Origin: Syntrophomonas sp.
Lineage (GTDB): Bacteria > Bacillota > Syntrophomonadia > Syntrophomonadales > Syntrophomonadaceae
DNA length: 61,904 nucleotides
Assembly: GCA_016841875.1 (NCBI GenBank)
Contig: JAENYG010000021.1
Location: forward strand, 1-61,904
Reading direction: 5' to 3'
Shown here: in pieces, positions 1-61,904 of the stretch
How the letters are laid out: each line of letters begins with the position of its first letter
Numbering within the stretch: the first letter of the stretch is position 1
Notes under the pieces: generated by a model
What the model was told of the DNA's origin: nothing
The model's input: only the letters and a program-made list of their open reading frames with translations
Database searches by the model: none
Program-made: the position numbers and the translations under genes

Positions 1-59
1 TTTCTGCTGCTCAGTTATAAAGGGAAATGGGTGACATTTTCCCTGACTATTGACATCCT

Positions 60-90
60 GGGAAGCAGGGGAACGGTCCTTCTACTTCCC
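60..90. repeat. REP-like palindrome with GACGGTCC-type core
   Basis: This is an imperfect palindrome beginning GGGAAGCAGGGG and ending CTACTTCCC, with ACGGTCC in the middle. It belongs to the same sequence family as the paired copies at 2869-2937. Such intergenic palindromes are common in clostridial genomes. No function can be read from the sequence. Confidence 0.6.
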
Positions 91-122
91 TTCTCAACAA
101 CCTGCAATAAAGCCCATTGGGC

Positions 123-168
123 CTTATGTCTGCTGGGGGCCGAGGGGGGTAACCCCAGCGGACATAAG
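123..168. other. Long perfect-stem inverted repeat
   Basis: Arms CTTATGTCTGCTGGGG (123-138) and CCCCAGCGGACATAAG (153-168) pair over 16 positions with one G-U, around a 14-base purine-rich loop. A shorter palindrome, GCCCATTGGGC, precedes it. Neither strand has a clear T-run directly after the stem, so it is not a typical intrinsic terminator. It may be the end of a mobile element or of a structured RNA cut by the window edge. Confidence 0.5.
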
Positions 169-295
169 AAGAATATATACTAAAGGGGGAGTTACAGGGT
201 ATGAAAATGAGGGTTAGAATTAACGTCTATTCCTAATATCAATTTTAAATATTTGATATAACCTGGTTTATATAGATAGCTGCATATGAGTTATT

Positions 296-484
296 TTAGA
301 CCACATCTAACCATTCGCAAGGTATCCAGTTGCTTATCTTATTACCTATTAATACCTTGCATTCGATATTGCTCCTATAGCAACTAAGACCTTGTCTAGC
401 TCGTTGGCTTACAACTACAACTATACCTTCTTGACCAAAAAACACTTCCGTTGGATCCTTAATTATCACTCTTTGCTTTAGCAC
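296..484 (-). CDS. Small orphan protein, 62 aa, possible KOW-like fold
   Basis: I do not recognise the family. The start is GTG at 484 with a good ribosome site (AAAGGTGG, 9 bases upstream). A sigma-54-type promoter lies about 70 bases upstream on the same strand. These two signals, rather than homology, are why I treat it as real. The N-terminal half (VIIKDPTEVFFGQEGIVVVV) has the pattern of a KOW/SH3-like strand-turn-strand, as in NusG or L24-type RNA-binding modules; that is an inference. There is no signal peptide or membrane segment. The C-terminal part is basic with two cysteines (CYRSNIEC). Confidence 0.5.
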   Translation of the reverse strand: MLKQRVIIKDPTEVFFGQEGIVVVVSQRARQGLSCYRSNIECKVLIGNKISNWIPCEWLDVV

Positions 485-554
485 TTTTTTTCAACCACCT
501 TTACTACGTATCTTGCTGAAATGAATATGTTTTGCTCACGTTTAAATATTTATA

Positions 555-570
555 TGCAATAAGCATGCCA
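555..570 (-). promoter_or_regulatory. Sigma-54-type (-24/-12) promoter
   Basis: Read on the minus strand the site is TGGCATGCTTATTGCA. It has the invariant GG and GC dinucleotides ten bases apart and matches the known consensus TGGCAC-N5-TTGCW except for T in place of the final C. It points at the 62-residue gene whose start is at 484. Confidence 0.7.
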
Positions 571-611
571 TAATTGAGTTTAACAAAATTTATATATTCT
601 ATATAAACTTC

Positions 612-671
612 AGGATGTTATAAATATACTTTGGCAAATAGTAAATCGTTATATTTACTTCCCAACATCCT
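612..671. other. Widely spaced inverted repeat upstream of a sigma-54-type site
   Basis: AGGATGTT (612-619) and AACATCCT (664-671) form an 8-base inverted repeat. AAATATA-like extensions lie inside each arm. The repeat sits 40-100 bases upstream of the -24 element at 570. That is where enhancer-binding activators usually bind, so it is a candidate upstream activating sequence by position only. Confidence 0.35.
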
Positions 672-1022
672 ATTCATGGAAGTCCATCCAAGATAATGAC
701 AAAAGCATCTAACTAAATATGTGGTTTTTATGTTGATTAATTGTTTTAAACAACAACACTGTAGGATTTTCTTACATAAAAGGCTTTCCGTTGATTAAAT
801 GCGGTAGAAGCAGCTAAATTTGCTATCATCACGGTCATATGGACTTTGGCGCACTTTTCTATATCAAGAATCTATCATCAAGCAATTGTAAGTCCTGATA
901 TTGAATGTGTATCCGATATAGAAAGGATTATCATTGCTAAAGGCGCTCTCTTCGCTAGCAAAAGGGATAACGTTACATTCCCAAAGGAAGTGATAGCGGA
1001 AAGGGGCGTTAAAGCTAGAAAG
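672..1022. other. Non-coding stretch between divergent sigma-54-type promoters
   Basis: I see no convincing gene here. Overlapping short open frames occur on both strands (846-1073 plus, 864-1103 minus), but neither has a ribosome site or a recognisable sequence, and a promoter for the next gene lies inside them. The region probably holds the activator sites for the promoters at 555-570 and 1023-1038. Confidence 0.4.
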
Positions 1023-1038
1023 TGGCATATAAATTGCA
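1023..1038 (+). promoter_or_regulatory. Sigma-54-type (-24/-12) promoter of the acetate transporter
   Basis: The sequence TGGCATATAAATTGCA has GG and GC spaced by ten bases and a TTGCA -12 box. The transporter start codon is 114 bases downstream, leaving a leader of about 100 bases. A strong AAGGAGGTGA motif lies in that leader at about 1082-1091, without an obvious long reading frame after it. Confidence 0.75.
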
Positions 1039-1151
1039 ATAGTATAGATTCGGGATATAGCATTAGTCAATAAATATTGGCAAGGAGGTGAAAAGGAAGT
1101 CAAGGATAAGGGTGTCTGTTTACAAATAATTTTAGAATGGAGTGTTTTTAA

Positions 1152-1781
1152 ATGTCAGGTCATGGAACAGGATGGGCAAATCCCTCACCAGCAGGTCTGG
1201 TAGCTTTAGCTTTAGCGTTAGTTCTATTTTATGCAGTAATAGGAGGACATGTAGAAGGAACTGCTGCTCCTTTAGTAGGATTGTGGTTGTTGGGTGGATT
1301 TGTAGTTCAGATCATTGTAGCTCTTATTGAACTCAAAGAAGGGGCTTTTGTAGGCGGCAATGTATTTACTATTTTCGCTGCATTCTTTATGCTTACAGGG
1401 GCTGCTAGTTTTTATTTCAAGTACTTCGCAGGAATTAATGGCTGGCCTCTTGATACTACGGTAGATGGTTATGCCTGGGCAGTTTTGACCGTTACCTTGA
1501 TAATATTTACTCCAGCATATTTCAAAACAACTCCTGCAGCATTTAATATTCTGTTTTTATTGATGGACATTGGATTAGTTATTCTAACCCTTATGGATCT
1601 TCACATTATTTCACATCACCCCTGGGCATCAATATTTTCAAACATGTGTTTGGTAAACACTTGCCTTACACTATACATCGTTGCAGCAATAGTAATTAAT
1701 AGTACTTTCGCTAAAGTCATATTGCCTATGGGAGCGCCTTTTATAAAAGCCAAACCAGAAACTAGTAATATAGCGTCATAG
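1152..1781 (+). CDS. Acetate uptake transporter, GPR1/FUN34/YaaH (SatP) family
   Basis: This is a 209-residue integral membrane protein with six predicted hydrophobic segments, the usual size for the family. The N-terminal NPSPAGL (residues 10-16) is a variant of the family signature NPAPLGL. A GG-containing turn (FVGGNVFTIFAAFF) follows the second segment. Characterised members move acetate or succinate, usually with protons. In a syntrophic acid oxidiser it could also export acetate; direction is an inference. The ATG at 1152 is preceded by GGAGTG. It is a single gene behind a sigma-54-type promoter, so it is probably induced by an enhancer-binding regulator. A structured non-coding stretch follows. 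Confidence 0.85.
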   Translation: MSGHGTGWANPSPAGLVALALALVLFYAVIGGHVEGTAAPLVGLWLLGGFVVQIIVALIELKEGAFVGGNVFTIFAAFFMLTGAASFYFKYFAGINGWPLDTTVDGYAWAVLTVTLIIFTPAYFKTTPAAFNILFLLMDIGLVILTLMDLHIISHHPWASIFSNMCLVNTCLTLYIVAAIVINSTFAKVILPMGAPFIKAKPETSNIAS

Positions 1782-1793
1782 ATCGTATAGAAA

Positions 1794-1960
1794 GATAGAA
1801 TAGCGTGGAAGGCACGGCGAGTTCTCGTCTTCTCCCTCCACCGTACGCATCGTTCGGAATACCGTCTTGGTAACCCACAATATGTGTCCCTCATCGAGTG
1901 GGAGGGGGCGACTAGCCCCCATCCTCTCACACCATCGAATTTTCTCATCGATCATTTTTA
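1794..1960. other. Structured non-coding remnant
   Basis: Downstream of the transporter lies a GC-richer stretch. It contains the hairpin GGGGGC-GACTA-GCCCCC (about 1905-1921) and paired GAGTTCTCGTC / CCACCGTACG segments. It looks like the end of a mobile element or intron rather than host intergenic DNA. I could not assign it to a family. Confidence 0.3.
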
Positions 1961-2019
1961 ACGTATTAGATCTTAATTATCTTCCCCCCTTGCAAGCCGT
2001 ATTATCGATTCCGGTTATT

Positions 2020-2856
2020 CTAATCCAGGCTGATTCGTCCCAGCTTTCCTTTACGAAAATCCTGCAAGAGTAATTTGCAGGTCTTTGCTGTATCTGGACG
2101 TCCTTCTTTAAGTAAATGTCCCCTCAGAATTGATATGTCGTCCAATATTTCCTCATTAGGCTTATTAATGTCTTTTAGCTTTAACTTACCTAATAACACA
2201 TCGGGCTTCTTCTCTTTCAATACTTCCAACAGAAAAAGGGCAACTTCATATTCCTGATAGGCGTTTTCTCCCACTATGTTTAAAAGCGCAAGTTTCATAC
2301 CCTGCTGGTCATTTTCAATTTTAGGCCACATCAGTCCAGGAGTATCCATCAATTCAATATCATCCCGTATGCGAATCCACTGCTGCCCCCTGGTCACACC
2401 TGGCCTAGCACCGGTCTGAGCCACTTTTTTCCCTACCAGACAGTTCAGGAAGGTTGATTTTCCAACATTGGGAACACCAGCCACCATAACCCGCACTGCC
2501 CGGACTCGTCTGCCCCTGGCCAGCATCTTGTCTGCCTGTTCACGAAAGGTATCGCTGATTAGCTGAACTACCCCTTTGCTTCCCCGGCCATCCAATGAAT
2601 TTATAGTCGCTACTGGGATTCCCTCTGCTGCGAATTGGGCCGCAAATTTCCTGGTATCGCTTGGATCAGCCAGATCCACCTTGCTAAATATCATAATTAT
2701 GCTTTTTTTGCCGGCTATCCTTTCCAAATCAATATTTCTGCAGGAAAAAGGCGCTCTGGCATCCAGCAGTATTAGAACCATATCTACCATTTTGAGATTT
2801 TTTTCTATTTCTCGTCGGGCTTTAACCATATGCCCGGGATACCAGTTAATACTCAC
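2020..2856 (-). CDS. rbgA: Ribosome biogenesis GTPase RbgA (YlqF)
   Basis: This is a circularly permuted GTPase that acts late in 50S subunit assembly. The G-motif order is diagnostic: the G4 motif SKVD comes first (near residue 58), followed by the P-loop GVPNVGKST and then DTPG. The protein begins INWYPGHMVKARREIE, the usual RbgA N-terminus. I place the start at the GTG at 2856, because GGAGG lies 6 bases upstream. The open frame continues upstream to 2916, but that extension runs into a REP-like repeat and is not protein-like. Its position directly after rplS is conserved in Firmicutes. Confidence 0.93.
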   Translation of the reverse strand: MSINWYPGHMVKARREIEKNLKMVDMVLILLDARAPFSCRNIDLERIAGKKSIIMIFSKVDLADPSDTRKFAAQFAAEGIPVATINSLDGRGSKGVVQLISDTFREQADKMLARGRRVRAVRVMVAGVPNVGKSTFLNCLVGKKVAQTGARPGVTRGQQWIRIRDDIELMDTPGLMWPKIENDQQGMKLALLNIVGENAYQEYEVALFLLEVLKEKKPDVLLGKLKLKDINKPNEEILDDISILRGHLLKEGRPDTAKTCKLLLQDFRKGKLGRISLD

Positions 2857-2868
2857 AATACAACCTCC

Positions 2869-2937
2869 GAAGCAAGGGGACGGCCCTTCTGCTTCCTTCT
2901 TTTTTGGGGGAAGCAAAAGGACCGTCCCCTTGCTTCC
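2869..2937. repeat. Paired REP-like palindromes (inverted copies)
   Basis: Two near-identical copies in opposite orientation (2869-2896 and 2909-2937) share the core GGGGACGGTCC/CC and GAAGC...GCTTCC ends. They are separated by a short T/G-rich spacer and can fold as one long hairpin. They sit between rplS and rbgA, directly upstream of the rbgA ribosome site. A related copy is at 60-90. Confidence 0.7.
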
Positions 2938-2942
2938 AATTA

Positions 2943-2971
2943 AAAAAGAATACCTGGTCGGTATTCTTTTT
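2943..2971 (-). terminator. Rho-independent-type terminator after rplS
   Basis: On the minus strand, AAAAAGAATACC pairs with GGTATTCTTTTT around GACCA, ending in a T-run. It lies 10 bases after the rplS stop and upstream of rbgA, so rbgA expression may be attenuated relative to the ribosomal protein gene. Confidence 0.7.
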
Positions 2972-2980
2972 ACAGCTTTT

Positions 2981-3331
2981 CTAGTATCTGCCTTTTTCCT
3001 TAACTCGGGCCTTTTTGCCCATAAGTTTCCTTAAGTAATACAACCTGGCGCGACGGACTTTACCCCGCCTGGTAACTTCAATCTTATCGATTCTTGGTGA
3101 GTGTATAGGAAAGGTTCTTTCTACCGCTACACCGTAAGATATCCTTCGCACGGTAAAGGTCCGGGATAGGCCTCCACCTCTGATTTTTATTACGGTTCCC
3201 TCGAATACCTGTATTCTTTCCCGCGTACCCTCGACTACCTTAACATGTACCTTCACGGTATCTCCAGGGCCGAAGCGGGGAATATCCTGTTTATAATGTT
3301 CTTCTTCTATTGATCTAATGATATCTTGCAT
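2981..3331 (-). CDS. rplS: 50S ribosomal protein L19
   Basis: The 116-residue protein matches L19 over its length: [12 protein letters not shown], then [40 protein letters not shown] and the basic C-terminus [15 protein letters not shown]19 sits at the 30S-50S interface. The ATG at 3331 has a GGAGG ribosome site 7 bases upstream. The open frame runs to 3406, but the extra residues are not L19-like. It follows trmD and the SpoU-like methyltransferase in the conserved operon. Confidence 0.96.
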
Positions 3332-3445
3332 TCCTTCAACCTCCTTCCAACGGGTGTTCGTACATCTTATCTTAATGCAGCGGACCACCTTTTTTACACA
3401 GAACAATGGTATTATATCACAGTGGCTTTATGTTCTCAAGAAAAA

Positions 3446-4024
3446 CTAGTTCTGGAACCAAAATTCACCTAGTAATCGGTCCAGTATAATCGAAACCGCA
3501 CTTCTTACTGATAAATGATTGTAATCACTGCCGGCCTGCACCGGTTCCAATATGTAATCACATTTTTCTATGAGATCCTGGCTTATTCCCCAGCCGGTTC
3601 CAAAGAGTATGATAAAGACCTGTTCTTCACTGAAAATAAGGTTCTTCATCTTATGGCAGGAAATGCTATCAGGATAAATCCGGGCATCGGTAGCTACCGT
3701 TAAAGGCTTATTACCGGTTTCCCTTTCGATATCTGCTATAACGCTATCCAGATCAGCAGCCGTCTTTAATATACTAAACGCCTCCTGACGATCCGGATTG
3801 TACTGAGCACCATACCCCTGGCGCCAATAAGCCAGTATTTCATTCAAAAGATTATGCTGATTCTGGGATGGATGAACCACATAAAATCCTTCCACATTGT
3901 AGGTTCGTGCAGCCCTGGATATATCATGTAAATCCAGATTAGTAATGGATGTGGTTACTGTATCCATTCTCTTGTTATACATCGGGTAATGAAGGAGCGC
4001 TATATATACCCTGGATTTCCTCAC
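3446..4024 (-). CDS. SAM-dependent RNA methyltransferase (TM1570-like, SPOUT fold)
   Basis: The 192-residue protein resembles the family often found directly after trmD in Thermotoga and clostridia (Pfam Methyltrn_RNA_4, from memory). It starts VYIALLHYPMYNKR and contains TTSITNLDLHDISRAARTY and LFGTGWGISQDLI, the latter consistent with a knotted SAM-binding loop. The RNA substrate is unknown to me. I chose the GTG at 4024, because AGGGAGAG lies 6 bases upstream. This makes a 50-base overlap with the end of trmD and suggests translational coupling. Confidence 0.8.
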   Translation of the reverse strand: MRKSRVYIALLHYPMYNKRMDTVTTSITNLDLHDISRAARTYNVEGFYVVHPSQNQHNLLNEILAYWRQGYGAQYNPDRQEAFSILKTAADLDSVIADIERETGNKPLTVATDARIYPDSISCHKMKNLIFSEEQVFIILFGTGWGISQDLIEKCDYILEPVQAGSDYNHLSVRSAVSIILDRLLGEFWFQN

Positions 4025-4757
4025 TGCTTTTACTCTCCCTGTCGAATAATATTTCATACAATAATTGTTTTTCTTCTTCATCGAATTGGTGCTTCAGAAG
4101 CAGTTCAGGACGCTTCAATAATGTACGCAGGAGACTCTGTTTCTTTCTCCACTTCCGAATATTTTCATGGTGTCCCGAAACCAGCACCGGTGGCACTTCT
4201 CGATCCGCGTATACCTGGGGGCGAGTATAGTGAGGATATTCCAGCAGTGATGCGGAAAAAGACTCTTCTTCCAGTGATTTTTCATCTCCCAGCACTCCAG
4301 GGATCAACCGTACAGCTGCATCTATCAGTACCATGGCTGGGATTTCCCCGCCGGTGAGTATATAATCCCCGATAGATATTTCCTCATCAAACATATCGGC
4401 TGCCCTCTCATCTATTCCTTCATAATGCCCGCATAAAATGATGAGATGCTTTTTATAGGCTAGTTCCTGTACTTTGCTCTGCTCCAACACTTTGCCTTGA
4501 GGTGACATGTAAATCACCCATGAGTCCTCGGTTTGGTGATGCTTTATGGCAGCCTGAACTACATCAGATTTCATGACCATCCCCGGTCCTCCTCCATAGG
4601 GATAATCATCAACCTGCATATGTTTGTTCGTGGCAAAATTCCTTATGTTGGTAATATTAATTTCAGCCAGGGATTTGTCCCGCGCTCGTTTTATTATACT
4701 TTCCTCGAAGGTGGAAGAAAAAACTTGCGGGAAAAGTGTTAATATATCAATTCTCAT
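3975..4757 (-). CDS. trmD: tRNA (guanine-N1)-methyltransferase
   Basis: TrmD makes m1G37 in tRNAs reading CNN codons and prevents +1 frameshifting. The 260-residue protein carries the trefoil-knot motifs YGGGPGMV, GHYEGIDER, SIGDYILTGGE and LEYPHYTRP in order. The start ATG at 4757 gives the canonical MRIDILTLFP. It lies 19 bases after rimM. Its 3' end overlaps the next methyltransferase gene. Confidence 0.96.
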   Translation of the reverse strand: MRIDILTLFPQVFSSTFEESIIKRARDKSLAEINITNIRNFATNKHMQVDDYPYGGGPGMVMKSDVVQAAIKHHQTEDSWVIYMSPQGKVLEQSKVQELAYKKHLIILCGHYEGIDERAADMFDEEISIGDYILTGGEIPAMVLIDAAVRLIPGVLGDEKSLEEESFSASLLEYPHYTRPQVYADREVPPVLVSGHHENIRKWRKKQSLLRTLLKRPELLLKHQFDEEEKQLLYEILFDRESKSSEEIQGIYSAPSLPDV

Positions 4758-4776
4758 CTTTCCTCCTGGATATTCA

Positions 4777-5298
4777 TTACTTGTGCTCTATAAGTCCAGG
4801 TAATAATTTTACCCGCATCCTATTGAGTTCCAGGTCTACATCCAGAATTACATCCTTAATGGCCGGTATCAATACCTCTCCATACTGCTCTGACTTTATT
4901 ACATACACATCATTAGCCCCGGTCTCAAGTATATCCTTTAGCTCTCCCAGCCCGCCCAACTCAATGTCTTCTACCTGCATTCCCTGCAGTTGAAAGTGAT
5001 AATAATATCCTTCGGGTAACGGATATAATTGTTCCTCCGAAATTTTAATCAAAGCCCCATAATACTGTTTGGCTGTCTCCAAATTATCAATACGGTTGAA
5101 TTTGATTAACAGCTGTTGTTTATGCTTCCGACAGGTTTCAATGACAAATTCATCTTGGGCCCTACCGGTATCAAGGATAACCTTCTGTAGTTCATTAAAT
5201 CTATCCGGGAAATCGGTGAGCGGGTTCACCTTAACTAACCCATGATATCCATGGGTTCCAGATATTCTCCCTATGCTGATAAGTTCATTTTCCTGCAC
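4777..5298 (-). CDS. rimM: Ribosome maturation factor RimM
   Basis: RimM helps 16S rRNA maturation in the 30S head and binds S19. The N-terminal ISIGRISGTHGYHGLVKV and the C-terminal PRC-barrel region (DVILDVDLELNRMRVKLLPGL) are typical, and the length is normal. Start choice is uncertain. GTG at 5298 has AGAGGTG 6 bases upstream and is preferred. ATG 5304 and GTG 5307 are also in frame, but the ribosome site is too close to both. The usually short khpA-rimM gap is filled here by a palindromic element. Confidence 0.93.
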   Translation of the reverse strand: MQENELISIGRISGTHGYHGLVKVNPLTDFPDRFNELQKVILDTGRAQDEFVIETCRKHKQQLLIKFNRIDNLETAKQYYGALIKISEEQLYPLPEGYYYHFQLQGMQVEDIELGGLGELKDILETGANDVYVIKSEQYGEVLIPAIKDVILDVDLELNRMRVKLLPGLIEHK

Positions 5299-5372
5299 CT
5301 GCATCACCTCTTACGTACCAGTAAACAATCCGGATATTAATCCCCAAAAAAGATTAGATAACAAAAGCTTAA

Positions 5373-5697
5373 GGCTATAATATAGCCCTCCAACTTGTCA
5401 ACAAAGTCGGCAAGCTGCCAGGCCGATGACAGAAGCCCCTTCCGGGGACCACACTTTAGCTCGCTGGGCTCAAAATAATATGGAAGTGAAGATCGAGGCA
5501 TGAAAAAAGGCCGGGATTGAGTCGTACCTGAGTACGTTGATTGAGCGGGCTTCTTTATCACTTGTAAGCCCTGCGCGAACCCTAAATTGCACCCTTAATT
5601 GTACCGCAATGAAATGCATGCACATCAGCTGCCCCGTAAGCGGGGTATCCTGTAAAGGGCTTTTGTCATCGGCCTGAAGGGCTATAATATAGCCCTC
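5373..5697. mobile_element. Palindromic element (MITE-like) inside the rpsP-trmD operon
   Basis: An identical 18-base sequence, GGCTATAATATAGCCCTC, occurs at 5373-5390 and 5680-5697; each copy is itself nearly palindromic. Just inside, GGCCGATGACAGAAGCCC (5421-5438) is repeated inverted at 5654-5674 with two mismatches. A small hairpin, CCCCG-TAAG-CGGGG, lies at 5632-5645. The intervening 0.3 kb has no convincing gene. The arrangement fits a non-autonomous element with inverted ends and flanking repeats, or a structured RNA within the operon transcript. Confidence 0.55.
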
Positions 5698-5928
5698 TTA
5701 CCTCAATATCTCCACTACTACTCTTTTTCCTTCTTTTGCTGCCGTTGCCTTGGTAAGGGTACGAATGGATTTGGCTATTTTTCCCTGTTTACCAATTACC
5801 TTCCCCATATCATCAGGCGCAACTCGGAGTTCAATAATGATAGACCTTTCTCCTTCAATCTCCGTGACCTGGACCGCATCCGGGTTATCCACCAGAGATC
5901 TGGCAATATATTCCACAAGCGTTTTCAC
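5698..5928 (-). CDS. khpA: KH-domain RNA-binding protein KhpA (YlqC)
   Basis: A 76-residue single KH domain with the GxxG loop in VIGKQGKIAKSIRTL. KhpA proteins bind RNA, often with KhpB, and influence cell division and envelope growth in Gram-positives. The GTG start at 5928 follows AGGGGGTG. The gene sits between rpsP and rimM as in other Firmicutes. Its stop codon touches the copy of the palindromic repeat at 5680-5697. Confidence 0.93.
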   Translation of the reverse strand: MKTLVEYIARSLVDNPDAVQVTEIEGERSIIIELRVAPDDMGKVIGKQGKIAKSIRTLTKATAAKEGKRVVVEILR

Positions 5929-5957
5929 TTATGTTTCACCCCCTGCCTGAGTTAAAA

Positions 5958-6224
5958 TTATTTACGGCTTTCAGCAAATTTAGCCATGATACCCTGTTTT
6001 TTCAAAAGCGATTTAACCGTGTCAGACGCTTTTGCTCCAGTTGCGAGCCATTTCAAAGCTTTTTCTTCATCGATTTTCACAGTGGCAGGATTGGTAGTAG
6101 GATCATAATACCCTAATTCCTCAATAAATCTACCATCACGTGGAGATCTAGAATCCGCTACTACGACTCTATAAAAAGGTCTCTTCTTGGCACCCATTCT
6201 TTTTAATCTTATTTTTGTTGCCAC
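5958..6224 (-). CDS. rpsP: 30S ribosomal protein S16
   Basis: The 88-residue protein has the S16 N-terminus [20 protein letters not shown], followed by [20 protein letters not shown]16 stabilises the 5' domain of 16S rRNA. The GTG start at 6224 has GAGGAGGTG a few bases upstream. It follows ffh after a 270-base gap in which I see only weak hairpins, so it could also have its own promoter. Confidence 0.97.
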
Positions 6225-6494
6225 TCACTTCACCTCCTCTACATTAATTAATTATTTCACGGAAATAAACAGTATAAACAATTTTAGTAAATCCGTTTAC
6301 TCCCTATCAAATAACTGATGTTAATAAGAAATATTCTAAGAGAGGGAACATAACTCTTCTAATCGGCCAATCTCGAGACCACTCAGCTAACTTACAATTA
6401 AGAGCTAAGACCGGCCCCAAGCGTTCTTAAGCCTTCAGCCCCACCCTCAACCAATGTTCATTAATGGTTGTGGCCTGCGGCCATGGGGGGTATT

Positions 6495-7841
6495 TTAATT
6501 GAAGGGAAAATTCATGGGAGGAAAACCTCCTTTTTTCCCTTTCTTACTTATGTCCGCCAATTGTTTCATCATCTTCCGTGACTCTTCAAACTGCTTTAAT
6601 AAGCGGTTGACATCTTGAACCCGAGTTCCGCTTCCTCTGGCAATGCGTTTTTTGCGGCTGCCGTTGATAATGGTGGGATTACGCCTTTCGTCAGTAGTCA
6701 TTGATTGTATAATAGCTTCAATATGAACGATTTCTTTATCATCAAAACTGGCCGGCATCCCTTTAAGTTTTTTCCCCATACCGGGTATCATGCCCAGCAA
6801 CTCGTCCAGTGGGCCCATTGATTTGACCTGCTGCATCTGTTCCAAAAAATCTTCCAGGGTAAATTCCTGTTCTCTGATTTTGCGTTCCATCTCCCGGGCT
6901 TTATCCTGGTCTATATTTGCCTGGGCTTTTTCAACCAGACTTAATACATCACCCATCCCCAGTATTCTTGATGCCATACGATCTGGATAAAATGGTTCCA
7001 GAGCATCTAATTTCTCTCCCATACCGACAAACTTGATAGCGCAACCGGTTACCGCTTTAACCGATAGAGCTGCCCCACCCCTGCTGTCGCCATCCAGTTT
7101 AGTTAATATAACTCCAGACAGCCCTAATTGGGAATTAAAATGATCAGAAACATTAACCGCATCCTGTCCGGTCATAGCATCTACTACCAGGAGTATTTCA
7201 TCCGGTTTAACCGCCTCTTTGATCTGAACTAATTCATCCATCATTTCACTGTCAATATGCAGCCTCCCGGCGGTATCCAATATTATCATGTCACAGCCCC
7301 GGTTTTTAGCATACTCAATGGAAGCCCGGGCAATATCCAAGGGTTTGTTTTGCCCCATAGCAAAGACCGGTATCCCCGTTTGTTCTCCCAGAACCTGCAG
7401 CTGTTTAATGGCTGCGGGTCGGTAAATATCGCAGGCCACCAGCAGAGGTTTTCTTCCTTGTTTAACTAAGACCTTTCCTAATTTGGCCACCGTAGTAGTT
7501 TTTCCAGCCCCCTGCAGCCCAACTGCCATAAATATGGTGGGAGGCCGGGAGGAAAAGGTCAATTTGCTTTCCGATCCACCCATCAAGGCAGCCATTTCAT
7601 CGTGAACAATTTTAATAATCTGCTGTCCGGGAGTCAAACTTTGCAAGACTTCCTGCCCGATGGCTCTTTCTTTAACCCGTCCGATGAAATCTTTAACGAC
7701 CTTAAAGTTCACATCAGCTTCCAGCAGAGCAAGACGCACTTCTCGCATAGCTAAATTTACATCATCTTCACTGATCTTCCCTTTTCCCCGCAGCTTCTTA
7801 AAAACATCCTGCAGTCTTTGTGATAGCCCTTCAAAAGCCAC
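6495..7841 (-). CDS. ffh: Signal recognition particle protein Ffh
   Basis: The 448-residue SRP GTPase has the N, G and M domains in order: the N-domain start MAFEGLSQRLQDVFKKLRG, the P-loop GLQGAGKTTT, DTAGR, TKLDGDSRGG, then a methionine-rich M domain with GMIPGMGKKLKG and SGTRVQDVNRLLKQF. With 4.5S RNA and FtsY it targets nascent membrane proteins. No ffs RNA gene is seen in the window. It is 17 bases downstream of ylxM and probably co-transcribed with it. Confidence 0.97.
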   Translation of the reverse strand: MAFEGLSQRLQDVFKKLRGKGKISEDDVNLAMREVRLALLEADVNFKVVKDFIGRVKERAIGQEVLQSLTPGQQIIKIVHDEMAALMGGSESKLTFSSRPPTIFMAVGLQGAGKTTTVAKLGKVLVKQGRKPLLVACDIYRPAAIKQLQVLGEQTGIPVFAMGQNKPLDIARASIEYAKNRGCDMIILDTAGRLHIDSEMMDELVQIKEAVKPDEILLVVDAMTGQDAVNVSDHFNSQLGLSGVILTKLDGDSRGGAALSVKAVTGCAIKFVGMGEKLDALEPFYPDRMASRILGMGDVLSLVEKAQANIDQDKAREMERKIREQEFTLEDFLEQMQQVKSMGPLDELLGMIPGMGKKLKGMPASFDDKEIVHIEAIIQSMTTDERRNPTIINGSRKKRIARGSGTRVQDVNRLLKQFEESRKMMKQLADISKKGKKGGFPPMNFPFN

Positions 7842-7858
7842 TGTAACTCTCCTTTATC

Positions 7859-8206
7859 TCAAATCAAATCATCAATTTCCCTTAAAATCATCAAAGCATC
7901 ATCTATCTTTTGTTCATCGACTGATTTCACTTCGTTCAACAATATAAACACTTTTTCTAGGTGCTCCCGGGTGAGCGAAAATCGCTCCAGCAGGCAGAGC
8001 CGCTGTTCATAATCAATCAGGGCCTGTTCTGCTCTCCTTAACAGGTCATAAACACCCTGCCTAGATATCCCCATACTATCTGCGATTTCAGACAGCGACC
8101 AGTCATTTTCATAATAAAGATTCAGGGCATCCTGCTGCTTTTGAGTAAGCAGCGGCCCATAAAAATCTTTAAGCATTATTATCTTCTCAGTCTTTTCAAT
8201 CATCAT
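7859..8206 (-). CDS. ylxM: YlxM-family DNA-binding/SRP-associated protein
   Basis: The 115-residue protein has a sigma-region-4-like helix-turn-helix: LLTQKQQDALNLYYENDWSL, then EIADSMGISRQGVYDLLRRA. YlxM is the usual gene upstream of ffh and has been linked to SRP function in streptococci. The ATG at 8206 follows GGAG by 6 bases. It is the first gene of the minus-strand operon, whose promoter is at 8247-8275. Confidence 0.9.
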   Translation of the reverse strand: MMIEKTEKIIMLKDFYGPLLTQKQQDALNLYYENDWSLSEIADSMGISRQGVYDLLRRAEQALIDYEQRLCLLERFSLTREHLEKVFILLNEVKSVDEQKIDDALMILREIDDLI

Positions 8207-8220
8207 AAGCTTCTCCGTGT

Positions 8221-8240
8221 GTAAAGTAAAATTACTTTAC
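8221..8240. promoter_or_regulatory. Operator-like palindrome at the ylxM transcription start
   Basis: GTAAAGTAAAATTACTTTAC has perfect 9-base arms and a 2-base centre. More GTAAAG/TTTAC half-sites follow at 8243-8253 and around 8289-8310. The palindrome covers the predicted +1 region of the ylxM operon and lies upstream of the divergent degV promoter. A dimeric repressor could control both units. I cannot name the regulator. Confidence 0.55.
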
Positions 8241-8246
8241 TTGTAA

Positions 8247-8275
8247 AGTTTACTCATATTAACTGCCGGTGTCAA
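8247..8275 (-). promoter_or_regulatory. Sigma-A-type promoter of the ylxM-ffh operon
   Basis: On the minus strand, TTGACA (8275-8270) and TAAACT (8252-8247) are separated by 17 bases. Transcription would begin near 8240, at the edge of the palindrome. Confidence 0.75.
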
Positions 8276-8293
8276 GAAATCAATGGATTTACC

Positions 8294-8322
8294 TTTACCA
8301 TAATGTAAATTATATATAGAAT
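8294..8322 (+). promoter_or_regulatory. Likely degV promoter
   Basis: TTTACC (8294-8299) and TAGAAT (8317-8322) are 17 bases apart on the plus strand. The region contains further GTAAA/TTTAC half-sites. The degV start is about 58 bases downstream. Confidence 0.4.
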
Positions 8323-8379
8323 AATATAAGGAGCATTGTGTCATAATAACATAAAATAATATTTTAAAGGAGCAGCTAT

Positions 8380-9225
8380 ATGAAAGAAAAAATTGCACTT
8401 TTGACTGATAGCATGTGCGATCTACCCAATGAGTTTATACAGAAGTTTAAGGTAAAAGTGCTGCCAGCCAAAGTCGTATATCCAGATCATGAATATTCGG
8501 ACCGGGTTGAGATTCAGCCGGAAGAGGTCTACAGCCGTATGCCGGAAGAAATACCCACTACCTCTCTGCCCTCCCTGGATGAAATCAAACAAGCTCTGGA
8601 AGAAATAAGGAGCGAGGGATTTACTCATGTATTGGCAGTTCACATATCCAGTGGACTCTCAGGCACTTTCAATGCGGTCGAGTTTATATGCCGGGATGTT
8701 CATGATTTAACTATCAAGGTCATTGACTCTAAAACCCTCTCCATGGGAACCGGATGGATTGTCCTGGAAGCCGCCCGCAATATTAAAAATGGACTCAGCT
8801 TCGAAAAAGTAATCGAAAGAGTACATAAGCTACAGGAAAGCGCCAGGGTATACTACATCCTGGAAACCCTGGAATATCTGCGCCGGGGTGGGCGTATCGG
8901 TAAGGTCGCTGCCGTGTTGGGTGAATTTTTGCATTTAAAGCCAGTTATATCGGTAGGAGAAGACGGAAAATACTTTACCTACTGTAAAGCTAAGGGGCGA
9001 AAAAAGTCTATCGAAAAACTGGTGCAGATTGTAGAAGCTGCTGCCAGTGAAAAAGAAATAAATCTTGCTGTAGTTCATGGCGGGGCGCAGCAGGAGTGTC
9101 AGAAGTTAGCGGAGCGTCTGCGGAAACTTCCTAATATTAAGGAATTAATGAGTTCGGATATAAGTCCAGTTTTAGGAGTACATACCGGCCCGGGTTTACT
9201 GGGTGTATGTTTCCACGAGGTATAA
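8380..9225 (+). CDS. DegV family protein (FakB-like fatty-acid-binding)
   Basis: The 281-residue protein has the DegV pattern: a DSMCDLP start, TSLPSLDEI, HISSGLSGTFNA, DSKTLSMGTG and EYLRRGGRIGKV. Family members bind a fatty acid. Those that pair with FakA present it for phosphorylation, feeding exogenous fatty acids into phospholipid synthesis. No fakA is seen nearby. The ATG at 8380 follows AAAGGAG. It is divergent from the ylxM operon and followed by a terminator. Confidence 0.9.
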   Translation: MKEKIALLTDSMCDLPNEFIQKFKVKVLPAKVVYPDHEYSDRVEIQPEEVYSRMPEEIPTTSLPSLDEIKQALEEIRSEGFTHVLAVHISSGLSGTFNAVEFICRDVHDLTIKVIDSKTLSMGTGWIVLEAARNIKNGLSFEKVIERVHKLQESARVYYILETLEYLRRGGRIGKVAAVLGEFLHLKPVISVGEDGKYFTYCKAKGRKKSIEKLVQIVEAAASEKEINLAVVHGGAQQECQKLAERLRKLPNIKELMSSDISPVLGVHTGPGLLGVCFHEV

Positions 9226-9242
9226 TTCTGCTCGGTTTTCAC

Positions 9243-9273
9243 GGGTAGCTGACCTGTCAGCTGCCCTTTTTTT
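9243..9273 (+). terminator. Terminator after degV
   Basis: GGGTAGCTGA and TCAGCTGCCC form a 10-base stem with one mismatch around CCTG, followed by seven T residues. A second hairpin with a T-run on the plus strand (about 9350-9368) lies inside the 3' end of the convergent permease gene and may act as back-up. Confidence 0.85.
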
Positions 9274-9334
9274 ATTTAATCAACCTTTGCAGGGCTTATT
9301 TCTCAGGTCATGATAAGTATATGTTAAGGACATA

Positions 9335-10432
9335 TCACCGAACAGCCGCTCTAGAAGCGGTATTTTTTTTCTTATAGATTTTGCCTGCAATATAAATGAT
9401 CGTAGGGTAGAGAATATGTATAGGCAGGGAATGAAATGGCAGTACCCGGACCTGTCGGGAAAATACTTCTATATCGGCAGCAAGCATATAGCTGGTAAAT
9501 ACTACCAGGAGCAGCCCCACAGGCAGTATAAGATACCGCATATCATCCCGATCCAGTAATTTTTGCACTCCCAGTACCAGGCCTTGGTACCAGATAAGCA
9601 GGGCAAAAAAGCCGGTTATGAATAGTAATCCAAAAAACATCATGTCAATACGTTCAAAAGTACCCACTTCCAATAATCTCAACGCTTGATAAGTCGGGTA
9701 CCTGGTAAATTTAGTAATCTCTGCTCCCAGTATCGAAACATTCAGGACACTTCTTATCACCAGGATTAAGGCTCCGATAAGATACCCGGTATAAATTGCT
9801 CTTCTTTTCTCCGCCAGGTCACTTATGAAGGGAAGATACATGATCAAGACACTAACCTGGGCAAAAGGCCAGTTAGCCGCATATAGACTTCCAGCCATTA
9901 CCGGTTTCCAGTCTGCCAGTACAGGTGTGAGACACGAAAAATTTGAACCAGACACAATAGATATAGAAATACCAAGTGCTAAAAATAAGGCTACTAACCA
10001 TACTAACAAGTCCGCCAGCCGAGCTACCGCATTGATGCCTTTGTATATACAATAAGCAGCTAACAAAATAAGAATGCTGTAATGTATTTGTCGCTTCAAA
10101 TCCAGTATTACTATGTCTAAGAAAATGAATAGATCATAGAGATAAAAAACAGTAATAACAAACAGCAGCCAAACGTAAAATGCATTCAGTATCCTGCCGG
10201 CAAATTTACCCAGGACCAGTTCACTAATATCCATCATATTCCTACCCGGAAACATTATTTGTAAAGTAATAATAACAAAAAGAATATACATGCCGACTGG
10301 AACTGCTATCAGAGTCGATAACCAGGCATCTCTCCCGGCAATGCTCTCCGGCATATATATTATGGCAGTGCCCAGGACCAGGAAAAAAGTCAGGAAAGCG
10401 GCCTGCCGGCTTGCTATCTTGTTCTCGTTCAT
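9335..10432 (-). CDS. Spore germination receptor B subunit (GerAB-type permease), second copy
   Basis: The 365-residue protein has about ten hydrophobic segments and belongs to the spore permease branch of the APC superfamily. The start MNENKIASRQAAFLTFFLVLG and the segment GTAIIYMPESIAGRDAW are typical of GerAB/GerKB. B subunits carry the germinant-binding site in the inner membrane of the spore. It is the last gene of the seven-gene ger operon. Its ATG overlaps the stop of the small upstream gene (ATGA). Confidence 0.88.
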   Translation of the reverse strand: MNENKIASRQAAFLTFFLVLGTAIIYMPESIAGRDAWLSTLIAVPVGMYILFVIITLQIMFPGRNMMDISELVLGKFAGRILNAFYVWLLFVITVFYLYDLFIFLDIVILDLKRQIHYSILILLAAYCIYKGINAVARLADLLVWLVALFLALGISISIVSGSNFSCLTPVLADWKPVMAGSLYAANWPFAQVSVLIMYLPFISDLAEKRRAIYTGYLIGALILVIRSVLNVSILGAEITKFTRYPTYQALRLLEVGTFERIDMMFFGLLFITGFFALLIWYQGLVLGVQKLLDRDDMRYLILPVGLLLVVFTSYMLAADIEVFSRQVRVLPFHSLPIHILYPTIIYIAGKIYKKKNTASRAAVR

Positions 10433-10677
10433 GGCTGTATCTCATCTCCTACTTGCAGTAATGACTGGAAAGATTCTGCCAGGGGATCAAAGCTGTACAA
10501 TATCTGATTGGGATTGGGCAGCATCTCGCTGTGCAAATGATATGCTATCCCATAAGCTGTAGAAAGAAACAGCAGCAGGGTAACGATCATTATATCCTGG
10601 TAAGCCTTACTTTTAAGTAATTCAGGCAATTCCAGGATTACAAACAGGGCAATAAAAATAACCAGGATCAACAGCAT
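10429..10677 (-). CDS. Small germination-operon membrane protein (D-type), copy 2
   Basis: The 82-residue protein has two hydrophobic segments: LLILVIFIALFVILELP, then IMIVTLLLFLSTAYGIAYHL. Genes for small two-segment proteins (D subunits) are known in some Bacillus germinant-receptor operons and alter germination rate. Position between a C and a B gene supports that assignment. Sequence identity to known D proteins cannot be judged here. A similar gene is at 11870-12079. Confidence 0.75.
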   Translation of the reverse strand: MLLILVIFIALFVILELPELLKSKAYQDIMIVTLLLFLSTAYGIAYHLHSEMLPNPNQILYSFDPLAESFQSLLQVGDEIQP

Positions 10678-10695
10678 TATAAACTCCTTCCCTAT

Positions 10696-11853
10696 TTACT
10701 GAAACTGAAAAGCAGAATCGCTCATCTGACTTTTCCTCAGAACCGCCTTCACTTCAATACTGCTGGGGATATGAGAAAATACTTCATCCCAGAGAGGATC
10801 TACCCTATCCCATACATCCGGTTCATAACGCCAGGTACTTAAGCCCCAACCCAGGATATCACTGTTAAGAGCCTGGGCTTTCTGGATACAGTGTTTTACC
10901 TGTTCTTGTATTTGAAGCCGGGCCTGATTTTCCAGCAGGCCCCGGTTGGCCTGGGAATAGATATTGGTGGTACCTGCCTCCTCCAGGAATTTCAACTCAC
11001 AGTATATTGATACTTTCATCCTCAGTTGGCCCCCCTGGATCTCAGGCCGCATTTTGCTATCGAAGCTGGTAACCTCCAGGGTGACTGAATCTACCCCTTC
11101 CACAGGATTTTCTATTACAATCAACCCTCCATCTTTCCTTTTAGCTCTCAGGTAATGGTACCCCTGACTTTCCATCTCATTCAGAGAACCGATCACTTTA
11201 TTACTTTTCACTACTGCCATACCCTGGAACTTGATTTTTTCCTGTCCGGATGCTTTATCGATAACCACCTGTGGAATAACCGGCTCTATTCCCGGGGTCA
11301 CCATGTCCTCCAGCAGTTCCCCGGTCTGAATGGGAACATAATAACCAAGATCTTTTTCTATCATTTCCACCTGCTGGCTTATGCATCGGGCCGAACAACT
11401 GCCAAAGGAGTTTTCATCCAGTACTTCCAGCACCTCTTCAACAGTTGCATCATGAGTAACAAACACATAGGTTTGAAGCCGGGTATTCCTATTCCGGATC
11501 AGGAAATCGGTTACATGAGTCAAATCCTGATCAGCAAGGTTCTCCCCTATGAACATGGTATTGGAATGTATCCATAAAAATATACGGGGAAAATATAAAA
11601 ACATATTGCGGGCAGCCTCTACTGCGGTATTTCCAGTTCCCATCACAGTGATATTGTGGGTCGGAGCAGCCTCTCCGGTTTCCGTTCTGGGTATTGGCTC
11701 CGTTGTTTGGGCATAAAATGCCAGCTGGCCGTTTTCTAACAGGTCTACACTGAAATTCTGGGCTACTACAGCATCGTTAATTTCCAGCAGGTTATAACAC
11801 CCCGAGTGTAATGGCAGCAGGATTAAAATAATTAATATTAGTATCCGTTTCAT
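10696..11853 (-). CDS. Ger(x)C-family spore germination lipoprotein, copy 2
   Basis: This is a GerAC-type lipoprotein of about 385 residues. A signal peptide ends in the lipobox LHSGC, so the mature protein would be lipid-anchored on the outer face of the spore inner membrane. The conserved N-terminal motif ELND-like (LLEINDAVVAQNFSVD) and the C-terminal SDILGWG segment are GerC hallmarks. I chose the ATG at 11853, because AGGA lies 8 bases upstream. The open frame continues to 11901, overlapping the previous gene. Confidence 0.88.
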   Translation of the reverse strand: MKRILILIILILLPLHSGCYNLLEINDAVVAQNFSVDLLENGQLAFYAQTTEPIPRTETGEAAPTHNITVMGTGNTAVEAARNMFLYFPRIFLWIHSNTMFIGENLADQDLTHVTDFLIRNRNTRLQTYVFVTHDATVEEVLEVLDENSFGSCSARCISQQVEMIEKDLGYYVPIQTGELLEDMVTPGIEPVIPQVVIDKASGQEKIKFQGMAVVKSNKVIGSLNEMESQGYHYLRAKRKDGGLIVIENPVEGVDSVTLEVTSFDSKMRPEIQGGQLRMKVSIYCELKFLEEAGTTNIYSQANRGLLENQARLQIQEQVKHCIQKAQALNSDILGWGLSTWRYEPDVWDRVDPLWDEVFSHIPSSIEVKAVLRKSQMSDSAFQFQ

Positions 11854-11869
11854 AGAAACCATCCTGTTT

Positions 11870-12079
11870 TCACAAACTTGTCCATCGAGAAGCATTATCA
11901 ATCATAGCCTGCAATGGGTTGACCAGGGGCCACTGGAAATACTGGGCCAGGGTGAGATAAATTCCAAAAATAAATACCAAGGAAAACACCAGCAGTTCTT
12001 TGCGCCAGGTATTTCTAATCAGAGATGGTACTTCCAGGATAAGGATCACCAGGTACACCAGAATAAGTGTCAAAATCAT
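11870..12079 (-). CDS. Small germination-operon membrane protein (D-type), copy 1
   Basis: The 69-residue protein has two hydrophobic segments: LTLILVYLVILILEVPSLI, then LLVFSLVFIFGIYLTLAQYF. The EVPSLI/ELPELL turn after the first segment is shared with the gene at 10429-10677, so the two look paralogous. A GGAGG ribosome site precedes the ATG. It lies between the two GerC genes. Confidence 0.75.
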   Translation of the reverse strand: MILTLILVYLVILILEVPSLIRNTWRKELLVFSLVFIFGIYLTLAQYFQWPLVNPLQAMIDNASRWTSL

Positions 12080-12112
12080 GGTTTGCCTCCAAAATGTCTT
12101 TAGTACGGTAGT

Positions 12113-13261
12113 TTACTTGAGGACCATCGACCTGTCCGTCAAGTATGATCTCCTTATATCAAATTTCACGGTAATCTCTGCATTGATACCGGGGAATATC
12201 TTATCCCAGTCATTCTCTGCCTGCTTCCATAAATCAGGATCCCAACTGTTGACCATATTGCCCCAGCCAAAGATGTCGCTGCCTAATTTTTGAGATTTGC
12301 TTATACAGGCCTTGATATCCGCTTTGATAGCTTGTTCAGTCAGGGTTTCCAGGACAGGAATATTTTCCAGGCTCAAAATATCTGCCGAGGATGTCTGTTC
12401 ATAGTAGTTCCCCTCACCTACATATTCAATCTTCATCACGATCTTTCCATCTTGCAGCTCAGGTTTAACTATAGTCTGTGACCTGGTCAGTTCCATAGCC
12501 ACCATGCCGGGATCATCAAAGGGTGCAGGTATATTGATGATCCCTCCCGCCATGCGCCCTGGAGTGATAAAGCGAAATCCCCTGCTTTCCCTGGAGTTTA
12601 AAGACCCTACCATTCTTCTGCCTTTGAAAACTGCAGTACCTTCCAATTTAACGGTTTTTCCATTGAGGCTATCGAACAGCGTGACCTGAGGGGCGACAGC
12701 TTCTATACCGGGAGTTGAAAGCTTATTGAGAAATTCATCGTAGGTAACACTTTTATAAATACCGATCTGGCTTTCCTGGTTTTTGAGCATCTTGGGGATG
12801 GCCGATGCTGAAAGCGACTCCATCAGCACCTCGGTGTTAAATATATCTTCCGGGGAAGCAGCTCTAGCCACAGCTACCACAGAATTTTTTCTGATACTAG
12901 GGTTGCGAAGACTGGCATCAGCCACCAGGGCCAGGTCAGTCTTGGACAGCTTCTCACCTAAAATTATCAGATTCGCCTGTGACAGTAGTGGTTCCCGGGG
13001 AAAGGAGAGTCCGATCTTTTTAAGGCTTTCATTGAAGGATCGGCCGGTTTCAGAAACTACTTTAAATGGCGGTCCAGATGAGCTTGAACTCTGTCCTGAA
13101 AGTGCAGGTTGAGCCAGCTGCAGCGAAACTTTCAACTGCTGATCCTCCAATTCCATACCTATGCCGGCAACAATGGCGGCGTCATTCAATTCCCGGGCAG
13201 CACTGCAGCCTGAGCCTGCCAGCACGATAATAATAAGGCCAATTATTCTCAATAATTTCAT
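12113..13261 (-). CDS. Ger(x)C-family spore germination lipoprotein, copy 1
   Basis: The 382-residue protein has a signal peptide and the lipobox LAGSGC, followed by AARELNDAAIVAGIGMELED, the typical start of mature GerC proteins. SDIFGWGN near residue 340 is the conserved C-terminal motif. The start codon overlaps the stop of gerA (ATGA), showing translational coupling of A and C subunits. Confidence 0.9.
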   Translation of the reverse strand: MKLLRIIGLIIIVLAGSGCSAARELNDAAIVAGIGMELEDQQLKVSLQLAQPALSGQSSSSSGPPFKVVSETGRSFNESLKKIGLSFPREPLLSQANLIILGEKLSKTDLALVADASLRNPSIRKNSVVAVARAASPEDIFNTEVLMESLSASAIPKMLKNQESQIGIYKSVTYDEFLNKLSTPGIEAVAPQVTLFDSLNGKTVKLEGTAVFKGRRMVGSLNSRESRGFRFITPGRMAGGIINIPAPFDDPGMVAMELTRSQTIVKPELQDGKIVMKIEYVGEGNYYEQTSSADILSLENIPVLETLTEQAIKADIKACISKSQKLGSDIFGWGNMVNSWDPDLWKQAENDWDKIFPGINAEITVKFDIRRSYLTDRSMVLK

Positions 13262-14823
13262 CAGCTGGCGTCATCCTTTCCGTTCCCCTGGCGGATTTGA
13301 TTCAACATCCCTTCTAGATAAGGACGACGGCGATTCACAAACCAGGGTCGCCTTACCATAATATCTGAAATTTGCGATAGATCGAGAGGAGACAGGGGAG
13401 CTAGATAAGGAACTCCAAAAGATGTTAAGGATACCATCCTTATAAGCACTATTACCAGTAAAATCATGATGCCTAAAAAGCCGAGCATAGCTGAGGCAGC
13501 CAGGAATCCAAATCTCAGAATGCGGACTATGAGTGAAGCGTTATAGGATGGCGAAACAAAGGAAGCTATTCCGGTGGCAGCTACTACAACTACCATAGGA
13601 GTTGATACCAGACCGGCCCTGACTGCGGCATCCCCTATAATTAATGCCCCCACGATGCTGACCGCAGGACCAACTGCTCTCGGCAGACGGATACCGGCTT
13701 CACGCAGCATTTCGAACATGGCTTCCAGCAGAAACGCTTCGACAAATGATGGAAATGGAACCCCCTCCCGGCTGGCAGCTATAGTTAATAAAAGAGCCGT
13801 GGGAATCATTTCTTGATGGTAGCTGATCAAGGCCACATAAAGAGATGGCAAGAGCAGGGATATCCAGAAGGCTGAAAAGCGCAGTAGTCTAATCAAAGAG
13901 GCAGGAATAAAATGAGTATAGTAATCATCCGGTGAAGTGATATACTCACTGAAGGTGGTAGGTAATATGAGGGCCATAGGGGAACCGTCCACCATGATGC
14001 AGATTCTTCCTTCCAGCAGCTGCCCGCATACCCGGTCGGGCCTTTCAGTATGCATTACCTGAGAAAAAAGGGACTTAGTGTCATCTACAATAAATTCCTT
14101 GATATAGTTGGTGTCCAGCACTCCGTCAATATCGATTTCATTAATGCGCTTTTTTATTTCTTCTATCATCCCAGCAGGTGCTATGTTTTTTATATAGCAC
14201 ATGATCACATCAGTTTTGGTTACCCTTCCCAGCACAAAGCTTTCTATCTTAAAATTGGTAGATTTCAACCGTCTTCGTATTTGAGCTGTATTAAAACGGA
14301 GCGTCTCATTGAATCCTTCCTTGGGGCCAAAGATGACCACTTCATTTTCGGGAGCAGTGATACCTCTGGTCGGCCAGCTTCTGGTGCCAGACACTATTCC
14401 ATCCTCATAACCGTCTATTAATAACGCGCTGTCTCCAGAGCTGATATGATGGCAAAGCTCATCCCAGGTTTTAACGGCCTTCATTTCGGCCGGGGATATT
14501 ATTTTGTTCTTTATTTCTTCAAAAATATCCTTTCCTGAAAGGTCGTCATCTTTCGTATCCAGCATATCCATGCCCAGTAATAGGGGGCGCAGTATATTTT
14601 GTTCTAGTTCGTCTTTGTTAACCAGACCGTCAAAATAGATCACCAGCCCTCTAGTCTCAGGACTGCCGAAACTAAAATCTCTCATCACAATATCTGAACA
14701 AGAATCAAACAATACATTAAGTGCCTGCCGGTTATCCTCCAGGGATGAGGAAATTTCTGCTTTTATAATTTCCTGCGGACTATCTGCCTGGTCTTGTTCT
14801 TCTTTGCTTTTTATATAGCGCAT
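13261..14823 (-). CDS. Spore germination receptor A subunit (GerAA-type)
   Basis: The protein of about 520 residues has a large soluble N-terminal domain and a C-terminal membrane domain. SFVLGRVTKTDVIMCYI, EGRICIMVDGSPMALILP, EGVPFPSFVEAFLLEAMFE and GALIIGDAAVRAGLVS are strong GerA signatures. A subunits of this type can form ion channels on germinant sensing. I start at ATG 14823 with AGAGGTG upstream; the frame extends to 14898 without support. It is the only A subunit in an operon with two B and two C genes. Confidence 0.92.
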   Translation of the reverse strand: MRYIKSKEEQDQADSPQEIIKAEISSSLEDNRQALNVLFDSCSDIVMRDFSFGSPETRGLVIYFDGLVNKDELEQNILRPLLLGMDMLDTKDDDLSGKDIFEEIKNKIISPAEMKAVKTWDELCHHISSGDSALLIDGYEDGIVSGTRSWPTRGITAPENEVVIFGPKEGFNETLRFNTAQIRRRLKSTNFKIESFVLGRVTKTDVIMCYIKNIAPAGMIEEIKKRINEIDIDGVLDTNYIKEFIVDDTKSLFSQVMHTERPDRVCGQLLEGRICIMVDGSPMALILPTTFSEYITSPDDYYTHFIPASLIRLLRFSAFWISLLLPSLYVALISYHQEMIPTALLLTIAASREGVPFPSFVEAFLLEAMFEMLREAGIRLPRAVGPAVSIVGALIIGDAAVRAGLVSTPMVVVVAATGIASFVSPSYNASLIVRILRFGFLAASAMLGFLGIMILLVIVLIRMVSLTSFGVPYLAPLSPLDLSQISDIMVRRPWFVNRRRPYLEGMLNQIRQGNGKDDAS

Positions 14824-14948
14824 ACCTTCACCTCTTTGTAAATCAACTGATATATCCTTATATCCCCATATCCCCCATAGTTTTAGCCCTGCCCTCAAGA
14901 TCTATGCACTTCACACCTCTAACCAGTAATAGGTATAAAACGAATCCA

Positions 14949-16079
14949 TCAGGCAGTATTCCCCATCTGGTCATTTTGGCCCGTGTTCAAGACCTGTTCG
15001 TTCACTGGATAAGGTTTGAACAGGGTAATAAAAAATATTATCAGCGGAATGATAATAAAGAACGCCCCTTCTATTATTGGAATCAAACGCTGGGTAACAA
15101 CCAGCAGTTCCAGAATATTAGAACTTATCAATATAGAGATAATACCAATCATCAGCGAACTCGGTGCTGCTAAAAATTTATAATCTTTTAGGCCAAATAA
15201 AATTTGAGTTGAATAGCAGACCATAAACCAGGCCATAATTGTGGCTGCAAAAATCCCAAGTATCCAGAAACCAATGAAAATGATATCTATATTCTGGATA
15301 AAATTGCCTATATTAACCAGGGTCACCATGCTGAAGGTGGGAAAAGTGAGGAACGAAGTAATGATGCCCCCAAAAGTCATTATAGTAGCCATGGTAGTAA
15401 GTGTGATTATTATTATGTAGGTCCACAACGCCTTGACCATGATCGAAGCCACCTGGCCTTTTTTCTCGCACCAGAACCCCAACGTCAATACAATAAATAA
15501 CTTGCTGACCACAAACATGGTACTTCCTATCGAGAACATAAAGAGCTTATAATCAACGTGCCCAACCGGCAGCAGCCTCTCTGTATTCCAGTGGGGGCCC
15601 AGGATCAATACCAAAATAATTATTATGAATGGTAATGCAATTATCAGTATGATCTCGTGCAGACGCGCTATATTGACGATACCCGATCTTATCCCAATTA
15701 CCAGGGCCAGGAGTAATACCCCAATATGAATGCTTATGGGCGTACCTGGCAGCACATTGGTCTCTATAAAATCGGTAAAAAAACGAAGCGTGAAGCTGGT
15801 CAAAAAAACAAAATAAAGGATGTAAAAAAAGCCCACCATGCCACCCAGGTATTTGCCCAGATGTTCAATTAGCAATTGCGGAAATGGATAACGGCTTTTC
15901 TTCAAAATGTAGTTAAAAACAAAAATCATAAGATAACCGGGGATGATACCAAGAAATGCTGCCAGCCAGGCATTTTGATTAACCAGATTAGTCAGTATTT
16001 CCGGTATCTCAAGAAAAGCCAGCGGGGAAAGGAACAAAAATAACATGGCGTAGAGCTGAAAATTGCTTATCCTTGGCAT
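14949..16079 (-). CDS. Spore germination receptor B subunit (GerAB-type permease), first copy
   Basis: The permease of about 376 residues has ten hydrophobic segments and the GerAB start PRISNFQLYAMLFLFLS. The order B-A-C at the head of the operon differs from the classical A-B-C. The ATG at 16079 has GGAG 9 bases upstream; ATG 16085 is too close to the ribosome site. The operon promoter, presumably forespore-specific (sigma-G), was not identified. Confidence 0.88.
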   Translation of the reverse strand: MPRISNFQLYAMLFLFLSPLAFLEIPEILTNLVNQNAWLAAFLGIIPGYLMIFVFNYILKKSRYPFPQLLIEHLGKYLGGMVGFFYILYFVFLTSFTLRFFTDFIETNVLPGTPISIHIGVLLLALVIGIRSGIVNIARLHEIILIIALPFIIIILVLILGPHWNTERLLPVGHVDYKLFMFSIGSTMFVVSKLFIVLTLGFWCEKKGQVASIMVKALWTYIIIITLTTMATIMTFGGIITSFLTFPTFSMVTLVNIGNFIQNIDIIFIGFWILGIFAATIMAWFMVCYSTQILFGLKDYKFLAAPSSLMIGIISILISSNILELLVVTQRLIPIIEGAFFIIIPLIIFFITLFKPYPVNEQVLNTGQNDQMGNTA

Positions 16080-16584
16080 TAACATGTTCTCCTTCTCAAG
16101 AAACGTTATTACCCCTTTACCCATACTGGGTATCAGAGAAGCACAAGGCAGAACTCCTCTTTCCTGCAAGTACCGCACTCAGTATGCATGAGGCTGATAA
16201 TCATTAGTTTATCCAAGAATGTTAGATATATCCTGAAGAAGTGGGTGAATAATGGGGAGAGTGTCCAAATGGCCTTGGACAAAAAATGGAGTCATGAGAT
16301 TACAGCATATCGGACACTACAAAATGGATCCTATCGAGTAATCAAACCGTATTTATAATCATATCATGACATAAACTGAGGAATCCAATCCATCAGGGTA
16401 TAAACATAAATTCCAGCCCAAGAAACTACATTTTGTAATATATTCTTTCACTATTCTCAAAATGTATTTATTTAATCATTTTGTGCTGCAAAAAGTTGAT
16501 ATATATTCGACTAATATTTATATGCCATTTATTTCCAGTATATTATACTTCTTCTATATGCTTTATTAACGGAGGGTGGTCACC
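16080..16584. other. Intergenic region upstream of the ger operon
   Basis: This is an AT-rich divergent intergenic region of about 500 bases with no gene. The only clear structure is the palindrome TGTCCAAATGGCCTTGGACA (16262-16281), with 7-base arms, about 180 bases upstream of the ger operon. It lacks a T-run on either strand and could be an operator. No convincing sigma-G or sigma-A promoter could be fixed. Confidence 0.35.
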
Positions 16585-17121
16585 TTGTTCAAACGCTGTG
16601 CCATATTTCTTATTCTTCTGTTCCTCATTTTGAGCTGTGGTTATTCTTATGTCAGCGGGAAAGAAAGCCTGCAGGACACTGCAGAAATGAAAAAGTATGA
16701 TCAAGCCTGGGGTGACATGATAAAAAGCTTTGAGCTGTACCTGGCATTTTTCAATGATTCATATCCAGCCGGTAATTTCACTATTTCCCAGCACGCTGAT
16801 ACCTATGAGAAAGCATTGGCCTATTTTTCCCAGGGTTTTAATACCGAACTGGCATCAGAGATCACCAATGCCTATACCTTCTATAATCCAGATAACCAAA
16901 AATTGCAGATACTGCCAACTGATGGTCTGCCGGTACTGCTGCCAGAAAACCCCAATATGATCAGCACCCAATTCATAGATGCCGACCATGTCATATTCGA
17001 ACGATATTTTGAGGATTATTACGGAGAAAACACAAAATATCTCTATCGGGTATTTTGTAAATATGATGGATTCAAATGGAAAATATACCAGCTGGAATGG
17101 GAACCTGTGGAACAGAGTTAA
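16585..17121 (+). CDS. Predicted lipoprotein of unknown function
   Basis: I do not recognise this family. The protein of about 178 residues starts MFKRCAIFLILLFLILSCGY, a lipoprotein signal with cysteine after LILS. The rest is soluble and acidic, ending in a region rich in aromatic residues (YLYRVFCKYDGFKWKIYQLE) that resembles small NTF2-like or secreted stress domains. The TTG at 16585 is preferred, because GGAGGG lies 8 bases upstream. The GTG at 16576 overlaps the ribosome site. It is a single gene, divergent from the ger operon, so a spore-envelope role is possible but unproven. Confidence 0.7.
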   Translation: MFKRCAIFLILLFLILSCGYSYVSGKESLQDTAEMKKYDQAWGDMIKSFELYLAFFNDSYPAGNFTISQHADTYEKALAYFSQGFNTELASEITNAYTFYNPDNQKLQILPTDGLPVLLPENPNMISTQFIDADHVIFERYFEDYYGENTKYLYRVFCKYDGFKWKIYQLEWEPVEQS

Positions 17122-17232
17122 GTAGTCAAATGATCTGGTCTTTCCCTCTTCACAGCAGGCAGATGTTCAAAAAAAGGGTAAAATCTCATATGTTGGAAGC
17201 TTAAAAGCTCCTGGGCCTGACAGCTATCCGGA

Positions 17233-18600
17233 CTACCGCTCATCCAGGGCCATATACTTGGATCTTATGGCCACGCTTTTATAGGCTGGTCTCATGATTT
17301 TCCCGGCGTTTACGATCTCTTCTATTCGGTGCGCACTCCAGCCCGCAATCCTGGCAATCGCAAATATAGGCGTGTATAATTCCGGGGGAATATTGAGCAT
17401 GCTGTAGACAAATCCCGAGTAAAAATCCACATTGGCACTCACCCCTTTGTATATTTGACGAAATTCACTTATGACTTCAGGAGCCAGCTTTTCCACCTTT
17501 TCATATAGCTTGAATTCATCCTCCAGCCCCTTTTCCCTGGCCAGACGGGCTGCCTGACACTTCAAAATTACCGCCCGGGGATCTGATATGGAATAAACTG
17601 CATGGCCTATACCATAAATCTTACCTGTCCTATCAAAAGCTTCTTCATTTAATATTCTAACGAGATAATCTGCTATTTCTTCCTCATCGTCCCAGTTGTT
17701 AAGCTGCAGCTTCATATCGGCTATCATCTGTACTACCTTATGGTTAGCACCTCCATGCCGGGGACCTTTTAATGCTCCCAGAGCTGCAGCTATTACCGAG
17801 TAGGTATCGGTTCCGGATGAAGTTACCACATGGGTTACAAAGGACGAATTATTGCCTCCACCATGTTCAGCATGGAGCACCAGAGCAAGGTCCAGCAGAG
17901 TAGCTTCCAGCCTGGTATACTCACTGTTGGGGCGCAGCATATGCAGAATATTTTCCGCGATGCTCAGGTCAGGCTGGGGACTGTGAATATACAAGCTGTT
18001 ATTTCCATGATAATGTGAAAAGGCCTGATATCCATAAACTGCCAGCAGGGAAAAACATGCTATTAATTGCAAACACTGTCTCAGTACGTTTTCTATCGAG
18101 GTGTCATCAGCTCGATCATCGAAGCTGTAAAGAGCCAGCACACTCCTGGCCAGTACTACCATCATATCTTTACTGGGCGCCTTAAGAATCATATCTGAAA
18201 CAAAATATTCCGGCAGGTTTTGATAACTGGCCAGCAGTTGCTTAAAATCCTCCAGCTGATCTCGCCGGGGCAGCTTACCGAACAATAATAAATAGCAGCT
18301 TTCCTCAAAACCATAACGATCTTCGGACAGAAAACCGTTCACAATATCATTGATGTCTATTCCTCTATATATCAGCCGCCCGGGTACCGGCACTATCTCA
18401 TTTTCATCGGTAATATAGGAATGCACTTCACCTATCTCAGTCAGACCTACTAGCACGCCCCATCCATCGATATCTCGCAGTCCCCGTTTAACCATGTATT
18501 TACTATATAATTCCGGATCGATCAAACTGTTATCTTCTGCCATAGCAGTCAAATCAGGCAGCATTTTTACTTCCAACTCTTTTGCTTCAAAACTTCCCAT
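17233..18600 (-). CDS. gltA: Citrate synthase (Si type)
   Basis: The enzyme condenses acetyl-CoA and oxaloacetate. The 455-residue protein contains the catalytic regions LHAEHGGG, GPRHGGAN, GIGHAVYS and NVDFYSGFVY. Both active-site histidines and the aspartate are therefore present. The N-terminus is longer than in E. coli and matches the clostridial subgroup. Start ATG 18600 has GGGGAG upstream. It is monocistronic here, with no aconitase or isocitrate dehydrogenase adjacent. In an anaerobe it would supply glutamate through a partial oxidative branch. Confidence 0.93.
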   Translation of the reverse strand: MGSFEAKELEVKMLPDLTAMAEDNSLIDPELYSKYMVKRGLRDIDGWGVLVGLTEIGEVHSYITDENEIVPVPGRLIYRGIDINDIVNGFLSEDRYGFEESCYLLLFGKLPRRDQLEDFKQLLASYQNLPEYFVSDMILKAPSKDMMVVLARSVLALYSFDDRADDTSIENVLRQCLQLIACFSLLAVYGYQAFSHYHGNNSLYIHSPQPDLSIAENILHMLRPNSEYTRLEATLLDLALVLHAEHGGGNNSSFVTHVVTSSGTDTYSVIAAALGALKGPRHGGANHKVVQMIADMKLQLNNWDDEEEIADYLVRILNEEAFDRTGKIYGIGHAVYSISDPRAVILKCQAARLAREKGLEDEFKLYEKVEKLAPEVISEFRQIYKGVSANVDFYSGFVYSMLNIPPELYTPIFAIARIAGWSAHRIEEIVNAGKIMRPAYKSVAIRSKYMALDER

Positions 18601-18811
18601 AAGATTCTCCCCTTTTAGATAGACGCTCCGCTGTGATGTAATTTACAGCAGAGAGAATAATAATCACTGTATCTATTATTTTACCAGTATCAAAGGTGAT
18701 AAGTACACAATATACACTTCGCCATATATAAGTAACTTCTGCAGGGCGCTCCAAGCTCAGCTTATTACTTAACGGAAGAGATAAAAAAATATCCGGCCTT
18801 ACACATGAATC

Positions 18812-20062
18812 TCAAGCAACGGGGCTTTGGAAATGCAAGTGGGCCAGTTTACTCCCTGAATAAACTGGTAAGGCAAAACTCAATACCAATATCACAAGTG
18901 CTATTAATCCAGTTTCAGGCCAGCTAGCGCCGGAGATAGCAGAACCTGCCAGCGCAGTAACCGTAAGGGGTAACAGCGTAATTTGGATGGAACTGCTGAT
19001 GCCCTTACTTATATCATGGAAATCCAGGGGGAGCATGCGCAGAAAAATATTGGTACTATTTTCATTCCAGCTTATTTCTATCCAAAATGTACAGGCCATC
19101 ACGATCGCAGTGAGAAACAGCAGTTTAAACCATAATGGTACAGATAGTATGGCAAATGAAAAAGCCAGGATATAAAACATGGTGAGTTCCTTTTTTAATC
19201 CTCTTTTCCGCAATAGATACTTCATAAAAAAATAGGCCAGCGCATTTTCACTTCGAAAATGAAATCCCCATCTTCCTCTGGACAACAAACCTGCTTGAAT
19301 TTTTTTTCCTGAAATTCTTCCGCCATCCTGATTTCCCGGAATCAGACGTAAAATCCAGGCATTCTGATACTGTTCCCATTCAGCTACCAACTCCCAATCT
19401 CTTGGTGGTAGGAACCTGGCAGATAATATCAGCGCCAGGGGCCAGATTATCCCACTCAGTATTAAATAGAGTATTTCTCCGGTACGTATAAATGGTACTA
19501 CGGCTCCTGACCATAAGTAAAGAAAAATAGCCATTTCTACCGCCCTGAATAACCACCGAGCCGGTGAAGAAAGACCCAGGAATACCACCCAATTAATCAA
19601 TGAGAATGCAACATTGATCAATAATGTCCAACCACCGACTATAATCCAATTTGCTGTGGTAAGCTGTTCTATATGAAGAAAAAAGGGGTATACAAATATC
19701 AAAACTATAATGGTCTTCAAACATAGCAATAGAATGCTGAACATCAGTCCATCTTCATACAGCTGTTTGAATACATCTTGTTTATGGATGAGAAATACCA
19801 GATCTGCCTTACTTATATATGTTCTGGGCATTCCCCAAATTGCAGATGCTCCAATCAGTACTGTCAATAAAGGCTGAAATTCAGGCAGGAACCAGCTTGG
19901 GAGGCTTTGATATAAGTCCAAATACCAGGATAATGTGAACAATAAAGCTGGAATCAATATATATAATCCCACCCAGAAATCAATCACTATTCCGGTTAAA
20001 TCTTTTACTAATCTCCAACGAGAGATTATACGCCGCCTGAATAGAAACCTGCTGATCTCCAA
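18812..20062 (-). CDS. ABC exporter permease, EcsB family
   Basis: The membrane protein of about 416 residues has hydrophobic segments in two blocks. The EcsB-like region begins LEISRFLFRRRIISRWRLVKD and continues PRTYISKADLVFLIHKQDVF. Partner of the ATPase just upstream. EcsAB exporters affect secretion, competence and intramembrane proteolysis in Bacillus; the substrate is unknown. The start is uncertain. I prefer TTG 20062, 8 bases after the ATPase stop with GGGAGGG upstream. The open frame extends to 20101, overlapping the ATPase gene. Confidence 0.82.
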   Translation of the reverse strand: MEISRFLFRRRIISRWRLVKDLTGIVIDFWVGLYILIPALLFTLSWYLDLYQSLPSWFLPEFQPLLTVLIGASAIWGMPRTYISKADLVFLIHKQDVFKQLYEDGLMFSILLLCLKTIIVLIFVYPFFLHIEQLTTANWIIVGGWTLLINVAFSLINWVVFLGLSSPARWLFRAVEMAIFLYLWSGAVVPFIRTGEILYLILSGIIWPLALILSARFLPPRDWELVAEWEQYQNAWILRLIPGNQDGGRISGKKIQAGLLSRGRWGFHFRSENALAYFFMKYLLRKRGLKKELTMFYILAFSFAILSVPLWFKLLFLTAIVMACTFWIEISWNENSTNIFLRMLPLDFHDISKGISSSIQITLLPLTVTALAGSAISGASWPETGLIALVILVLSFALPVYSGSKLAHLHFQSPVA

Positions 20063-20069
20063 CCTGTAT

Positions 20070-20885
20070 TCACCCTCCCAACAACTCGTCATAGAGTTCA
20101 AACAACGCCCTGTCCGGCATGCTGCAAATAGACTGGAGTTCCTTTAGATTACCTTCAGCTATTATTTTACCCTTATCCATTACAATGAAACGGTCACATA
20201 TACGCTCAGCCACATCTAGAACATGAGTACTAAGTAAAATCCCGGCTCCGCGCTTTTTTTCCTCATCAAGAGAATTCAAGAGTTCCCTGGTTGCTCGTGG
20301 ATCCAAGCCATTAAAAGGTTCATCAATCAAATAAAGACCGGGTTCAATAAGAAATGCACATAAGATCATTAGCTTTTGCCTCATCCCTTTGGAAAAGGTT
20401 CCCGGATATGCATATCTCTGCTCGGACATACTAAACTTTTGCAGTAATGTTAGAGTCCGTATATTAAATACTTCCATATTCATGTTAGACGCCATAGCAG
20501 CGATCTCTAAATGTTCCTGCAGGGTTAGCTCCTCATAAAGCGCAGGAAGTTCTGGAATATAAGCATAGCCCCCGTGCTCCCTGGATGGTAATTTAACATC
20601 TCCCTGGTAGCGGGGCAGCAGACCTATAATAGCTTTGATAGTGGTAGACTTTCCCGCTCCATTAGCACCAATCAGCCCCACTATTTCACCGGCTTTGACC
20701 GAGCAAGAAAAATCGGTAATAACCGGTAATTTTTCTTTGTACCCAGATCTCAATCCTTTCACCAGCAGCAGGGATTTTTCGGCCCTGTTCAACATATAGT
20801 CGTTGGGACAACTATTTTCAGAATCTGTATGAGTTCTTTTTTTCTGGTGATACATCTTCATCTGATTGTACAGGTAAGATAGCAA
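20070..20885 (-). CDS. ABC exporter ATPase, EcsA-like
   Basis: The ATP-binding subunit has Walker A GANGAGKST, signature FSKGMRQKL (a variant of LSGGQ) and Walker B LYLIDEPFNGLD, then a switch histidine in STHVLD. The FSKGMRQKL signature and fusion-free layout fit EcsA-type exporters. The TTG at 20885 is the probable start (AAAGGAG 7 bases upstream). It adds a poly-charged N-terminal extension (MKMYHQKKRTHTDSEN) of about 40 residues before the domain, which is unusual. Confidence 0.85.
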   Translation of the reverse strand: MLSYLYNQMKMYHQKKRTHTDSENSCPNDYMLNRAEKSLLLVKGLRSGYKEKLPVITDFSCSVKAGEIVGLIGANGAGKSTTIKAIIGLLPRYQGDVKLPSREHGGYAYIPELPALYEELTLQEHLEIAAMASNMNMEVFNIRTLTLLQKFSMSEQRYAYPGTFSKGMRQKLMILCAFLIEPGLYLIDEPFNGLDPRATRELLNSLDEEKKRGAGILLSTHVLDVAERICDRFIVMDKGKIIAEGNLKELQSICSMPDRALFELYDELLGG

Positions 20886-20900
20886 AGTTAGACTCCTTTC

Positions 20901-21107
20901 CAGCAAAAAGGCAAACCGTCTCTATTTAATCGGACTCTGCTGCACAGGCTGGCAGCAGTTTCTCTTATTGTTGCTCTAATTATTGTTCTTATCGGTTTTA
21001 CTACCTGGCTTAATAACTATTGGAGCCATATCCATGTTAACGATTTAAGTTTAGCACTTAACGTTAGGAGGCATAAGGTGTTTTTGAGCCAACCTCCCTA
21101 CAATTAG
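20901..21107 (+). pseudogene. Possible remnant of a membrane protein N-terminus
   Basis: One plus-strand frame stays open for 58 codons from 20931 to a TAG at 21105. It reads like a transmembrane segment with flanks (LAAVSLIVALIIVLIGFTTW, then LNNYWSHIHVNDLSLALN), as at the start of a sensor or chemotaxis protein. No ATG, GTG or TTG start with a ribosome site is present, and the frame ends abruptly, so it may be a decayed fragment or chance. Confidence 0.25.
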
Positions 21108-21142
21108 ATTCAAATCGTCACACTCCCAAGCTTAAAAACGAA

Positions 21143-21179
21143 AGGGTTCCGGAGCTTGTTATAAAAACTCTGGAACCCT
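21143..21179 (-). terminator. Terminator of the three-tRNA unit
   Basis: On the minus strand, AGGGTTCCAGAG pairs with CTCCGGAACCCT (one mismatch), followed by TTCGTTTTT. It lies just after tRNA-Thr. Confidence 0.75.
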
Positions 21180-21190
21180 CTATTATTCTA

Positions 21191-21266
<76 letters not shown>

Positions 21267-21269
21267 TTA

Positions 21270-21344
21270 TGGTGACCCCTAGGGGACTCGAACCCCTGTT
21301 ACCGGCGTGAAAGGCCGGTGTCTTAACCGCTTGACCAAGGGGCC
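21270..21344 (-). tRNA. tRNA-Glu (anticodon UUC)
   Basis: The 75-base cloverleaf starts GGCCCCTTGGTCAAG and has the anticodon stem CCGGC/GCCGG around CTTTCAC (anticodon TTC). CCA is encoded. It lies three bases upstream of tRNA-Thr and shares its transcript. Confidence 0.95.
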
Positions 21345-21497
21345 TTAACGGAAATCGGATATGGACATCGGAGGATTGACTGCTAGGGCTTGACTGCATT
21401 GATTTCTTCTTAGTCTTACTTCCTGTTTCCGATATCTGACCCTTTTGATCTGACTTCAAAACTCTTTAGTCCAACTTCAGACTTCTGCTATCAGATA

Positions 21498-21573
21498 TGG
21501 TGGGCCTACCAGGACTCGAACCTGGGACCAACCGGTTATGAGCCGGTGGCTCTACCAACTGAGCTATAGGCCC
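21498..21573 (-). tRNA. tRNA with CAU anticodon (Met elongator, or Ile2)
   Basis: The 76-base cloverleaf starts GGGCCTATAGCTCAG and has the stem CCGGC/ACCGG around CTCATAA (anticodon CAT) and an encoded CCA. It lacks initiator features (mismatch at position 1-72, three G-C pairs in the stem). Elongator Met and lysidine-modified Ile2 cannot be separated with certainty by eye. A 150-base TC-rich spacer separates it from tRNA-Glu. Confidence 0.9.
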
Positions 21574-21601
21574 TGGTTACTGCGGCAACCCCGCAACAGT
21601 T

Positions 21602-21630
21602 AGTATATAAAAATTCTGTACAAAGGTCAA
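21602..21630 (-). promoter_or_regulatory. Promoter of the tRNA-CAU/Glu/Thr unit
   Basis: On the minus strand, TTGACC (21630-21625) and TATACT (21607-21602) are 17 bases apart. The first tRNA begins about 28 bases downstream. Confidence 0.8.
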
Positions 21631-21726
21631 TAGCAAAACATTAATTCTTTTTAATCAATTTTCACTAGTACCGGTACCCTGGGAATACACCCTTGTTGCA
21701 ATAATTACCTATATACGATAATTAAT

Positions 21727-21756
21727 CAAAAAGCGGTAACTCAATTGGGTTACCGC
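21727..21756 (-). terminator. Terminator after tRNA-Asn
   Basis: GCGGTAAC (21733-21740) pairs with GTTACCGC (21749-21756). On the minus strand the stem is followed by TTTTTG. Confidence 0.8.
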
Positions 21757-21768
21757 CTGAATTTTCAA

Positions 21769-21843
21769 TGGCTCCCCGAGTAGGATTCGAACCTACAACC
21801 CTCCGGTTAACAGCCGGATGCTCTACCGTTGAGCTATCGAGGA
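21769..21843 (-). tRNA. tRNA-Asn (anticodon GUU)
   Basis: The 75-base cloverleaf starts TCCTCGATAGCTCAAC and has the stem TCCGG/CCGGA around CTGTTAA (anticodon GTT), discriminator G and an encoded CCA. It is a single-gene unit with its own promoter and terminator. Confidence 0.95.
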
Positions 21844-21860
21844 CCGTCTCAACGAGATTC

Positions 21861-21890
21861 ATTATATTATTTATGATACGCCGTTGTCAA
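21861..21890 (-). promoter_or_regulatory. Promoter of tRNA-Asn
   Basis: On the minus strand, TTGACA (21890-21885) and TATAAT (21866-21861), both perfect consensus, are 18 bases apart. The tRNA starts 18 bases downstream of the -10 box. Confidence 0.85.
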
Positions 21891-21913
21891 TATGATTTTG
21901 CTAATTAACTCAA

Positions 21914-22996
21914 CTATTCTATATAGTCTTTCAATTTCTTACTGCGTGATGGATGCCTGAGTTTGCGTAAGGCCTTGGCTTCTATCTGTCTGATCCTTTC
22001 TCTGGTAACACCAAACTCCTGCCCCACTTCTTCCAGCGTTCTCGGCCTTCCGTCATCCAGACCGAATCTCAACCGCAGGACTTTTTCCTCCCTTTCGGTC
22101 AAGGTATTTAATATGCCGTCCAAATGTTCCCGCAACAGCACAAATGATGCTGATTCCTCTGGTGACTCTGCATCTTCATCAGTAATGAAATCACCCAGGT
22201 GACTGTCATCCTCTTCTCCAATAGGAGTTTCCAGAGAAACTGGTTCCTGTGCAACTTTCATTATTTCAATAACCCTATCCACCGGAATATCCATTTCTTC
22301 TGCCACTTCGCCCGGGGTAGGTTCTCTCCCCAAAATCTGCAGTAGATTCCTCTGCACCCGTGATAACTTGTTGATAGTTTCTACCATGTGCACAGGTATC
22401 CTGATGGTTCGGGCCTGATCAGCTATCGCTCTGGTTATGGCCTGCCTGATCCACCAGGTAGCGTAGGTACTGAATTTGAACCCTTTACGGTAATCAAACT
22501 TCTCAACTGCTTTCATAAGACCCAAATTTCCCTCCTGGATTAGATCCAGAAACAGCATACCTCTACCCACATACCTTTTAGCTATGCTGACTACTAATCT
22601 CAGGTTAGCTTCTACCAGCTTTCTTTTAGCTTCCTCTTCCCCTAGTTCAATCCTCAAAGCCAGATCTATCTCTTCATCGGCCGTCAGCAGCCTTACCCTT
22701 CCTATTTCCTTGAGGTACATACGGACCGGATCATCTATCTCTATACCATCTGGTACAACTACATCCGCAGTTTCCAGGGTTTCCTGCTCAACGTCCTCTT
22801 CGGCTTCAATATCACTTTCAGTACTTATGGCTATACCTAATGACTGTAGGTGTTCTAATATATCGTCTATATGATCAGAATCAAGGCTGAATCCCTGCAG
22901 TTCATCTATAATTTCCTCATAGGACAAATTCTTCTTTTTCTTGCCTTTTTCAGCAATAACAGTTATTGCTTCAGCAAGTTTTCCATCCAGTTTCAT
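21914..22996 (-). CDS. sigA: Housekeeping RNA polymerase sigma factor SigA (RpoD)
   Basis: The 360-residue primary sigma factor has a short lysine-rich region 1, region 1.2 [20 protein letters not shown], region 2 with [20 protein letters not shown], region 3 and a C-terminal region 4 ending in [20 protein letters not shown]. The length is that of the compact Firmicutes form. The ATG at 22996 abuts the dnaG stop and has a GGGGGG ribosome site. The dnaG-sigA pair is the conserved macromolecular synthesis operon, here without rpsU. Confidence 0.97.
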
Positions 22997-24757
22997 CTAT
23001 ATCCCCCCTTCCCGGGTTTTATTTAGGATAGTATCAATTTCCAAAATGAATTTCATCAAACTATTAAAATCGCCTTCTGTATTGAGGATATTTAGCTTAT
23101 GGTATATTATTCGCTGGCGCCTTTTAGCTTTCATCATAATGATCCGGCGAATAAAGTTATCTATTCCAATATCATCTATTTCACCTATATCTTCCATCAT
23201 GAATTCTATCCTGGCTATTATCGGCATCATTGTTTCATCATCTATTTCAATCATTTGCTGCAGATCCCCAATAAGATCATACTGGAAAATAAATTCTTGA
23301 TATTCTGGCTCAGTAAAAAAGTCAATTCCTATAGAAGATTTAATTTTATTAAAAACCTGCCTTTTTTTCAGCATGGCTGCCAATATTTTCTCTTCTAAGC
23401 TATAATTGCCGTATTCAATATTATCCCTATATTTTACACTTTTATTCTCAGCAATAGGTCGATTATCCCTGTTTTTTGAGCTTATTTCCCTGTATACTAT
23501 GTTTTCTTCCAGCCGCAATTTCTTGGCGAGAGTTTTAATATAGTAGTCTTTTTCAATTTCACTCGCTAAACTGTTGATATCTTTTTTCACTGCATCGATT
23601 ATCTTTCTTTGCCCCTCTAAATTCATCTCTTTTTCTTGATTAATATGTCGATTTATTTTAAATTCCAAATAAGTTACTTTATTATTCTGGATATAATGCA
23701 AGAATTCCTCTTTTCCATACAATTCTAAGTACTCATCGGGGTCCTTTTCCGCAGGCAGAGTAACAATTTCTACCTTCAACTCCTGATCTCGAAGAATATC
23801 TACCGCCCGCAGGGTCTCCCTTTGTCCTGCCTCGTCACCATCATAAAGAATTATAACTTTTTCCGCATAGCGCCTTAATAGAACAGCTTGTTCGCTGGTA
23901 AAGGCAGTCCCCAGGGAAGCTGTGCAATTCTTTATCCCATTTTGATGAATCTTAACACAATCCATATATCCTTCTACCAGCAGCACCTCATTCTCTTTGC
24001 GCACTGCCTCCCTGGCCTGATATAGACCATAAAGATTTCTCCGTTTGGAGTATAATTCGGTCTCCGGAGTATTTAAATACTTGGGCATGCTGTCGTCAAT
24101 GACTCTGCCCCCAAAACCCAATATGTCCCCATTATATTGGCTGATAGGAAATATAATTCGGTTTCTAAAAAGATCATAATATCTTTCGGTACTGCTTCGT
24201 TTAATTAAACCTGATATCTTAATATATTGTTCAGGATACCCTTTCTTTAACAGATATTCTTCCAGGGCATTCCACGAATCTACAGCATATCCTATTTTAA
24301 ATTCTTCAATAGTCTCCTGGTTTATTCCCCGTCTTACCATATAATCATGAGCAACCTGGTGTTGATGGGACAGCAGGGCTTGATTATAAAACTGCGCAGC
24401 AGCCTGGTTAATCTCCAGAACATTCTTTCTAATCTGATCAGCCTTTTTGTTTTTGGTGGATAGAGTAAGTTGAACTCCTGCACGGCTGGCCAGCATCTCT
24501 ACTGCTTCCCCAAATTCAATCCCATCCCGCTTCATTACATACGTAAATATATTGCCTCCAGCATGACACCCGAAGCAGTAAAATAGGTTTTTATCTGGAG
24601 TTACCGAAAAGGATGAAGTTTTTTCTTCATGAAATGGGCACAATCCCCAGTAACGATTGCCTTTCCGGGTAAGTTTTACAGTTTCTGATACTATATCTAC
24701 TATATCCAACCTATTCGTTATGTCGTTTAATAGTTGATCATTATAGTATCTAGTCAT
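22997..24757 (-). CDS. dnaG: DNA primase
   Basis: DnaG makes RNA primers at the replication fork. The protein of about 586 residues has the zinc motif CPFHEEKTSSFSV...FYCFGCHAGG, the TOPRIM glutamate in LLVEGYMD and the DGD pair in ILYDGDEAG. The C-terminal helicase-binding domain follows. ATG 24757 is preferred to GTG 24766, because AGGTGG then has normal spacing. It is followed immediately by sigA. Confidence 0.96.
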   Translation of the reverse strand: MTRYYNDQLLNDITNRLDIVDIVSETVKLTRKGNRYWGLCPFHEEKTSSFSVTPDKNLFYCFGCHAGGNIFTYVMKRDGIEFGEAVEMLASRAGVQLTLSTKNKKADQIRKNVLEINQAAAQFYNQALLSHQHQVAHDYMVRRGINQETIEEFKIGYAVDSWNALEEYLLKKGYPEQYIKISGLIKRSSTERYYDLFRNRIIFPISQYNGDILGFGGRVIDDSMPKYLNTPETELYSKRRNLYGLYQAREAVRKENEVLLVEGYMDCVKIHQNGIKNCTASLGTAFTSEQAVLLRRYAEKVIILYDGDEAGQRETLRAVDILRDQELKVEIVTLPAEKDPDEYLELYGKEEFLHYIQNNKVTYLEFKINRHINQEKEMNLEGQRKIIDAVKKDINSLASEIEKDYYIKTLAKKLRLEENIVYREISSKNRDNRPIAENKSVKYRDNIEYGNYSLEEKILAAMLKKRQVFNKIKSSIGIDFFTEPEYQEFIFQYDLIGDLQQMIEIDDETMMPIIARIEFMMEDIGEIDDIGIDNFIRRIIMMKAKRRQRIIYHKLNILNTEGDFNSLMKFILEIDTILNKTREGGI

Positions 24758-24842
24758 TATCTCCACCTACTATTCTATTTTTTAAATAGAATTCCTTTAA
24801 ATTGTACGAATTTTATCTATTTATTTTGTTTTTTATCAATTT

Positions 24843-25907
24843 TCAGTCCTTGACCCAGGCTTTCTTAGCCTCTGGAACCAGAGAACGAGGTACATATATG
24901 TCAAGAAAAGATGAAATACAGTATTCATCACTCATTCCCGCAATGTAGTCTGCTACCGCACGATCTAAGCCTTCTTCTTCAGCTATTTCCAGGTATACCG
25001 GCGTCATTTTCCGGGGGTTTTTTTTATAATACCTGAACAAATGTTCGATAATAAAACCTGCTCGGGAGCGTTCAGCCTGACAGACCGGGCCATTATAAAT
25101 AAAATCGAACATATATCTCCGCAGACCTTTTAATGCCTGATCGATTTCTGTAGACGGCTTAACTGTTATTTCCTTTTTCTCATAAATCAAACGTCGGGTA
25201 TGTATGATCGTGTCATTCACCAGAGTTGCTATTCTTTTACTGTGGGTATTTCCTAATACATCCAAGTAATCCTTGGGAAGGTCTTCCAGGGACAACAGTC
25301 CTGCTCGTACCGAATCATCTATATCATGCTGAACATAGGCAATTTTGTCACTCAGCCTTATTACCTGTCCTTCCAGGGTAGCCGCCATTTTATCACTGGA
25401 ATCATATCCACTGTGATGAATAACCCCATCCAGTACCTCCCGGCTTAAATTCAAGCCTCTTCCCATCCGGTGCTGTTCTACTCGGGTTAACACCCGGATA
25501 CTGTTTTCGTTATGCCGGAAGCCAGTATCCAATAAACTATTCAGTATTTGTTCTCCCGCATGGGCGAAGGGGGTGTGCCCCAAATCATGAGCCAGAGCTA
25601 TGGCTTCTATCAAATCTATGTTTAAATTGAGACCTGCCCCAATAGTTTTAGCAATCTGGTTAACTTCCAGGGTATGAGTCAGCCTGCTTCGATAATGATC
25701 ACCAGGAGGGGCGATGAATACCTGCGTCTTATGTTTCAAACGTCTAAAGGATTTGGAATGAACGACCCGGTCCCGGTCGACCATAAAACAAGTGCGGATG
25801 GGATCTGCTTCTTCCTCTCTTTCCCTGCCGCTGGAATTTACTGCCAGAGCAGCATAGGCAGCTAACATTTCTTTTTCTCGTCTTTCAATCTCTTCCCTGA
25901 TACTCAT
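24843..25907 (-). CDS. dgt: dGTPase-like HD-domain triphosphohydrolase
   Basis: The 354-residue protein belongs to the deoxyguanosinetriphosphate triphosphohydrolase-like family. It has FRRLKHKTQVF, SRLTHTLEVNQIAKTI (metal-binding His) and AHDLGHTPFAHAGE (HD pair). These enzymes hydrolyse dNTPs to nucleoside and triphosphate. The position upstream of dnaG is common in clostridia. The ATG follows GGGAGGTG. Confidence 0.9.
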   Translation of the reverse strand: MSIREEIERREKEMLAAYAALAVNSSGREREEEADPIRTCFMVDRDRVVHSKSFRRLKHKTQVFIAPPGDHYRSRLTHTLEVNQIAKTIGAGLNLNIDLIEAIALAHDLGHTPFAHAGEQILNSLLDTGFRHNENSIRVLTRVEQHRMGRGLNLSREVLDGVIHHSGYDSSDKMAATLEGQVIRLSDKIAYVQHDIDDSVRAGLLSLEDLPKDYLDVLGNTHSKRIATLVNDTIIHTRRLIYEKKEITVKPSTEIDQALKGLRRYMFDFIYNGPVCQAERSRAGFIIEHLFRYYKKNPRKMTPVYLEIAEEEGLDRAVADYIAGMSDEYCISSFLDIYVPRSLVPEAKKAWVKD

Positions 25908-25984
25908 ACCTGCTCACCTCCCTAAGGCTTTTTACCAGGCCCTGCAGTTCGATCAGATTTCTATGAATATTATCCTATTAATAT

Positions 25985-26026
25985 AAAAATCCTCAGTCCC
26001 TGGACCAAGGATCACAGCGGATTTTT
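25985..26026. terminator. Bidirectional terminator-like hairpin
   Basis: AAAAATCC and GGATTTTT arms flank a 26-base interior that includes TCCCTGGACC. On the minus strand it lies 19 bases after the flavoprotein stop and ends in TTTTTAT. Confidence 0.55.
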
Positions 26027-26044
26027 GTTTTAATCCGATATCCT

Positions 26045-26653
26045 TCATCGTCTTCTTAAAGGAGACGTAGCCTTGGCAACTTCAAATATTCTTTTGCCCA
26101 ATATGCGTGCTCTTTTTACAGCGTCTTCATCATTCCAGACCGGATTCTGACCTGCTGCCCCCAGGTGACCACAGTCATCCTGATAATATCCATCCCCTAC
26201 CACTATCATTCCCTGCACCAGAAACATATCTTGTATAGCTCTTAAGGTTGTTTCCTGGCCTCCGAATCTTGCAGCGCCGACCGCGATTGCTCCCCCAACT
26301 ACATTCAAAAGTTTTTTTTCACTTCTCAGTTTTCTTCCTTTATCCCAGACCGCTTTCAATTGTGCACTAACCGTGCCAAAATAAACCGGACTCCCAACTA
26401 TCAATGCATCTGCCCGTGATATAAGTGCAAAAGCATGATCCAGTTCAGAATTCTCATAACATTTACCAGAACAAGGGGACGAACACGCAGTACAAAATGG
26501 AATTTCTTCACCTGCCATCAGTTGCTGACAGCAGATAATTTCATTCTTCGCGCCCATTCTCTTACATTCATTCAGAGCTTCCTGTAATAAAAAAGCGGTA
26601 TTGCCTTTTTCATTCGGGCTGCCATTTATGGCTATCACATTCAACTCCGTCAT
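26045..26653 (-). CDS. Iron-sulfur flavoprotein / NADPH-dependent FMN reductase family
   Basis: The 202-residue flavodoxin-fold protein has an FMN phosphate loop in INGSPNEKGNTAFLL and the flavin-contact motif GSPVYFGTVSAQLKA. A compact cysteine cluster (CTACSSPCSGKC: spacings 2, 3, 3) follows the second strand, as in archaeal and clostridial Isf proteins that carry a 4Fe-4S cluster. It is likely a redox partner or reductase for a quinone-like or disulfide substrate. Monocistronic. Confidence 0.82.
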   Translation of the reverse strand: MTELNVIAINGSPNEKGNTAFLLQEALNECKRMGAKNEIICCQQLMAGEEIPFCTACSSPCSGKCYENSELDHAFALISRADALIVGSPVYFGTVSAQLKAVWDKGRKLRSEKKLLNVVGGAIAVGAARFGGQETTLRAIQDMFLVQGMIVVGDGYYQDDCGHLGAAGQNPVWNDEDAVKRARILGKRIFEVAKATSPLRRR

Positions 26654-26910
26654 ACGTCCACCCCCAACTATATATTCTTAATACTACAAATAAATATGTA
26701 ATCCTTTATTTATAGACATAAATTTTATAGGTTAACTTTACGAAATAATATATATAGTATAATTTGCTCTTCTGATAAGGTGTTTAAACTCATATTCTAT
26801 TTATTTTCCTGCCAATTGATTTATAATCAGTTGTAAATAAATATTTTAAATTTTCAATATTATTTTTTTTTAGATTGGCTGATTGCACAAACGATGAGGG
26901 GATATTCACA

Positions 26911-28479
26911 ATGACCAACCTTAAAATTATAGAAAGACCCGATGGCAGATATATTAAACTGCTTAAAAAGATGGATTCTTGCCAAATCGAAAAGGATTTA
27001 TCTCTGCTGGGTATCCGTCTATCTTATCAATCCATTCACGACCTGGCCGTTGGAGAACTGGATAAGGAAATAAAGATTTCAGAAGACAATTTGGATCAAA
27101 GCCAGTTGCCAGATGAAAACGATTGTATACCTCCTCTGATAATCGAAGTGTCTGAAGATAATATGATGGTGTTTATAACCGTAGACTCCAGATCCCATAA
27201 TGAAATCTCGGTCCAGGATATTATAGCTGAACTTAGGAACCGGGGAATAGTATTTGGCATCGATGACCAGGCGATTGAAAACTCTTTAAACAATCCTGGT
27301 ACTCCTATTCTCGCGGTGAGAGGAATTAGCCCGATAAAGGGAAAAAATGCCAGTATACAGTACTTTTTTGAAAAGAACCCCACCCCCAAACCCATTTTAC
27401 TTGCCAACGATATAGTAGATTATTATGAACTGGGACAAATTATACCGATATATACAGGCGATATTTTAGCTGTCCGAGAACCTGCTGCCGAAGGAACTCC
27501 TGGCACTGATATTTATGGAAAAGAAATAGAAGCTCAAGCGGGAGAAAATATCAAATTCAAAATAGGACGGGGAGTTATTATTAATCAAGATAAAGCCGTA
27601 GCTGAATATGAAGGAGCCCTATCATGGATCAATGATAAACTGCATGTCACCAGACTATACCAGGTATCAGGTGATGTTGATTTTTCGATTGGCAATATAG
27701 ATTTTATGGGTAAAGTATTGATAAACGGCAACGTATGCGATGGGTTTAAGGTTGAGGCTGATGATGATATTGATATTCGCGGTGGAGTAGGAAATGCTCG
27801 GATCAACTCGCGCAAAGGATCGATCTTTGTAAAGAATGGGATTATAGGCCGCGGAAGAGCCCTGGTTACCGCCCATAAAAACGTGGAAGCCAAGTTTGTT
27901 CAGGCAGCAACTGTAAATGCTGGTCAGTCAGTTGTAGTAAATGAATATATTGTACGCTGCAATATTAATGCTGGTGATTCAGTCCTGATACATGGTCGTA
28001 AAGGACGCATTCTCGGCAGCAATAAAATATCGGCTAAAACAAAAATTAAGGCATCCCGAGTAAAGAATTCCCGCCAGCTTGATTTAAAAGTTGAAGGCAT
28101 CGAAAGAAAGCAATATTATGAAAGAATCCATGAACTTAATCGTAGGGTAGATAGATTAGAGGGTAAGCTGAAACAATCTGCTTCAACTATTCGAACTCTC
28201 CGCAATAGAAAGGACGATGCTCGTTCGCTGTTCCTGCTGGAAGAAATGCTGCCCGAATATATGAACCTGCAGGAAGAATTAGATACCATGATCGAGGAGC
28301 GAAATCAACTGAGCAAAATGCTGAAAAGCACACGCGGTGAAGGTATGATCGAAATTGGCGGTGGACTGGAAGAAGGCATGTCTTTTTCTATAAAACATGA
28401 ATTTATAAAACTTCCTCAGGATATTAAGACCCTGAATATGTATTATGACCCGGATGAAAAGAAACTGCTTTTTTATTAA
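26911..28479 (+). CDS. FapA / DUF342 family protein
   Basis: The 522-residue protein has the DUF342 architecture: an N-terminal alpha-beta region, EGTPGTDIYGKEI, then a right-handed beta-helix-like stretch (SGDVDFSIGNIDFMGKVLIN). A C-terminal coiled coil (KQYYERIHELNRRVDRLEGK) follows. Members have been linked to cell-surface and flagellar assembly, and to polymer-binding roles, but the biochemical function is unsettled. I start at ATG 26911 (GAGGGG 9 bases upstream); the frame begins earlier at a TTG without support. It is convergent with the LysM gene. Confidence 0.82.
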   Translation: MTNLKIIERPDGRYIKLLKKMDSCQIEKDLSLLGIRLSYQSIHDLAVGELDKEIKISEDNLDQSQLPDENDCIPPLIIEVSEDNMMVFITVDSRSHNEISVQDIIAELRNRGIVFGIDDQAIENSLNNPGTPILAVRGISPIKGKNASIQYFFEKNPTPKPILLANDIVDYYELGQIIPIYTGDILAVREPAAEGTPGTDIYGKEIEAQAGENIKFKIGRGVIINQDKAVAEYEGALSWINDKLHVTRLYQVSGDVDFSIGNIDFMGKVLINGNVCDGFKVEADDDIDIRGGVGNARINSRKGSIFVKNGIIGRGRALVTAHKNVEAKFVQAATVNAGQSVVVNEYIVRCNINAGDSVLIHGRKGRILGSNKISAKTKIKASRVKNSRQLDLKVEGIERKQYYERIHELNRRVDRLEGKLKQSASTIRTLRNRKDDARSLFLLEEMLPEYMNLQEELDTMIEERNQLSKMLKSTRGEGMIEIGGGLEEGMSFSIKHEFIKLPQDIKTLNMYYDPDEKKLLFY

Positions 28480-28561
28480 ATTGTGATTGATCAGTAAGTT
28501 ATACTCTTTGGTTTCTATTATTAATCAGACCGTAAAGTAAGCAAAAATTCCAGGCAAGAAT

Positions 28562-28598
28562 AATAACCGACTCTCGCCCACAGGCAGAGTCAGTTATT
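28562..28598. terminator. Bidirectional terminator between fapA and the LysM gene
   Basis: AATAACCGACTCT (28562-28574) and AGAGTCAGTTATT (28586-28598) pair with one mismatch around an 11-base loop. It sits between convergent genes. Confidence 0.7.
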
Positions 28599-28626
28599 GT
28601 ACTTAACCTTATAATTCCAGGCCAAT

Positions 28627-29520
28627 TTATAATCCAGCGGCTTTAAGAACCATAGCCTGATGATCTTCATCTATCCGATCAGTACCATGAGTCCTGCTGT
28701 TTAAAAAATGTATACAATAATGTCCCGGAAAATTATTGTCGTAGATCGATTGACCTTCATGAGGCATGCCGTTCTGGGAAGCAGCTAATTTTATACCATC
28801 TACCTCAACGATAATCGCTCTTCTCGCCCAGCTCCACTCTCCATCATAAATCTGTTTCATTTTAGCCGTATCGGCTGCAGTTAAGGGCTGGCAGTCAGCA
28901 TGATTGGTTCCGGCTTTACGTACTGTATAATAGCTTATTCCTGTTTCCACATCAGTTATTTTTGCCACTTTCTCACGCGTAAATTTATACTGCGCCTCTG
29001 TCCACCAATCAGCTAGCTGACCATAACGGGATGTACCTCTTGACATCTCATCATTATAAATATTGGGGATTTTCAGAGTATCGCCTATATAAATCAGGTA
29101 GGAGTTCAGGTTATTGGCCTCCATCAATGAATTTACCGATGTTTTATACCGGGTTGCGATTGCACTCAAGGTATCACCGGCTTTGATAGTATAATATGTA
29201 TTCTTTACTTCCATACATTTTTCCAGCTCTGCCCTGGTAGCGGATCCTATTATGCCATCCACTCTTAATCCCTGCTCAGACTGAAACTCTTTCACTGCAT
29301 TGTATGTGTTAATTCCAAACCAACCATCGATTCCATAGGTATCAAATCCCAAAGAGGTCAAATCCTGCTGCAGTCTGTATACATTATCACCCTGGGCCCC
29401 CCATTGCAAAATCTCTTCGCCATAACTTGCACCGGCTGAGGGTAAACAAATCAGTGATGTGCTCAACACCAGCAGTATAATGAACCCTGTCACAATATTA
29501 TTATTTTTTCTCTGCTTCAA
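28627..29520 (-). CDS. Secreted protein with peptidoglycan-binding and LysM domains
   Basis: The 297-residue protein has a signal peptide (to about residue 32, PSAGAS). A PG_binding_1 domain follows (WGAQGDNVYRLQQDLTSLGF, residues 39-95), then a LysM domain (YYTIKAGDTLSAIATRYKTS, about 107-152). A C-terminal domain of about 125 residues contains GTNHADCQPL, WSWARRAIIVEV and HYCIHFLNSRTHGT. I recall this C-terminal domain in other clostridial cell-wall proteins but cannot name it. Its paired His and Cys residues suggest an enzyme. The start is TTG 29520 with AGGAG upstream. A role in cell wall or spore cortex is an inference. Confidence 0.82.
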   Translation of the reverse strand: MKQRKNNNIVTGFIILLVLSTSLICLPSAGASYGEEILQWGAQGDNVYRLQQDLTSLGFDTYGIDGWFGINTYNAVKEFQSEQGLRVDGIIGSATRAELEKCMEVKNTYYTIKAGDTLSAIATRYKTSVNSLMEANNLNSYLIYIGDTLKIPNIYNDEMSRGTSRYGQLADWWTEAQYKFTREKVAKITDVETGISYYTVRKAGTNHADCQPLTAADTAKMKQIYDGEWSWARRAIIVEVDGIKLAASQNGMPHEGQSIYDNNFPGHYCIHFLNSRTHGTDRIDEDHQAMVLKAAGL

Positions 29521-30023
29521 ACATTAGCCACTCCTTTCTTCATATTCTAGAGCATATGTACATTGTATCTGCAGCCAGATAAGACAAGCAAATGGCCTGA
29601 CCTTGCAGTCAGCTGTTTATGATGATTAATATGAGCATATATCAATATGTTTTGCCAATACGCTGAATAATTTATATCTGGGTTATTATGGGTTACCAGA
29701 CCATATAAAATAACGCTCGTAAGCCTTTTATGGCTTATGAGCGATGAATAGCCCTGGCCGTATTACTCAAGCAAAGAAATAGTAAGGTACATAGCCTCCC
29801 CGCTGCTCCGATACCTCTGTAAGGAAGCTAAGCTGCTCATATCCATCCCATATTACCCGACTGTAATATTAATGTCGACTTTGGTACCTCTTATCGTAAC
29901 CGGTGAGTTTTCCTTACGCAGACATAGTAGTTTAGACAGCTGCTCATAAATTCTTACAAGCCTCTTTTTTCGATTAATATAAAAATATCCTTATTGATTT
30001 CCAGCATCTTATGTATCACCTTT
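29521..30023. other. Non-coding region with ACGCTC hairpin
   Basis: Apart from the terminator-like hairpin at 29714-29743, I see no gene or recognised RNA in these 500 bases. A GC-richer part at about 29750-29860 could carry structure, but I could not match it to a riboswitch class. Confidence 0.4.
29714..29743 (-). terminator. ACGCTC-family hairpin, probable terminator of the efflux operon
   Basis: CGCTCGTAAGCC and GGCTTATGAGCG pair around TTTTAT with one G-U. On the minus strand TTATTTTAT follows. A near-identical hairpin lies at 35092-35121. Confidence 0.6.
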
Positions 30024-31184
30024 CTATTCCTGCTTGTTATCCTGGACTGGCACCTGTTCTGTATGGACCTTTTCATCGGTGCTGCCTGGTATCGATATCG
30101 ACTGGCCGTCATCAACAAATTTCTGTCCCTCTATTATTAGAAGATCTCCTTCTTTAATATCACCAATTACTTCCAGGTTTTCTCCATCTTCTATGCCGAT
30201 AGTAACCGCAACGCTTATGGCTTTATCCCCATCTGCCAGGAATACATAGGATAAGTCATCCTCGGTAACAATTGCCTGTTTGGGGATAATAACTGCATCC
30301 TCGTGTTTTTCTAATTCTATATAGACTTCAGTGTACATGCCTGGTTTTAATAACAGCCCTTCATTAGTAAGTACAATTTCAACCGGATAGCTGTTTGAAA
30401 GATCATCCTTGGTCAAGCCAATAGACTTAACAGTTCCGCTAAAAACATCTTCGGAAATAGATGGTATATAAACATTTGCCTGCTGACCGGCTGCACATTT
30501 ATTGATTACTTTGTCACTTACCTGAGTTTCTACGATAATAGAATCAATATCGACTATAGTCATTGCCGTTGCTCCACTGTATAATTTCCCTTTGCTGATA
30601 TTTATGGAGCCTACTATGCCGCTGATGCTGCTGATTACATTGGCATCATTATAGGCTGAATTCAGCTGGTTACTGATCGATTCCAGACTTGATTGGGATT
30701 GTTCATAAGTTAACCTGGCCTGGTTATAAGTTAATTCAGAATCCTCCAGATCAACCTGAGCAAGTATTCCGGCATCGAATAGTTCTTTGCTGCGATTGTA
30801 ACTGGCCAGTTTGCTTTCCATACTAATACGATTCTGTTCCACACTCAATTCGCTTTGTCGTCTGGATATTTCCAGACTGGTAATATCTTCTGCATAGTCA
30901 ATTGTGAACAGTATGTCTCCAGCAGATACTTGATCCCCTTCATTTACATATATGTTCTCCACATTACCCCTGGCATCACTGGTAATTTCGTACTCCTGCT
31001 CTGCCTGCAGGGTGCCAACGGCATAATAGCTTTCACTGATACTGCCTGTCTTGATTTCTTGTACTTCTACAGTAACTGCCAGATCCGGCGCTCCCCCCAT
31101 AGCACCAGCAGGAACCTGTGAAGAACAACCCGCTAACAGCAGTATTAAAAGTATAGATAATAATAGATAATTTCTTTTCCGCAT
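30024..31184 (-). CDS. RND efflux periplasmic adaptor lipoprotein (HlyD/AcrA family)
   Basis: The 386-residue membrane fusion protein has the lipobox LLLAGCSS. Its lipoyl-like halves are YEITSDARGNVENIYVNEGD, VSAGDILFTID and the return strand SSISGIVGSINISKGKLYSG. A coiled-coil hairpin (residues about 100-180) and beta-barrel (IVETQVSDKVINKC) complete the fold. It ends 20 bases from the transporter gene and is the downstream of the two. In a single-membrane Firmicute the pair would export across the cytoplasmic membrane; the substrate is unknown. Confidence 0.9.
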   Translation of the reverse strand: MRKRNYLLLSILLILLLAGCSSQVPAGAMGGAPDLAVTVEVQEIKTGSISESYYAVGTLQAEQEYEITSDARGNVENIYVNEGDQVSAGDILFTIDYAEDITSLEISRRQSELSVEQNRISMESKLASYNRSKELFDAGILAQVDLEDSELTYNQARLTYEQSQSSLESISNQLNSAYNDANVISSISGIVGSINISKGKLYSGATAMTIVDIDSIIVETQVSDKVINKCAAGQQANVYIPSISEDVFSGTVKSIGLTKDDLSNSYPVEIVLTNEGLLLKPGMYTEVYIELEKHEDAVIIPKQAIVTEDDLSYVFLADGDKAISVAVTIGIEDGENLEVIGDIKEGDLLIIEGQKFVDDGQSISIPGSTDEKVHTEQVPVQDNKQE

Positions 31185-31205
31185 GAGTCTACCTCCCTAA
31201 AAATA

Positions 31206-34200
31206 TTACTGTAAAACGTTCAATCTATTCTTAATTGTGATTTTTACATCTTCAAAGATTGAGTACACAACCGGAATTATAACCAGGGTAAGAGCTGCCG
31301 ATGCAAACAGTCCAAAAATGATGGAGTAACCTAACTGAGCATAATCACTGCTTTTTAAAGCCAGCGGCAGGATAGCGCCGATGGTGGTCAAAGTTGTTGC
31401 CGTAATCGGAATAAATCGGGTTCTAGCTGACTTGCTTATAGCTTCCTTCATCTCATATCCGCTGGCTCTTAACTGATTGGTGTAATCCAGCAGCACTATA
31501 GCATTGTTAACCGCTATACCTACCAGAGAAATAACCCCCATAAAGGCATAAACTCCGAAATCATTACCAGTCAGTATTAGTCCGATTATAACGCCTATTA
31601 TGCTCAATGGAATTGATAAGAGTATAGCTAAAGGCTGTGACATTGAATTGAACTGTATTGCCAGTATTAAGAACACAAGAAAAATAGCCTCAATAAAGCT
31701 GAAGGTTAAACTGCTAAAAGATTCTCTCATTTCCTGAGCATCCCCGCCATAGCTGACCGATATCCCTTCTGTTTCCGTAAGGGCAGCGGCTTTAGTCTCA
31801 ATTGCTTTCGTAATATCGCCCAGATTAGCATCTGCTTCCATTGATGCATAAACACTTACTACTCTCTTGCCATCTTTGTGTTCAATTTCTGCCAGACCAG
31901 TTCCTTCTTCTACTTTTGCTACTGCGGAAAAAGGTATGTACTGACCGCTGTTGGTACTGAAATATATTTTTTCCAGGTCCCTGGCAGATGTTATTTTTCC
32001 TTCAGTTAATTTGATTTTTATGTTTATTTCATCCTGGTTATCCAGATAACTGCCGGCCGATACGCCCTGAATAGCCTCTTTAATACTTGAACTAATACCT
32101 ACCGGGTTTAATCCCATGGCGGCAGCTTTAGTTCTATCAATGCTTATGGTTAATTCGGGAGGTCCCCCTGCAATACTGGTAAAGGGATCAGTAACACCGG
32201 GTATTTCTGCCAGTAAATTTTTATATTCTCCTGCCAGACTTTCAAGATCATCGAAGTCATCTCCGCTTAATTCAATCACTATAGGGCTGGTCTCAAACCT
32301 ACCTCCCCGGTCAGTAGAGACACTAGATTCCGCACCCGCTATATTTTTCAAAATCATAGTCAGTTCTTGTTGAATATCCATACTGGTTTTATCTCGTTCG
32401 TCTTCGGGTCTCAATTCTACTGTTATCTCGGCACTATTTGCAGATCCAGATGACACATTAGAAGTAAAGGATTCCACTTCTGGATAGGTATAAAGTATCT
32501 CTTCCACCTGATTAGCAGCTTCAATAGTATCCTCCATTATACTTCCGATAGGCAATTCAACGCTGACATATAATGATGATGCTTCACCGGAAGGGTATAA
32601 GGCGGTTTTTATCAAACCCAGAGGCCAGGCAGCCATTACTAGAATAAAAATTAATAGGCTGGCACCCAATACCATAGCTTTTTTGCGATTGCTGCTGAGC
32701 ACATCCTGCAAAAAGTTTACGTATTTATTCAGCAGCCCTGATGCCCTATTCTGCTCATTGCCATCCATTTTAAACTGTTTATAGGCCATGGCAGCAGTTA
32801 ATAAAATCGGTAACACAACTGATATTATGCTTATTGAACCGCTTCGCGCAAATGCCAGCAGGGCCAGTACAAATATAAATAAACAGCTGACGATTTTTCT
32901 AACTCTGCTGCTGATAATGCTGTCAGCTTTTTTACTTTCCTTACGTTTTTTTATGAAACGGGAGCATAGGGCTGGAGTGATGGTAATTGATACTATCAGC
33001 GAGGCTCCAAGAACAAACATTATAACCATGGGAATTATTTTTAATATGTCACTCATCCGCCCCGGCATAAAAGCCATAGCCAAAAATGCAGCGATAGTTG
33101 TCAAAGTTGATGACAATACTGCCGGGGCAATCTGGTTGGTAGCATATTTGGCGGCGTCTCTTCGGTCGAGTCCTTCGTTATGTATTCGGCTTATATTCTC
33201 TAATATGACAATAGCATTATCAACTAAGAGGCCCAGCGAAATGATTAATGCCAGCAGAGTAATAGTATTAAAGGTCATACCATACCAGTGCATAACCATA
33301 AAACTAGAGAATAAGGACAGGGGTATAACGAAAGCAACCATTATCGATTCTCTGAAACCGATAAATAAAAACAGTACTATTATTATAACCAGAAGACCGG
33401 AGATGGCATTGCTGATAACATCATTCAAGTCCTGCTCAACATCTACTGCTTCATCGCTGGTGATTAGTATCGAAATATCTTCGGGGTATAATGTACCTTT
33501 TCCCTCTTCTATTATCTGTTTTACCTGTTCGCTGGGGCCAACAATATCGGCTCCATCCTGACGATAAATGCTTATGGATACTGAAGAAGATGCCTGGTTG
33601 AGATTAACGTCATCTGCCATGTACATAGCTGAATAACTATCAGCCTCTTCATAACCATTAATTACGGTTGCAACATCCTTTAACAAGATTGGATTATCGC
33701 CATTTTTGACGACTACATTATATATTTCATCTATCGAGGCAAATTCGGCTTCTATACGAATATCATATTCGCTCCCGTCCAAAGCAATATCGCCCCCGGG
33801 TGCATTGACGTGGGCATTGGCAAGAGCAGTTTTAATATCACTCATACTTATGCCATAGCTCATTAGCTCAACTGGTTGCACATAAATCGATATTTCGCGA
33901 TTGAGCCCGCCTACAACATCGACCTCATCAATACCCTCAATTTTTTCAAATTCACTTTGGAGATCTTCACCAACACTTTTCAAAGTTGCTAAATCATAAT
34001 CACCGGCAACACTGAGCCTCATAATCGGCATAGAGCTGGTCGAAAACACACCTGCTGAAGGTGTGCTGCAGTCATCTGGCAGGTTTACTTCGGATAACAG
34101 GGAATTAATTTCCTGCTCCTTTTCTTCAATATCAACATCATCGTCAAACTCAATGCTGATATTGGCCATTCCAGAAGATGTAGTAGAGCTTATTGAATAT

Positions 34201-34541
34201 ACATCTTCCAATTCCTGAAGTTTAGCCTCAATTTTGTCGGTAACCAAACTCTCGATTTCCTGGGGAGCCGCTCCCGGGTACTGAACCGAGATTCTGGCGA
34301 ATGGCATGACTGTTTCAGGCATTGATTCCCGCGGAAGTTGAGTGTAAATATTTATTCCTGCAATAATAATACATAGTATTATCAAATATACTATGCGATA
34401 GCGTTCAATAAAAATCGCTGATATTTTCCCCAAAATATTAGTTTCCTGCTTTATATTGCTGCCATTTTCTTCAATCAATCTTCGACCTTCTTTCCCATAA
34501 TTTAGGGCATAGTTTAATAAGCCATTTCTAATACTTGCCAA
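31206..34541 (-). CDS. RND family efflux transporter permease (AcrB/HAE1-like)
   Basis: The protein of about 1,100 residues has the RND layout: a first membrane helix (VYLIILCIIIAGINIYTQLP), a large porter loop, helices 2-6 with LLALIISLGLLVDNAIVILE, a second porter loop and helices 8-12 with VGIAVNNAIVLLDYTNQLR. It is encoded upstream of and close to the adaptor. The start is uncertain. TTG 34541 has no ribosome site. TTG 34478, with AGAAGG upstream, would remove 21 residues. No regulator or outer-membrane component is encoded nearby. Confidence 0.92.
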   Translation of the reverse strand: MASIRNGLLNYALNYGKEGRRLIEENGSNIKQETNILGKISAIFIERYRIVYLIILCIIIAGINIYTQLPRESMPETVMPFARISVQYPGAAPQEIESLVTDKIEAKLQELEDVYSISSTTSSGMANISIEFDDDVDIEEKEQEINSLLSEVNLPDDCSTPSAGVFSTSSMPIMRLSVAGDYDLATLKSVGEDLQSEFEKIEGIDEVDVVGGLNREISIYVQPVELMSYGISMSDIKTALANAHVNAPGGDIALDGSEYDIRIEAEFASIDEIYNVVVKNGDNPILLKDVATVINGYEEADSYSAMYMADDVNLNQASSSVSISIYRQDGADIVGPSEQVKQIIEEGKGTLYPEDISILITSDEAVDVEQDLNDVISNAISGLLVIIIVLFLFIGFRESIMVAFVIPLSLFSSFMVMHWYGMTFNTITLLALIISLGLLVDNAIVILENISRIHNEGLDRRDAAKYATNQIAPAVLSSTLTTIAAFLAMAFMPGRMSDILKIIPMVIMFVLGASLIVSITITPALCSRFIKKRKESKKADSIISSRVRKIVSCLFIFVLALLAFARSGSISIISVVLPILLTAAMAYKQFKMDGNEQNRASGLLNKYVNFLQDVLSSNRKKAMVLGASLLIFILVMAAWPLGLIKTALYPSGEASSLYVSVELPIGSIMEDTIEAANQVEEILYTYPEVESFTSNVSSGSANSAEITVELRPEDERDKTSMDIQQELTMILKNIAGAESSVSTDRGGRFETSPIVIELSGDDFDDLESLAGEYKNLLAEIPGVTDPFTSIAGGPPELTISIDRTKAAAMGLNPVGISSSIKEAIQGVSAGSYLDNQDEINIKIKLTEGKITSARDLEKIYFSTNSGQYIPFSAVAKVEEGTGLAEIEHKDGKRVVSVYASMEADANLGDITKAIETKAAALTETEGISVSYGGDAQEMRESFSSLTFSFIEAIFLVFLILAIQFNSMSQPLAILLSIPLSIIGVIIGLILTGNDFGVYAFMGVISLVGIAVNNAIVLLDYTNQLRASGYEMKEAISKSARTRFIPITATTLTTIGAILPLALKSSDYAQLGYSIIFGLFASAALTLVIIPVVYSIFEDVKITIKNRLNVLQ

Positions 34542-35091
34542 TTTAATATTTTAAGCTATAAATTTAGGATAACTATGAAGAAAGTATTAAGATTTCTTGA
34601 TAATTATAGGAGAGCATGGTATCCGTATAAGGATAATACCGGTAAACGACCTTGGCATGCAACAGCCAGCATAATTCTGAAAATACTTGATTCCACTGCA
34701 AAAACACTGCAATATACTTTTCGAATACATAAATATTCAGGAGGCATTGGCAGATCATAGTAGGAACTCCCACCCTTCACCCTCCGGGTACTACTGATGT
34801 TCCCGTTGGTCACTATTAAGGTTGCGGGTACAACTTATACTCCCTCTGGTCGTTTTCAATATGATGCTGCGAAACCTCAAAGCAAAAGAGGATGAGCTCC
34901 GCAGATGGGCGAGAAGGCAGTTGAACACGGATGCGAATCTGTCTGGTACCACTTTTGCCTTGAGGTATGCAACAAGTGTTTTCCATGCGGAGAATGACAA
35001 CGGCATATTTATGTATTCGAAATGGTGTATATTACTTTTTACAGAGGAATCATACTTTATCTATAATGGGTGAACTGCTATAGAAAAATAA
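34542..35091. other. Non-coding region, possible decayed insertion sequence
   Basis: The 550 bases between the efflux operon and ppdK contain short open frames on both strands (for example 34575-34760, 34822-35073 plus; 34791-35006 minus). None has a convincing ribosome site plus homology. The segment 34790-35010 is GC-richer than its surroundings and may be a fragment of a repeat or transposon. The efflux operon promoter must lie at its left end; TATAAT occurs on the minus strand at about 34600-34605. Confidence 0.35.
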
Positions 35092-35121
35092 CGCTCCTAA
35101 GCCTCTTATGGCTTAGGAGCG
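35092..35121 (-). terminator. Terminator after ppdK (ACGCTC-family hairpin)
   Basis: CGCTCCTAAGCC and GGCTTAGGAGCG pair perfectly around TCTTAT. On the minus strand TTATTTTTC follows. It lies 30 bases after the ppdK stop and shares sequence with the hairpin at 29714-29743. Confidence 0.8.
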
Positions 35122-35150
35122 TAGGATTAACAACAGATCGGTTATTCTTC

Positions 35151-37796
35151 TTATCCTTTTTTCAGCATAGCCTGTGCAGCAGCCAGTCTGGCAATTGGAA
35201 TTCTATAGGGTGAACAGCTTACATAATCAAGCCCTATTTGATGACAAAATTCAATCGAGCTTGGTTCTCCCCCATGTTCACCGCAAATACCCATCAAAAT
35301 ACCTGGTCTGGTGGCATTGGCTTTTTCTATGGCCATAATCATCAAGCTGCCTACTCCTTTACGGTCCAGTACAGCAAATGGATTGTCCTTCATGATTTTC
35401 CTTTCCAGGTATACTGGTATGAATTTCCCCTCTGCATCATCCCGGCTAAAACCCAGCGTAGTCTGAGTCAAGTCGTTGGTGCCAAAAGAGAAGAATTCCG
35501 CTTCTTCGGCTATTTCGTCAGCCATTATGCAGGCTCTGGGAAGTTCCAGCATAGTTCCCAGGGCAAAATCAAGTTCCTGCCCCTTCTCTTCTTTAACTTC
35601 TCCATATACTTCATTAATATGCTTTTTCAAAAACAGAAATTCGGCAACATCTATTACCAACGGTATTTCTATTTCCGCAAAGGTCTGAACGTTTTCCAGC
35701 TTCAATTTGCTCATAGCTTCAAAAATTGCTCTCACCTGCATGCGGTATATTTCAGGATAAGTCAAACCCAACCGACAGCCACGGTGCCCCAGCATTGGAT
35801 TAGCCTCCGATAGATTATGTATCTTTTTGAGCAGTTCTTCTTTTCTAAATATTTCTGAAGGGCTGGCATTTCTAAATTTAAGTTCAGCAATCTCCAGCAT
35901 CAGCGATTCCTTATCGGGTAGAAATTCATGTAAGGGTGGATCTAGAAGGCGAATGGTAACCGGAAGAGGAGACATCGCCTTTAAAATGCCATAAAAATCT
36001 TCCCGCTGAAAGGGAAGCAGTTTTTCCAGCGCTGCTTCTCTGTCTTCCAGGGTCTCTGCCATAATCATCTCCTGAACAGCAGGTAATCGCTCCTGAGCCA
36101 TAAACATATGCTCCGTTCTGCACAAGCCAATTCCTTCCGCACCAAAATCCCTGGCTCGGGCAGCATCTTCTGGTGTATCGGCATTAGCTCTAACCGCCAG
36201 TTTCTTGATATCATTGGCCCATAATAAAAGCTGTTCAAATTCATCAGATAGAGTCGGTTCAATCATGGGGACTTCGCCTAACATAACTCCCCCGGTAGCC
36301 CCATCAAGGGTTATAACATCTCCCTGGTGAATTACAATATCCCCTACCTTAAAACATTTTTGCTCGGTATCTATTTTAATACTTTCGCATCCGCACACAC
36401 AGGGTTTACCCATCCCCCTGGCTACAACCGCAGCATGTGAAGTCATTCCGCCTCGTGAGGTTAGAATACCTTCAGCATAAACAATGCCGTGTATGTCATC
36501 AGGCGTAGTTTCACTTCTCACCAGCACTACCTTTTCCCCTGTCGAGCCCTGCTTTTCTGCTGCATCAGCATCAAACACTACTTTACCGCAGGCTGCCCCA
36601 GGAGAGGCAGGCAAACCAACTGTAATCGGGTTAAACTCGGCACTGCCGTCAATCTGCCGATGCAGCAGCTGGTTGATCTGCTCAGCATCTACCCGCATTA
36701 TAGCTTCATTTATATCAATAATCCCTTCTTCAACCATGTCAACCGCAGTCTTAACCGCAGCCCGGGCAGTTCTTTTACCATTACGGGTCTGCAGCATATA
36801 CAATTTTCCTTTTTCAACTGTGAACTCTATATCCTGCAGGTCACGGTAGTGGTTCTCCAATTTTTGACAGGTATCAATGAATTGCTCATATACTACTGGT
36901 AATTCCTCTTTAAGTTTGCTTATCGGGGTAGGAGTCCTTATACCTGCTACTACGTCTTCTCCTTGAGCGTTGACCAGGAACTCCCCATACAGCTCTTTAG
37001 CTCCGGTAGAAGGATTGCGGGTGAAAGCAACTCCAGTTCCACAGTCCTGTCCCATATTTCCGAATGCCATACATTGTATGTTTACTGCTGTACCCAGATG
37101 GTCATCTATTTTGTTTATTCGCCGGTAGACAATAGCTCTCTGGTTGTTCCAGGAATCAAAGACCGCCTTGACGGCCATTATCATCTGTTCACGTACATCC
37201 TGAGGGAATTTAAAATCCTTTTCTTTTTCTACCAGCGATTTATATTCAATAATGATTGCTTTTAATTCATCAGCAGGTATTTCGTAATCAAATATTAATC
37301 TTAATCTGCTTTTATATCTCTCAACAACATCGTCAAATCTAGTATGATCTATATCCAATACTACATTGCTGAACATTTGTATGAATCTACGATAACAATC
37401 AAAGGCAAATCTTTCATCTCCGGTCAGTTCTGATAACCCCTGTACTGAATCATCGTTAAGACCCAGATTTAATACGGTGTCCATCATACCCGGCATAGAA
37501 ACAGATGCCCCGGATCTTACTGATACCAGCAGCGGGTTATTTTTATCCCCAAACTTCTTGCCCGTCTTTTCTTCCAGTATACTCAAGGATTCAAAGGCTT
37601 TATCAAGCATTCCAGCAGGAAAATTCCGGTCTGCAGCAAGATATTCATTGCAGGCTTCGGTAGTTATGGTGAACCCTGGCGGAACTGGCAGTCCAATCCG
37701 TGTCATTTCTGCCAGATTAGCTCCTTTTCCCCCTAATAAGGAGCGCATCATAGCATCCCCTTCTTCAAATAAGTATATATACTTACTGTCAGACAT
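35151..37796 (-). CDS. ppdK: Pyruvate, phosphate dikinase
   Basis: PpdK interconverts pyruvate, ATP and phosphate with PEP, AMP and pyrophosphate. The 881-residue enzyme shows GGKGANLAEMTRIGLPVPPG, the phosphohistidine region GGMTSHAAVVARGMGKPCV (catalytic His flanked by the regulatory Thr) and the C-terminal PEP site with CGEHGG. In anaerobes with pyrophosphate-linked metabolism it often runs in either direction. The ATG follows GGAGG. It overlaps the end of its regulator gene by eight bases. Confidence 0.97.
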   Translation of the reverse strand: MSDSKYIYLFEEGDAMMRSLLGGKGANLAEMTRIGLPVPPGFTITTEACNEYLAADRNFPAGMLDKAFESLSILEEKTGKKFGDKNNPLLVSVRSGASVSMPGMMDTVLNLGLNDDSVQGLSELTGDERFAFDCYRRFIQMFSNVVLDIDHTRFDDVVERYKSRLRLIFDYEIPADELKAIIIEYKSLVEKEKDFKFPQDVREQMIMAVKAVFDSWNNQRAIVYRRINKIDDHLGTAVNIQCMAFGNMGQDCGTGVAFTRNPSTGAKELYGEFLVNAQGEDVVAGIRTPTPISKLKEELPVVYEQFIDTCQKLENHYRDLQDIEFTVEKGKLYMLQTRNGKRTARAAVKTAVDMVEEGIIDINEAIMRVDAEQINQLLHRQIDGSAEFNPITVGLPASPGAACGKVVFDADAAEKQGSTGEKVVLVRSETTPDDIHGIVYAEGILTSRGGMTSHAAVVARGMGKPCVCGCESIKIDTEQKCFKVGDIVIHQGDVITLDGATGGVMLGEVPMIEPTLSDEFEQLLLWANDIKKLAVRANADTPEDAARARDFGAEGIGLCRTEHMFMAQERLPAVQEMIMAETLEDREAALEKLLPFQREDFYGILKAMSPLPVTIRLLDPPLHEFLPDKESLMLEIAELKFRNASPSEIFRKEELLKKIHNLSEANPMLGHRGCRLGLTYPEIYRMQVRAIFEAMSKLKLENVQTFAEIEIPLVIDVAEFLFLKKHINEVYGEVKEEKGQELDFALGTMLELPRACIMADEIAEEAEFFSFGTNDLTQTTLGFSRDDAEGKFIPVYLERKIMKDNPFAVLDRKGVGSLMIMAIEKANATRPGILMGICGEHGGEPSSIEFCHQIGLDYVSCSPYRIPIARLAAAQAMLKKG

Positions 37797-38610
37797 TGCT
37801 TAACCTCCTATAGTATATTTCCAGAATTTTGCTAGCAGTTTCTTCTACAGCCCGGTTAGTTACTTCAATTACCGGGCATCCCAGTCTTTTCATTATTTTA
37901 TTGGCAAACTCAAGCTCTTCTGCAATTCTTTCTGTGTTGGCGTAATTGGCCTGGCCTTTTAAACCCAAGGTCTTAAGTCTTTCAGTACGGATTTGATTAA
38001 GCTGCTCCAGATTTATAGTAAGACCTATAACTTTACCCCTTTGAGCAGCAAATAATTCTTCTGGAGGTGGTACCTCTGGAACCAGCGGCACGTTAGCAAC
38101 TTTAATACGTTTGTGCGCCAGGTACATAGAAAGCGGTGTCTTCGAGGTACGAGAGACACCGATCAGAACAATATCCGAAAGTTCTATCCCCCGGGGATCT
38201 TTGCCATCATCGTACCGCACTGCAAATTCTACCGCCTCAACTCGCCGGTAATACATTTCGTCAACTTTTCGCAGCAAACCCGGTTCTCTTCTGGGTTCTA
38301 TATGACTGACATTATTAAAAGCAGCCATCAATGGTCCCAGAATATCAATACAAACCACCCCATATTTTTCAGCTTCAGTTCTGAGGTGAAGTGCAAGTTC
38401 ATCTATGACCAGAGTATATGCTATCAGAAATTTATTAGTTGCTGCCTGATGGATTACTTCATCAATAGTGTCAGTATTTGATATGTTGGGAACCTGTCTG
38501 ATTTCCATTTCCCCTGAATTAAACTGGCTGGCAGCAGCCCTTACTACCATCTCGGCAGTTTCACCTATGGAATCTGAGACTATAAAGACTCCAGGCAGAT
38601 GATTCACCAA
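37789..38610 (-). CDS. Pyruvate, phosphate dikinase regulatory kinase/phosphorylase
   Basis: The 273-residue protein is of the DUF299/PPDK regulatory protein family, which uses ADP to phosphorylate and phosphate to dephosphorylate the active-site threonine of PpdK. Key motifs are FIVSDSIGETAEMVV at the N-terminus and the P-loop-like GVSRTSKTPLSMYLA. The start is TTG 38610 or GTG 38607, both behind GGGGGT. Direct coupling with ppdK supports the function. Confidence 0.93.
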   Translation of the reverse strand: MVNHLPGVFIVSDSIGETAEMVVRAAASQFNSGEMEIRQVPNISNTDTIDEVIHQAATNKFLIAYTLVIDELALHLRTEAEKYGVVCIDILGPLMAAFNNVSHIEPRREPGLLRKVDEMYYRRVEAVEFAVRYDDGKDPRGIELSDIVLIGVSRTSKTPLSMYLAHKRIKVANVPLVPEVPPPEELFAAQRGKVIGLTINLEQLNQIRTERLKTLGLKGQANYANTERIAEELEFANKIMKRLGCPVIEVTNRAVEETASKILEIYYRRLSNV

Positions 38611-38613
38611 TAT

Positions 38614-39264
38614 TTACCCCCTTTCGTTATGTCTGGATGCCAGGTCTAAAAACAACCTGGCAATATTAGTTTTAGTTAGTTTACCGGTAACCTCCAGCCT
38701 CTCTTCCCCTTCCTGATCTATGTGACACTTTACCACTGGAAGGCTGTCGATCTCCTGTTCTACTATTTTTTTTACTGCCTCAACTACCGTTTCATCCATA
38801 GTGGTAGTAACTATATTAGGCATACGGGTCATTATCACACTAACTGGCATTTTGTGAATATCTGCCTGGCCCAGAGTGGTCTTCAAGAAATCTTTACGGG
38901 ATACTACACCGGATAAAAAATTATGATGATCAATGATAAAAATGGTTCCAGTGTCCTGTACAAACAAGGTCACTATGGCATCGTAAATGCTGCAGCTTTC
39001 TTTCAGTACCACCGGCATAGACTGAACATCCCCAACCCGATATTGATTCAAAAGCCGTTTAATTTCATTATCCACTGCTTCGGTTTTAAAGGTATATCCA
39101 ACCCGCGGCTTGGCTTCCAGAAATCCTGACATGGTAAGTACTGCCAGATCAGGCCTTAATGCGGCTCTGGTAACACACAATAAATCGGCTATTTTTTCGC
39201 CGGTTATAGGTCCGTATTTTTTTACTATTTCCAGGATTTTTTCTTGTCTCTCATTCAGTTCCAT
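38614..39264 (-). CDS. ccpN: CcpN/YqzB-type transcriptional repressor with CBS domains
   Basis: The 216-residue protein has an N-terminal winged helix (MELNERQEKILEIVKKYGPI, then GEKIADLLCVTRAALRPDL) followed by two CBS domains (about 70-205) that likely sense adenine nucleotides. In Bacillus the equivalent CcpN represses gluconeogenic genes and is adjacent to the same kinase gene. The ATG at 39264 follows GGTG. It probably controls the downstream regulator-ppdK pair. Confidence 0.9.
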   Translation of the reverse strand: MELNERQEKILEIVKKYGPITGEKIADLLCVTRAALRPDLAVLTMSGFLEAKPRVGYTFKTEAVDNEIKRLLNQYRVGDVQSMPVVLKESCSIYDAIVTLFVQDTGTIFIIDHHNFLSGVVSRKDFLKTTLGQADIHKMPVSVIMTRMPNIVTTTMDETVVEAVKKIVEQEIDSLPVVKCHIDQEGEERLEVTGKLTKTNIARLFLDLASRHNERG

Positions 39265-39387
39265 AAAATACACCATCCAATTATGCTATACTTTTTATGA
39301 ACTTTAACCCTAATTATACATCCTAACTAATTATATATACTATATCAAATAGAAAAATCCTGTTTAATTATTCAAAAAAAGCATCAT

Positions 39388-41457
39388 TTATTGCACGATT
39401 TTGCTAAAATCCGCTATTAACCTACATAAATCGGATATTGATTTTAATAATCCCAGTCGGGCATTTTTCAATTCTTCATCATCAACCATTACCATAACCG
39501 CTTCAAAAAACTTATCTACCTCCGGTCTCAAATCAGCAATAGTTTTCATAGCCAGATCATATTGACCGGCCTGAACTTGTGCCTGCACCTCTCCCCTGAC
39601 CTTCTTTACCCGCTCATAGAGCTTGATCTCACTTGCATCGATCAGTCTGTCAAATTGAACTCCTATAGATTGCAGTTTCTTGGACAAATTATGGGAGCGG
39701 TTAAATACTACCATCAGGTCATCAAATTCCGGCCTCATCTTAAATTGCTGCAGGCATACAGCTCGATTATATACGTCAGTTATATCAAGGGCTGCAGGCA
39801 TGAGTAATGCATCAATAACATCATATGAAATGGTTTTTTCTATCAGTACTCCTCGCATACGCTGTAATATAAAATTGATCACCTCTTTAACGGTATCTTC
39901 CATGCTCTGTTCAGGCTTGATACCGCTAAATCCTTCATAGGCTTTACTTAATACATCGGGGAGATTAAGCTTCAAATTCTTATTTAAAATGATGTTTACT
40001 ATACCCAGAGCCTGCCTGCGCAGAGCATAGGGATCCTGTGAACCGCTGGGTTTAATTCCTATAGCATAAGATCCTATGAGATTATCGATCTTTTCACTCA
40101 GACTCAAAACTATACCGGTTGGTGTTTCAGGCAGTTCATCACCGGCAAATCGGGGCAGGTAATGTTCGAATACCGCCTGGCTGACCTCTTCTTCTTCTCC
40201 GCTTTTTTGGGCATAATAGCGGCCCATGATACCCTGCAATTCTGGAAACTCATAGACCATGCTGCTCATTAAATCAGCTTTACATAGATAGGCAGCCCGT
40301 ACTAATCGGCTCCCTGTACTCAGCGCAGTTTCCTGCCCTATATAGCAGGCTAGAGCCGTTATCCGATCCACCTTATCCATGATGGTGCCCAGGCGTTCAT
40401 GGAATAAGACGTCGGACAGACCTAACGTCATATCCTGCAGCGGTTTCTTGGTATCCTCTTTCCAGAAGAAAAGGGCATCCTCCAGACGAGCCTTGATAAC
40501 TCTTTCATTTCCAGCCCGGACAATGTCCAGACAGTAATCGGTTCCGTTTCTGACCCCAATAAAGCCGGCTTTCAACTTACCTGCGGTATCGTAAACCGGG
40601 AAATATCTCTGATGTTCTATCATCGAGGTAGTTAATACCTCCGGGGGTACTTCCAGGTAAGAACTGGAAAATTGGCCGTAAAAGGCCTGGGGATATTCAA
40701 GCAGATAAGTGACTTCCTCCAACAGTTCAGCATTTTCCATCGCTTTGCCACCCTCGGCCTGAGCTATGCCCTGTACCTGTTTCCAGATCATAGCTTTTCT
40801 CTCGTCCTGATCCAGGATAACATAATTATCCCGTAAAGCCCGGAAATAGTGTTCAGCACTCTTGATTTCCAGGGTTCCTTGAGCCAGAAATCTGTGACCC
40901 CAGGTAATATTGCTGGATTTAACATTTTCAATTTGCATATCAATTACCTGCTTTCCAAAAAGAAGCAGGATCCATCTTATCGGCCGGGCAAAGCGGGTTT
41001 GATAATATGCCCAGCGCATGGATTTAGGAAATACTATGGAATAAACAATCTCCTTTGCCACATCGGCCAGTATATCTTCTGTTGGCCGGCTTAATTCATT
41101 TTTTATCGCAAAAACATATTCTACTCCATCTACTTCTTTGACCTGCAGTTCTTCTACTCCAACTCCCTGGCCCCGAGCAAAACCCTGACTAGCAGGGGTG
41201 GGATGGCCTTTTTTATCATAAGCTATGGCTTTTTTGGGACCACGATTTTCTATTACCGCATCCTGCTGCATTTCTTCTAGGTTCTTGATAAACAGGGTTA
41301 AGCGGCGAGGGGTACCATAAACCTTCAACTCCCCATAGTTCAGACGGGCTTCAGCAATTTTTTTTCGGGCTAAACTTTCAAAGTCATTAATAGCTTTGGA
41401 CATGTAAGCAGAGGGTAATTCCTCCACACCCAGTTCAAATAATAAATCTTTAGCCAT
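39388..41457 (-). CDS. glyS: Glycyl-tRNA synthetase beta subunit
   Basis: The 689-residue beta subunit starts LLFELGVEELPSAYM and shows GPKKAIAYDKKGHPTPASQG, the HD-like region and a C-terminal DALR anticodon-binding domain. It forms an alpha2-beta2 enzyme with GlyQ. Its ATG overlaps the glyQ stop by one base (TAATG), so translation is coupled. Expression is governed by the T-box leader upstream of glyQ. Confidence 0.97.
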   Translation of the reverse strand: MAKDLLFELGVEELPSAYMSKAINDFESLARKKIAEARLNYGELKVYGTPRRLTLFIKNLEEMQQDAVIENRGPKKAIAYDKKGHPTPASQGFARGQGVGVEELQVKEVDGVEYVFAIKNELSRPTEDILADVAKEIVYSIVFPKSMRWAYYQTRFARPIRWILLLFGKQVIDMQIENVKSSNITWGHRFLAQGTLEIKSAEHYFRALRDNYVILDQDERKAMIWKQVQGIAQAEGGKAMENAELLEEVTYLLEYPQAFYGQFSSSYLEVPPEVLTTSMIEHQRYFPVYDTAGKLKAGFIGVRNGTDYCLDIVRAGNERVIKARLEDALFFWKEDTKKPLQDMTLGLSDVLFHERLGTIMDKVDRITALACYIGQETALSTGSRLVRAAYLCKADLMSSMVYEFPELQGIMGRYYAQKSGEEEEVSQAVFEHYLPRFAGDELPETPTGIVLSLSEKIDNLIGSYAIGIKPSGSQDPYALRRQALGIVNIILNKNLKLNLPDVLSKAYEGFSGIKPEQSMEDTVKEVINFILQRMRGVLIEKTISYDVIDALLMPAALDITDVYNRAVCLQQFKMRPEFDDLMVVFNRSHNLSKKLQSIGVQFDRLIDASEIKLYERVKKVRGEVQAQVQAGQYDLAMKTIADLRPEVDKFFEAVMVMVDDEELKNARLGLLKSISDLCRLIADFSKIVQ

Positions 41458-42368
41458 TACAGCACCTCCTCATCTGCCAGAAATTCCCGGCGCAGGTTTT
41501 CATCTTTTAACAGCGGATAACCCAGCGTCTTCCTCTGCTCCAGATACCTTCCGGCTACAATTCTGGCCAGGTTTCTTACCCGGGCAATATAACCTGTTCT
41601 CTCCGTAACACTGATTGCTCCCCGGGCGTCCAGGAGGTTAAACAGGTGGGAACATTTCAATACAAAATCATAGGCTGGAAGCACCAGTTGATGCTCTGCA
41701 ACTCTTAGCGCTTCTTTTTCACAAAGATTAAACATGGTTGTAAGGGTCGCAACATCAGCAACCTCAAAATTGTAATGGGAGTGCTCAACTTCTCCCTGGT
41801 GGTGGACATCAGCATAGCTGATACCTTCTACCCATTCAATATCATAAACACTCTCTTTATTTTGTATATACATAGCTATTCTTTCCAGGCCATACGTAAT
41901 TTCGGCACATACCGGTACACAATCAAAGCCTCCGCATTGCTGGAAATAGGTGAACTGGGTTATTTCCATCCCATCCAGCCAGACTTCCCAACCCAGGCCC
42001 CAGGCTCCCAGGGTAGGAGATTCCCAGTTATCTTCTACCAGTCTGATGTCGTGCTTATCCGGATCAATTCCCAGATCCTTCAGACTATCCAGGTACAGGT
42101 CAATAACATTATCCGGAGATGGTTTTAATATAACCTGATATTGATAGTAATGCTGCAGACGGTTAGGATTCTCTCCATATCTGCCGTCGGTAGGTCTGCG
42201 AGAAGGTTCGACATACGCCACGTTCCAGGGTTCAGGACCCAGTGAGCGCAGAAAGGTGGCCGGATTCATAGTACCAGCTCCTTTCTCCATGTCGTAGGGC
42301 TGTTGTATTATACATCCTTGTTTCCCCCAAAAACTCTCCAGACGCAGGATTATCTCTTGAAAATTCAT
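41457..42368 (-). CDS. glyQ: Glycyl-tRNA synthetase alpha subunit
   Basis: The 303-residue catalytic subunit is highly conserved: [69 protein letters not shown]. It activates glycine and transfers it to tRNA-Gly. A GGAGG ribosome site precedes the ATG, directly downstream of the T-box terminator/antiterminator. Confidence 0.98.
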
Positions 42369-42400
42369 TTATTTACCTCCTCAAATGATGAAAAATATAA

Positions 42401-42626
42401 ATACCCGTCCCTGTACAGGGACGGGTATTACCCGCGGTTCCACCCTGGTTGGCTTTTACACCCACCTTACAAGTTCAGATTTTACTAACCCCATAAGGGC
42501 TTTCCTCCTGATAGCTCCAAAGCGCCTTCAAAAACTAATCTCTGCCGGTTTCCAGCTTACCCGGCTCTCTGTTAGAGAATACTCTTTCCTACTACTCTTC
42601 TTCATCACTTATCATATGAAATTCTT
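42401..42626 (-). promoter_or_regulatory. T-box leader (tRNA-Gly sensing) of glyQS
   Basis: On the minus strand the leader contains the T-box sequence AGGGTGGAACCGCGGG (42446-42431), followed by a strong terminator (ACCCGTCC ... GGACGGGT, 42401-42429) and a T-rich tract. Upstream, the stem I region includes AGAGAGCCGGGT...ACCGGC. Uncharged tRNA-Gly would pair with the leader through a GGC-type specifier and the T-box bulge, favouring the antiterminator and synthetase expression. I could not place the specifier codon with certainty. Confidence 0.92.
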
Positions 42627-42631
42627 AAATA

Positions 42632-42660
42632 AGTTTATCAACCGGCCTTAATCATGTCAA
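42632..42660 (-). promoter_or_regulatory. Promoter of the glyQS leader
   Basis: On the minus strand, TTGACA (42660-42655) and TAAACT (42637-42632) are exactly 17 bases apart, just upstream of the T-box leader. Confidence 0.8.
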
Positions 42661-42824
42661 TGCAAATCCAGAATAAGACCTGCCAATAGTATTGACATTT
42701 TTAAGCTATTTTTTTCATGATCCCATTAAACTTTTACAATTGGCATCGGTTATGAGCTAGAATAACTGAGTAAAGTCGCCCCCGGTATACCAGGTTGGCA
42801 CATGTCAGGGGCTAGTTGAAGCCT

Positions 42825-43571
42825 TCATAACATCATTTTATCTTTGATAGTTCTTATCGTTCTTTTTAAGCTGAATTTTCTTTCCAGATAGTATTCCAGG
42901 TAGGCCTCCAGAAAGGTCTCCAGCTGTGCCAGAGATTGAGTCGATGCTTTAACCCGGCTGATAGTGGTTAGATTGGCATTGAGCAGCAGACGCAGTAAAG
43001 CCAGGGTTTGGGCAGTAAGTCTAAAAGCAGCCGGAGATATTTTCTGGCACTCATCGCATATCATACCTCCTCCGGGCATATCGAAAGCTGTTACCCTGGG
43101 GCTGCCGCAATTAATGCACTGATTTAATAACGGTGTATAACCCAGGCAAATTAGTAATTTAATTTCAAAAGACCTTATTACCAGAGGATTAATTCCCCAT
43201 TCATTAATATAGTCCAGTACCTGCAGGGTATGCAGATATAAATTACTTAAAGGCATTCTCTCCATCAATGATTTATCAAGCAGTTCCATAATATAGACTG
43301 CATACAGCATTCTTTGTATATCCTCACGGGTATTGCCATAAAACTCAATAAGCTTACCCTGGGTTATCAAATCCAGTTCCCGGCCGATGTTAAAAAACAG
43401 CAGTGAATGGCAGAATGGCTGAACACAGGCCCTCAAACTGCTCTTGGGTTTCTTTACACCCCGGGCAACTGCGCTCACTTTGCCTTCCTGTTCAGAAAAA
43501 ATACTCACTATTTTGTCTGCTTCTCTTAAATCACTGGTCTTTAAAATGATGGAACGGCTCTGATAGTACAT
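42825..43571 (-). CDS. recO: DNA repair protein RecO
   Basis: RecO loads RecA with RecR during recombinational repair. The protein of about 248 residues has the OB-fold start MYYQSRSIILKTSDLREADK and a zinc-binding region CINCGSP...CDECQ. I place the start at ATG 43571; the frame continues to 43649 without a RecO-like sequence. The position between glyQ and era is conserved, but here deoC intervenes between era and recO. Confidence 0.93.
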   Translation of the reverse strand: MYYQSRSIILKTSDLREADKIVSIFSEQEGKVSAVARGVKKPKSSLRACVQPFCHSLLFFNIGRELDLITQGKLIEFYGNTREDIQRMLYAVYIMELLDKSLMERMPLSNLYLHTLQVLDYINEWGINPLVIRSFEIKLLICLGYTPLLNQCINCGSPRVTAFDMPGGGMICDECQKISPAAFRLTAQTLALLRLLLNANLTTISRVKASTQSLAQLETFLEAYLEYYLERKFSLKRTIRTIKDKMML

Positions 43572-43809
43572 AATATTCACTCTTTCTAACCGGTACTTAA
43601 AAGTCTTGTGAAACTGCAGGTTAGGGCGATGCTCTGTATTCAAGCCCATTTGCGGCCGGTCTCCAGCCAGTGGAATTCCATACCTGGGAGACGCCCTCGT
43701 GGTTTCGTGGTATGGAGTAATGCAGCACCGTTCCTGAATCGCCTTACCCGCTGCACTCTACTTGAACATAGATCTCCCCCGGCGTCCTGATGGGTTTTTC
43801 ACAACACTT

Positions 43810-44469
43810 CTAATGGGCCGCCCGGTAGGCGGCTACAAGTTCTTCAGCATTGCTGCTGCCTATTCTATCCACACCGACATTTATGAGCTGCAGGGCAGAA
43901 TCTAGAGTTTTAATGCCCCCGCTGGCTTTTATTTTCAGTTCAGGCTTTTTTGAACTGTTAATGATAGCTATATCATCAAGACTTACTCCCCGGCTGGCAA
44001 AGCCAGTGGAAGTTTTTATAAAATCAGCTCCCAAATCACTAATAAGAGCCGTCATCCGCTTTAACTCATCTACTGTAAGCAGAGCAGTTTCAACAATAAT
44101 TTTAAGTAAATACTCATAATCTTTTCTTAGCAGTAACAGCCTCTTAATTTCATCAGCTGCGACTTCGAAATCATGGTCTTTTACAGCACCTATATTTATT
44201 ACTAAGTCGAGTTCGGATGCCCCGTCACTCAACGCCTGCTCAGCCTCTCGCCTCTTAATTTGAGCAGTGGTGGCCCCCAGCGGAAATCCAATGACGGTAC
44301 ACAGACCCACTTTACTGCCCTGCAGAATATTACTGGCCAACGGAACCCGACTGGGATTAATACAAACAGCAGCCATATTCAATTCGGCTGCTCGTGTACA
44401 TAATATCACTATATCTTCTCTCCTGCAGTCAGGTTTGAGGTTGGTGCTGTCCAGGTAAGCTGCCAGCAT
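43810..44469 (-). CDS. deoC: Deoxyribose-phosphate aldolase
   Basis: DeoC cleaves deoxyribose-5-phosphate to acetaldehyde and glyceraldehyde-3-phosphate. The protein of about 219 residues contains the Schiff-base lysine in DFIKTSTGF and a second essential lysine in KASGGIKT, with LDSTNLKPDC at the N-terminus. ATG 44469 has GGAG 9 bases upstream. It lies 45 bases after era. With the neighbouring cytidine deaminase gene it gives this locus a nucleoside-salvage flavour. Confidence 0.95.
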   Translation of the reverse strand: MLAAYLDSTNLKPDCRREDIVILCTRAAELNMAAVCINPSRVPLASNILQGSKVGLCTVIGFPLGATTAQIKRREAEQALSDGASELDLVINIGAVKDHDFEVAADEIKRLLLLRKDYEYLLKIIVETALLTVDELKRMTALISDLGADFIKTSTGFASRGVSLDDIAIINSSKKPELKIKASGGIKTLDSALQLINVGVDRIGSSNAEELVAAYRAAH

Positions 44470-44513
44470 ACTTATCAACTCCTGCTTACTTACAACTGGG
44501 GTTTTCTCTTGAT

Positions 44514-45395
44514 TTATAATCGATACCCCAGCTGGTTAAGATTACTTTCACTATCCCGCCAGTTTTTCTTAACTTTCACCCACAAATCAAGATAAACGGG
44601 TTTATCCAGAAATTTTTCGATATCTGCGCGAGCCTGTTCACCAATTTGCTTCAACATTTGACCACTCTTCCCGATCACTATGCCTTTTTGTGAATCACGT
44701 TCGGTATAAATTACAGCTCTTAGATAAAGCTTGCCGCCATTTTGCTGTTTGAATTCTTCTATATCGACCGCCAGGGAATGAGGTATTTCATCTCGGGTCA
44801 GAATCAACGCTTTTTCGCGAATCAGTTCACTTACGATAAATGAGACCGGCTGATCGGTCATATCATCCTCCGGGTAATATAACGGCCCTTCCGGAAGATA
44901 ATCAAAGGTTTTTGCCAGCAAATCAGGCAGATTTGTACCATGAACAGCCGATACCGCTATTATTTCAGCAAATTTCATCTGAGCAGTAAAAGGTTTAATG
45001 AATTCCTGGATTTCATCTTCACTGCGTAGATCAATCTTATTAACAACCAAAAAAATGGGGACTGGGGACTGCTGGAGATGGTTTATAATGAACTCCTCTC
45101 CTCCTCCATAGGGTCTAGTGACATCTATAATATAATATATAAGATCAACCTCATGCAGGCTCCGGGTTGAAACATTCACCATGTATTCACCCAGAAGATG
45201 TCTAGGTTTGTGAATACCCGGGGTATCAATAAATATAACCTGTCCCTCTGCACAGGTATGAATACCCTGTAAACGGTTTCTAGTAGTCTGTGGTTTTTCT
45301 GAAACAATAGAAATTTTTTCTCCTATTATTTCATTTATCAAAGTAGATTTACCCACATTGGGTCGACCTACTATACTAACAAATCCTGACTTCAA
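44514..45395 (-). CDS. era: GTPase Era
   Basis: Era binds the 3' end of 16S rRNA and couples ribosome assembly to the cell cycle. The 293-residue protein has the P-loop GRPNVGKSTLI, DTPG, NKID and a C-terminal KH domain with GIVIGKSGQMLKQIG. The start is TTG 45395 behind GGAGGG. It follows cdd by five bases. Confidence 0.97.
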   Translation of the reverse strand: MKSGFVSIVGRPNVGKSTLINEIIGEKISIVSEKPQTTRNRLQGIHTCAEGQVIFIDTPGIHKPRHLLGEYMVNVSTRSLHEVDLIYYIIDVTRPYGGGEEFIINHLQQSPVPIFLVVNKIDLRSEDEIQEFIKPFTAQMKFAEIIAVSAVHGTNLPDLLAKTFDYLPEGPLYYPEDDMTDQPVSFIVSELIREKALILTRDEIPHSLAVDIEEFKQQNGGKLYLRAVIYTERDSQKGIVIGKSGQMLKQIGEQARADIEKFLDKPVYLDLWVKVKKNWRDSESNLNQLGYRL

Positions 45396-45400
45396 AAATA

Positions 45401-45796
45401 CTAACCCTCCTGTGTTGATAACTTAAAAGCCTGCGGCAATAAGTCACTCAGAAGATACTGCTTAAATTCATCTTTTTCATTACTGACTATTACCTGTAAA
45501 TCACCGGCAAATTCAGCCAGCACCTGTAAACAAGCCCCACAGGGATAAACATAACCAGGTTCACTGCTGCTAACAGCTATGGCTGAAAAATTGGTTTCTC
45601 CATTATTAACGGCATTAAAAAGAGCAATCCGCTCAGCACAAACACTTAATCCATAGGAAGCGTTTTCAATGTTGGTTCCGGTAAATATTTTTCCCGATTT
45701 ACTCAAGAGGGCTGCCCCTACTTTAAATCCTGAATAGGGCGAGTAAGAATTTTGCTGGGCTTTACGAGCCTCTTTTATAAGGCAGCCTGCATCCAT
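45401..45796 (-). CDS. cdd: Cytidine deaminase
   Basis: The 131-residue homotetrameric-type enzyme has zinc ligands in CAERIA and PCGACLQ and the start SPYSGFKVGAALL. It deaminates cytidine and deoxycytidine. ATG 45796 has GGAGG 9 bases upstream; the extension to 45829 is unsupported. It lies between dgkA and era as in Bacillus. Confidence 0.96.
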   Translation of the reverse strand: MDAGCLIKEARKAQQNSYSPYSGFKVGAALLSKSGKIFTGTNIENASYGLSVCAERIALFNAVNNGETNFSAIAVSSSEPGYVYPCGACLQVLAEFAGDLQVIVSNEKDEFKQYLLSDLLPQAFKLSTQEG

Positions 45797-45915
45797 ATTG
45801 ATAATCCTCCAGTTCAGGTTCTCTAACACATCAAAATAAAATTATACCTTATTATTATTAATTAAACTACCGGGCTTTATAAAAAACTAATTTGCCTCTA
45901 GTACGATAGTTGATT

Positions 45916-46269
45916 TCAGAATAAATACCGCCCAAATATTATAAAAGCCATAATTATTGCATTTATAGCACTCAATAACACTGCCCCGGCTGCTGCATTT
46001 TTAGCTGTCCGGGCTAGAGGATGATACTCAGCAGTAACCAGGTCTACAGCTTTTTCCAGCGCAGTATTGGCGGATTCGGCTGCCAGAACCATGAATATGG
46101 TAATACATAGCAACCCCCATTCGACCCGGCTGATACCTAGAATAAAACCCAGGGCTGTGGCCAGAAAGGCAGCGGCTAAATGTATCTTCATATTTCTCTC
46201 ACTACCAATCACGAAAACAAGTCCGGATAGAGCACAGGAAAAGCTTTCTTTTAGAGTTTTTCGTTTCAT
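45916..46269 (-). CDS. dgkA: Undecaprenol/diacylglycerol kinase family protein
   Basis: The 117-residue membrane protein has three hydrophobic segments and the catalytic signature AAESANTALEKAVDL, plus SERNMKIHLAAA near the N-terminus. In Gram-positives the enzyme phosphorylates undecaprenol, recycling the lipid carrier for wall synthesis. It follows ybeY by eight bases in the conserved era cluster. Confidence 0.94.
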   Translation of the reverse strand: MKRKTLKESFSCALSGLVFVIGSERNMKIHLAAAFLATALGFILGISRVEWGLLCITIFMVLAAESANTALEKAVDLVTAEYHPLARTAKNAAAGAVLLSAINAIIMAFIIFGRYLF

Positions 46270-46277
46270 ACTCTCAA

Positions 46278-46748
46278 CTACCTTGCCAGTTTGACAGCAC
46301 TCATTATTTTTTCTTCCAGATCCCGCATAGCTTTGAGTTCATCTTCATTATCATGGTCATATCCTAGTAGATGCAGGAGTCCATGGGTAAGCAGATAACC
46401 CAGTTCTCTTTCCAGGCTATGGTCATATTCCTTACTTTGAAGTAAGGCCTGTTCCAGGGAAATAACAACATCGCCCAGGATATTGATTTCAGCCTGCTCG
46501 GGAAAATCGGGTTCATCTTCACCCAGTTCGTTCATGGCAAATGACAGGACATCGGTACTCTCATCTTTATCTCTATATAAGGAGTTTAATTCTCTAATGT
46601 ATTCATTATCTACAATCAACACACTTAACTCGGTGGTCGGTCCGAGTCCGAGAATTTGCGCAGCTTTTTCTGCTGTGGTTTGGATAATTTTTTCTAGATC
46701 ACGGGTGTAATCCACCCTGCTCTGCTGATTAATGATCATCGTATCCAT
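46278..46748 (-). CDS. ybeY: Endoribonuclease YbeY (rRNA maturation)
   Basis: The 156-residue zinc metalloprotein has the signature HGLLHLLGYDHD, giving three histidine ligands, and NELGEDEPDF upstream. YbeY takes part in 16S rRNA 3' processing and ribosome quality control. The ATG at 46748 has GGAG 8 bases upstream and lies inside the end of the upstream HD-family gene (20-base overlap). Confidence 0.96.
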   Translation of the reverse strand: MDTMIINQQSRVDYTRDLEKIIQTTAEKAAQILGLGPTTELSVLIVDNEYIRELNSLYRDKDESTDVLSFAMNELGEDEPDFPEQAEINILGDVVISLEQALLQSKEYDHSLERELGYLLTHGLLHLLGYDHDNEDELKAMRDLEEKIMSAVKLAR

Positions 46749-48921
46749 CGCTACCGCTCCTTTGCTCCAATTCCTTTTGTATCACTTCCGGGTACTCTAT
46801 ACGTTTATGATAGATTCCCTCTAGTACTTTATTAAATGATTTAGAGATAATATCCAGATCCTTAAAGGTTAAATCACACATCTCCAACTGCCCGTCATTT
46901 AATTTATCCTTGATCAACATCCTGACCATATCTCGTATTTTTTCCGGGCTGGGTGATTCTAATGACCTTACTGCTGCCTCCACTGAATCTGCCAGCATGA
47001 CCAGAGCAATTTCCTTGCTTTTTGGTTTAGGCCCCTCATACCTGAAGTTATCCTCATTAACGTTACCATCCCTATCTTCTTCCAGTGCCCGGCTGTAAAA
47101 GTACTTGGCCAAACCGGTACCATGATGCTGTTCAATAAAGTCTATAATGGTATCCGGAAGATGAGCTTCACGAGCCATTTCCACTCCTTCTTTAACATGG
47201 GAGGTTATTATCAGGGTACTTAAAGCTGGGGCAATTTTTTCGTGTGGATTATCAAAACCCCGCTGATTTTCCACAAAATATTCCGGTCTCTTGATCTTGC
47301 CAATATCGTGGTATAGAGCTCCTACTCTAACCAGCAGTGGGTTAGCACCAATTGATTCAGCTGAAGCTTCGGCCAGATTTCCAACCATCAGACTATGGTG
47401 ATAGGTACCCGGGGCCTCTAGCAGCAGCCGTTTTAGCACCGGATTATTCGGATTGGAAAGTTCCAGCAATTTACTCATACTGGTTATAGAAAAGGCAGCT
47501 TCCAGATAAGGTAAAACGCCAATCATCAATACTGCCGATAGAATACCATTCACAGCCCCAATGGCAGATCCTACTGCCAGGTTATTTATATTGAGATTAT
47601 CTCCGATAAAGAGAAGAGTGATAATTGTTGCAATATCCGCCAGAGCGATGAATAGCCCGGATTTGGCCAGGTCTGAGGTCTGATTTACGCGGTGGACCTG
47701 GAATATCCCTACCGTGCCACCTACAAAAGCAGTAATCGCATAAAAAAGTTGGTTACCTTCGGTCAATAAGCCAACATACAAAGCCATAATTAATGTTACA
47801 AAGTAAGCCAACCGATCATCCAGGAGTATAGCGATCAGCATTGAGCCTGCGGCAACCGGTGCCAGGTACCCTATTAGATTCCCCAGATCCGGCTGATCTC
47901 CAATTTTAATCACCGTCAGGAAGCGGGTTATCGATATAATCAATACAAAAATCAAGCCGAGCAGGAGAAGCAGCATATCATTCTGATATATTTCCGGGTA
48001 ATACCTGCGTACAAATTCTATAACCAGCCAGAAAGTCAGAAGAACAAATAATGCAGTACCTATCAGAGTAAGGGTATAATTATTAGTCCTCTGAATACCC
48101 AGTTGTTCAAGTATGGATATCTGTTCTTCAGTAACCCGGTTCCCCTCCCGTACTATTATCTCTCCTGCTTTGATCGTCTTTTGCACGGGGGCTACTGCGT
48201 TCACAGCTTCTTGAATGGCTAGATTGGTTTTCTCTTCATTGTAAATTAGATTTGGTCTTAATGAATTGATGCTGACCAGTTTAATAACTTCCCGGGCGTG
48301 CTGGGAATAAGGAAGAATATCTATTTTACTGACCGCTTCTTCATTTAAACCAGCTAAAGTCTCATCAGTGACTGGTTTATTCATCAGACTCTGTACTACT
48401 AAAAGGGAAGCCTCTTTCATCCGCTGCAGGTCTTCCTGCTTAGAATTTAACAGGTAATCGGCCAGAGCTGAATTCTCCAGATCCAGGTCACTATATCGGG
48501 TGCTGGTACTCTGCAGCAAAGTCAATAATTTAGCTTTTTTCTGGCTATCCTCTGTTTCCTTCTCTTCTTCCACAAACAATATATCTTGTATATTGGAGTA
48601 GAATATTTCTATATCGTTCTCAGCACTGGAAAGGGCATAGGTATCCTCCTGATAAACCTTTTGTACTTTAGCCGCTGCTTGTTTTCTTAATTCCTCAGTC
48701 TGCTGTTCATCGATAACAGTGGCATTAACAGTAGATTGTATATCTCTTTGGGCAACTTCATCTGGTTTTAACATAACCTGCTTGGGGTTAAAATTGCTGA
48801 ACAGGATAAGAATTGTAATAGTAAAAAACAAAAAGATACTCAAGCCTTTTTTAATATTTGAATTTTTGAAAAATTGGTTGATATTTCTCCATAGACTGGT
48901 AAGTATTTTGGATATCCCCAT
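46729..48921 (-). CDS. 7TM-HD phosphohydrolase, PgpH/YqfF family
   Basis: The 730-residue protein has an N-terminal membrane anchor, a 7TMR extracellular region (about 60-270), seven membrane helices (about 285-490) and a cytoplasmic HD domain with GALYHDIGKIKRPEYF and IEQHHGTGLAKYF. PgpH in Listeria degrades cyclic di-AMP, so regulation of that nucleotide is the likely role. It sits between phoH and ybeY, as in Firmicutes generally. ATG follows GGAGAG. Confidence 0.93.
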   Translation of the reverse strand: MGISKILTSLWRNINQFFKNSNIKKGLSIFLFFTITILILFSNFNPKQVMLKPDEVAQRDIQSTVNATVIDEQQTEELRKQAAAKVQKVYQEDTYALSSAENDIEIFYSNIQDILFVEEEKETEDSQKKAKLLTLLQSTSTRYSDLDLENSALADYLLNSKQEDLQRMKEASLLVVQSLMNKPVTDETLAGLNEEAVSKIDILPYSQHAREVIKLVSINSLRPNLIYNEEKTNLAIQEAVNAVAPVQKTIKAGEIIVREGNRVTEEQISILEQLGIQRTNNYTLTLIGTALFVLLTFWLVIEFVRRYYPEIYQNDMLLLLLGLIFVLIISITRFLTVIKIGDQPDLGNLIGYLAPVAAGSMLIAILLDDRLAYFVTLIMALYVGLLTEGNQLFYAITAFVGGTVGIFQVHRVNQTSDLAKSGLFIALADIATIITLLFIGDNLNINNLAVGSAIGAVNGILSAVLMIGVLPYLEAAFSITSMSKLLELSNPNNPVLKRLLLEAPGTYHHSLMVGNLAEASAESIGANPLLVRVGALYHDIGKIKRPEYFVENQRGFDNPHEKIAPALSTLIITSHVKEGVEMAREAHLPDTIIDFIEQHHGTGLAKYFYSRALEEDRDGNVNEDNFRYEGPKPKSKEIALVMLADSVEAAVRSLESPSPEKIRDMVRMLIKDKLNDGQLEMCDLTFKDLDIISKSFNKVLEGIYHKRIEYPEVIQKELEQRSGSDGYDDH

Positions 48922-48980
48922 CTGAACTCTCCTTAAAAAGCATAACGCTTTTTATACAAAATATTCCTGTGTTCACCAAT

Positions 48981-49955
48981 TCAATGGCTTTTCCCATTGC
49001 TGGCCTCAAAAATTTCATATGCATCAATAATCTTCTGAACCAGTGGATGCCGGATAACATCTTCTTTAGTCAGGTACTCGAAAGATATTCCTTTCACCCT
49101 GCTGAGTATCCGCTGTATTTCAACCAGTCCCGAGTAATCTTCCTTGGGTAGATCTACCTGAGTTATATCACCGGTAACTACTGCTTTCGACCCAAAACCC
49201 AGTCTGGTCAGAAACATCTTCATCTGCTGGGGGGTAGTATTCTGAGCTTCATCCAGGATTATGAAAGCATCGTTTAAAGTCCTGCCTCGCATATATGCTA
49301 GAGGAGCAACCTCGATAATATTCTTCTCCATATATCGCTGGGTCACATCTACTCCCAGAATATCGAAAAGGCCATCATAAAGAGGCCTGAGATACGGATT
49401 TACCTTTTCTATAAAATCTCCTGGCAGGAAACCCAATTTCTCACCTGCTTCCACTGCAGGTCTTACCAGTATGATTCGTTCTACCTCTTTATTTTTCAGT
49501 GCTCTGACTGCCATAACAACAGCCAGATAAGTTTTGCCAGTTCCGGCCGGTCCAATACTAAATACTATATCATCTCGAATAATTGACTGAACATAACGCT
49601 TCTGCCCCAGAGTTTTAGCTTTTACAGCCTTTCCTCTTACCGTTGTAAGCAGGGTGCCAGAGACAATATCTTTATGCCTGATCTTTTCTCCCTTTTGCAT
49701 AAGTCCATTTATATAGTTGATATCATTGATAGTAATCTGCCCCTCAGTTTCTACTATATCAATCAAACCGTGCAAAAGCTCACAGGCTGCATTCACCTGC
49801 TCTTCTTCCCCAGATATAAAAATATCAGCTCCTCTGGACGACATTTCGGCACTGCAGATGCCCTTTAGATATTTAAAGTTTTCATCATTGGTTCCAAATA
49901 GACTTATTGCCTTTTCATTATCATCAATAGATACTTTTGCCTCTTTCCTTGCCAA
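48981..49955 (-). CDS. phoH: PhoH family ATPase (PhoH-like, YbeZ type)
   Basis: The protein of about 324 residues has an N-terminal KH-like region and a P-loop ATPase domain: FSIGPAGTGKTYLAV, PAVEAGEKLGFLPGD, FIILDEAQNTTPQQMKMFLT and VTGDITQVDLP. It probably works with YbeY on rRNA or RNA turnover. I choose TTG 49955, because TTTGGAGGG lies about 10 bases upstream. The frame extends to 50030, and ATG 49976 would place the ribosome site inside the gene. Confidence 0.93.
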   Translation of the reverse strand: MARKEAKVSIDDNEKAISLFGTNDENFKYLKGICSAEMSSRGADIFISGEEEQVNAACELLHGLIDIVETEGQITINDINYINGLMQKGEKIRHKDIVSGTLLTTVRGKAVKAKTLGQKRYVQSIIRDDIVFSIGPAGTGKTYLAVVMAVRALKNKEVERIILVRPAVEAGEKLGFLPGDFIEKVNPYLRPLYDGLFDILGVDVTQRYMEKNIIEVAPLAYMRGRTLNDAFIILDEAQNTTPQQMKMFLTRLGFGSKAVVTGDITQVDLPKEDYSGLVEIQRILSRVKGISFEYLTKEDVIRHPLVQKIIDAYEIFEASNGKSH

Positions 49956-50062
49956 TAATGGTTTCCCTCCAAACATTTGACATGCACAGTCGTTAAATTT
50001 TAATTTACCCGGAGCTGTATAGCCGAGCATTTTATCTTAGTAATTATAGCACATGAAGGCAT

Positions 50063-51283
50063 TCAATTGCCATTTTCGCCTTTATTTATAGGTTCGGCCA
50101 GGGCGATATCTTCAATGGTTTCGACTGCCACCTTGATTCTCAATACTGATTCACTGGGCGAAGATAAGACTTCTATTTTAGAATCACTAATCTTCTGGGA
50201 TTTATCGATTTTTGTGTGCAAGGTTTCCAAAGCCTTTTCTTTAGCTATTCTGGTAGCTTCTTGTTCTGTATATTCTTGTATTTCTACCACCTGTTCCTTT
50301 TCCACTACGTTTATTATGGAGAATTGTCCCAGCGGAGTATTGATGTTTTTGTTAGTTTCGCTAGTTTCAAACAGTTTAAACCCCTTTTTATCATCACCAA
50401 ATATTCTAAATTCATTCCGGGGAGTCTTGATATATACTATACGTTTTTCCTGGCCGGTAAATAGTTTGGCTTCCTGGTAAAGCCGGCATTCCCCATACCC
50501 TTCATACCATACCCGAGCTTTTACAATTCCTCGTGCCCTTACCAGGTAAGGATCTAAATCTTGGTTTAGTTCACTGGGCATATACGGGTTGGGTTGAGGA
50601 AATACTATCCCGGAAATAAGCACATCTCCTCGTGCTACCGCATCCCCTTCTTGAACCTTAACCTGGCCCTCCAGCACTAATACTTCCTCGATTATGCCAT
50701 CTTTACTGGCCAACAGGTGACAGGGGCCGGTAATCTCATCTCCAGGTAAAATCTTTTCCACCACTTGGATATCAGCTTTCACGCCCCTGATTTCAATCTT
50801 TATATAAGTCAGCTCCTTGATATCTCGCAGCATGGCCTGTTCTGCTTCAGCCCGGCTGAAGTTCCACTTGGCAGCACCCTTATAAACACCATATTGGGCA
50901 GCGGTCCTCAGTATTTTTTGGTCGTCAATCTTTTCATTTCCACTTACACTAACAAACCATACAAAAGATGACAAAATATACAGAGCTATAATGAAACCAA
51001 CTGCCCCCCCCAGAAAACCAACCCGTCTTTTTAAAGTTGACTTCATGAAAGGCAGTCCCTTTTGATCGACTACTTCCATACTGTAACTGTGTTCATCCGC
51101 CAGGCTCTTCATGGCTTCATATCCGCTGCTCCTGATTCTGAAGCTCATAAAGTCCTGGTCTTTCTTCAGATCCCACAGGAAAATGCCGCGTGCCAGGGCC
51201 ATATTAATAATTTTTTCTGGTCTTAAGCCCAGGAGCTTGATGGTTACAATACCTCCAAAATGATCAAAGAACTTGTTACCCAT
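50063..51283 (-). CDS. yqfD: Sporulation protein YqfD
   Basis: The 406-residue membrane-anchored protein has one strong helix (GFLGGAVGFIIALYILSSFV) and a beta-rich outer domain with CHLLASKDGIIEEVLVLEGQ and VQEGDAVARGDVLISGIV, reminiscent of lipoyl/periplasmic adaptor folds. YqfD is expressed in the mother cell in Bacillus and conserved in spore-formers; its mechanism is unknown. It follows yqfC by 18 bases. Confidence 0.92.
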   Translation of the reverse strand: MGNKFFDHFGGIVTIKLLGLRPEKIINMALARGIFLWDLKKDQDFMSFRIRSSGYEAMKSLADEHSYSMEVVDQKGLPFMKSTLKRRVGFLGGAVGFIIALYILSSFVWFVSVSGNEKIDDQKILRTAAQYGVYKGAAKWNFSRAEAEQAMLRDIKELTYIKIEIRGVKADIQVVEKILPGDEITGPCHLLASKDGIIEEVLVLEGQVKVQEGDAVARGDVLISGIVFPQPNPYMPSELNQDLDPYLVRARGIVKARVWYEGYGECRLYQEAKLFTGQEKRIVYIKTPRNEFRIFGDDKKGFKLFETSETNKNINTPLGQFSIINVVEKEQVVEIQEYTEQEATRIAKEKALETLHTKIDKSQKISDSKIEVLSSPSESVLRIKVAVETIEDIALAEPINKGENGN

Positions 51284-51301
51284 TCCTATTCTCCCTCCTG
51301 G

Positions 51302-51580
51302 CTAATCCCGAAATATTACGGCATGAACTTCTCCTATTAAAAACAGCTCCTCTGGCATCAATGTTTTGATTTCCAGGTTATTACCCTGTATCTCTATAAA
51401 CCCACGGCTGAGGTTAATTCTCAGCATATCCACCCGATACTCGATAATTCCCCGGTGATTTTCAATATATAATTCATTTCTGCCCACCATGGTCAGCTTG
51501 GGAATATCCATAACCAGATCTTTAGGTATTTCCAGAAAGTCTGCCATTACTCGATTAAATGCTTCCCTGCGTTTTTCCAT
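51302..51580 (-). CDS. yqfC: Sporulation protein YqfC
   Basis: The small protein of about 92 residues has EIPKDLVMDIPKLTMVGRNE and a C-terminal GNNLEIKTLMPEELFLIGEV segment typical of the YabP/YqfC family. It occurs only in endospore formers and is the usual partner of yqfD. I place the start at ATG 51580 (purine-rich AGAGGGGGG about 12 bases upstream); the frame extends to 51658. It heads the minus-strand cluster down to glyS. Confidence 0.9.
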   Translation of the reverse strand: MEKRREAFNRVMADFLEIPKDLVMDIPKLTMVGRNELYIENHRGIIEYRVDMLRINLSRGFIEIQGNNLEIKTLMPEELFLIGEVHAVIFRD

Positions 51581-51757
51581 TTCTTTGTATGCCCCCCTCT
51601 TAGAAGCTATTTTGTGATATACGTTCATACAAATATATGCCAGTATCATTAAGGTCATGCCCCTAGCCAGAAAATCACGCTACTCCGAAATAGATCTAAT
51701 AGGCTTAGTATCCTATGCTGCAGTGGGATAGATCAATTCTCCCAAGCGCAAAAAAGC

Positions 51758-51780
51758 AACGGAGAATAAATTCTCCGCTG
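51758..51780 (-). terminator. Terminator after the CoA-disulfide-reductase-like gene
   Basis: On the minus strand AGCGGAGAA and TTCTCCGTT form a tight stem around TTTA, followed by GCTTTTTTG. It lies 55 bases after the stop at 51836. Confidence 0.8.
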
Positions 51781-51835
51781 CCGAGGTCAGCTCCTTTATC
51801 GTATGAACCTGAGTGTTTACCGGGTATATCTTTCC

Positions 51836-53500
51836 TTAATCAAGCAGTCCACAGCTGTTCAAAGATTGATATAACCTGTATCCTCCACTTATATTTCTGG
51901 TTTTAAATCCGTTTTGCTTTAGTATCCGGTTGGCAATATAAGACCTCAACCCTACCTGACAAAATACACATATCTCCTTGTCTTTAGGTACTTCGTCCAG
52001 ACGATCACGAAGGTTATCAACCGGGATATTATATGCACCGGGTACAGAACCTTTTTCTACTTCATTGGGCATCCGGGCATCGATTAAGAAAGCCCCATCT
52101 TTAACTAAATCCATCACTTCTTCCCATCTGACACAGTCAATGCTGTTATCCAATATATTAGCGGCCACATAACCTATCATATTCGGTGGACTTTTAGCTG
52201 AAGAAAACGGCGGTGCATATGCAAGTTCTAATTCTACCAGATCGTATACGGTCATATCCGCACGTATGGCGGTTGCCAGTACATCTATGGTTTTATCAAC
52301 GTTGCCATATCCTACCACCTGCGCACCCAGTATTTCACCCTCCTTGGGTGTAAACAATAATTTAATGGTCATCTGGGTACTACCCGGATAATAGGTGGCA
52401 TGAGAAAAGGGATGGGCATGACAAACCAGGTATTCAATATTTTTTCGCTGCAGTTGTTTTTCATTTTGCCCCGTACCCCCGGCCACCATATCCATGATCT
52501 TCACGATCGAGGTTCCCTGAGAACCGGTATATTTGATTTGACGCCCACAGATATTATTGGCCACTATCCATCCCTGTCGGTTAGCTGGCCCGGCCAGAGG
52601 AACCAGGCTATCATCACCAGTAACGAAGTCTTTTATCTGTATAGCGTCTCCCGCGGCATATATATTTGGATCAGAAGTCTGCAGATACTCGTCAACCAGT
52701 ATGCCCCCAGTAGCGCCAATAGTCAATCCGGCCTCTTTAGCCAGCCATACTTCCGGCTTAACCCCGGCTCCCATAATTACTATTTGAGCAGAAACGGATT
52801 TCCCGCTTTCCATCTGGATCTTTTCAACTTGATGGGTACCCTCCATGGCTACTACTTTATCAGCAACAATAATGCCGATCCCGTGTTTTTGAATATATTC
52901 CTGAACGATAGCTGCCATGTCGGGATCCAGTGCGCCCATTATCTGTCCGGCAGCTTCGACTATGGTCACCTCCAGACCCGACTCCTTCAGCATCTCAGCC
53001 ATCTCCAGACCGATATAGCCAGCCCCTACTACTACAGCAGCAGAAGGTTTGTTTATCTCGATGTATTGCTTGATGGCATCACTGTCCGGTACATTTCTCA
53101 CTACAAATACATTTTCCTTATTGATCCCAGGTATGTCATGCAAAGCTGGCTGGGCCCCGGGAGATAATACCAGGTAATCATAATTTTCCTCATAGATGGT
53201 ATCATTAAGTAAATTTCTTATTTTCACTTTTTTGTCAGCTGGATATATCTTGCTAACCTCACTCATGGTTCGAACATCAATATTGAAACGGCTGCGCATC
53301 GCTTTAGGGGTCTGTACCAGCAGTTTTTTCCTCTGCTCTATCACTCCACCAACATAGTAAGGAAGTCCGCAGTTGGCAAAAGATATATCGGCACCACGTT
53401 CAAACATAATGATCTCAGATTCTTCATCCAGACGCCTCAATCGACACGCAGAACTGGCTCCTCCTGCAACGCCACCCACTATTAATATTTTTTTCTTCAT
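51836..53500 (-). CDS. CoA-disulfide reductase-like flavoprotein fused to rhodanese
   Basis: The 554-residue protein has an FAD-binding start (ILIVGGVAGGASSACRLRRL), the redox-active single cysteine in SFANCGLPYYVGG (about residue 43), an NAD-binding GAGYIGLEMAEML and the flavin site YAAGDA. After about residue 460 comes a rhodanese domain with active-site CQVGLRS. Such fusions act as CoA-disulfide or CoA-polysulfide reductases that use the rhodanese to move sulfane sulfur. It may protect the CoA pool or reduce polysulfide. Single gene with its own terminator. Confidence 0.9.
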   Translation of the reverse strand: MKKKILIVGGVAGGASSACRLRRLDEESEIIMFERGADISFANCGLPYYVGGVIEQRKKLLVQTPKAMRSRFNIDVRTMSEVSKIYPADKKVKIRNLLNDTIYEENYDYLVLSPGAQPALHDIPGINKENVFVVRNVPDSDAIKQYIEINKPSAAVVVGAGYIGLEMAEMLKESGLEVTIVEAAGQIMGALDPDMAAIVQEYIQKHGIGIIVADKVVAMEGTHQVEKIQMESGKSVSAQIVIMGAGVKPEVWLAKEAGLTIGATGGILVDEYLQTSDPNIYAAGDAIQIKDFVTGDDSLVPLAGPANRQGWIVANNICGRQIKYTGSQGTSIVKIMDMVAGGTGQNEKQLQRKNIEYLVCHAHPFSHATYYPGSTQMTIKLLFTPKEGEILGAQVVGYGNVDKTIDVLATAIRADMTVYDLVELELAYAPPFSSAKSPPNMIGYVAANILDNSIDCVRWEEVMDLVKDGAFLIDARMPNEVEKGSVPGAYNIPVDNLRDRLDEVPKDKEICVFCQVGLRSYIANRILKQNGFKTRNISGGYRLYQSLNSCGLLD

Positions 53501-53825
53501 GTTAGTAAGCCTGGTTTACCTGAATTTTGGTTTCAGGTTGTCGACTTAAGATATTTCTATCTATCAACCAGGCATAAGTCACCTGCCTTTCGTTGAAATT
53601 GATTTAAAACATATGTCTTAATCTATTCTAAACCATTAGTATAGAAAACTATTGCTAAATATTAATTTTTATAAAAATTAAATTTCAACAAGCATTTGAA
53701 TATAAATATTGAGAAACCATCAAATACATCGATGAAAAACATCATCCTGTAAAGTATAAGCAGCTAAGGTTTATGCATTCAAAGCAAATTAAACGACATC
53801 AGATTTCTATACTGTACGGCAAAAA
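53501..53825. other. AT-rich non-coding region
   Basis: These 325 bases upstream of the flavoprotein contain no gene. Short AT-rich inverted repeats (for example ATTTTTATAAAAAT) are the only structure. The flavoprotein promoter presumably lies here, but I could not fix it. Confidence 0.4.
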
Positions 53826-53872
53826 GCGGGATGCACATGCGACAAGCAAGATGTCTTATGTGTATGTCCCGC
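53826..53872 (-). terminator. Terminator after the CoA-transferase-like operon
   Basis: A long stem with GCGGGA/TCCCGC ends and an inner CACAT/ATGTG pairing is followed on the minus strand by TTTTTGCC. It lies 30 bases after the B-subunit stop. Confidence 0.75.
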
Positions 53873-53902
53873 CGATTTTACCTGCTGATTTAGTTCAAAG
53901 GA

Positions 53903-54652
53903 TTAAAATTCATATCCCAGGATATAATTGGGGTCAACTTTCTTAAGTGCTGCCAGTTCTTCTGCAGTAGGAGGATCTAACACTGGCACTTCGGTTTCTG
54001 CAATTTCCCAGCCCGTATTTTCTTTGACCTCTTCGATAGTTGTATACGGGAATATGGAATCTAATTTAAACTCTGTTTCTCCTGGAGCTTTACGAAAGAT
54101 ACACAGTGGTGTAATTAATGTCATCGACTTGTCTTTAGCCGCAGTAGTAGTAGCAAACTTCACATGAGGCACCATAGTTCTCGTATCATGAGCGCACTTC
54201 CATATAATGGTTCTCGGACAGCAGGGTACTATACTTGCGGTCCCGGCTCCACCAGGTCCTCTCAGCGCAGAATGATCATAATCAGGTCCACCCAGTACTG
54301 ACATAGCTATTCTTCCGGTTTTATCTATCTGCAGGCAGGACAGGAATGCTATGTGCCCCTGACCTCGTGCGAATAGATCGAATATATCATCCAATCCGAA
54401 TGTTGCCACACTGCCGATATAGGTGTTTTCAGTTAAAGTGGATGCAGAATAAGGCGGCCGTAACCAATCATGATCCAGACCATCACTAAGAGTAACATAG
54501 TTGAAATCTTTGCCCAGCTCCTTGGCCGCTTTCATTACTACCATCGGGGTTGAGGAGGCGAGGCCGTGGAATACATTGTCGCCTTCCTGGATTTCACGAA
54601 TACATGCTGCAGCAAACATTTCTTCTTTACCATAATCTTTTCCATATTCCAT
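53903..54652 (-). CDS. CoA-transferase-like beta subunit (GctB/IpdB family)
   Basis: The 249-residue protein is a class I CoA-transferase fold subunit. It has GHIAFLSCLQIDKTGRIAMS, ALRGPGGAGTASIVP and ENTGWEI near the C-terminus, matching GctB-type proteins. In glutaconate CoA-transferase the catalytic glutamate lies in a VESG segment. Here the aligned segment is LSDGL (residues 55-59) with no Glu, so ordinary transferase chemistry is doubtful. IpdAB-type hydrolases share this loss. The ribosome site lies in the last codons of the A subunit gene (stop two bases upstream), implying coupling. Confidence 0.82.
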   Translation of the reverse strand: MEYGKDYGKEEMFAAACIREIQEGDNVFHGLASSTPMVVMKAAKELGKDFNYVTLSDGLDHDWLRPPYSASTLTENTYIGSVATFGLDDIFDLFARGQGHIAFLSCLQIDKTGRIAMSVLGGPDYDHSALRGPGGAGTASIVPCCPRTIIWKCAHDTRTMVPHVKFATTTAAKDKSMTLITPLCIFRKAPGETEFKLDSIFPYTTIEEVKENTGWEIAETEVPVLDPPTAEELAALKKVDPNYILGYEF

Positions 54653-54654
54653 TA

Positions 54655-55476
54655 TTACAGCCTCCCTTCTAACATTTTTTCGGCAAATTTAGGTACTTCA
54701 CCATTTTTTACCGCTTTCTGGTATTCTTTATGAAGATCAAAATCTACAGTTAGATATTCAGGATAACAGATTCCATGTTTTGCTCCACCAGGTAATTCTA
54801 CCACCGCTTCAACTAACAGATGAGGAATTGCAGTTAGCTTAGGTTCTTCCTGCATCCGGTAAGTTCCCACGATACGTTCAGTGGTCAGAATAACCTTTCC
54901 AGAAGCTCTGGACATAAGCCAATCCTGATAGGCTGGTCCTAATATACGGGCATTACCATAGATATCAGCTTCCTGTACATGAATTAATGAATAATCAGGC
55001 TTTAAGGATCGTACACATACAACCTTTTCCCCAGTCCATGGACATTCAAAAACTTTGTAGAAATCCGGGTTTTGTTCCAATAAGTCACTGCCCCACATTC
55101 CACATACAGGTTGGAATGGTATACCATATGCTCCCCCACGGAGAGCTGCTATCTGGGCAGTTCAGGAACCTTCCGTCGCGTATGCAGTAGGATTTTCACC
55201 CTGCATGGCTTTCCGCATTCCAGGTGCCAGACCCGCTTCATTCTCTAATCCAAAGAATCCAAAATATGCTCTATCTGCCTGCCCAGTTGCACAGAGAATA
55301 TCTGCGCCAATACCGGGAGCTGCACCACACACTTTGAGATTTTTGGCTCCCTTTAGGGTCAATCCTAAAGAGAACAGGGTCGGGTTTCTATGCATAGCAT
55401 TTCCGCCCACCGCCAAAAGCATCCCGTCTTTAACAAGATCAAGCGCTTTGTCTAGAGTTGTAACTTTTTCTTTCAT
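54655..55476 (-). CDS. CoA-transferase-like alpha subunit with in-frame UGA (possible selenoprotein or nonsense mutation)
   Basis: Two open segments in one frame (55476-55165 and 55161-54655) are separated only by TGA at 55164-55162. Read through, they give 273 residues with residue 105 encoded by UGA, in ATEGS-UGA-TAQIAALRGGAYG. The fold is a class I CoA-transferase A subunit (GMLLAVGGNAMHRNP; GGAYGIPFQP; VEAVVELPGGAKHG). Start ATG 55476 has AAAGGAGGATC. No start codon allows re-initiation until 55098. The downstream half is fully intact, so it is either read as selenocysteine or only recently inactivated. Glu103 two residues before the UGA may match the catalytic Glu of IpdA-type hydrolases (inference). 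Confidence 0.75.
55130..55164 (-). promoter_or_regulatory. SECIS-like hairpin just after an in-frame UGA
   Basis: On the minus strand the UGA (55164-55162) is followed after 15 bases by the stem GCTCTCC/GGGGAGC (7 pairs, one G-U) with a GUG loop at 55139-55137. The loop begins 22 bases after the UGA. Known bacterial SECIS elements need a G among the first loop bases and a UGA-to-loop distance of roughly 16-37 bases, so the geometry fits. GC-rich coding sequence could produce such a stem by chance. Confidence 0.45.
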
Positions 55477-55578
55477 TATTAGATCCTCCTTTTCAATTTA
55501 TTATGTATTACATTCGCAAATATATACAGATACATTTGCCAATCCCGCAGTAAAGTTTAGGCTCTTCCTTCAGTATAG

Positions 55579-55594
55579 TGCAATTAGCATGCCA
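55579..55594 (-). promoter_or_regulatory. Sigma-54-type promoter of the CoA-transferase-like operon
   Basis: On the minus strand the site reads TGGCATGCTAATTGCA, with GG and GC ten bases apart. Transcription would start about 90 bases before the A-subunit ATG. The same box with one base changed occurs at 58746-58761. Confidence 0.8.
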
Positions 55595-55606
55595 ATATTA
55601 ATGAAA

Positions 55607-55642
55607 TAATAGATTGCCTATATATCAGCGATAATACTATTA
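55607..55642. promoter_or_regulatory. Candidate activator site (dyad) of the CoA-transferase promoter
   Basis: TAATAG (607-612) and CTATTA (637-642, both in 55 kb) flank the inner sequence ATTGCCTATATATCAGCGAT. The layout matches that at 58771-58810 while the arm sequence differs. The spacing to the -24 element suits an enhancer-binding protein. Confidence 0.5.
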
Positions 55643-55657
55643 AAATCAAAAAAAGCA

Positions 55658-55695
55658 GTGTCAGTTTATTGGATTTTTTTCCAATGAACTGACAC
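55658..55695. repeat. TGTCAG-ended hairpin repeat
   Basis: GTGTCAGTTTATTGG and CCAATGAACTGACAC pair with one G-T around a T-rich loop. The left arm continues the 95-base repeat shared with 58745-58832. A related hairpin is at 58981-59016. It adjoins a transposase fragment and may be an insertion-sequence end. Confidence 0.6.
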
Positions 55696-55719
55696 CACTT
55701 TAGGTCTTACATCTTCATC

Positions 55720-56010
55720 ATGCATCTTAACGCGGCCAAACCGCGACTAGCAAAAGGCGGGATTAGCGTGAGAGAAGTAAGATATCTTATGAAAAGTCTA
55801 AGCCACGCAAATATCTTTCCTTGGACGGTTCCAGTGCTGACTGGGGGACAAAATACCGACGGCAACAAGATTGCTTGGTTTGGCTACAAGCTTCATATAG
55901 CTACAGATATTAAATCAGAGTTGCCCATAGCCCTGGAAGTAACTCCAGCTAGTGTTCATGACAGTAATATGGCTCTTCCAATCATTAAGCAGTTGTGCGA
56001 CCACCTTTAT
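55720..56010 (+). pseudogene. DDE transposase fragment (IS4/IS5-like)
   Basis: The frame contains DGNKIAWFGYKLHIATD and SELPIALEVTPASVHDSN, the second-aspartate region of IS4/IS5-group transposases. Only about 95 residues remain. The open frame continues to 56568, but that part is antisense to the DUF35 gene and not transposase-like. No intact ends are seen apart from the TGTCAG hairpin upstream. Confidence 0.75.
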
Positions 56011-56012
56011 AA

Positions 56013-56085
56013 AGAATCCCCACAGGGAACCTGCAGGGATTCTCTTTGTAGCTTTGCGTCCCCGCCTGACAGGTTTACCTTTATC
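56013..56085 (-). promoter_or_regulatory. Partial c-di-GMP-I (GEMM)-like motif with hairpin
   Basis: On the minus strand, GGTAAACC and, 11 bases further, GACGCAAAGCTAC resemble the conserved 5' half of class I c-di-GMP riboswitches. The second conserved half (GCCxGGUUxCCGA-like) is not seen. Instead the hairpin AGAATCCC/GGGATTCT (56013-56043) and a short TTTATAAA follow. It lies just after the DUF35 stop. It could be a truncated riboswitch disrupted by the insertion sequence, or coincidence. Confidence 0.35.
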
Positions 56086-56097
56086 TATGCTCTAAAT

Positions 56098-56526
56098 TTA
56101 ATCCATTTCCCATCCCATGATTGTGCATCCTTTTTCATCGTCTGTAAGCCATACGATATGCACAGGTGCATCATAAGGAACCTTTTCGATTTCGCCATAG
56201 TTGACAAGGCGACCGAAAACGCGCGGTCCTTCGTCCAGGACCACAGAGCATATGGCGATTGGAAGATATTCCTTTATATCCGGATGGAACGAGAATCGCC
56301 CTTCCACGTGGGAATAAATTTTGCCATGGCCCGAAGCCTCTTTCCACTCAACATCAAAGCTGCCGCAGTGCTGGCAGATAATAGCGCCAGGCCAGAAATA
56401 CTTTCCGCAGCTGTTGCAGTATGGCAGAATAAAATTCTGTTCTTCATGAGCAGTTTTATAAAACACATCATTATCAGAGCTGGTTCTGAGGTCATAAGGC
56501 AGATTTACTTTTATTACTTGAGTCAT
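56098..56526 (-). CDS. Zn-ribbon OB-fold (DUF35) protein
   Basis: The 142-residue protein has a rubredoxin-like zinc ribbon (CNSCGKYFWP...CQHCGSFDVEW, about residues 37-60) followed by the OB-fold DUF35 domain (HGKIYSHVEGRFSFHPDIKE; RVFGRLVNYGE). DUF35 proteins form complexes with thiolase-superfamily enzymes, for example acetyl-CoA acyltransferase complexes and the Ltp2-ChsH2 aldolase. The gene begins two bases after the thiolase-like gene, so the two products almost certainly act together. Confidence 0.93.
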   Translation of the reverse strand: MTQVIKVNLPYDLRTSSDNDVFYKTAHEEQNFILPYCNSCGKYFWPGAIICQHCGSFDVEWKEASGHGKIYSHVEGRFSFHPDIKEYLPIAICSVVLDEGPRVFGRLVNYGEIEKVPYDAPVHIVWLTDDEKGCTIMGWEMD

Positions 56527-56528
56527 TC

Positions 56529-57722
56529 TTATTTCCCCCTTTCTAAAATAAGAGTTTCGTTGCTTTGATAGAAACCGCCGTTATCCGAGACGATCATGAA
56601 TTCAGGAAGTTTAGTGCCAGGTATAACACCTAACTGACGATCTCCACAGCGCTGGGACATCTGCATCACGGCCTCGGCTATGGGAGTCATTCCCATATAA
56701 TAACCTTCAGAAAGCAGCCCGCCGCCGGTGTTTACCGGGAATGCCCCGCCGGGTCCTATGTTCTCAACTGTTAAGAAGTCAGCGGCTTTTTTCTTCTCAA
56801 AGAATCCGTAATCACCCAGGGTTGCCTCAACCGTGTAGGTGTAGCAGTCATATATCTGGGCTGCGCCTATATCTTTTGTGCACAGTCCGGCCATCTCAAA
56901 AGCTTGGGCTCCGGCAATAGCGGCGCTGCTCGCGGGATCACCCGGAGTAAGCTGCCAGCCCTTGGCGGTATCATTGGCAGAGCCGTATCCGCGGATCATG
57001 ATAGGCGGATTCTTAAGTTCTCTGGCCCGCTCTGTGGTGGTGATGATAATTGCGCGGCCGCCGTCGGTCGATGCAGTTGCATCCAGGGCACGGAACGGCC
57101 ATGAAAGAAACGGTGTTGCCAAGTAGTCTTCCTTGGTCAAAGGCTTGCTGTAATGAATAGCATTGGGATTCAGGTTGGCCCATTTGCGGTGTGCGACAGC
57201 TATCTCCGCCCATAAATCAGGTCCTGTTCCGTGTTCATGCATGGCACGGCTAGCGAACATGGCATAGTTGGTGAAAGCTGAAATGTTTCCGTAGGCGGCG
57301 TACTCATCATAGGGCTTGCTGCTGAACAGGTCAATTTCATCTGTCCATGTACGGTGACCGGTTCTGCCGCTCTCGGCAAATACGATAAGAACATATTTAC
57401 ATGTTCCGTTTTCGATAGCACCTATTGCTTTATTGATATTGGTCCGGTAGCAGTAAGCTTCCTGGCTTAAGAATTTCGGACGTATGCCAAGACTGTAGGT
57501 TATTACGTTGGCTGTATGATGCATGGCGTCACCTTGCAAAATTGGAAAATCGCGGTATAAAATCAGACCATCTATATCATCCTTTTTTAGTCCCGCATCA
57601 TTAATGGCGTTCATGGTCGCTTCGAGATAAAAACTAGCTGCAGAGCGTCCAAGAACTTTTCCCTGCGGTGTATAACCTACACCTACAATGGAATACTTGT
57701 TTTTTAAATCTGTACGATTCAT
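56529..57722 (-). CDS. Thiolase-superfamily (SCP2/lipid-transfer-like) protein
   Basis: The 397-residue protein has the two-domain thiolase fold (YSIVGVGYTPQGKVLGRS; NPPIMIRGYGS; AFPVNTGGGLLSEGYYMG). Catalytic residues of true thiolases are altered. The GHP histidine is replaced by YY (341-342), and the C-terminal Cys of the CxGGG loop is replaced (VSDNGGF). Cys91 lies near, but not clearly at, the nucleophile position. Tyr294 and Tyr341 are at positions like those reported for the Ltp2 aldolase. It may therefore cleave a C-C bond by retro-aldol chemistry with the DUF35 partner. GGAGG precedes the ATG. Confidence 0.85.
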   Translation of the reverse strand: MNRTDLKNKYSIVGVGYTPQGKVLGRSAASFYLEATMNAINDAGLKKDDIDGLILYRDFPILQGDAMHHTANVITYSLGIRPKFLSQEAYCYRTNINKAIGAIENGTCKYVLIVFAESGRTGHRTWTDEIDLFSSKPYDEYAAYGNISAFTNYAMFASRAMHEHGTGPDLWAEIAVAHRKWANLNPNAIHYSKPLTKEDYLATPFLSWPFRALDATASTDGGRAIIITTTERARELKNPPIMIRGYGSANDTAKGWQLTPGDPASSAAIAGAQAFEMAGLCTKDIGAAQIYDCYTYTVEATLGDYGFFEKKKAADFLTVENIGPGGAFPVNTGGGLLSEGYYMGMTPIAEAVMQMSQRCGDRQLGVIPGTKLPEFMIVSDNGGFYQSNETLILERGK

Positions 57723-57757
57723 AAATAAAGTCCTCCTTGCTTATTTAACTATAGGTT

Positions 57758-58497
57758 TTATTGTTTTAACCTTTTGTGAAGTCCAACCTCTTTTTCAGAA
57801 TATCCTAAGGCTAGACCAAGCAACTGGTTAAAACAACTGGGTAAAAAATACCACTGGAATGTTTGTACCTTGGGCATGTAAACGGAATTCCAAATTTAAG
57901 TAACACAAGGGGCACGCCACAACGATAGCTTCCGCTCCTGCAGCGGCTGCACTGCCTTGATTGAGCAATTCACGAACATCGCAAGGGAAACCGCAGGCGT
58001 CAGCATAATATACACCTTTGGCAACTTCCATGGGGTTGGCGCTTTGGGCGAGAGGAACCGATGTTATAAACCCATTGCCATCGACCTTCCCTCCAACCTT
58101 GCTTACCAAAGTGTTAGGACTTTTTACTGGAACCATGGCAGTCGCTAGAACAACTAAATCTGCTTCGATTTCTAAAGGGATACCCATCAGTGTATCTTCT
58201 GCTCTGACGATTAACCGATCATTAACAGGAAATACCTTGCCAACGCGCCCACGGATATAACGTACATGCTCATTTTCCATGACGCCACGGACAAACTCTT
58301 CACCATCTTTGAAGTTTGACCTAATATCCATATACGTGCATAAACGTATGCGTCTGGATGAGCTTTTTTAAGTTCCTTTGCTTGCTTTGCTGTATACATG
58401 CAGCAGACTTTTGAACAATACGGCATGCCTTTGCTTCGATCGCGAGCACCCACACGTTTGATAAAATAACGCCCTTGAATACCTCCCTTTCCTATCT
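57758..58497 (-). pseudogene. Decayed hdrA-hdrB fusion remnant
   Basis: The first fragment (58497-58335) has the HdrA piece VGARDRSKGMPYCSKVCCMY. A frameshift leads to MDIRSNFKDGEEFVRGVMEN and GKVFPVNDRLIVRAE (also HdrA). The same frame then runs into HdrB-like GAEAIVVACPLCYLNLEFR. A second frameshift at about 57845, near a short duplication of CAGTTG, separates the HdrB tail QLLGLALGYSEKE, which ends at 57758. The N-terminal part of HdrA and most of HdrB are missing. Heterodisulfide-reductase-type proteins route electrons in anaerobes, so a complete copy may exist elsewhere. Confidence 0.8.
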
Positions 58498-58745
58498 AAT
58501 TTGCTGAAACTGCTGCTAAAAAAAAACGTAGAAATAATGAATGCCCAAGTGTAAAATGTAAAAATTTGAACATCCCTCTAAGGTTGTACTAAAAGCCGTT
58601 ATCATTTTTAGTAGTAAGATTTGATAACAGTACTAGTCGTCATACAACATTCACACATTTTCCCTTTTGCACTTCACCAATTCTAAGTGCTCTTTTTGCA
58701 GAGTCAAACGTTCTTTTATCGTTTGTTGAATCTAGTGAACTTTAT

Positions 58746-58761
58746 TGCAATTAACATGCCA
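58746..58761 (-). promoter_or_regulatory. Sigma-54-type promoter upstream of the hdr remnant
   Basis: On the minus strand the site reads TGGCATGTTAATTGCA, one base different from the box at 55579-55594. It and its upstream sequence form a diverged copy of that promoter region. What it now transcribes is a pseudogene about 250 bases downstream. Confidence 0.75.
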
Positions 58762-58770
58762 ATTTTTATG

Positions 58771-58810
58771 GCTAACAGATTGTCGATATATTGGCAATAA
58801 CACTGTTAGC
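58771..58810. promoter_or_regulatory. Nested palindromes, candidate enhancer-binding site
   Basis: Outer arms GCTAACAG (58771-58778) and CTGTTAGC (58803-58810) are perfect complements. The inner sequence TTGTCGATATATTGGCAA (58780-58797) is itself a near palindrome. It lies just upstream of the -24 box of the sigma-54-type promoter at 58746-58761 and has the same layout as the dyad at 55607-55642. Confidence 0.6.
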
Positions 58811-58811
58811 A

Positions 58812-59262
58812 ATATAAAAGTGGTGTCAGATTATTAGAATGAAATCTAAGGAAACGTGAAATAAGAAAAACTTAGTTTAGGTGTATCACTGATTTTGCAG
58901 CGCATTCATTAGCAAAGTTGATGTGAATAATGTGGGGAAGCGCATCCTTAAGTTAACCATCAACGGTAAGTCACAATAAGTGTCAGTTTCTTGAACATCT
59001 ATCCAAGAAGCTGACACATATTTCTTTTTCGTAGGGCATTCGATCACTTCTTCGTTTAATTAATTTTCTTTTAACTTGCATCTTGATCAACCTATTTTCC
59101 TTTGTTGGTGTGTTTTTAGCTCTACTCAAATGATAAATAGAACTGTATGGAAGCACTAAACACATTCATAAAACACCCGTGCTTAGATCTTATGAAGTAA
59201 TAGGGCTACACTTGGTGTTTTGGTTGATAATAATTAAGCAAATCATTCTTATAATGAGCACT
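58812..59262. other. Non-coding region with TGTCAG hairpin
   Basis: This stretch holds no convincing gene. The hairpin TGTCAGTTTCTTG / CAAGAAGCTGACA (58981-59016) has the same ends as the hairpin at 55658-55695. The left part continues the repeat shared with the CoA-transferase promoter region. A 60-codon open frame on the minus strand (58983-59165) overlaps the hairpin and is probably meaningless. Confidence 0.4.
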
Positions 59263-59285
59263 ATTTATTACTATTGGTAATAAAT
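59263..59285. promoter_or_regulatory. Perfect 9-base inverted repeat upstream of a sigma-54-type site
   Basis: ATTTATTAC (59263-59271) and GTAATAAAT (59277-59285) are perfect complements separated by TATTG. The repeat is 33 bases upstream of the -24 box at 59318 on the plus strand, a candidate activator site. Confidence 0.5.
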
Positions 59286-59317
59286 AACCCTCTTAAAAAG
59301 CTAATTATTTTTGACAA

Positions 59318-59333
59318 TGGTATAAATCTTGCA
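59318..59333 (+). promoter_or_regulatory. Sigma-54-type promoter upstream of the permease region
   Basis: TGGTATAAATCTTGCA has GG and GC ten bases apart and a TTGCA -12 box; the -24 side is weaker than at the other sites. It points toward the small frame at 59366 and the permease at 59727. Confidence 0.6.
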
Positions 59334-59365
59334 AGAAATCAAAGTTAAGAATGAAAAAAGGAGGG

Positions 59366-59479
59366 ATGTACCGGAGCCATTTTACTTTACCAGGCAGACA
59401 GTTAATTTACCATTATTTTGCTTCCTTTTATCTGGTGGCATTGAATAATATTGTTTCCGGTTGTATGTCTTCTGTTTGA
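59366..59479 (+). CDS. Possible small protein of 37 residues
   Basis: A short frame starts MYRSHFTLPGRQ and includes FASFYLVALNNIVSG. It begins with ATG just after AAAGGAGGG and lies 33 bases downstream of the sigma-54-type -12 box. It is too short to recognise. It could be a leader peptide, a truncated gene, or chance; the strong ribosome site is the only support. Confidence 0.3.
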   Translation: MYRSHFTLPGRQLIYHYFASFYLVALNNIVSGCMSSV

Positions 59480-59726
59480 ATATTGTTCATTATGTAAATA
59501 ACTCCTGGATGATCTAAAAGCAAATGATAACGAGAAAAAATCAGAACTATTTTATGTTGCAGTTGTACAGTTATTTAGGCAAAAACTAAATATTATTAGT
59601 ATTTTGGGATGGAATGCTTAGAAAAATAAGTGATCTCTTATTAGGCCTGTTGAATTATTTGAATTCCAGAAAATTTCTCCGACTTATATAGCGTTGTAAC
59701 AATAATTATAGAAGGGAAGATATAAA

Positions 59727-60800
59727 TTGGTTATTGCTGGACTTACCGTAATACTACTTCTAGTGTTGGCTTTGCCTTTTTTGATAAAGAAAGTCGAAGA
59801 AAATTTAGAACCCTTCCTGTTTGTGATGGGGATTCTGGCAAGCTTTATATCGGGAAAAATTTGTACCGAACTGGTGTTGGAAGCTTTGCATGAACCGATA
59901 ATGATTGCTTCTGTAGTACTGGTTGCCGGAATTATGTTCTTCTTACTTAAAGATCAGTTCTCTAACCTGATGAATAAATTGCTGCAGAGAATTCCGGTAG
60001 CGGCAGTTGTTACAGGGGTTGTATTGATACTGGGTTTGCTTTCCAGTGTGATAACTGCCATTGTGGCATCAATTATACTGGTTGAGGTTATCACCTTGCT
60101 GCCTTTGAAACGAGAGCAGAAGATAGTAGTCTGCATTCTAGCCTGTTTTGCCATCGGGTTAGGAGCAACACTTACACCGGTGGGAGAACCGCTGGCAACT
60201 ATAGCTATTGCCAAGCTGGATGAAGGCTTTTTCTATTTGTTCTATCTGCTGGCTAAATATATTATCCCCCTGGTAGTATTCTTCACAGCTCTGGCAGGTA
60301 TCTACACGGCAAAAGTTGCCAAAGAAAATGGTATTGATTTTGAAACGGCCATGACTTCTGAACCACTGGTCATAGATGATGCGCTTATTGAAGATGAGCC
60401 GCTTGAAGAAGATACCTGGACAAGTATTATCATCCGGGCCTTAAAAGTGTATTTGTTCGTTATGGCTCTGGTGTTCCTGGGAGAGGGATTTGAACCATTG
60501 ATAGAAGCCTATATCTTAGGGCTTAGCCCCCAGATATTATATTGGATCAATATGATATCTGCGGTACTGGATAATGCTACCCTATGTGCTGCAGAACTCA
60601 GCAACTCCATGGGCGATGCAACTATCACGGCTATATTGATGGGATTGTTAATAAGTGGTGGTATGTTGATTCCAGGTAATATTCCCAACATTATAAGTGC
60701 TTCCAGGCTAAGAATAACAAGTAAAGAGTGGGCCAGATTAGGAACTCCTCTGGGACTGATAGTAATGGGAATAATGTTTGTTATATTGTTCTTTATATAA
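59727..60800 (+). CDS. DUF1646 family permease
   Basis: The 357-residue membrane protein has ten or more hydrophobic segments. GLGATLTPVGEPLATIAIAK and LISGGMLIPGNIPNIISASR are the two helix-break regions with conserved TPVGEP and PGNIPN motifs, resembling NhaD/ion-transporter-type repeats. An acidic cytoplasmic loop (PLVIDDALIEDEPLEEDTW) lies between the halves. The family is annotated as cation or sodium transporter-like, but the substrate is unknown. The TTG start at 59727 follows AAGGGAAG. A sodium-linked or carboxylate transport role next to acyl-CoA genes is speculative. Confidence 0.82.
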   Translation: MVIAGLTVILLLVLALPFLIKKVEENLEPFLFVMGILASFISGKICTELVLEALHEPIMIASVVLVAGIMFFLLKDQFSNLMNKLLQRIPVAAVVTGVVLILGLLSSVITAIVASIILVEVITLLPLKREQKIVVCILACFAIGLGATLTPVGEPLATIAIAKLDEGFFYLFYLLAKYIIPLVVFFTALAGIYTAKVAKENGIDFETAMTSEPLVIDDALIEDEPLEEDTWTSIIIRALKVYLFVMALVFLGEGFEPLIEAYILGLSPQILYWINMISAVLDNATLCAAELSNSMGDATITAILMGLLISGGMLIPGNIPNIISASRLRITSKEWARLGTPLGLIVMGIMFVILFFI

Positions 60801-60808
60801 ACAAGAAT

Positions 60809-61112
60809 ATGGCAGCAGAATTAGAACGCAAAGTCGGTCAGTTGACTTATGAAATTGACTGGTTTAAAGAATATAACGAAATTCTCAAGCCCAAGATTGT
60901 AAATCTGAAATCGAATTTATCCGTGAAGCGCCAGGCTGAATTGCTGCAGATTAATTGCAGTATGCATATCGCAAGCCTGCTGTAAGGACAATATATGATG
61001 AAGAATTGTTCATTATCATCCGGGTTGCATTGATGAATCCGAACAACTGAGCCGACCTGGGGGCTATAGAAGCATCGCTACTATCCTCAGAAGAAATCTT
61101 GGCTTAGATAAG
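60809..61112 (+). pseudogene. IS3-family transposase remnant
   Basis: The start AAELERKVGQLTYEIDWFKE is the leucine-zipper end of an IS3 OrfA. In the same frame SVKRQAELLQINCS resembles the start of OrfB. A later frame reads GGYRSIATILRRNLGLDK, an OrfB motif. Frames are broken by stops and most of the DDE domain is missing. Confidence 0.7.
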
Positions 61113-61232
61113 ATAATATAAATTCTCAGATTGGAAATACATCCTATGAGATAAAAGTACAGGGAGACAGCCTCTTGGTAATAAAATTAAGTTGCTAAAC
61201 AAAACACCGATAAAGGAGCTGCGAAACATCCC

Positions 61233-61740
61233 GGTAAATTTATACACCTAAATGAAGGGGCAATAAAGAATGAGCAAAAGGAATTGTTGGGTCATTGCGT
61301 GGAGCAATGGCTCAAAACGCAGCTATTCTAGTCGTGATGGCAGTCAATTAAGCTAAATATCAGGAAGTGATTGGTGCTTCTGAGGACATGCAGGATAACA
61401 AGGCAAGCTGGGAGAAGTTTCTAAAAAGCCTAAAGTAACAAGACTAGAAGGTATGCAACTGTTCATGGACGATAATTGGGATTGCTGTAAACTGTCAACG
61501 AGGTGTTCCCACTACGCCAGGTTTCAACGATGTACTGTACATTTTTATCGCAACGTATTATCGGTTACACCACGATTGAAGGTTAATGAAGTTATAGCCA
61601 TCCCATGGATCCCAGCTAAAAGGCAGCAACGGTCTTCGCCGAACTTCGTGAGATGAAACTAAAGGAAGCCGCAAAGATTGAGGACGATATACAAAGAAAC
61701 CCTAACATATATGGAATTCTCCTATGTTCATTTGGGCTAA
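61233..61740 (+). pseudogene. IS256-family transposase remnant
   Basis: Fragments in several frames match IS256 transposases: HLNEGAIKNEQKELLG (N-terminus), then after a deletion AKYQEVIGASEDMQDNKASW, EKFLKSLK, RFQRCTVHFYRNVLSVTPR, and ELREMKLKEAAKI. In-frame stops and an internal deletion show it is dead. Sequence beyond 61740 to the window end has no recognisable gene. Confidence 0.8.
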
Positions 61741-61904
61741 GCTACGCAGCATTAGCATAATCGATCGGCTAAACCCGTTGCATATGCAGGACGCAGTTAG
61801 TAGTGAGATGCTAGTATGGGCAGACTTATGCATGTGGCCAGCAAAAGCCGAGTGTGTAAAATAAATTGTGCTTCTGCTCTTTCCAACGATAAAATGAAAT
61901 GGAA

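Follow-up and report, generated by a model that had tools for sequence, protein, structure and literature searches.

Is a gene that is interrupted by a single TGA broken, or is the stop codon read as an amino acid? In the window (the whole stretch of DNA that we analyzed, 61,904 nucleotides from Syntrophomonas sp.), the gene for the A subunit of a CoA-transferase-like protein has a TGA at codon 105. A preliminary description, made from the DNA letters, had proposed a new selenoprotein while warning that a fresh nonsense mutation was quite possible. We found that the apparently broken gene is almost certainly intact and that the stop is a selenocysteine (Sec) codon. The proposal is supported by the conservation of the UGA, by the interchange of Sec and cysteine among homologues, by a covarying hairpin, and by the presence of the Sec machinery. 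We are highly confident in the prediction, made from sequence, that the A subunit is a selenoprotein and that Sec105 is an active-site residue of a heteromeric enzyme with a CoA-transferase fold.

A gene with one in-frame TGA and a coupled B subunit

The A-subunit gene has an AGGAGG followed by an ATG, 273 sense codons, one TGA, and a TAA at its end, and the B-subunit gene starts 2 nt past this TAA (Table 1). The stability of the terminator-like hairpin that follows was matched by none of 200 shuffles. The otherwise intact frame, the ribosome site, the coupled B subunit, and the terminator, all of which had been described at the outset, were seen again in the sequence. Both subunits contain the CoA_trans domain (PF01144), which is characteristic of the fold of Class I CoA-transferases, and the top PDB sequence match of the B subunit is AibB.

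Table 1. Features at and around the Sec gene, with positions in the window.
Feature	Position	Strand	Details or evidence
CoA-disulfide reductase with a rhodanese-like C-terminal part, 554 aa	51836..53500	-	TIGR03385, 504 bits
Intrinsic terminator-like hairpin 3' of the B subunit	53824..53874	-	fold z -4.86; CCCGCUUUUU tail
B subunit, 249 aa, translationally coupled	53903..54652	-	PF01144, E 6.8e-9; Leu at the catalytic-Glu column
Sec A subunit, CoA-transferase fold	54655..55476	-	273 aa, Sec105; PF01144, E 5.4e-18
Bacterial SECIS-like hairpin in the coding sequence	55130..55146	-	synonymous constraint, pairing, covariation
UGA codon 105, selenocysteine	55162..55164	-	21 genomes with TGA at this column; Cys in 4 homologues
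Decayed HdrA remnant, frameshifted	57828..58465	-	HdrA NCBIfam match on a fragment

The UGA is conserved, and cysteine replaces it in some homologues

With the read-through protein as the query, a search of 151 related genomes gave 14 orthologues that span the UGA (55-89% identity). In each of these, the sole internal stop is a TGA at codon 105. (Our counts of orthologues are from whole-genome searches; a strict-seed scan of contigs with a single protein gave just one orthologue.) A profile search of 398 genomes drawn from across the phylum added three proteins that are 49-54% identical to the query (L065, L066, and L067) and two that are 35-37% identical (L070 and L072), all with TGA in the aligned column, and a second profile added one more carrier (L096). 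The alignment of L067 meets a second stop near the C-terminus. In total, 21 genomes have the TGA, including the window's own, and the protein identity ranges from 89% down to about 30-37%. The stop at codon 105 was TGA every time and never TAA or TAG. The same search also gave about 60 homologues that are free of internal stops.

Four homologues have Cys at the codon-105 column: L068, L069, and L071, which belong to the stop-free set, and L089 from Acetoanaerobium noterae. A swap between Sec and Cys at one column of otherwise alignable proteins is a standard sign of a selenoprotein. Comparing residue 105 across relatives had been suggested as a check on the selenoprotein reading, and it came out in favor of that reading.

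Because the UGA is found at one codon in 21 genomes from many genera, we exclude that the gene is decaying and has only recently acquired a nonsense mutation. A nearby transposase remnant and a decayed HdrA might hint at such a mutation, but the protein downstream of the UGA is also strongly conserved and the hairpin described below has compensatory changes, and we consider this explanation vanishingly improbable. The earlier remark about decayed surroundings holds for the HdrA fragments and the transposase remnant; it does not hold for the Sec gene itself, which is not decayed. A pseudogene or a sequencing error is likewise ruled out by the conservation of the TGA in the 21 genomes. Genome-wide reassignment of UGA was ruled out as well: TGA is the stop codon of 12 of the 34 large open reading frames in the window.

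Another explanation is that the conserved UGA serves as a regulated terminator that gives a 104-residue product, and that read-through is incidental. Sec insertion in bacteria is only partly efficient (30-40% in PMC4513850), which would be compatible with such a role. However, there are stop-free homologues with Cys in the same column, and the protein is conserved to the same degree on both sides of the UGA, with the later part completing the domain. We consider a regulated terminator to be very improbable, and we prefer the reading of codon 105 as Sec.

A covarying hairpin follows the UGA

As the mark of a bacterial SECIS element, we took a hairpin that directly follows the UGA, about 16-37 nt away, and whose loop contains a G. 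The hairpin in the window has a stem of 7 bp (55146-55140 with 55136-55130) and a GUG loop (55139-55137), with 22 nt between the UGA and the loop, so it has the spacing and the loop of a bacterial SECIS. The preliminary description had pointed to this same hairpin.

The significance of the hairpin lies in its conservation and covariation, and not in its energy. For the sequence of the window alone, the folding energy was not below that of shuffles (z = 0.04). Against synonymous shuffles, the hairpin of the window had p = 0.055, and p ranged from 0.017 to 0.59 for the Sec genes overall. An Rfam scan of the window gave no SECIS match at the gathering thresholds. Across 18 orthologues, on the other hand, the codons of the hairpin (111-117) had a same-codon fraction of 0.73, versus a mean of 0.41, and ranked first among 88 six-codon windows. 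The 6-bp core of the stem was paired in 108 of 108 cells (100%) across these orthologues, and two of the stem pairs were changed on both sides (one from U-A to C-G, and the other from C-G to U-A and to G-C). The covariation score was above those of all 500 shuffles and all of the slid controls. In L067, the changes on the two sides of the stem are all synonymous. The distance of the hairpin from the UGA is fixed, and in two distant Sec lineages the hairpins at this offset have unrelated sequences (8 bp in L070; 7 bp in L072 and in L096). We also folded three of the Cys genes (L068, L069, and L071), and none of the three had a hairpin of comparable placement and strength.

The genome encodes the Sec machinery

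The genome that contains the window encodes tRNA-Sec (70 bits, C41:2146-2239), SelB (371 bits), SelD (386 bits), and, adjoining selB, a SelA-like protein of 483 aa (L048:5754-7205) that we identified by eye. All of the components that had been listed as a further check on the selenoprotein reading are present. We propose that SelB and tRNA-Sec would decode the UGA at codon 105 as Sec at the SECIS hairpin within the gene. Among 30 genomes checked, 29 have SelB; the exception (G052) carries the TGA and has a genome completeness of 88%. SelB was also found in genomes that do not have the Sec A gene, so the presence of SelB is necessary but not telling. The selD gene (G000:C6:687-1607, L074) has an in-frame TGA of its own, which makes SelD a selenoprotein as well in this genome.

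The catalytic residue appears to have moved to the A subunit

In an AlphaFold model of the A subunit (pLDDT 94.5, pTM 0.92), residue 105, which lies in the motif EGS-U-TAQIAALR, opens a helix (105-117) right behind a strand (99-102). The closest solved structures to this model are IpdA (6co6_A; Z 34.0, rmsd 2.0 over 268 residues), AibA (Z 32.4), and GctA (Z 31.1). When the sequences were aligned with MAFFT L-INS-i, the Sec column fell on the Glu of MDEGM in IpdA, or Glu105, which is mutated in 6coj (titled E105A); this match comes from the MAFFT sequence alignment, and a phmmer pairwise alignment has a 3-residue gap at the Sec column instead. The same column has Gln in GctA, Gly in AibA, and Asn in the GCT-type paralogues. 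The preliminary description had considered that a Glu two residues before position 105 might be catalytic. This Glu is Glu102, which is three residues before, and we dropped it in favor of residue 105 itself, which is likely to be functional.

During CoA transfer, a Glu in the B subunit forms an anhydride; IpdAB lacks this Glu and does not belong to the CoA-transferases as enzymes (PMC5380842). We compared the Sec column of A with the column of this Glu (Glu54 of GctB) in the partner B subunits. In all 25 pairs whose A subunit has Sec or Cys, the residue in B is Leu or Ile. If A has Asn, His, or Gln, then B usually has the catalytic Glu (11 of 12), and if A has Glu, then B lacks it (5 of 5). 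The Sec pair has neither the Glu54 of true CoA-transferases, which is kept in the GCT paralogues, nor the Glu105 of IpdAB, nor the Cys56 that replaces the B-subunit Glu in AibAB (PMC7756340). In a tree, the Sec and Cys sequences group with one Glu sequence (support 94/91), and there were at least two switches between Sec and Cys. We conclude from these alignments that the catalytic residue has probably been relocated from B to A and changed to Sec or Cys. With the catalytic residue in A as Sec or Cys, the annotation "CoA-transferase" describes the fold and not the reaction, and the Glu-anhydride mechanism of CoA transfer would be ruled out for the Sec enzyme.

Each of the three known relatives resembles the Sec pair in some respects. 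IpdAB, a cholesterol ring-cleaving hydrolase, has its catalytic residue in A at the Sec column and has no B-subunit Glu (PMC5380842), but this residue is Glu rather than Sec or Cys, the identity is about 25%, its genes are in a different operon (steroid degradation), and it has no Sec. The glutaconate CoA-transferase GctAB (1poi) has the same fold and two subunits, and CoA thioester chemistry is expected, but its nucleophile is Glu54 of B. In the 3-methylglutaconyl-CoA decarboxylase AibAB (5mzw), which has the same fold and has also replaced the B-subunit Glu, the Cys is in B rather than A and is non-essential (PMC7756340), and there is no Sec. What the Sec pair adds is a view of the catalytic residue moving between subunits as it changes from Glu to Sec or Cys.

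We also noticed IpdA-like A subunits in anaerobes that have Glu at the catalytic column (L101, L102, L108, L113, and L043), with B subunits that lack the Glu where these were read. It is possible that these are undescribed hydrolases.

The Sec pair is often near genes for disulfide reduction

In many carriers, the cluster has the order sigma-54 regulator, HdrC-HdrB-HdrA-HdrC-HdrB, a GCT-like pair, an MFS transporter, and then the Sec A subunit and its B subunit, which are placed at the end. The GCT-like pair has an intact catalytic Glu and matches 1poi_B (E = 4e-40). In G278 and G230, the Hdr-MFS-Sec order is seen again with another type of CoA-transferase upstream. In the window's genome, the intact Hdr-GCT part is on a separate contig (C34:4480-11807), and all that is left of it next to the Sec pair is the decayed piece of HdrA.

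CoA-disulfide reductase is encoded downstream of B in six genomes, including the window's own, and it precedes the Cys-form A/B in Acetoanaerobium noterae. It is a probable functional partner of the Sec pair. Standalone Sec or Cys pairs (G184, G355, G332, and G419) have neither Hdr nor CoA-disulfide reductase within the region that was read.

Possible reactions of the Sec enzyme

We infer the substrate and the redox role of the Sec enzyme from the neighboring genes only. Our best reading is that it would be a redox-linked enzyme that acts on CoA thioesters via an active-site selenolate. Like IpdAB and glutaconate CoA-transferase, it would bind a CoA thioester, and the A-subunit selenolate at the start of the helix would be the nucleophile on the acyl-CoA. 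Because the neighbors are disulfide-reducing, we suggest that Sec is oxidized during turnover, perhaps to a selenenyl-sulfide or a comparable state, which HdrABC or CoA-disulfide reductase may reduce.

In glycine and D-proline reductases, a Sec selenolate reductively cleaves a C-X bond and is then re-reduced. By analogy, our favored reaction is a glycine-reductase-like reductive cleavage of an alpha-substituted acyl-CoA, which is a guess that we consider possible though tentative. The MFS transporter would import an acid, the GCT-like enzyme would convert it to a CoA ester, and the Sec enzyme would strip the alpha-substituent (for example, a thioether) to leave acetyl-CoA or a simple acyl-CoA. 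Hdr or CoA-disulfide reductase would return the selenol after cleavage. GrdB and PrdB, which belong to unrelated families, offer a working analogy only, of Sec-driven reductive C-X cleavage (in part from PMC13188914). That the CoA-transferase fold has in the Sec pair a third class of catalysis, with Sec-dependent reductive cleavage of acyl-CoA fed by HdrABC or CoA-disulfide reductase, is a somewhat doubtful proposal. If it is true, then syntrophic and other anaerobic Bacillota would have an unrecognized route for alpha-substituted acids, which would consist of uptake of the acid, activation by CoA transfer, and reduction to acetyl-CoA.

In Acetoanaerobium noterae, the cluster (L089:4650-12631) encodes the Cys-form A/B, CoA-disulfide reductase, S-methyl-5-thioribose kinase, an acylating aldehyde dehydrogenase, and a PduL-type phosphotransacylase. 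This suggests anaerobic use of methylthioribose, although as a single case it is a lead only. Given this cluster, 2-(methylthio)acetyl-CoA would fit as one substrate.

Alternatively, the selenolate could be a redox-neutral nucleophile, with an acyl-selenoester in place of the Glu anhydride, and the enzyme would still be a CoA-transferase or an acyl-CoA hydrolase (thioesterase). This would fit the fold, its CoA-binding ancestry, and the move of the catalytic residue to A, and IpdAB, which lacks the B-subunit Glu, shows that the same fold can serve hydrolysis (PMC5380842). However, the Hdr complex and the CoA-disulfide reductase would be left unexplained, and the operon already includes a canonical CoA-transferase of the GCT type, in which the catalytic Glu is present. 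We think that a redox-neutral role is unlikely.

The enzyme could instead act on CoA disulfides or persulfides, with a selenenyl-sulfide between Sec and CoA. Its role, shared with CoA-disulfide reductase/rhodanese and Hdr, would then be in the homeostasis of sulfur or of the redox state and not in the breakdown of carbon compounds. The adjoining CoA-disulfide reductase with its rhodanese-like part, in six genomes and beside the Cys form of Acetoanaerobium, argues for this role, but the MFS transporter, the GCT pair, and the sigma-54 regulator in the operon suggest an imported acid. We view such a homeostatic role as quite unlikely.

Comparison with known selenoproteins

The Sec A subunit shares several features with known prokaryotic selenoprotein families (PMC13188914): the UGA, a SECIS-type hairpin downstream, Sec/Cys pairs, SelABD, and tRNA-Sec. 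The preliminary description named no known selenoprotein of the CoA-transferase type, and among the 119 families of prokaryotic selenoproteins inventoried in 2026, there is no entry for PF01144 or CoA-transferases (PMC13188914). CoA-disulfide reductase and HdrA, which are neighbors here, are both in this inventory of selenoprotein families (PMC13188914). Full-text literature searches, whose coverage of the literature is incomplete, found no CoA-transferase selenoprotein. With the Sec A subunit, the CoA-transferase family would gain its first known selenoprotein. The novelty is a new family of selenoproteins and a new catalytic variant within a fold that is already known, rather than a new kind of system, and it appears to add a selenoprotein family to a fold without listed Sec.

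Under the standard genetic code, the Sec genes look like pseudogenes or like two fragments, so a redox-linked acyl-CoA enzyme would be missed, and it belongs to syntrophic, biogas-relevant bacteria. The operon is a direct and testable lead to an unknown anaerobic pathway in which HdrABC is linked to CoA-ester chemistry.

Other genes near the Sec and Cys forms

Just upstream of the Sec gene, the window encodes an SCPx-type thiolase and a DUF35/ChsH2-like OB-fold protein (56098-57722, minus strand); one further carrier, G020, has the thiolase as well. A transposase-like remnant (55720-56568, plus strand, and flanks) lies between this thiolase pair and the Sec gene. With this remnant beside the decayed HdrA, this is a rearranged site. 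In G420 (L085), the pair with the Cys form L071 adjoins genes for a corrinoid protein and a methyltransferase-like protein.
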